IMG/VR virus record: IMGVR_UViG_3300025669_000205
Span: 1-22,698 of that record
From: a virus
Direction: 5' to 3' (one strand)
Length of the DNA: 22,698 nucleotides
Shown: piece by piece, positions 1-22,698 of the stretch
Layout of the letters: every line of letters starts with the position of its first letter
Position numbering within the stretch: position 1 is the first letter of the stretch
Notes under the pieces: generated by a model
What the model saw: the letters and a program-made list of their open reading frames with translations, nothing else
Databases searched by the model: none
Told to the model about the DNA's origin: nothing
Program-made: the position numbers and the translations under genes

Positions 1-6
1 AATAAA

Positions 7-1056
7 TTAAAATGCACCCCAAAAATCGACTTCTTCTGTAAGAGAAGATGGAACGCCAGTACCGTAAATATAATTAAAACCAGTTGGTTTTCCGAGATTT
101 GAAAAATAAGTCGTTGTGACAAGCTGCCCTCTCATATTATAATAATTGCCTGAATCTCCTGCGTCACTAGCACATCCAAAGATTACATAATGAGCAGTAT
201 CGGCAGCAAGCAAGGCAGGACTTGGAAATGCAACTTTCGTCCAACCATCACTAGCAACGGCAGCGGCGGGAATAGTCGTTGTGTATTGCAAAACATCACC
301 TGTGTAAATTGATACATCCAGAGCAGGTGGCGAACCCTGTTTGTGGGTAACAAATCGACACCCCTGAACCTTAAACTGCGATCCAAGTGTGAATTTAAAA
401 CCTGCTCTTTCCGTTGAATAAAACGAGCCGCCAGAAGAATATGTCATTGCACCTGTACTCGTATATCCTGAATAAGTTCCGTCAGCGTGTTTCAAAACCA
501 TCATAGCGTGGTTGTTATCAGCCGTCGCCCAAGACGCTCCATCGTATCTTTTCATCACTCCCGAATCTGTTGCGTTTGTTGCTCGATCAAATCTTACCTT
601 GTTCGTCGCCGTGGGGTCGTCACCGGAATCGTGAGATATAACCATCCAATACTGTTGATTAAGTGTTAATGCCCCCGTAGCTGTGGCAAGTGCTTTTTCC
701 CCCGTCCAACCAGAAGCAGAAATTGCAAAAGCAGAAGTTACCGCACCCAACGTCGTCCCGTCAGGACTTCCACCGCTGTCTGTTTCTATTCCGATATTGA
801 GATTAATAGCACTCATGTCACCGGCTTCTCTAAGATAAATATTTACGTCAGTTACCTCGGACGTTGTTAAGGCTTTAAACTTTGCGGCAATCAAAATTGT
901 AGGGCCGTCAAGATACCAACCTGGATAGGAAGACGTCGTGTAAATGCTATCGGCTGGCCCAAAATAGATTTCATTCCCACCGCCAATTCTTTGAGCATGA
1001 GATTGCGGTATAGCTAAAAGCAAACTCAAGAGTAGAAAACTTAGAATTTTCCTCAT
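7..1056 (-). CDS. 349-aa secreted-type beta-sandwich protein with two repeats
   Basis: A complete 349-aa protein at the left edge. Residues 1-21 (MRKILSFLLLSLLLAIPQSH plus A) form a Sec signal with an SHA cleavage site. The mature part holds two copies of a beta-sandwich-like unit. Unit one covers about 55-150 (AAKFKALTTSEVTDVNIYLR ... SGWTGEKALATATGALTLNQ). Unit two covers about 218-315 (GFKFTLGSQFKVQGCRFVTH ... SDGWTKVAFPSPALLAADTA). They share strand spacing and a GWTkva/eka turn. No catalytic motif is seen. It starts by ATGA overlap with the 106-aa gene and has no good SD, so translation is probably coupled. Sitting after the fibre, it may be an adhesion or fibre-accessory protein. Family not recognised. 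Confidence 0.72.
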   Translation of the reverse strand: MRKILSFLLLSLLLAIPQSHAQRIGGGNEIYFGPADSIYTTSSYPGWYLDGPTILIAAKFKALTTSEVTDVNIYLREAGDMSAINLNIGIETDSGGSPDGTTLGAVTSAFAISASGWTGEKALATATGALTLNQQYWMVISHDSGDDPTATNKVRFDRATNATDSGVMKRYDGASWATADNNHAMMVLKHADGTYSGYTSTGAMTYSSGGSFYSTERAGFKFTLGSQFKVQGCRFVTHKQGSPPALDVSIYTGDVLQYTTTIPAAAVASDGWTKVAFPSPALLAADTAHYVIFGCASDAGDSGNYYNMRGQLVTTTYFSNLGKPTGFNYIYGTGVPSSLTEEVDFWGAF

Positions 1057-1373
1057 AGATCAATTACCGTATCCATATAATCATCAAGTTTTCGTTTGAC
1101 TAGAAACTCAAGATTGTCTTTCTGTACTGCCTTTAACACCTCGGCCTTAACAGCTTGCAAAAAATCAGCAAGACTCATATCTTTGACATACTCATAGTCA
1201 AGCGTAATTTCCCTACCCGCATAAGTGTCACCGTTCACAATCGTTTCAACGACAATACTTATATTTCCCCCTATCTTGCGAACTTCCTTTGGTCTAAATT
1301 GCCAAACGTCAGCGGCAAAAGCCGTTGAGCAAACAAACATCAATGCTAAAATCAAAACTGTTATTTTTTTCAT
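1053..1373 (-). CDS. 106-aa small protein with a signal peptide, unknown function
   Basis: SD AAGGAGA lies 7 nt before the ATG. Residues 1-20 (MKKITVLILALMFVCSTAFA) are a textbook Sec signal with an AFA cleavage site, followed by ADVWQFRPKEVRKIGG. The mature ~85-aa part has a strand-rich segment (NISIVVETIVNGDTYAGREI) and a helical, charged C-terminus (DFLQAVKAEVLKAVQKDNLE). No conserved motif is recognised. Its TGA overlaps the next ATG (ATGA), so it is coupled to the last gene. It could be a fibre-associated protein, a periplasmic inhibitor or a small morphogenetic factor. It is certainly well formed, but its function is not known. Confidence 0.75.
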   Translation of the reverse strand: MKKITVLILALMFVCSTAFAADVWQFRPKEVRKIGGNISIVVETIVNGDTYAGREITLDYEYVKDMSLADFLQAVKAEVLKAVQKDNLEFLVKRKLDDYMDTVIDL

Positions 1374-1385
1374 AACTTCTCCTTT

Positions 1386-4184
1386 TTAACTCTCCGGTAT
1401 GTAGTATTCAAATTCAGGATGCCAGATCACGGTTGCGTCAACTGGGTCAACGTCCATCAAAATATAAAGCACTTTTCCTGACGGGATTACACCACTTGCT
1501 AGATCGGAATTGCTCATATCTGCCTCGGACGAGTTCCCGGTTGTAGAATCCATAACATCAATTAAAATCGGGTTTGCCCCTGGGAAAGCTCCTACGCCTG
1601 GATCGTCACAGTACATAAAATCCCCTTGAAATTCAGTCGTCGGATCAGCTTCGTTTGCCCATAGTCTCCAATTCAAGATAACTATTCCATCCGGGAACCG
1701 TGTCGCATTGAGGGTCATTAGTTTTAACTCATGATCGACGTCCCAAACAGTATTTAAACTAAAGCCCCCTTCTGCATAATGCGAAGAAGGGACAGCCACT
1801 TCCCGCGTTCCATCGTGATAAGCAAATTGCGTTTGAACCGAATCAACGCCAACTTGACCCACTCCGGCTAATGTTAAATCAGCCGCCGCATTAGGAATCT
1901 CTAAAATAACACCTGCCGAACCAAAATCATAAGTCCCTGGCGTGGCAACATCCCCGGCGAGTTTTAGGAATAGATCGTCCGTGGAATTATAGACAGCGTT
2001 TCCACCTTCCGTAATGGTATCGGCTTCCAAAGTCCCGTCAAACCATGCGTTGTTATATTCTAAAGCGTCAGTTCCAAGATCATCTGCTCCATTGGCAGAA
2101 GGGATCAAATTACCTTTGGTTGTTATGATGTCAGTCGTGTCCATATCAATATAGGTATTGACATCTACGCCCTCAAGTTTAGCCATTGAGGTTATGTCTA
2201 AGTCATTAGCGTCTGCACCTACGGCTAAGGTTGCGGCGAGACTTGATGCCCCCGCCCCCGGTAAATCGTCATAATCAATTTCCCTAATCCCAACGCCAGC
2301 TTCAAGTATCAACATCGAGTCACCGCTTGCAAACGCAGTCCTAGCGGCATAAGCAGCAATGTCAATGGCTCCTTCATCATCAAGGTACGTTATGTTGCCC
2401 CAATTAATAATCGAATTATCTATCGAGTCCGCACCGAATCTTAACGCTCCCCCTGCATCCGTATTGACATCTCCGAAATCGGTGCTAGCTGTAAAATTGG
2501 CCGGCCCTATTCCGGAAAGCGCTGAAAAAGTTACCGCGCCAGCGCCGTTATCCCTGAGATATGTGTTTGCCGCTCCCCTGGCAGTAGGAAGGATGTAATC
2601 AGTAGCCGAAGGGCCAATCGTCATTCTTCCGTTCACCCCTAATTTCCACATCGTATCGCCATCATTATCAGTTGCTAAGATGAAAGTAGCCTGATCATCG
2701 GCATCCGCGGTATATTCCAATCCCAAAAGAGAGGTTTCGTTTGCTAAATCCGCGGCGGTGTTATAAATCTTAAAAAAGGACCCTGCTGCATCGTAAATAT
2801 TCGTTAAGGTTGTGTTCTCTGAAGCATGATTAAAGTCAATTGTGGTCAATCCATCGTTATCTGGATCAGCGAGATCATCCCATGCTGTCGCGCCGGCTCC
2901 ACCGTCATCGTCCCATTCAAGAGTAATGACATTACCGGCGACAGCGGCGATTTCAAGAACCTGACCCGCTGTTCCGTTGGCATCCGGAAGAACCCACTTC
3001 AAGTCTGCGGCTTGGTTGGCCTCGTCATTATTAATCTCGGTATAATTAGAGTCACCGTCATAGAGGCGGACATACTTACCTCCGTCGGCTGATCCGTCCA
3101 AACAAGCACCACTGACGCAATCGCCCACACTCGTTACGTCACCAGTTCCGGCAGGAGTTTCAAACGTCGGAGCCGCCGCCGCCCCGTTTGACATCAAAAA
3201 TGTTCCGTCGGCGCCAAGAGAAAGTTCTATCAAAGCACCGCTACCGTTTGAATAGAAAACATCCCAGTTGCCGGCAATGAGTCCACTTGTGACAGGGAGC
3301 CCGCTTGCATTGGTTAAAGTTCCACTTGTGGGAGTACCTAAAAGCGGAGTGACGAAAGTCGGGCTCGTTGCCCTGACAATAGATCCGGTCCCGGTCTCTG
3401 CTTCATTGCAATCGATAATCGTTCCGGTCGCCTCATAGGTGCAAACCTTTTCATCCGTCAGCGTTCCAAGGCCAGTATTGTCAACTTGATCGACGTTAAG
3501 ATTCGTCACCTTAGTCGTGGACGTAACAACAAGCGGGGCCGTTCCTATTGCAATATCGCTTATGAATTGTGTGCCCGTTATAGTGAAAGCACCAACATCC
3601 CAATTTCCTGTTAGCGCTCTTGTGCCAGCAGCTAAAAGGTATTGCGTATGATCGTCATCGCCCAACCCGGCAAGGCTTCCGTGATCAATAGACCCCTGAT
3701 TGACTGTCAAATTCAAATAGTCGGTCCCGCTCAATGCCACGGTAAGCAATGCATTCGAAGAAGCAATTTTATAAAATTCAAGATCAACCAAAGTCTTTTG
3801 TTTGAAAAGCCCAGTCCCGGCACTCCCCGTATTGCTTGCCGTGTTCGCTTCCCCACCGCCACCTCCCGCGCAAGCCGTGTATTCGATCTTTGTCGTATCG
3901 GCGGCAACGACTAGGCATTGCCCAGCAACAGGAGTATCAGCCGCGTCATCAAGCTCGGCGGTCCCGATTATATCCGCCTTGAGAGATCCATCCGAATTTG
4001 CAAACGTACCGAGGGCGGTATCGATAATATCCATATTATTATTAACAGTCGTGTCCCAGTCCACCTCATACCTGGACGGTTTATACAGACTCAAATTCGC
4101 AGTTGATGTACCAGCGTAGGCAAGAGCAAAAACATAAAAAAGCATTGCGAACAAAGCCAAACCAAGTATTATCTTACGTTTCAT
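1386..4184 (-). CDS. Large tail fibre protein with an N-terminal signal peptide
   Basis: A 932-aa protein, start at the ATG at 4184 where GGGGAG lies about 9 nt upstream; a start at 4211 overlaps the Dit stop and has no SD. Residues 1-24 are KRK, a hydrophobic stretch and AYA, a Sec/SPase I signal. Then TSTANLSLYKPSRYEVDWDT follows, as in fibre N-termini. Low-complexity beta-rich repeats follow, including GSIDHGSLAGLGDDDHTQYL with GTRALTGNWDVGAFTITG, and LLGTPTSGTLTNASGLPVTS, all common fibre themes. The C-terminus (after AYHDGTREVAVPSSHYAEGG) is a compact domain likely to carry receptor binding or trimerisation. A signal peptide on a fibre is unusual, but the sequence is clear. It may be exported in the host or be a non-cleaved anchor. 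The final domain has no recognised family. Confidence 0.85.
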   Translation of the reverse strand: MKRKIILGLALFAMLFYVFALAYAGTSTANLSLYKPSRYEVDWDTTVNNNMDIIDTALGTFANSDGSLKADIIGTAELDDAADTPVAGQCLVVAADTTKIEYTACAGGGGGEANTASNTGSAGTGLFKQKTLVDLEFYKIASSNALLTVALSGTDYLNLTVNQGSIDHGSLAGLGDDDHTQYLLAAGTRALTGNWDVGAFTITGTQFISDIAIGTAPLVVTSTTKVTNLNVDQVDNTGLGTLTDEKVCTYEATGTIIDCNEAETGTGSIVRATSPTFVTPLLGTPTSGTLTNASGLPVTSGLIAGNWDVFYSNGSGALIELSLGADGTFLMSNGAAAAPTFETPAGTGDVTSVGDCVSGACLDGSADGGKYVRLYDGDSNYTEINNDEANQAADLKWVLPDANGTAGQVLEIAAVAGNVITLEWDDDGGAGATAWDDLADPDNDGLTTIDFNHASENTTLTNIYDAAGSFFKIYNTAADLANETSLLGLEYTADADDQATFILATDNDGDTMWKLGVNGRMTIGPSATDYILPTARGAANTYLRDNGAGAVTFSALSGIGPANFTASTDFGDVNTDAGGALRFGADSIDNSIINWGNITYLDDEGAIDIAAYAARTAFASGDSMLILEAGVGIREIDYDDLPGAGASSLAATLAVGADANDLDITSMAKLEGVDVNTYIDMDTTDIITTKGNLIPSANGADDLGTDALEYNNAWFDGTLEADTITEGGNAVYNSTDDLFLKLAGDVATPGTYDFGSAGVILEIPNAAADLTLAGVGQVGVDSVQTQFAYHDGTREVAVPSSHYAEGGFSLNTVWDVDHELKLMTLNATRFPDGIVILNWRLWANEADPTTEFQGDFMYCDDPGVGAFPGANPILIDVMDSTTGNSSEADMSNSDLASGVIPSGKVLYILMDVDPVDATVIWHPEFEYYIPES

Positions 4185-4198
4185 AGAAGTCACTCCCC

Positions 4199-4966
4199 TT
4201 ATACATACCATCGGTGATACCAGTCCATTTCATAATCAAAAGTTGCTCCATCGATTATGAGAGTATTCACGCCTTCGTCCAACTCAAAGAAAAGATCGCC
4301 TGAAAAATAGGATATCGCATCGACCATCGTCGCCCCGACATGCAGCAGGACGCAACCGGCATCGCAATCAATTAGCAACGTCTGACCGGCAGCGATAGGT
4401 CCCTCGTAAGAAAACTGATGCGAGTTCCCAACGTTCTCAACGGCGATATCATCAGAAAAAGCCCACGTTCCACCGACGAAAGTAAAGATCGGATTCGTCG
4501 GAAAGTTCCCGGAATTCTCTGGGAGGATTATTGCCGGGGCGCCTGTTATGGATCCAGATAATGTGTTCACGGTCAGGCCCGCGACGTAAGGATGCGCAGA
4601 AATAAAAACCGCATCGATATCGTGGAGATGTTCGTAAAGCCCTTTACCGGGCTTCGCGCGCAGTTCTCGGCTCATGCGACACTTCGCTGAGATATTGTCA
4701 TCCCTGTATTTGAGATCCCCGACTTCCCCTTGATTATGAATAGATTTATTCATGATATTCAGTTCATTCCAAAGGCTCGCTTTATCAAGGCTGAAAATCT
4801 TTCCGTTGATCTTATACGATCGGCCAGCCAAACGGCCATCAAGACCCTTGCCCTGATCCCGGCGCCGAAGATCCTGCAGGGGCGTAACGATCGTTGTCGG
4901 GATCTCTTTAAGCTGAAACGTCTGATTCGGGAAAGTGTAAGTTCCGTATTGCAAGGTATAGATCAT
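4199..4966 (-). CDS. Distal tail protein (Dit-like)
   Basis: A 255-aa protein at the tail tip, forming the platform where receptor-binding parts attach. SD AGAGGA is 5 nt upstream and ATGA overlaps the tape measure stop. The N-terminal part has PTTIVTPLQDLRRRDQGKGL and GRLAGRSYKINGKIFSLDKA (about 24-62). The C-terminal part (about 155-245) is a beta-sandwich: SGNFPTNPIFTF, QFSYEGPIAAGQTLLIDCDA, then SGDLFFELDEGVNTLIIDGA. The TNP...GE/AGQTL.ID...F.L..G.N pattern is typical of Dit galectin-like C-terminal domains. Its position between tape measure and fibre is as expected. The Tal-type gene usually next to Dit was not seen here; the fibre follows directly. Confidence 0.75.
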   Translation of the reverse strand: MIYTLQYGTYTFPNQTFQLKEIPTTIVTPLQDLRRRDQGKGLDGRLAGRSYKINGKIFSLDKASLWNELNIMNKSIHNQGEVGDLKYRDDNISAKCRMSRELRAKPGKGLYEHLHDIDAVFISAHPYVAGLTVNTLSGSITGAPAIILPENSGNFPTNPIFTFVGGTWAFSDDIAVENVGNSHQFSYEGPIAAGQTLLIDCDAGCVLLHVGATMVDAISYFSGDLFFELDEGVNTLIIDGATFDYEMDWYHRWYV

Positions 4967-7014
4967 GGGTTCCTCTTTATCTTTTCCACTTCGAAAGCAA
5001 CCATTTCCGCGATCTCGCGCGGGTCGCCTTCCGGTGGATAAATATTAAACGTATGCCCTTGCAAATCATCAAAGAAGCCGAAGAATTTTTCGATCGGCGC
5101 GACGATCTCATTAGGATGGAGAGTTGCTGGGATTCCACCCTCACCGAAAGAGCCGGTCGTCGCGATGCCGGTCTGAGCCGTTGCAAGTCCGTTCTTCGCC
5201 ATAACCGCGCCGTTTCGAGCGAATACAGCAGCTCCGTTCCGGGCTCCATCGGCGCCCTTTGCAAATGCACTCGGGCCTTGTGCAAGTTTGAAAGCTGTTT
5301 TAAATGTGGACCCAATCGGAACACCAAAGAAAGCAAGTACGAGCGCAGTCGCCATAACCGCGGCAATGAAAGCGATCCATTTGATTATCATCGATAATAC
5401 CGCCGTGATAAAACTTTTTGCCATTGACTGGAAGCCTTCCTTCATAGAATCAGAAAACTTTTTGCCGTCTATTATCATTGACGAAAATCCACCCGCGAAA
5501 CTGGTTACCATTCCGTCAATCGTCGTGCCCCATAATTTACCGAGATCCTTTTGCGATTTATTGAAAGTTGTATCGAAAACGCCTAGAGCCTTTTCTGCTG
5601 TTTTTAAAGCGTCCTTGATACGCTTTAATTCTTCGGCTGTATCTTTACCACCACCCCCACCACCTAGATCTGCCCCGCCACCCTCCGCTGCGACATCGCT
5701 CAATCCTCCACCTTCTCCACCTTCCTTGCCTGCCCCCAACCCACCACCAATTCCTGCGGGGCCAGCCATAAGCCCACCAATTCCTGCGGGGCCAGCCATA
5801 AGCCCACCAATCCCGGCGCCCTCTTGATCTTGCCCGAGCATAGCACCGCCGCCAGTAAATCCACCACCGGCGAAAGCTGATATGGCCCCAGTCTTTTCTT
5901 CGATCGCTGTTAATATTTCAAGGAATTTAGTGAATCCTTCTGATAGGGCTGTAACTGTCGGCAGAAGATTTTGAAACATTTCGAGGCGCAAATTCTCCAA
6001 AGCAACTCGGTTTCGATCGAATTGCTTTTCTGTGGTTGCCATGCGTTTTGCGAATTCTTCTGTAAGCGCTGTGTTTTCTTCGTAAGCTTCATCGGCTCTC
6101 TTTAATGCGCCTTCAAGCGACCCACCGGATACGGCAACGGAAATAAAAGCAGTTTTTAATCGCTCACTCGAAAACCCAAGTTCGTCGAGTCTTGCTCCAG
6201 CGTCATCCCCGGCGTCGGCAATGCCATTCAGGAATTTCACAAATTCTTTCCGGCCCTTTTTACCTCGCTGTATCAACTCGAGAAGCACCTTTTGTATGGC
6301 AGTTCCCCCTAGTTCAGCTTTTATTCCGGCAGCTGTGAACGCGGTCGATATCCCGAGTATTTCCGCAGACGTTAATCCTGCAATATTACCAACCCCCGCA
6401 ATACGTGTCGCCATCTTTACGATCTCTCGCTCCGTTGTCTCAAAAGTATTCCCTAAATCAGTAACCACAGAGCCAACACGATCGATATTATCAATGGAAT
6501 CGCCGGATAGTTTAATCAAACGGGCAAGGGAAAAAGACGCTTCTTCTGCGGAGAGGTTCGTCGTTTCGGCAAGCATCTGGACGACTCGCGTGAATTTAAG
6601 TAAATTTCCAGAGCCGCGGATCCCAAGCTGCCCGGCGATCTCCGTTACCTTCGCGAGACTGGCCGCAGACACACCCATTTCGACAGACATTTTTCGGAGG
6701 CCATCGGATATTTTGCCAAATTCTTTTTCGGTAGCATCGACCGTTTTTCGGACACCGGCGAAAGCCGATTCAAATTTGACCGCGACGCCTAAAGTTGCGT
6801 TGAAGGCTGTTTGTATGCCTCGGAGGGCTTGAGTAAATACAAAAACTTTTGCGGCAGCATTAACCCAAACGTCCCCGACAGTAGCAGCCGTCTGGACGTT
6901 CTTTTTCTTGACGATCGCAAGCTGGCTATTGACTTGGGCCATGCCTGCTTTTAGTTCCTTTACATCGGTCCCGACCGAAACGACTAATCGGCCTAATCCG
7001 CCAGCCTTCGCCAT
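4963..7014 (-). CDS. Tail tape measure protein (TP901 type)
   Basis: A 683-aa tail-length ruler that also enters the host envelope during DNA ejection. SD GGAGG is 9 nt before the ATG. The core at about 78-260 has FESAFAGVRKTVDATEKEFG, DGLRKMSVEMGVSAASLAKV and TEIAGQLGI, the TP901 tape measure hallmark. A glycine-rich linker (about 380-457) contains a perfect DNA tandem repeat. A membrane segment lies at about 535-565 (ITAVLSMIIKWIAFIAAVMA onward). A second helical part precedes and a Gly/Ala-rich part follows it, ending in PIEKFFGFFDDLQGHTFNIY. The length suggests a tail of roughly 100 nm by the usual 1.5 Angstrom per residue rule, an estimate only. Its end overlaps the Dit gene (ATGA). Confidence 0.9.
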   Translation of the reverse strand: MAKAGGLGRLVVSVGTDVKELKAGMAQVNSQLAIVKKKNVQTAATVGDVWVNAAAKVFVFTQALRGIQTAFNATLGVAVKFESAFAGVRKTVDATEKEFGKISDGLRKMSVEMGVSAASLAKVTEIAGQLGIRGSGNLLKFTRVVQMLAETTNLSAEEASFSLARLIKLSGDSIDNIDRVGSVVTDLGNTFETTEREIVKMATRIAGVGNIAGLTSAEILGISTAFTAAGIKAELGGTAIQKVLLELIQRGKKGRKEFVKFLNGIADAGDDAGARLDELGFSSERLKTAFISVAVSGGSLEGALKRADEAYEENTALTEEFAKRMATTEKQFDRNRVALENLRLEMFQNLLPTVTALSEGFTKFLEILTAIEEKTGAISAFAGGGFTGGGAMLGQDQEGAGIGGLMAGPAGIGGLMAGPAGIGGGLGAGKEGGEGGGLSDVAAEGGGADLGGGGGGKDTAEELKRIKDALKTAEKALGVFDTTFNKSQKDLGKLWGTTIDGMVTSFAGGFSSMIIDGKKFSDSMKEGFQSMAKSFITAVLSMIIKWIAFIAAVMATALVLAFFGVPIGSTFKTAFKLAQGPSAFAKGADGARNGAAVFARNGAVMAKNGLATAQTGIATTGSFGEGGIPATLHPNEIVAPIEKFFGFFDDLQGHTFNIYPPEGDPREIAEMVAFEVEKIKRNP
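5744..5812 (-). repeat. Perfect 30-bp tandem repeat in the tape measure linker
   Basis: Two exact 30-bp copies (5744-5773 and 5774-5803) plus a 9-nt start of a third. They encode AGIGGLMAGP twice, in frame, in the glycine-rich linker, so expansion or contraction would add or remove whole 10-aa units without breaking the protein. It is a coding repeat, not an insertion or CRISPR. Confidence 0.95.
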
Positions 7015-7284
7015 TTAGTTTTCCTCCTTAATAAGTCCCTTCGATACCGCATCTTCAGCGGTTATCGTTTTATTTTTCCTGAACTTACCATTTGCCATCG
7101 CCCAAATAACCGATGCATGATATTCGAGGAATCCTGTTCTCTCTTTCATTGTTCGCTCGAAATAAAAACCCAGTTGCCGCATCGTTAAATTACCAATGAC
7201 CCAATCGGGGCTTTGCCCCATAGCAGAACTGACGGAAATAATCATTTCGGGGATCGTGATAATATCCCCTTGCTTCTTGACTAC
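7015..7284 (-). CDS. Tail assembly chaperone, frameshifted C-terminal part (gpGT-like)
   Basis: This frame is open from the end of the upstream ORF to TAA at 7017-7015. Read from the -1 slip point at 7284 it begins VVKKQGDIITIPE and then continues from MIISVSSAMGQSPDWVIGNL for 76 aa. The ATG at 7245 has no SD nearby (the closest G-rich run is 20 nt away), so it is probably not a free-standing start. A slip on CGGAAAG would give 118 plus 89 residues, about 207 aa. The T domain of such chaperones binds the tail tube or tape measure. The 3' end abuts the tape measure start (TAAATG). The level of frameshifting cannot be seen from the sequence. Confidence 0.62.
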   Translation of the reverse strand, partial: VVKKQGDIITIPEMIISVSSAMGQSPDWVIGNLTMRQLGFYFERTMKERTGFLEYHASVIWAMANGKFRKNKTITAEDAVSKGLIKEEN

Positions 7285-7303
7285 TTTCCGGCGCTTGCTC
7301 CCT
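7249..7303 (-). promoter_or_regulatory. Putative -1 frameshift signal: SD-like AGGGAG, CGGAAAG slip site, stop, hairpin
   Basis: In transcript order: AGGGAG at 7303-7298, slip heptamer CGGAAAG at 7290-7284, the stop TAG at 7283-7281, and a GGGGAT/ATCCCC hairpin at 7269-7249 with a 9-nt loop. The heptamer differs from lambda GGGAAAG by one base, and AAG to AAA slippage shifts the frame by -1. The upstream AGGGAG is placed as in the dnaX -1 frameshift, where an SD-like sequence and a downstream stem stimulate slipping. The 14-nt spacer between slip site and hairpin is longer than usual. The signal is seen directly; the activity is inferred. Confidence 0.6.
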
Positions 7304-7637
7304 GGGTTACTCGGACCATTGTTTGCAATAAAAAACGGATTTCGTTTTGATTATAGACGGCTTCGAAAGCAGCCATAATCTCGACGAGACTCGATTTTTC
7401 ATTTAGCTCGTCCTCCGAAATTTCTGTCGCAAGAGAAACGATCGAAAACATTTTATCGATCAAAAAATCTCCGGCGTCCTCGTCAGCGATGCCATCTTTC
7501 GCATCGGCCGTAAGGACTCTTACAGCGCGCCTCTGACCGGCAATAGATAACCGCCTAACCTCTTTTGGCTTTCCGAAAAGCGTTATCGTGATTGGTTCGC
7601 CTTCCAAAACATGCATCTGTTTTTCCGCCTCTGTCAT
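7281..7637 (-). CDS. Tail assembly chaperone, short form (gpG-like)
   Basis: A 118-aa acidic-basic helical protein, SD AAGGAG about 10 nt upstream, lying between tail tube and tape measure like lambda G. Such proteins bind the tape measure and bring tube subunits to it during tail assembly. The sequence starts MTEAEKQMHVLEGEPITITL with GKPKEVRRLSIAGQRRAVRV next, a strand-then-helix layout common in these chaperones. The reading frame ends GASAGK and then TAG. The -1 frame is open across the stop and leads into a 76-aa ORF, so a longer fused form of about 207 aa is likely. Family match is inferred from order and length; no catalytic motif is expected. Confidence 0.72.
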   Translation of the reverse strand: MTEAEKQMHVLEGEPITITLFGKPKEVRRLSIAGQRRAVRVLTADAKDGIADEDAGDFLIDKMFSIVSLATEISEDELNEKSSLVEIMAAFEAVYNQNEIRFLLQTMVRVTQGASAGK

Positions 7638-7663
7638 AAAGCAATCTCCTTTTTGATGATGTG

Positions 7664-8218
7664 TTACGGTTTGATTCTACTCAATTTCACAAGTTCTTCT
7701 CCTGCCGACAAAGCAGCAGCGCCCCAATCTGTCGCGCCAGGGTACATCGCGTCGAACTTCATAGGCATTTCGTGGGGCGAATCCAAATTCAAAGCGATAG
7801 CCACCTCACCGGCCGGTATTACTTTCCACATATCAGCTGTTAAAGTACCACCATCCGCCATAATATGCTGAAACCGCAAAGCATATTTATTGAAATCAGG
7901 CGCCCCGCCAACTTTCAATGTTTCATCGGCGCCAGATACAGCGGTCGTTCCATCGCCCAAAGCTTTCGCCAGAGCGTCCATATCCCATTCGATCCCTGTG
8001 AATTCGATCGAAACATCTTCTTGGCTCGCAAGAGCCTCTATCAAATTCTGAGGGCTTCCAGCGCGAATATCAGTTCTTTCCCGGATGACCGATAGCGTAG
8101 CATCGCCCGTGACATAACCAACATCTACGGAGGGGGTGGCCCCGACTGGCCCGAGAAAAATTATACCCGGCCCCATTGAAATCTGTGCTGCGTCCCCTGA
8201 AGGTTTATTGCGTCCCAT
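7664..8218 (-). CDS. Major tail tube protein
   Basis: A 184-aa protein expected to polymerise into the hollow tail tube. It begins with an SD-led start (AAGGAG 9 nt upstream). The segment PSVDVGYVTGDATLSVIRER, followed by EALASQEDVSIEFTGIEWDM and DALAKALGDGTTAVSGADET, is beta-rich and typical of tube proteins of the lambda gpV/HK97 type. It is the only gene between the terminator and the chaperone pair, exactly where the tube gene belongs. No sheath gene stands before it, which supports a non-contractile (siphovirus) tail. The end (GAAALSAGEELVKLSRIKP) is also in keeping. Alternatives are weak, but the fold is not proven from sequence alone. Confidence 0.78.
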   Translation of the reverse strand: MGRNKPSGDAAQISMGPGIIFLGPVGATPSVDVGYVTGDATLSVIRERTDIRAGSPQNLIEALASQEDVSIEFTGIEWDMDALAKALGDGTTAVSGADETLKVGGAPDFNKYALRFQHIMADGGTLTADMWKVIPAGEVAIALNLDSPHEMPMKFDAMYPGATDWGAAALSAGEELVKLSRIKP

Positions 8219-8220
8219 AA

Positions 8221-8547
8221 TTAAGTTTCTCCTTTGTCTTTGCTATTCAATTTTATGAACCATGGCCGCAATTCGGGTTCGCAAATACCCCGCTCAGACC
8301 TCAATTTTTTAGCGTATGCTGGTTTTTCCTTTTCACAATCTGGATCGATAAAAAGATTAATGATCTTGCATTTGAGGCATTTTACCTTAGCACAACCACC
8401 TCGAATACAAGCCGAAACTGAAACTTTCCGAGCCTTAACATGCACCCATCGATTTTGAATGTCAACGACCGCAATATGATTCCCGCACCTTCCACATAGC
8501 AACTTCTTGACGGTTGGGCTTTCTAGCAATTTAGTTTCGTCGCTCAT
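8221..8547 (-). CDS. Com-like zinc finger protein
   Basis: A 108-aa protein with two cysteine pairs, C18-x2-C21 and C57-x2-C60, plus extra cysteines C47 and C52 in a basic loop. CGRCGNH and then VKCLKCKIINLF match the end of Com-type fingers of phage Mu and relatives (CP.C ... KCPRCK..N). Mu Com binds mRNA and activates translation of mom. The start at the ATG at 8547 is chosen because it overlaps the upstream TGA (ATGA); a GTG at 8568 is also in frame, and the GGAGG lying 14 nt upstream of the ATG fits neither start perfectly. It sits between the tail terminator and the tail tube. A role as a nucleic-acid-binding regulator is a plausible guess. Confidence 0.7.
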   Translation of the reverse strand: MSDETKLLESPTVKKLLCGRCGNHIAVVDIQNRWVHVKARKVSVSACIRGGCAKVKCLKCKIINLFIDPDCEKEKPAYAKKLRSERGICEPELRPWFIKLNSKDKGET

Positions 8548-8984
8548 ATGGTTGCGTTTATCCTCCACCGGCTCGGGAAATGCATAATTCCATTTGGATC
8601 CGTTATCTGTGGTCCCTTTGAAATCTGCGTCATTTCGAATCCCTTTATGCCTATTGTATCGTCCCAGAACTTATTTCTATGAAGCGTATCGACAATGGAT
8701 GCGTAAACACCCATCACATCGTCCCAAGTATAGGCTGAATATTCAACGCCACCGACGGCTGGCATCCATGGCTCAATCTGCAATATGATTTCATCCTGGA
8801 AAGCCTCCGAAGTCTTGCGGCCGGGTCCGGGCATGATATGAATGCTTATCGCCGGATATACAATATCCTGAATCGTTGAGACATGAGATCCGTAAATCCT
8901 CTGCCCTGTATATTCCAAGATCCGGCTTTCGGCCTTCAATAATGCGATGATTTTTTCTACCACTCTCGCGCGCGTGCTTGCCAT
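8544..8984 (-). CDS. Tail terminator / tail completion protein
   Basis: A 146-aa protein likely to cap the tail tube and join it to the head. It starts with a helix (RARVVEKIIALLKAESRILE), then YPAISIHIMPGPG, a strand-rich region EIILQIEPWMPA and a second helix (VMGVYASIVDTLHRNKFWDD), the layout usual for gpU/gp17/DUF3168-type terminators. It ends with a beta strand (HFPSRWRINATI). Gene order (after gp10-like, before the tail tube) is where a terminator belongs. The start overlaps the previous TAA (TAATG), and its TGA overlaps the ATG of the zinc finger gene (ATGA). The family is inferred from size, pattern and order. Confidence 0.68.
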   Translation of the reverse strand: MASTRARVVEKIIALLKAESRILEYTGQRIYGSHVSTIQDIVYPAISIHIMPGPGRKTSEAFQDEIILQIEPWMPAVGGVEYSAYTWDDVMGVYASIVDTLHRNKFWDDTIGIKGFEMTQISKGPQITDPNGIMHFPSRWRINATI

Positions 8985-9484
8985 TATAGCTTAACCTTCT
9001 TCCCGTTGAAATTGACGACTACGTTTTTAAGTGATCTTCCCAATAACTTTCTGGCTTCTCCCGCTTCTTCTTGGAGAGATCCATCAAGGAAATCACGAGG
9101 GATCATTCGAGAAGTCCCGAATATAACATGAACCGCGTGAGCCACGCCTTCAATCCCGACAAATGCTGAAGCCACCAGCTTCCCGCTTCGGATGCTTACC
9201 CGCTCAGTCCCGGAAAACTTCCCGGCCAGCATAACGCCTGATTGCGAATGAACTTGATATTCAGGATCATGAATATGCTGCGGGGATCGAGTCGCGTAAG
9301 GATGGCCCATATCTGCAAGTTGTTTCAGGCTATGATCTGACAGGGAAATATTAGCCTCCACCCTGTCATCGAGCAACTTCCTGACTTTCTCCATATCCTT
9401 ATTGACTTCACGGAGAAAACCCTTTGTGAACCTCACGATGTTTTGCGCGACAACCTTCGCGCTTCGATCGGTAATTCCAGCCAT
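8984..9484 (-). CDS. HK97 gp10-like neck/tail protein
   Basis: A 166-aa protein, start at the ATG at 9484 with AAGGTG 6 nt upstream; an in-frame GTG two codons earlier is less likely. The N-terminal helix (VVAQNIVRFTKGFLREVNKD), LDDRVEANISLSDHSLKQLA, and the later RSGKLVASAFVGIEGVAHAV followed by HVIFGTSRMIPRDFLDGSL give the usual HK97 gp10 outline: helix, beta-rich middle, then a G-T-S-R-M-I-P-R/F-L segment near the end. These proteins lie between head closure and tail terminator in siphoviruses and myoviruses. Its ATG overlaps the TAA of the GT2 gene by one base. Its TAA overlaps the next ATG the same way, so it resumes the structural order after the cassette. Confidence 0.78.
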   Translation of the reverse strand: MAGITDRSAKVVAQNIVRFTKGFLREVNKDMEKVRKLLDDRVEANISLSDHSLKQLADMGHPYATRSPQHIHDPEYQVHSQSGVMLAGKFSGTERVSIRSGKLVASAFVGIEGVAHAVHVIFGTSRMIPRDFLDGSLQEEAGEARKLLGRSLKNVVVNFNGKKVKL

Positions 9485-11907
9485 TAGCACACCTTTTTAA
9501 TATCAAAGTCGAACTTGTCCAGAACGCCTTTCACGTGCGCGACGCTCCCATTTCGCTCTTTTAATATCTTCGGCATTTGCCCAGCGCATATATTCAAATG
9601 TTTTTTGGCGATACTCAAATGCCGCCACGCGATATTCTGGTGCGCCCTCCAAAACGTAGGATCAAGTTTAAGGCAAAGCTCCATCATTTCCTCGGCCTTT
9701 ACAGGATCTCCGTCATTGAGATAATGCAGGGACATATTGAACGGCGCGCGAGGATCGGCATTCCCTGAAATTTCAAACTGCTTTTGGCTCATCCGATGAT
9801 ACCTGTCCACCTTTGAGCGAATGCCGTCCTTCTCTTTGAGATAGCCAAGATGGTAAATCTTGACCGGGGAATGAATCACGGTCGCTTGTCCGTTTTTCAC
9901 ACGTGAGGATATTGAATCCTCGAGGCTCTCATGGATCAAACCCGAATAGAAATGCTCGTCGATGTTACGATAGAGCCGCATCGATTCAGAGAAAGAAAAG
10001 AGATTGTCTTCCGGGGCCGGTCCTCTCGGCGCTTCGAGATAATTCACAACGCTGAAAAGCCATGCGTCGGCATCCTCCTGAATGAATCCGAAGACATTAG
10101 ACACCTCTGCAGACTTGAATCGTTCGTCGGCATCCATGCTTAGAATCCATTCATATCGGCACTTTGATTTCGCCCAGTTCCGCGCCTGCGAGAAATTAAG
10201 GATATCCCCATTCTCATCGCAATCAAATTTCTTTTCAAATACACGAACCGGCTTATAGACCAACTTGGCAAAGCGTTTTATTTCGGCCAGCGTGCGATCG
10301 GTGGATCCAGTATCTACGATCACAAATTCATCGACGGCCCTCTCGACATTAGTCAGCATATCGTATATGTGCCGGTCCTCATTCTTGCAAATCGTGACAA
10401 GAGAAACGCGGTTCGGTTCCCTGTACGTTTTAAGAACAACATTCCGATCGATCAAATGATGATAGTCTTCCGTTCCGACATCGGCCTTCACGGGGTGAGG
10501 ATCCGCGGCTCTGTAAAAATCGTACTTCTTCTGCCTCTGTTCCGGCGTGTCATAGCCTAAATGTTTAACCGCCACATTGAGCCAGCTTATATTCTCAGGT
10601 GCAATGATCGGAGAGCTTCCGCAATGATGGTTATAGATATTCCGGTTTTCCTTGATTTTCATCCCGGGCAATATCTTAAAGAATCGGTAATTCTGGAACT
10701 TCCCGAAGGTGCTGTCGGCCCGGAACTTCTCCGTTCCATCCTTATCAACTTCCCAAATCGTGCGCCAGTTGCACCAATACGCAAAGATTTGCGGGTTTGG
10801 ATTACGCATCAGGGACGGGGCAATCTCCGCGAACTTCTTCTCATACACCTCATCACCGTCCACGCTTATCACCCAATCAGCCTCGCGTTCAATCGCCTTT
10901 TGAAGTAACCAGTTCCGCTCGGCCTGTTCGTTGAATGGGTGGTCCGGCTCCGTCCACTCTTCCCATAGCGTGACTTTCGGAAAAGACAAGGCAATCTCTT
11001 TCGTGCGGTCCTGAGAGCGTGCAAACAGACAAATGATTTCGTCCGCAAATTCGCTTGTGCGTGCCAAGCTTTGCTCGATATATTGTTCACAGTTTGCAAT
11101 TCGATATACGGCAATTAATTTCTGTTTTTCTTTGGGCTTCCATTTTTCGTAAAAGCGCTCCTGATTCACTTTCCCGTTTTCCATGTATTTCGACATCTTC
11201 AAATCACCGCGCTTGAATGTCTGTTGACCGTCATGCCATACAAACGTCGAATGATCGATCGCAAGCTTCCATCCCTTGAGTCTCGCGCGCAGGGAGATAT
11301 CATTATCCTCAAAAGAATTACAAAAAACTTCGTCAAAGAGATACTCTTCGTCTTTCAGGAATTTTCGGTTAGCCATGATGCACCAGCCATAAAGCACGCC
11401 AGTCTCATAAAATTCATCTCTGTGATTGTTCCCCCAAAGGATTGCGGCGCCATCAAGGTCGAGTTTTTGGGAAGCTTTATTATTCTTAACGATATCCCCG
11501 ACCGCTTGCCGGCCGTTCGAATTATTGGTGACAGGTCCGCACATAGCTATTTTTTCGTCGTTATCCATACATCGATCAAGACGACTGGCCCAATCCGGGG
11601 TGACGATCGTATCGGAATTCAGAAGGATGATTCGACGCCCCTCGGCTAATTCAACACCCTGGTTATTTGCCGGTCCGAAGTTCCGGTTATTTTCGTTCAG
11701 GATGCATTTCATGTTCGGATGAATCGTCGTCATATTTTGAGCATAGCCAGCGCTTCCGTCCGTTGAACCGTTATCGACAATGATAATCTCAAAATCTTTT
11801 GTGTGTTTAAATATAGACCGGACGCATCGCGTCAGCAATTCAGCCGTGTTCATATTTACAATAATGATGGAATATTTTAAGCCTTCTTTAATAGGCATCA
11901 GTTTCAT
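9484..11907 (-). CDS. Multidomain GT2 glycosyltransferase (three GT-A units plus TPR-like tail)
   Basis: An 807-aa cytoplasmic-type protein with three GT-A fold units in one chain. Unit 1 (about 10-255) has SIIIVNMNTAELL, VDNGSTDGS (44-52), LLNSDT (95-100, the DXD position) and FEDNDISLR (199-207). Unit 2 (about 260-495) is more divergent, with VDGDEVYEKK at 349-358. Unit 3 (about 500-700) has VTICKNED, VDTGSTDRT (531-539) and MDADER (591-596). The last ~90 residues (PFNMSLHYLNDGDPVKAEEM onward) look like a TPR repeat. The SD AAGGGGA lies about 8 nt before the ATG, which overlaps the radical SAM stop (ATGA). The stop TAA overlaps the next gene's ATG (TAATG). Three units suggest a polymerising or sequential transferase. 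Donor and acceptor are unknown. Confidence 0.87.
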   Translation of the reverse strand: MKLMPIKEGLKYSIIIVNMNTAELLTRCVRSIFKHTKDFEIIIVDNGSTDGSAGYAQNMTTIHPNMKCILNENNRNFGPANNQGVELAEGRRIILLNSDTIVTPDWASRLDRCMDNDEKIAMCGPVTNNSNGRQAVGDIVKNNKASQKLDLDGAAILWGNNHRDEFYETGVLYGWCIMANRKFLKDEEYLFDEVFCNSFEDNDISLRARLKGWKLAIDHSTFVWHDGQQTFKRGDLKMSKYMENGKVNQERFYEKWKPKEKQKLIAVYRIANCEQYIEQSLARTSEFADEIICLFARSQDRTKEIALSFPKVTLWEEWTEPDHPFNEQAERNWLLQKAIEREADWVISVDGDEVYEKKFAEIAPSLMRNPNPQIFAYWCNWRTIWEVDKDGTEKFRADSTFGKFQNYRFFKILPGMKIKENRNIYNHHCGSSPIIAPENISWLNVAVKHLGYDTPEQRQKKYDFYRAADPHPVKADVGTEDYHHLIDRNVVLKTYREPNRVSLVTICKNEDRHIYDMLTNVERAVDEFVIVDTGSTDRTLAEIKRFAKLVYKPVRVFEKKFDCDENGDILNFSQARNWAKSKCRYEWILSMDADERFKSAEVSNVFGFIQEDADAWLFSVVNYLEAPRGPAPEDNLFSFSESMRLYRNIDEHFYSGLIHESLEDSISSRVKNGQATVIHSPVKIYHLGYLKEKDGIRSKVDRYHRMSQKQFEISGNADPRAPFNMSLHYLNDGDPVKAEEMMELCLKLDPTFWRAHQNIAWRHLSIAKKHLNICAGQMPKILKERNGSVAHVKGVLDKFDFDIKKVC

Positions 11908-12848
11908 TTTTGATTCCCCTTTTGTAGTGAATTATAAGCGGTTGAAGTTCTGTTCACGCGGTCCTTGACGTCCTTATACGCAGAACTGTATATCAAGGCT
12001 TCCTCTTTGTTGCAATTCCTTTGGTCGCAATTCTCACAGAGCAGACCCGCCCCGGCAAACATTCCGGTCTTGTGTCTCGTTGCGATCCTACGGTATTCGG
12101 GCGAGCTAAATATCTCGTCCAGATTTTGTGTTTTCAAATCACCGACTGTGAGTTTGCCATCATAATCAAAGCAGCACAGAATCACGGTTCCATCGACTTG
12201 AACCTGCAGAGGCCCATCAAAAACACGGCCGCAGGTTCTTTCTTGAGACCCTTGAATCCTTCGGTGTTTAAATAGATCACCCCAGTTATGGACAAGCCAC
12301 ACTTCCACAAGATCGGCTTTGCCTTCCCATAGCGCCCTCCAAGCCCAAGCATTCGCAACATTGACGCCCGGGACCGCGACGTGAGTCAACAGTACCTTTG
12401 TCGTCTTTCTAAGAGGAAAGATCGCATCGAGATAGCCCTTCACCTTTGCGAATTGGGATCCATCAACGCCATGCATCTTTGCGTAGTCTTCCGCGTTCTG
12501 TCCGTGAAAACTCACCCGGACGGAATGAAGCCCCGCGGCCTGAAGCTCGATGAACTTCTCGGGAGTCAATTTATCACCATTCGTAATCAAGAGAGGGTCG
12601 AGTCCTTTCGCGCGCGCGTACTTCACCTTTTCCTCTAAAGATACGTCAAGCAATGATTCACCAAGACCCGCGAACGTAAGGGATTTATATTGCGATGTTT
12701 CGGCAAGGATTTTATCAAGCAAAAATTTGAAGAGATTCAGGGACATCGTTTCCTTTGGTCGGCACAATTCCCCATTCATGCAGATAATGCATTTGTACTG
12801 GCAGAAGGTTGTTACTTCGAATCGCATTTCGGAATTCTCGGGAATCAT
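11904..12848 (-). CDS. Radical SAM enzyme with SPASM-type C-terminal cluster domain
   Basis: A 314-aa iron-sulfur enzyme expected to cleave S-adenosylmethionine to a radical. The signature C-x3-C-x2-C is C16, C20, C23 (FCQYKCIIC), followed by GLGESLLD (61-68), matching the SAM-binding GGE region. The C-terminal part carries further cysteines at C206, C225, C226, C271, C274 and C279 (RTCGRVF, VILCCFDYDG, CENCDQRNC), the pattern of SPASM auxiliary clusters, with VGDLKTQNLDEIF between them as in many SPASM proteins. The SD AAAGGAG is 8 nt before ATG. ATGA overlaps on both sides couple it to the DUF115-like gene and the GT2 gene. Possible roles are peptide/protein modification or sugar chemistry on the cassette's product. 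No small precursor peptide gene was found next to it. Confidence 0.88.
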   Translation of the reverse strand: MIPENSEMRFEVTTFCQYKCIICMNGELCRPKETMSLNLFKFLLDKILAETSQYKSLTFAGLGESLLDVSLEEKVKYARAKGLDPLLITNGDKLTPEKFIELQAAGLHSVRVSFHGQNAEDYAKMHGVDGSQFAKVKGYLDAIFPLRKTTKVLLTHVAVPGVNVANAWAWRALWEGKADLVEVWLVHNWGDLFKHRRIQGSQERTCGRVFDGPLQVQVDGTVILCCFDYDGKLTVGDLKTQNLDEIFSSPEYRRIATRHKTGMFAGAGLLCENCDQRNCNKEEALIYSSAYKDVKDRVNRTSTAYNSLQKGNQK

Positions 12849-13552
12849 GTGGGAGGCTCCTTTGTGAATTTATGGCCTTCAAGGTTGAGATTGATGAACG
12901 GATTGAGAGAATAAATATCGCATCCGTATACCTGCTTGATCTTTTTCTTTAATGCAATGGTTTGCTTTTCTACATCTCGAAACCATTTCTTGTAATAATC
13001 ATCACATGCTTTTTTAGAGCCGTGAAACTTCAAAAGGTTTTCAGGGTATGTTTCTGCCGCCATTGCCCCGCGATCAACATATCCGCAACCATCCAAATAG
13101 CCACAGTCGTGACCGACCATGATTATATTTTTCGCTCCCATGTACGCGGCAAGATGGATCCCGCTTGTGATCGTCGAATAGCTGACAAAGATATCATCGT
13201 CTTGTCCAACGGCTTCAAGGTTCTTATCGAAATCATTCTCTATATCGCCATGCCTTACCCCTTTATGGCCGAAGACATAAGCTGCGCCCGAACCGTTTAA
13301 GCCATTCTCGATGTCACCATCCTTGTACTTGGACATGATGACGGTTTGTTTCGCTTCGATTGCGGCTTTAATGTAATCGGTATGCTTGGACATGAGATAG
13401 GTCAATTCAAATCTGTAATAGATTCGGTTGATCCCTATGGCAATTTTGTTCTTAAAGAAATCAGGTTCGATCCAAACTGCGGAAGCCCCGGAGCCAACCA
13501 CCCAAATGTCTTGCCCCTTAAATTTGTCTTTTAGCTCGGCTGTGTTTCTCAT
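12845..13552 (-). CDS. DUF115/MptE-like Rossmann protein of the modification cassette
   Basis: A 235-aa protein with two typical stretches: GQDIWVVGSGASAVWIEPDF (residues 13-32), a glycine-rich nucleotide-binding start, and SYSTITSGIHLAAYMGAKNI followed by IMVGHDCGY (124-152). This arrangement occurs in DUF115/MAF-flagellin and 6-hydroxymethylpterin-kinase-like proteins and in phage-borne relatives beside glycosyltransferases; some related folds are sialyl- or pseudaminyl-transferases. The role is therefore probably sugar transfer or glycan-linked, but the reaction is not determined by sequence. The ATG directly follows the TAA of the neck gene (AGGGA upstream), and its TGA overlaps the next ATG (ATGA), so it is in the same translation unit as the radical SAM gene. 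Confidence 0.62.
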   Translation of the reverse strand: MRNTAELKDKFKGQDIWVVGSGASAVWIEPDFFKNKIAIGINRIYYRFELTYLMSKHTDYIKAAIEAKQTVIMSKYKDGDIENGLNGSGAAYVFGHKGVRHGDIENDFDKNLEAVGQDDDIFVSYSTITSGIHLAAYMGAKNIIMVGHDCGYLDGCGYVDRGAMAAETYPENLLKFHGSKKACDDYYKKWFRDVEKQTIALKKKIKQVYGCDIYSLNPFINLNLEGHKFTKEPPT

Positions 13553-13927
13553 TTATCCCTGACGCTCCACAAGCGCCTCTACGTGATGAGAGTTTCCATC
13601 GAAATCCATAATCGTCGTGATTTCCATTATGCGCCCAAACGTAAGACCGCTTATGCCCGAGATCGGATAAACGAGATCCCCGGGCTGAAGGTCGGCCGTG
13701 TAAAGCGCAAACATAAAATAATCAACCTTAGTCATCTGTCCGGGCGCTCGCCAAATATAACCCTTCGGATTGAAATCAAGATAAACCTCGAGGCTTGGAT
13801 TAACCTCGGTTTCACTTGATGCGCGCCTCTGCCCCATGGCGGTCGTTGAGAATCCACCTCGGCGTCCGATCTTTACCCTCTGATTCAGGATCAAAGCATA
13901 TTCGTCATCATGGTCCTGTTGATTCAT
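13553..13927 (-). CDS. Probable head-closure / head-tail adaptor protein
   Basis: A 124-aa protein taken from the ATG at 13927, which has GAGAGGG about 9 nt upstream; a longer frame would overlap the glycosyltransferase further. The sequence is beta-rich: RVKIGRRGGFSTTAMGQRRA, YLDFNPKGYIWRAP, then DLQPGDLVYPISGISGLTFG and RIMEITTIMDF. The phrase LQPGDLVYPI with a following strand-rich segment resembles head-closure or adaptor proteins that seal the connector. It also sits where such a gene is expected, one structural step after the connector and before the gp10-like gene. It is separated from both by modification genes. No enzyme motif is visible, which argues against it being part of the sugar cassette. 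The family assignment is an inference. Confidence 0.5.
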   Translation of the reverse strand: MNQQDHDDEYALILNQRVKIGRRGGFSTTAMGQRRASSETEVNPSLEVYLDFNPKGYIWRAPGQMTKVDYFMFALYTADLQPGDLVYPISGISGLTFGRIMEITTIMDFDGNSHHVEALVERQG

Positions 13928-15020
13928 TTTGATTAGCCCTCTCTGGATAGAATTGCCGGAAAAGCTCGGCATATAATTTCTGGTATTTATCAGACATGAT
14001 CGATGCCGTGAAATAGTTCAAGGCTGTTTCCTGTCCAGTAACCGCAAGATTGTGCCTCAAAGCCGGCTGGATATATAAATAAATGATCGCCTCGGCCAGC
14101 GCAGATATCGTCGGTTGAGTAAGTTGAGCGGCGCCAAGAAGAAGTTCCTTCGTGACAGGGTTTTCCCACGTAATAACCGGGATCTTGCAGGTCATGGCCT
14201 CAAGATACACAAGCCCGAAACCTTCCGTCGGGGAAGGGTAAAGGAAAACGTCTAACGCCTCATACACCCAGCCGACCTCTTCAAGAGCCGGGATAAAATG
14301 CACGTTCGAAAGCGGGAGACTGGCGGCCATTATTTTGACCTTGGAGAGATAGCCCTTTGAATATTCGGCTTCATCCCCGGTTATGATGATATGCATATCT
14401 CTGATCAGATTGCTATCCTGTGCCTTCTTACAAGCCACAAGGAACGCCTCAAGGCATTTATCATGGCCTATGCGCCCAACGCGCCCAACAACGAAAGCGT
14501 CGTCAGGTATCCCAAGATGCTGTTTACACGACACATATCCAGACTCGATCATAACAGGGGCATGGCCTTCGGATGGATAGCTTTCGTGCTTCACGGTCCA
14601 TTCCGGGTACCTCAAGAGCCTTTCGACATCAATCCCGTTGTGGATGGTCCGGCATTTCCTGTTCTGTTTCGTGACTTGATTGCTCACGCCCACGCGCGCG
14701 AAGACATGATCGTCCCGGACAACGGACACGACTGGGGAATGAATTGTCTCGATCGTGAGATATTCGCCACGGACCGCATCAGCAAGCCGACTAAGATTGC
14801 CGCCGGTATGTATGTGGATAATATCGGCCTCGATGTCGTGTGTGGCCTTACCATCGTCAACGAACACCTTTGCGCCAGCGTCTTCGAGAGGCTTACGCAT
14901 TGGCCCATCCTTGTATGAATAGACAGTGTATTCGTTATTCGGATCATTCTTTATGATGCCATGGACAACGCGCTCGGCGCCACCCATTGCAAGCTGATTT
15001 AGCTCGTGTAGGATTTTCAT
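13908..15020 (-). CDS. GT4-family glycosyltransferase (GT-B fold)
   Basis: This enzyme transfers a sugar from a nucleotide-sugar donor to an acceptor, with retention expected for GT4. The ATG at 15020 is chosen (370 aa) because GAAGGAG lies 8 nt upstream; an ATG 33 nt earlier at 15053 has no SD. The N-terminal half holds MGGAERVVHG (residues 12-21), the usual acceptor-side motif, and HIHTGGN near 69. The donor-binding half starts with FVVGRVGRIGHDK (176-188), and the nucleotide-sugar motif PSPTEGFGLVYLEAM at 262-275 contains the E-x7-E glutamates. No membrane segment is seen, so it is probably cytoplasmic. Its start overlaps the stop of the methyltransferase extension and its end overlaps the following neck gene by 20 nt. 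Acceptor and sugar are unknown. Confidence 0.88.
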   Translation of the reverse strand: MKILHELNQLAMGGAERVVHGIIKNDPNNEYTVYSYKDGPMRKPLEDAGAKVFVDDGKATHDIEADIIHIHTGGNLSRLADAVRGEYLTIETIHSPVVSVVRDDHVFARVGVSNQVTKQNRKCRTIHNGIDVERLLRYPEWTVKHESYPSEGHAPVMIESGYVSCKQHLGIPDDAFVVGRVGRIGHDKCLEAFLVACKKAQDSNLIRDMHIIITGDEAEYSKGYLSKVKIMAASLPLSNVHFIPALEEVGWVYEALDVFLYPSPTEGFGLVYLEAMTCKIPVITWENPVTKELLLGAAQLTQPTISALAEAIIYLYIQPALRHNLAVTGQETALNYFTASIMSDKYQKLYAELFRQFYPERANQNESTGP

Positions 15021-15199
15021 TGTGCAATCTCCTTCGTTAAAATATACTGCCATAATTCGACTGGTTTATTTTCTAGGTTAATCTGACTTGAAACAAGACC
15101 GCTTTCGATCGTCCTGAAATGCTCGGAGCAGGCAACTTCAAACGCAGTTTTTGAGAAATAATACTGCTTGTCTGGATTCCATTCTTTATCATCGATCGA
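15017..15199 (-). pseudogene. In-frame extension of the methyltransferase after TGA, 60 codons, no start of its own
   Basis: Directly after the TGA at 15202-15200 the same frame continues for 60 sense codons and ends in TGA at 15019-15017. The translation begins SIDDKEWNPDKQYYFSKTAF and ends VELWQYILTKEIAQ. It has a protein-like, mixed composition. No ATG, GTG or TTG exists in this frame after the stop, so it cannot start conventionally. Its own stop overlaps the ATG of the next glycosyltransferase as ATGA, the same junction type used throughout this operon. This suggests it is, or recently was, the true 3' end of the upstream gene. It may be a pseudogenised C-terminus, a readthrough extension or a result of one wrong base. 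I do not recognise the fold. Confidence 0.55.
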
Positions 15200-15784
15200 T
15201 CACAACACCTCTTTCTTTGGTTCCTCGGCATCGTTAAACTTCAAAGCCCCGAATCCGCATTTTCCATGGAGGGGCAAATCACATTTTATCGGACCTTCTG
15301 GCTTGAATGACGTCCAGAACTTTTCCATATCATAATTCAAATAAACGTCATCGAATAAAACCAATGCGTTTTTATTCAATCGAGGTCGCCAATGATTGAA
15401 TTCTTGAAGCGCCCGGCCATTGTGGTTTGTGTCGATATAAAGCAGATCAATATTTGAAATCGGTTCAAACGGTGAGGCAACGCTATCGCCTGTCAAATAT
15501 TTAATATTTGAGCGTCTGCATTTTTCGAGGATTGCACTGGGGTTGTTGTCGATCGTAATGACTTTCCCGCCTGGGTTCCCCATCGCCATACACATTGAGG
15601 AAACGCCCTCGCAAGTCCCGAGTTCCACCATCAGGGAAGGGCACATCCTGTAACAGAACAAATAAAGGAATCGGTAATAAAGAGCTACCCGACAGGCATC
15701 AATCATTAGCCAGTCGAATAGTTTTACCTTTTCGGCCCGTTCACAGAAAGCCAAAAGGTCGTTTTCAGATAATTTTGGTAGCAT
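15200..15784 (-). CDS. Class I SAM methyltransferase (Methyltransf_24-like), frame interrupted by TGA
   Basis: This is a probable O- or N-methyltransferase acting on a small molecule or sugar. The start is taken at the ATG at 15784, because AGGAGG lies 7 nt before it but only 1 nt before the alternative ATG at 15790; this gives 194 aa. Features of the SAM-binding fold: LMVELGTCEGVSSM (motif I, near residue 50), VITIDNNPSAIL (acidic end of strand 2), IDLLYIDTNHNGRALQEF (motif IV region) and ALVLFDDV. The layout matches the Methyltransf_24 family often found in sugar-modification clusters. The TGA at 15202-15200 is followed in the same frame by 60 further sense codons up to 15017, so the gene may really be 255 codons with a nonsense codon, readthrough or a sequence error. 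It is the first member of the modification cassette after the connector. Confidence 0.75.
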   Translation of the reverse strand: MLPKLSENDLLAFCERAEKVKLFDWLMIDACRVALYYRFLYLFCYRMCPSLMVELGTCEGVSSMCMAMGNPGGKVITIDNNPSAILEKCRRSNIKYLTGDSVASPFEPISNIDLLYIDTNHNGRALQEFNHWRPRLNKNALVLFDDVYLNYDMEKFWTSFKPEGPIKCDLPLHGKCGFGALKFNDAEEPKKEVL

Positions 15785-15801
15785 CGTCATGCCTCCTGTT
15801 T

Positions 15802-16194
15802 TTAAAGTTCATCCCGCAATGCTTCACGGTCAATAAATTCTCTTTCACCAGCTCCATCAAAAGGACGGTCAACTGGTCCGAAGGTTTGTTCCCCAACGGC
15901 TTCCCATGGAACAACGCCACCCTCTAGGATTGCTTTTGCCTGGGCGCGTAATTCCCTTGCGATCTGAGTTGTGTCTTCGGAGTATTTGCCGGCCTGTTTC
16001 TTTTTAGCGAGAAGCGCCTTGCTGTTTGCGAGGATAAGAAGAAGTCCGGCCGCTGCAGCCCTGACCTCGTTATCGTTCTGAGAAAGGATGGAAGAAATTT
16101 CTTCGTCTTCAAAGACGTATTGCGATGAATCCGTATCGGCTATCCATAACCGAGTCTTCCCGATATTATTCCCGAGATTATATGTAAAACTCAT
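15802..16194 (-). CDS. Head-tail connector (gp6/gp15-like head completion protein)
   Basis: A 130-aa protein likely to bind under the portal and start the neck. The N-terminal half reads TRLWIADTDSSQYVFEDEEI followed by SSILSQNDNEVRAAAAGLLL, which matches the usual connector pattern: an aspartate-containing loop, an acidic EEI helix, then an alanine-rich helix bundle (residues about 15-90). The second half, about 95-130, is polar and probably disordered. The start has an AAGGGGG SD site 6 nt upstream, immediately after the T-run of the terminator, so its translation depends on read-through transcripts or an unseen promoter. Gene order (capsid, then connector) supports the call. The methyltransferase gene starts 17 nt after its stop. 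Confidence 0.72.
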   Translation of the reverse strand: MSFTYNLGNNIGKTRLWIADTDSSQYVFEDEEISSILSQNDNEVRAAAAGLLLILANSKALLAKKKQAGKYSEDTTQIARELRAQAKAILEGGVVPWEAVGEQTFGPVDRPFDGAGEREFIDREALRDEL

Positions 16195-16204
16195 GATGCC
16201 CCCT

Positions 16205-16249
16205 TAAAAAACAAGGCGAGGCCGGAGATAGTCCCCGAACCCCGCCTTG
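16205..16249 (-). terminator. Rho-independent terminator after the major capsid gene
   Basis: In minus-strand order, CAAGGCGGGG (16249-16240) pairs with CCTCGCCTTG, about 10 bp with one G-U pair, enclosing a further short inner stem. TTTTTT (16211-16206) follows immediately. It lies 29 nt after the capsid stop. The T-run directly touches the SD (AAGGGGG) of the next gene. It probably limits transcription of neck and tail genes relative to the head genes, with partial read-through or antitermination. It is the strongest terminator-like structure noticed. Confidence 0.85.
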
Positions 16250-16277
16250 CCGAGTTTCGATAGCTTTACAAAATCTT

Positions 16278-17291
16278 TTAATTTCCACCCTTAAATGCGG
16301 GCTGATAGAAGGCGATCTTGACGCCATAATCCCACCGAATTTTGTAGCTGATGTCATCATATTCATAACCGTAATCGTCACGACCACCGCCAGCAATGCG
16401 AACTGCATCCGACGCTTTCAAAAACACTTCCGGCTCACGCTTACCATCAAGGAAAGCAATTTCGATCGCATGGGCCATTTCCGGTTTCGCCAACATGTAC
16501 CAGCGATTAGGGAATGACGCCATAACTGGCTCAATGAGAGGCTCAAGAGGCCCATCACCAAGCGCTGAATCAAGCAACGGATTAGAGATAGGTGCATCCG
16601 TAGCTCCACGGCCGATCGTTGTCTGACGGGTCAGCCATCGGGCTGTTTCCGCAAGATTTGGAGACGTAAGCAAATACTTCGCTTGAAGCCCCATAATCTC
16701 ACCGACGTCAGGATCAGTCGCTCGAGCGATCGCAGAATAACCAACCTGAAGCGCTGCAATACCGGCGGCATTCGCGGTCAGATTCGTAAAACTCTGGTTC
16801 GCAAGACCCGCACGTGTTCCGAAAAGCGCATTTCCGTCATACGCAGCACCATTTGATTCTAGCTGCAGAATTACAAGCTTTGCAACTGTCCGCTTCGCAG
16901 CGCGTCCCAACTTCTGAGGGACTTTCTTGAAGGCATCCAGATCATCATTGATGACCGTGTGACGCTTCAATTCAAACAACCGGCCCCGTGTCTCAACCGA
17001 GATGTCATACGCGCGATCCTTAAACGGAGTGGTTCGGTATGGCGCACCATCCCCAACCAGCAAAAGATCCTCCGCTTCGGAAAGCCAAGCCCTCTTATGA
17101 GACTTGAAATCGTTGACGCTTGTTACCAAGCAATAACGATCCCACGGAGAGGGAAACCCCCGGAAAGCTTCGATCAAAAGCTTGTGTTGCACGTTCGCCA
17201 TAAGCTGAGGAAAGTCACATGGCGCAGCCGCTTCTTGCAATGTTGCAAAATACGTCCCGAGTAATGAATCGGGTCTAATAATAGGTTTCAT
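16278..17291 (-). CDS. Major capsid protein (HK97-fold, Mu gpT-like)
   Basis: This is the main shell protein. I place the start at the ATG at 17291 (337 aa), not the upstream in-frame GTG at 17327, because GGAAGGAG lies 9 nt before this ATG while the GTG has no SD. Recognisable stretches are DFKSHKRAWLSEAEDLLLVG, then ETRGRLFELKRHTVINDDLD around residues 100-119 and KLGRAAKRTVAKLV around 127-140. The INDDL.AF plus GRAA.R arrangement is typical of Mu gpT-type and related capsid proteins with the HK97 fold. The C-terminus (YKIRWDYGVKIAFYQPAFKG) fits as well. It directly follows the decoration gene and is followed by a strong terminator, consistent with high expression. No cleavable delta domain is obvious, which agrees with a separate protease-scaffold. 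Confidence 0.86.
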   Translation of the reverse strand: MKPIIRPDSLLGTYFATLQEAAAPCDFPQLMANVQHKLLIEAFRGFPSPWDRYCLVTSVNDFKSHKRAWLSEAEDLLLVGDGAPYRTTPFKDRAYDISVETRGRLFELKRHTVINDDLDAFKKVPQKLGRAAKRTVAKLVILQLESNGAAYDGNALFGTRAGLANQSFTNLTANAAGIAALQVGYSAIARATDPDVGEIMGLQAKYLLTSPNLAETARWLTRQTTIGRGATDAPISNPLLDSALGDGPLEPLIEPVMASFPNRWYMLAKPEMAHAIEIAFLDGKREPEVFLKASDAVRIAGGGRDDYGYEYDDISYKIRWDYGVKIAFYQPAFKGGN

Positions 17292-17308
17292 AGTATAAAA
17301 CTCCTTCC

Positions 17309-17362
17309 AAGATTTTTTTCGCTTCACTTATTTGCTTCTTGGATTTGAATCTTTTAAATCTT
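17309..17362 (-). promoter_or_regulatory. Leader element B with stem before the major capsid gene
   Basis: The second copy of element A: GATTTA, 3-nt gap, GATTCAAAT, 6 nt, AGCAAATAA (17360-17328). Here a 7-bp stem AAGATTT/AAATCTT (17362-17356 and 17315-17309) encloses a larger loop. The SD GGAAGGAG of the capsid gene follows just after it. Its -35/-10-like positions are poor, so RNA-level function seems more likely than a promoter here. Confidence 0.55.
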
Positions 17363-17741
17363 ATTCAGCTTGCGAGGTCTGGTCACAGCCAGCAATCGCG
17401 CGCGGGTAACCGACATGCAATCTAACGGTGTAGACATTCGCCCCACCATCAGGATCAGCCATTTCAACTTGTCCGACCTCAATATCTCCACAAGCGGGAG
17501 TGATAGTCAAAGCCGCGGCGCTAACGTCCCAATACAAATACGTACCGACGCCAATGGTCCCTTGACCGTCATAAGTCAAATTCACAAGCCCGGATTCGAC
17601 AAACGTAACAGTATTACCATTCAAAGCATGGTCTACTGGAACGCCAACGACCCCGTAACTCTCAGTAATCGAGCCGGAGGCCACATCTTTATCAAGCAAT
17701 ACTTCAATGCGCCGACCTGATTGATTTCGTAAATTAAGCAT
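17361..17741 (-). CDS. Capsid decoration-type protein (DUF2190-like)
   Basis: A 126-aa protein, rich in small and beta-forming residues, with no cysteine cluster or membrane segment. The sequence pattern SGSITESYGVVGVPVDHALNG and the C-terminal GDIEVGQVEMADPDGGANVY followed by TVRLH resemble DUF2190 proteins, which commonly lie just before the major capsid gene and are thought to trimerise on the capsid surface. The start has an AAAGGAT SD site about 9 nt upstream. The gene is preceded by a 65-nt gap carrying a duplicated leader element and a possible promoter. A second copy of that element follows it, before the capsid gene. It could also be a head fibre or stabilising protein. The assignment rests on pattern and gene order, not on a database search. 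Confidence 0.68.
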   Translation of the reverse strand: MLNLRNQSGRRIEVLLDKDVASGSITESYGVVGVPVDHALNGNTVTFVESGLVNLTYDGQGTIGVGTYLYWDVSAAALTITPACGDIEVGQVEMADPDGGANVYTVRLHVGYPRAIAGCDQTSQAE

Positions 17742-17762
17742 AATTTGTCCATCCTTTCAAAG

Positions 17763-17804
17763 AAAGATTTTATTTGCTGCAAAAATTTGAATCAATAAAT
17801 CTTT
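17763..17804 (-). promoter_or_regulatory. Leader element A with stem before the decoration gene
   Basis: Minus-strand order: GATTTA, a 2-nt gap, GATTCAAAT, 6 nt, AGCAAATAA (17801-17770). A perfect 8-bp stem AAAGATTT/AAATCTTT (17804-17797 and 17770-17763) encloses the two shared 9-mers. The same blocks recur before the capsid gene (element B). The two 9-mers are identical with the same 6-nt spacing, so the copies are related, probably by duplication. It may be an mRNA stabiliser, processing or translation-control site. Confidence 0.6.
17767..17795 (-). promoter_or_regulatory. Possible sigma70-type promoter inside leader A
   Basis: TTGATT (17795-17790) and TAAAAT (17772-17767) are separated by exactly 17 nt and resemble the -35 and -10 consensus (4/6 and 5/6). 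Transcription would start about 17760 and give a short leader to the decoration gene. AT-rich gaps produce such matches by chance, so the call is weak. Copy B lacks both boxes. Confidence 0.3.
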
Positions 17805-17806
17805 TC

Positions 17807-19363
17807 TTACTTCTTTTCTTCTTTCTTAATCCCAAGGCGCGCTTCAAGTCCTTCGGTGATCTTTTCCGCACCCTCTTCATTCCGGGTGTTGTCTTCACCG
17901 GCACCAATCTTCACACCGCCGACTTCTTTGAGGTATTTTAACTCTTCCTCAATAGCGGCCTTAACCGTTTCTTCCAATTTCGTGATGCTTTCGTATGACT
18001 TCTCACAAAGCCGAGTGATCATACGTTCGCGGGAACGAGCAGGGAGCTTTGAAGCTTCGACAAGGTCGCGCACTTTCACTGCTTCCTTGGCCTGAACTTC
18101 ACGGGCATCCGATTCGGCGATCTTCGTTTCAAGGGGCTTCACAGCCTCTTGAATTGCCTTTGTTTCCCGGATCTTATATTCTTTTTCCATATCTTCGCGC
18201 ACCCTTGCTTCGATAATTTTCACGAGGTCCGGGCGCTCGTTTATCATTTCGTGTAACGTCACAGTTTTTAACATAGTTTTTCCTTCCTCTCTTAGTCTAT
18301 TAGATTCTACAAGATTTAAAACTCGGCCTCGCGCACCAGCCTCCGTAACCCAGTCCGCGCTTCGAGGCGCGACAATTTGATCAATAATTTCCATTTTTTC
18401 GCCATCAATCATTCCCTCGCTCATGCGCCCGGAAGTGTTGATGCTGATTCCGACATGCTCGCGGAACACCTTATCACTTTCGAGAAGATCCCAGAAATCC
18501 TTTTGATGGACCGTAACCCATGCAATCAGCTTCCCGTTATCGTACCAGCTCTCGGTGATGGTCGAAATCCATTCCCTTAGAGAGCGTTCCGGCTTCTCCC
18601 GGTCCTCGCGGTCCGTCGGATGATCAAGGTACATTTTCAGGCCAGCAAATAATTCAGCTGCCTCTTGAATGGTTCGCCGCGGATAATGCCGACGCTTTCC
18701 AAAACTGGTCCCGGCCTCGATAAGAATAACCTTAATACGTTTCTCTGCCCGGTCGATATTCGCCTCTTTGAAGTCAACGGTACAACGATCGTCGATGTTG
18801 CAATTACCCTGATTTTTCTTTAGCAATGATTCGTTCAAGACGATGCCTTCCTTTGCCACAAATTTCATATCAACTTCATCGGGTTCTTGGAAGCTGAATA
18901 TTCCTTTATCGTCTTCCTCATAAATTACCTTAAAATACCTTCCGTCATAATCTGCGATGACGTGGCCAGGGAATATCCAAGCGATATAAAGATACTTATT
19001 CGTCGTATCAAATACGTTAGCCATCTCAAGCGCGCGCGAAAGGCGAAGGGCGATATCGGCAAACGATCCAAGCGGGGCATTCTCTTGCACATTGCGGAGG
19101 CTCTCGGAATATGAGTCGGAGTTCTTATCCATCCATTCCTTAACGCTTCCCTCGCTGAACTTATTACGGTCAAACAGGAACTCACTAACGACCATCTGGC
19201 CGTCGCTGGTCTTCCCAAGGCGCGCACGAATGCCACCTCCGAGAGCGATCATTCGTTCCGATCCGGATAGGATATCCTTGCTTTCCCGACGTACCACAAG
19301 GTTATTTGACACGATCTCGACCATGTCCTCAAATACATTCGCTTTAGAATTATGGTTTTTCAT
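17807..19363 (-). CDS. Prohead maturation protease with scaffold-like C-terminus
   Basis: This protein probably cleaves itself and head proteins during capsid maturation and also serves as scaffold. With the ATG at 19363 (GAGGTG SD 7 nt upstream; a TTG two codons earlier has worse spacing) it is 518 aa. Residues about 45-170 form an N-terminal domain with FLFDRNKFSEGSVKEWMDKN, a pattern common in phage protease-associated proteins. Residues about 208-350 match phage prohead proteases: LIEAGTSFGKRRHYP, then LDHPTDRED with likely catalytic His248, then GISINTSG with likely Ser307, and RSADWVTEAGARGRVLNL. The last ~150 residues are Lys/Glu-rich and predicted helical (coiled-coil scaffold type). 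Position between portal and decoration/capsid genes agrees. The catalytic residues are inferred by comparison with assemblin-like and related phage proteases. Confidence 0.85.
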   Translation of the reverse strand: MKNHNSKANVFEDMVEIVSNNLVVRRESKDILSGSERMIALGGGIRARLGKTSDGQMVVSEFLFDRNKFSEGSVKEWMDKNSDSYSESLRNVQENAPLGSFADIALRLSRALEMANVFDTTNKYLYIAWIFPGHVIADYDGRYFKVIYEEDDKGIFSFQEPDEVDMKFVAKEGIVLNESLLKKNQGNCNIDDRCTVDFKEANIDRAEKRIKVILIEAGTSFGKRRHYPRRTIQEAAELFAGLKMYLDHPTDREDREKPERSLREWISTITESWYDNGKLIAWVTVHQKDFWDLLESDKVFREHVGISINTSGRMSEGMIDGEKMEIIDQIVAPRSADWVTEAGARGRVLNLVESNRLREEGKTMLKTVTLHEMINERPDLVKIIEARVREDMEKEYKIRETKAIQEAVKPLETKIAESDAREVQAKEAVKVRDLVEASKLPARSRERMITRLCEKSYESITKLEETVKAAIEEELKYLKEVGGVKIGAGEDNTRNEEGAEKITEGLEARLGIKKEEKK

Positions 19364-21728
19364 TTTCAAGCACCTCGACCTTTAAGAGTTTAAATCCGGC
19401 TTTAGATTCCGTTTCAGCGTCCCGCAGCATCGTGATATCTGCCTCGGATAGATCCTCATCACCGACGATCTGGATTGCGTGCCGACAATTCGATTGGCAT
19501 ATCTGTTCGCCCGGGATCGGCACTTTACTCAAAGGCCATGGGTTGCCTTGGATAGCCGATACGCATTCCGTACAGCTTCCAAGATCCTCAACGCCCACAA
19601 AGTTCGCTTTGGCTTCCGTTCCCTTACCGGATTCAGGAATGGCACGTTGGCCGACGGTCCACAACGATCCGCCGTACTTCCCAACCTGCGTTTCCATTGC
19701 CGCTAATGTCTCATTTAATTGCTTGGTTGCGGCCATTTCGCTTTCGAAGGTCATTTGACGAAGGCCAACCAGTTTCTTCTTCAATTTTGGCATTAATGAA
19801 TTCTCAACAAAGCCACGGTTCCAGTCAAGTTGATCATCGATGAAACTATCCAAACGGGCCTCGACTATCCTGTGATCGCTCTCCCGGATTTGGACTTGAG
19901 ACTTGACGTAACTCTCGCCTATGTGCGTCATTTGCGGATAATACTTGCTGGCGGCCTTGAGCATCTTTTCCTCAAAGCGTTTAAGGATTCGATCGATGTT
20001 CTCAACCCGGAAGACCCAGTTTTCGCTCGGTAACATGAAAAGGCTCATCGAGTCATTGGTTTCTGCGAGCATCTCGTTAAAGTTACCGGCAATGAGTTTC
20101 ACGTATCCGTTCAACTTCCGAAGCATGTCCTTAGAGGTTTCAGCAATCGTCAGGGACTTGGAACGCTGTGGCTCCAAATCTTTAGGTACGGTCGAAACGG
20201 CCTCCTTGAGAGGCTTCTTGACAGCTTTGGCCTTTTTCTTTGCTTTAGGTTTTGGTTTCAGGTTTGGATCCGGTGGCTGGCCAAAAGGCTGCGGGGGTGG
20301 CGGTGGATCATCAAAATCCTTATCCATCTCTTCTTCGATGTTTGTAATCTTCATACCCTGCAGCATGAAGCGCTGGGCAGTCTCGGTCGGGATAAGCATC
20401 CCCTTCTTGGCCTTATCCATGGCATCGGCCAGCAACGAAATATCTTCATCAAGGATCGGGGGAAACTCAATATCAATGTGCCGGTCCTTAAAGCCGCGGC
20501 CCTTGGATGGTTTCAGGCGGTTATTCAGTTCGTTATAATCAAACATATTTTTGTTGATCGCCATCAGCTTCATGGAAATATCGAATTGCAGAACGTCGTT
20601 AAAAATACCTTTCCAAATCTTCCGGCGTGCTTGAAACTTCTTCAGCATCGGGAGTTCCATTGACTTCGATGTCGCAAGGTTCCCGGTTGATGGATCCCCG
20701 AAGTAATGCTCCATAAGCCCAAAGGCTGCAATCATCATAAGCAGGGATTGACGGATGCCTGTCTCGAATAGCTTCGCGCTTGAGGCCGGTAAGCCGACAG
20801 CGTTCATCTCAATCTTGTCGTTGTGCATATACGTCGAGCCAGCCTGAAACGCTGGATTCGTGAGGCCGGTGTTTTGCTGGATCCGTGACTTGGCTTGATT
20901 GATTTGACCCTTCGTGCCGGTGATTTTCTTGTTCCATGCGTATTGAGCCTGCGCCCGGATGAATGACGCGGTATCGCTGTTAATCCCTGCGTTTGCGTTC
21001 ATCCAATCGAGAGCGCGGTAAACTTCCGGGATGCCACGCCTGTCGAGGATATCGCTGTTGATCTTCACGTGGTATAGATATGTCTGCTTCAAGACTTCCT
21101 TTTCGTTGATCTCTAATTCCTTGAGCATCTTCACCCATTCGTCGGTCAATTCCCCGTGGTTCCAAAGTATCGCGGCGCCGTTCGCATAATCAGGAATGTA
21201 TTGCTTCCCGCCCGGGATGGACCGCAAATAGAAAAGGTTTCGGATCGTGTCAAATTTATCCACGATCGGGACAATGCCGAGAGGATCCATCGGCCGGACG
21301 TACACGCTTCCGTCGGTGTCAACCTGCAGGGCAAGCATCAATTCACCGTCGTACTGCAGCTTATTCGATAATTTCATTTGAGCGAGTTCGCCTGTGAATC
21401 CAAGCTGGTTATCTGGATCCGTCCAAAAGTCGGCAACGATCTTTTCGAGTTCGGTGTCTTTGGATCTCGGTTGCGTAATGCCATCCCCGAAGGTGTACCA
21501 AGTCGTAAGATGCAGGGCTTGTGCGATGATTGGATTTTTGATATAGGCAAGCCGACAACGGCGGACCATGTTCTCGTAGGATTCTCTTGCTTGGGTATGC
21601 GATTGCGATTGCGGGTCATTCATTCGGATCCAGCCAATGTCCTCAAGCTGGCGTTCGGCGAGCGTTATGGCTTCAATGAGCTGGTTCATTTTCTTTGAAC
21701 TGGAAATCTCAAGACCGAATAATTTCAT
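19350..21728 (-). CDS. Portal protein with fused MuF-like C-terminal domain
   Basis: This is the dodecameric portal through which DNA enters and leaves the head, here 792 aa and much longer than usual portals (about 400-550 aa). Residues about 1-465 look like an SPP1/lambda-type portal, with RRGIPEVYRALDWMNA near 230-245 and GDPSTGNLATSKSMELP at 344-360, a typical portal stretch. A proline- and lysine-rich linker follows at about 472-510. The remaining ~280 residues form a helical domain ending in a probable zinc-binding Cys cluster (C719, C722, C744, C748; pattern CTEC...CQSNCRH), like the C-terminus of Mu gpF/SPP1 gp7 head morphogenesis proteins. The start has a GGAG SD site about 6 nt upstream. 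The 3' end overlaps the protease gene by 14 nt. No separate MuF gene is seen, which fits a fusion. Portal call sure; MuF call likely. Confidence 0.88.
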   Translation of the reverse strand: MKLFGLEISSSKKMNQLIEAITLAERQLEDIGWIRMNDPQSQSHTQARESYENMVRRCRLAYIKNPIIAQALHLTTWYTFGDGITQPRSKDTELEKIVADFWTDPDNQLGFTGELAQMKLSNKLQYDGELMLALQVDTDGSVYVRPMDPLGIVPIVDKFDTIRNLFYLRSIPGGKQYIPDYANGAAILWNHGELTDEWVKMLKELEINEKEVLKQTYLYHVKINSDILDRRGIPEVYRALDWMNANAGINSDTASFIRAQAQYAWNKKITGTKGQINQAKSRIQQNTGLTNPAFQAGSTYMHNDKIEMNAVGLPASSAKLFETGIRQSLLMMIAAFGLMEHYFGDPSTGNLATSKSMELPMLKKFQARRKIWKGIFNDVLQFDISMKLMAINKNMFDYNELNNRLKPSKGRGFKDRHIDIEFPPILDEDISLLADAMDKAKKGMLIPTETAQRFMLQGMKITNIEEEMDKDFDDPPPPPQPFGQPPDPNLKPKPKAKKKAKAVKKPLKEAVSTVPKDLEPQRSKSLTIAETSKDMLRKLNGYVKLIAGNFNEMLAETNDSMSLFMLPSENWVFRVENIDRILKRFEEKMLKAASKYYPQMTHIGESYVKSQVQIRESDHRIVEARLDSFIDDQLDWNRGFVENSLMPKLKKKLVGLRQMTFESEMAATKQLNETLAAMETQVGKYGGSLWTVGQRAIPESGKGTEAKANFVGVEDLGSCTECVSAIQGNPWPLSKVPIPGEQICQSNCRHAIQIVGDEDLSEADITMLRDAETESKAGFKLLKVEVLENEKP

Positions 21729-21862
21729 TTAGCCTCCACAGGTTTTAAAGTATTTAGCCTAGTCGCCCACGGCTCTTCACGCCACCAAGTCAAAACAAAC
21801 ACCAAACTGTAAATCGCCCACACAACAAAAACGCCGCAAAAAATAGCTTTAAAAAATATCAT
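21725..21862 (-). CDS. 45-aa single-pass membrane protein between terminase and portal
   Basis: A 45-codon frame fills the gap between terminase and portal exactly. Its ATG overlaps the terminase stop (ATGA) and its TGA overlaps the portal ATG (ATGA), so it is coupled on both sides; this is the main evidence that it is translated. The product starts MIFFKAIFCGVFVVWAIYSL and continues hydrophobic to about residue 28. It then becomes polar and charged (WWREEPW and a Lys/Glu-rich end), as expected for one transmembrane helix with a short soluble tail. A purine-rich SD-like stretch (AGAGCAG) sits just upstream inside terL. I do not recognise the family. It could anchor the packaging complex or prohead at the membrane, act as a holin-like or accessory protein, or be a small moron. 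Function is unknown. Confidence 0.72.
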   Translation of the reverse strand: MIFFKAIFCGVFVVWAIYSLVFVLTWWREEPWATRLNTLKPVEAK

Positions 21863-22698
21863 ATCTGCTCTGTAATTTCAAGTCTTGCCGATTCATCCAC
21901 GATCGTTTCTTCGTCCTCAACCTCATCACCCTGCCCTTTTGCAATCGAAGCACACACGCCTGCAACCGCATCGTCTACGTCTTTGGTTGAGCCTTGCGCG
22001 TGATCGACTTTCTTGCCTTTGATGAGTTCCAGGCGTTTCGCTTCGTGAAGGATCATCGGATGGTTGCATTCAAGTTTTCCAGTATTGATAAGGGATTTGA
22101 AAGTATCATAAGCCTCTGTATTTCGATCTACACTTATAAGATCGGTCGGGTATTGATTATCCTCAAGCTGCTGTCGGCTGTGCAACGATTGAAAACCGTC
22201 AAACGACACCATCCTGATCGGGAAACCCCGGCCGCCAAGCTCATAAACAAGTTTCACAACATCATCGATTCTAACTTGATCCTTGCCGTTTATAATATCG
22301 ACTCTCTCGCCTTTCTCCCTAAATTGTTCCGCGCGTTTTTCAGTTGTTATCCGGAGAACTAAATCAATGACCACTTTTCCGTTTGGCTCGTCATGCGCCA
22401 GCGCGAAGCCGCACGCATCACGGACGATGCCAAGATCGATGTGGATCGAGTACATCGCCCCAGGCTTCGGAGTAATTGCCGGATTGATCCTATTGTCAAT
22501 GGCCGGTGCCGGGATTTTGCTATTCTTAATGATCGAATCCAGTCGGCGGATTTCCTCGTCTGTGAAATAAGACTCAAGCGTTAGGGATGCAACGGAGCCG
22601 AAATCGCGCCATGCCTTTTTTGGATCTCGGTCGAAGTCCCGCTTATACTTATTCGGGATCTTGACCATCTTCCGGGTGATTGAATGCTTTAGCTCGAA
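21859..22698 (-). CDS. terL: Terminase large subunit, C-terminal nuclease part (5' end cut by window)
   Basis: This is the DNA-packaging motor subunit that cuts concatemeric phage DNA and feeds it into the prohead. The frame stays open to the right edge, so the visible ~279 codons are only the C-terminal part; the N-terminal ATPase domain lies outside. An ATG at 22668 exists but is probably internal, because the frame is open above it and large terminases usually exceed 400 aa. The RNase H-like nuclease is shown by three acidic motifs in order: HIDLG, then VSFDGFQS, then KDVDDAVAG near the C-terminus, the usual positions of the metal-binding aspartates. It stops in TGA, which overlaps the ATG of the next small gene (ATGA), so the two are probably translationally coupled. 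Identification rests on these motifs plus the position before the portal. Confidence 0.92.
   Translation of the reverse strand, partial: FELKHSITRKMVKIPNKYKRDFDRDPKKAWRDFGSVASLTLESYFTDEEIRRLDSIIKNSKIPAPAIDNRINPAITPKPGAMYSIHIDLGIVRDACGFALAHDEPNGKVVIDLVLRITTEKRAEQFREKGERVDIINGKDQVRIDDVVKLVYELGGRGFPIRMVSFDGFQSLHSRQQLEDNQYPTDLISVDRNTEAYDTFKSLINTGKLECNHPMILHEAKRLELIKGKKVDHAQGSTKDVDDAVAGVCASIAKGQGDEVEDEETIVDESARLEITEQI

Follow-up and report, generated by a model that had tools for sequence, protein, structure and literature searches.

Virion glycosylation in phages is known experimentally mainly from mycobacteriophages. According to the summary in PMC12363180 (citing Freeman 2023), Che8, Corndog, and Myrna glycosylate their capsid and tail tube proteins with their own enzymes. 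In bacteria, flagellin is glycosylated in the cytoplasm by Maf proteins (PMC4065374), while the Listeria flagellin O-GlcNAc transferase GmaR is a glycosyltransferase-plus-TPR protein (PMC9638930); in GmaR, as in the peptide S-glycosyltransferases SunS and ThuS, a GT2 domain is followed by TPR-like repeats.

The locus described here lies in the window, a 22,698-nt stretch of IMGVR_UViG_3300025669_000205 that represents a fragment of an uncultured siphovirus. As in the mycobacteriophage systems covered by the above summary, phage-encoded glycosyltransferases are linked to structural genes, in this case beside the neck genes. In contrast to those systems as summarized, the present candidate system combines a fixed GT4 and triple GT2, placed around one neck gene, with swappable decoration that includes a DUF115 and radical-SAM pair. 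Similar enzyme classes are found near structural genes in the hypervariable regions of pelagimyophages, which are likewise uncultured aquatic phages; however, those islands are large, variable, and near tail-fibre genes, whereas the present locus has a fixed core that is inherited together with siphovirus neck genes (PMC7029224). Mycobacteriophages already provide examples of this kind of function, to which the present locus adds new variants in its core/decoration design and its radical-SAM step.

Organization of the locus

Five cassette enzymes lie inside the late structural operon, flanked by the connector and the gp10-like neck gene, with every gene on the minus strand; the gene places agree with the original prediction. 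The features, from upstream to downstream, are as follows:

15802..16194, minus: connector-like neck gene, upstream flank (phrog_18316, 1.9e-8; phrog_1732, 1.6e-6)
15200..15790, minus: Methyltransf_24 O-methyltransferase (MT), decoration enzyme, slot 1 (PF13578, 2.3e-14)
15018..15199, minus: orfX, 60-codon open frame (sequence and junction)
13908..15020, minus: GT4 glycosyltransferase, core enzyme (PF00534, 1e-20)
13553..13972, minus: putative head-closure/neck protein, amid the two core glycosyltransferases (position; C-terminal region kept in relatives)
12845..13552, minus: DUF115/MptE-like protein, candidate sugar transferase, decoration pair, slot 2 (PF01973)
11904..12848, minus: radical SAM enzyme with one-cluster SPASM/twitch-like domain, decoration pair, slot 2 (PF04055, PF13186)
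9484..11907, minus: triple GT2 with TPR-like tail, core enzyme (three PF00535 stretches)
8984..9490, minus: gp10-like tail completion/Neck1 gene, downstream flank (phrog_5 matches of relatives)

The connector occupies the same place in all relatives; both PHROGs that it matches are of unknown function. Relatives of the gp10-like gene match phrog_5 ("tail completion or Neck1"), at up to 5.6e-6, and the head-closure candidate, which has no family match in Pfam or PHROGs, is named from its position only. The genes had been described as overlapping or touching throughout, mostly by ATGA, and as interrupted only by the head-closure gene. That gene candidate is indeed present, but just three junctions are ATGA (orfX-GT4, DUF115-radical SAM, and radical SAM-GT2), the remaining ones being +11, 0, 0, -65 (about -20 from a second start), and -7. 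In addition, MT and GT4 are set apart, with 179 bases between the MT stop and the better GT4 start at 15020, which has a strong ribosome-binding site and is preferred over 15053.

This gap holds orfX, which shares the MT frame, begins straight after the MT TGA, and has its 3' end in the ATGA that starts GT4. It has no ATG, GTG, or TTG start and no Pfam match; an identical copy is found in two further contigs, and no homologue was found in the other fetched loci of relatives. A promoter scan scored 1.5 sd above shuffles, and a terminator scan showed no excess.

Domain content of the cassette enzymes

Pfam matches upheld the predicted domains of the MT, the GT4, the radical SAM/SPASM enzyme, and the three-unit GT2. 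The triple GT2 (three PF00535 stretches, 4.3e-43) carries DTGSTD and DADE motifs and TPR matches in its tail, so that the combination typical of GmaR and SunS (GT2 catalytic domain, DxD-type motif, and TPR-like tail) is present. In the window, the best PDB match of the third GT2 unit is GmaR (6.4e-16), followed by SunS, and GmaR is the best solved relative of this unit in three phages (6e-16, 3e-10, and 5e-22). Such similarity indicates class, not substrate; compared with GmaR, the phage protein has two additional GT2 units upstream, and the antirepressor function of GmaR is not expected of it.

The PDB matches of the MT are O-methyltransferases. The DUF115-like call was less straightforward: against PF01973 the window protein alone scores 29.4 bits, below the Pfam gathering cut-off of 34.6, but all four phage members match this family (best, 3e-9), and one also matches CST-I. 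A model from four sequences (pLDDT 57.6) resembles Mj HPPK (Z 7.6), Cst-I (7.3), and CstII (7.1), although the model is borderline and these fold matches (Z 7.0-7.6) fall beneath the trust limit of 8; a model from two sequences reached pLDDT 45. What links the phage proteins to the DUF115/MptE-like class (PF01973), which includes the Maf flagellin glycosyltransferases and the Cst sialyltransferase fold, is a patch of conserved sequence and these weak matches in fold; they match the profile only in part. The DUF115/MptE-like protein is a candidate sugar transferase of the nonulosonic-acid type; the phage records showed no genes for nonulosonic acids.

The radical SAM enzyme matches SPASM (PF13186, 3.5e-11) and Radical_SAM (PF04055, 8.8e-10). 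In the four phages that encode it, C16, C20, and C23 of the CX3CX2C motif are invariant; the SPASM-like domain has only C206, C225/C226, C271, and C274 invariant, which suits one cluster and falls short of the seven conserved cysteines of a two-auxiliary-cluster SPASM domain. Among solved structures, the best relatives of the enzyme mostly act on sugars (BtrN, 5e-16; BlsE; and DesII). It shares a radical-SAM core with these and, with the aminocyclitol dehydrogenase BtrN, an auxiliary-cluster domain as well, but it is distant in sequence from all three enzymes, with partial matches only, and by far its closest relatives are uncharacterized Omnitrophota proteins from glycan clusters. Among these, the phage copies form one clade (support 99/99) and have a single origin. 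Omnitrophota were considered as a host on account of these relatives and rejected, the MCP profile having found only a single, distant match among 285 genomes of this group. A search of Omnitrophota genomes for the triple GT2, run without a positive control, gave none at E<=1e-60. A defence-system reading was likewise dismissed, since the PADLOC matches mainly reflect generic radical-SAM similarity to prokaryotic viperins.

Conserved core and exchangeable decoration

The cassette was compared among eight phages, namely the window phage and seven divergent relatives, most of which are fragments and several of which were retrieved by querying with the core enzymes themselves. Every one of the eight encodes GT4, and each of the seven contigs that extend to the position of the triple GT2 encodes that enzyme too; in every case, the two flank the same putative head-closure gene within the structural operon. 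The GT4 copies of the relatives are 37-57% identical to that of the window, and recurrence of the core in seven phages at such identities makes the cassette more than chance. Mean identities of GT4 (49%) and GT2 (52%) stand beside those of MCP (47%), connector (44%), and gp10 (44%). Moreover, the GT4 and GT2 distance matrices co-vary with those of virion genes (r 0.69-0.87, p 0.002-0.013), including MCP (GT4, r 0.69, p 0.012; triple GT2, r 0.87, p 0.013). MT distances show no co-variation with virion genes, MCP among them (r about 0).

The other enzymes vary among relatives, comprising Methyltransf_24, other methyltransferases, a pyruvyltransferase, or the DUF115 and radical-SAM pair, and a sulfotransferase also occurs. 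The members of the pair are never apart, with both in four phages and neither in the other four. GT4 and the triple GT2 are a fixed core, to which MT and the DUF115 and radical-SAM pair are exchangeable decoration. A glycan-building set does travel with the neck genes, as the original prediction held; it is not the single five-gene pathway envisaged there. Isolated phages yielded no close radical SAM, DUF115, GT4, or triple GT2 protein. A Desulfatitalea locus considered as a second phage cassette was set aside, a host chromosome being likelier because of its EF-P and SpoU neighbours.

Discussion

The cassette had been proposed to act on the virion or on the host surface. The glycan-building function stands, and co-inheritance of the core with virion genes, together with the GmaR likeness, points to the virion as the better reading of the target: the locus probably directs cytosolic glycosylation of one or more virion proteins by a conserved core with swappable decoration. 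The glycan would be made in the cytosol of the infected cell and attached during particle building. The third GT2 unit, with its TPR-like tail, would recognize a structural protein of the phage, be it from neck, tail tube, or capsid, and add the first O-linked sugar, and the two other GT2 units and GT4 would extend the glycan. In the decoration steps, the O-methyltransferase may modify the glycan, the DUF115/MptE-like transferase may add a terminal sugar, and the radical-SAM enzyme may oxidize or epimerize the sugar for the DUF115 and radical-SAM pair. With the core inherited along with virion genes and the decorators swapped, each phage lineage would carry a different surface glycan.

It is unlikely that the cassette instead brings about a late change of cell-surface polysaccharide, blocking superinfection or freeing progeny from receptor-bearing debris. 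Such a role has been suggested for glycosyltransferases in pelagimyophages, where radical-SAM cassettes likewise occur in the variable regions (PMC7029224), and it would accord with the location of the radical-SAM relatives in bacterial polysaccharide clusters and with the pyruvyltransferase and sulfotransferase among relatives. One relative's record (L052) contains, between portal and MCP, a six-span membrane protein, by eye possibly O-antigen polymerase/ligase-like, that would suit a host-surface target, and host lipid-linked machinery could take over the products of soluble enzymes; both points count against a virion target. However, the cassette lacks membrane-bound steps: its proteins have no clear membrane segment and no family match to a polyprenyl-phosphate sugar transferase, flippase, or oligosaccharyltransferase, and the membrane-spanning flippase and polyprenyl-phosphate glycosyltransferase of GtrABC-type serotype conversion are thus missing. 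In addition, the core is co-inherited with virion genes instead of moving like a moron, and the C-terminal unit of the triple GT2 resembles protein glycosyltransferases.

The decorating genes could also be independent morons, with a virion role left to GT4 and the triple GT2 only, as the behavior of MT distances and the varying contents and slots among phages might suggest. This is quite improbable, since nearly all of these genes encode glycan- or methyl-transfer enzymes in two fixed slots adjoining the core, and DUF115 and radical SAM never separate.

Decoration of a hydroxylated base of phage DNA by the glycosyltransferases and tailoring enzymes would have a precedent in virus glycosyltransferases that put diverse glycans on DNA, as described by Pyle 2024 (cited in PMC12619734). 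It is very unlikely here: the genes lie among neck genes, not replication genes, the likeness to GmaR and SunS suggests that the acceptor is a protein, and Tet_JBP (PF12851) had no match in the eight partial records, although the search gave none in control genomes either. Least probable of all is the modified-peptide half of the original "glycan or modified peptide" proposal, in which a ribosomal peptide, perhaps encoded by the small frame orfX, would be matured by the radical SAM/SPASM enzyme and MT and glycosylated by the SunS-like unit. SPASM domains frequently occur in peptide maturases and SunS is a peptide S-glycosyltransferase, but this reading is disfavored because the radical-SAM relatives reside in bacterial glycan clusters and the closest solved homologues (BtrN, BlsE, and DesII among them) are mostly sugar-acting. 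Furthermore, there is no conserved precursor, the other relatives fetched have no orfX, the SPASM-like domain retains cysteines for one cluster only, and half of the phage group lacks the radical-SAM gene.

For virion glycosylation, a broader proposal can be advanced tentatively, as a possibility short of a probable one: this phage group may have built protein glycosylation into basic virion assembly, with a GmaR-like multidomain glycosyltransferase and GT4 serving as core virion genes around the head-closure gene, while interchangeable tailoring enzymes, including a radical SAM enzyme from a bacterial glycan cluster, vary the virion glycan of each lineage. The cassette enzymes are soluble and compact, and hence suited to assay, and the proposal gives a testable role to environmental-phage glycosyltransferase and radical-SAM genes that are ordinarily assigned to host-surface or metabolic functions. 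If true, it would mean that glycans can belong to the virion as an integral feature that diversifies fast, in much the same way as those of flagellin.

Cassette content and junctions

The window record is linear (22,698 bases), with the genes for TerL, portal, decoration, MCP, tail tube, tape measure and Dit every one on its minus strand. The original prediction had placed five enzymes between the connector and the gp10-like neck gene: a Methyltransf_24 methyltransferase (MT24), a GT4 glycosyltransferase, a DUF115 protein, a radical-SAM enzyme (rSAM) and a triple GT2 glycosyltransferase (GT2x3). Four of these were recovered by Pfam; the DUF115 call is sub-threshold for the window protein alone, and the family is matched by 4/4 phage homologues. 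The junctions, described as overlapping or touching and mostly ATGA, are indeed tight, with ATGA at three of them only. The space between the methyltransferase and GT4 genes is occupied by an open frame (orfX), which lies in the methyltransferase frame directly past its TGA, lacks a standard start and terminates in the ATGA of GT4; it could be a read-through, begin at a non-standard codon or be what is left of a gene. Because a good ribosome-binding site is found there, GT4 probably starts at 15020.

Features of the window (minus strand)
15802-16194, connector
15018-15199, orfX, open frame of 60 codons
13553-13972, putative head-closure gene
8984-9490, gp10-like neck gene

The cassette methyltransferase is similar to small O-methyltransferases. 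Over its first part, the GT2 protein is similar to chondroitin synthase and other GT2s of the polysaccharide type. Its third unit, together with a TPR-like tail, has GmaR as its best solved relative in three phages; SunS and GT2 proteins related to it come next. GmaR transfers GlcNAc to flagellin, and TPRs follow its GT domain (PMC9638930). For the DUF115 protein, a borderline predicted model gave Mj HPPK (MptE class) and the Cst-I/CstII sialyltransferases as top fold matches (Z 7.0-7.6).

A recurring core and a proposed exchangeable decoration

Besides two contigs nearly identical to the window, scans of IMG/VR yielded seven divergent phage relatives.

Gene orders from connector to gp10 in the window and its relatives
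Window: MT24-orfX-GT4-closure-DUF115-rSAM-GT2x3
L006: MT24-GT4-closure-MT24'-DUF115-rSAM-GT2 (contig end)
L046: DUF115-rSAM-MT24-GT4-closure-GT2x3
L047: DUF115-rSAM-MT24-GT4 (contig end)
L048: MT11-MT24-GT4-closure-GT2x3
L028: pyruvyltransferase-GT4-closure-GT2x3
L030: two methyltransferases-GT4-closure-GT2 (contig end)
L052: MT24-MT11-GT4-unknown-closure-GT2x3

By these orders, 8/8 phages carry GT4, and 7/7 of those whose contigs extend that far carry GT2x3 or at least its beginning. The DUF115 and rSAM genes occur together in four phages and are both missing from the other four (Fisher p 0.029); they are neighbouring or overlapping in every case and occupy either of two slots. In the window and in L046, the putative head-closure protein measures ~120-140 aa; most relatives have one of ~200 aa with an additional N-terminal part (L006:8119-8757, L028:9374-9979, L048:5052-5672).

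Most relatives were retrieved with cassette-enzyme queries (L006 with rSAM; L028, L030 and L052 with GT2; L046 and L047 with GT4), and universality of the core, GT4 plus GT2x3, is therefore partly by construction. A query with MCP recovered L006, L028 and L030 again and added L048. The core was present in all MCP-query relatives with at least 36% identity; the next, L035 (32% identity), gave no match to any cassette gene at E<=1e-3.

Pairwise distances of GT4 and GT2, computed over a small sample of 6-8 phages, track those of MCP, connector and the 17807 gene (p 0.002-0.013), with correlations of 0.69 for MCP-GT4, 0.87 for MCP-GT2, 0.82 for connector-GT4 and 0.86 for 17807 gene-GT4; virion genes among themselves gave 0.62-0.78. 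MT24 distances do not track virion genes (r -0.07 or -0.16). Mean identity is higher for GT2 (51.5%) and GT4 (48.7%) than for MCP (46.8%) and connector (44.1%). This small-sample evidence fits a core inherited together with the particle and a mobile decoration.

In L006's record, an NDP-sugar epimerase/4,6-dehydratase is encoded away from the cassette (L023:433-1437), with which this phage may itself produce a sugar donor. The replication-side region of L048's record encodes a Sulfotransfer_2 protein (L065:664-1182) that might sulfate the glycan. In an unrelated siphovirus (L053:1339-3783), a methyltransferase, a GT2, a second methyltransferase and an Anp1-like glycosyltransferase are flanked by a tail-terminator-like and a tail-tube-like gene, and may represent a similar insertion that arose independently.

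Radical-SAM enzyme and its origin

The rSAM protein retains CX3CX2C, plus cysteines sufficient for one auxiliary cluster. Its best solved relative is BtrN (5e-16), followed by GMAT synthase, BlsE, MoaA and DesII; the substrates of BtrN, BlsE and DesII are sugars or cyclitols. Homologues with 48-53% identity were found in Omnitrophota genomes (strong matches in 5/285), within glycan clusters containing glycosyltransferases, FkbM methyltransferases and sugar aminotransferases. All four copies from phages fall into a single clade (99/99), nested in a group with Omnitrophota (98/98). This is consistent with one capture, the direction of which depends on the outgroup root. In 5/6 Omnitrophota loci examined, a conserved protein without a Pfam family (two copies scanned) lies near or adjoins the rSAM gene; none was seen in the phages.

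Copies of the conserved rSAM-neighbour protein in Omnitrophota loci
L009:8412-9926
L010:6463-8328
L060:2650-4467
L059:5421-6830
L061:1-964

Probable target of the proposed glycosylation

No clear membrane span was found in any cassette protein, and no lipid-carrier step among the cassette families. Maf offers a precedent in which flagellin is glycosylated in the cytosol (PMC4065374). These points, together with the GmaR-like unit and co-inheritance with virion genes, lead us to favour, with moderate confidence, placement of the cassette glycan on one or more virion proteins. Modification of the host surface instead, a less likely reading, would fit one relative, L052, with a six-span membrane protein close to the portal, and the pelagimyophage authors' interpretation of their glycosyltransferases as host-surface modifiers (PMC7029224). 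That membrane protein, encoded between portal and 17807-like genes (L066:3094-4122, L052's record), appears O-antigen polymerase/ligase-like by eye, with no Pfam match above cut-off. Glycosylation of phage DNA is unlikely; a Tet_JBP test, which had no working control, gave no hit in eight partial records.

Glycosylation of phage virions is an already known activity; what would be new here is its proposed arrangement, with a fixed core, swappable decoration and radical-SAM tailoring.
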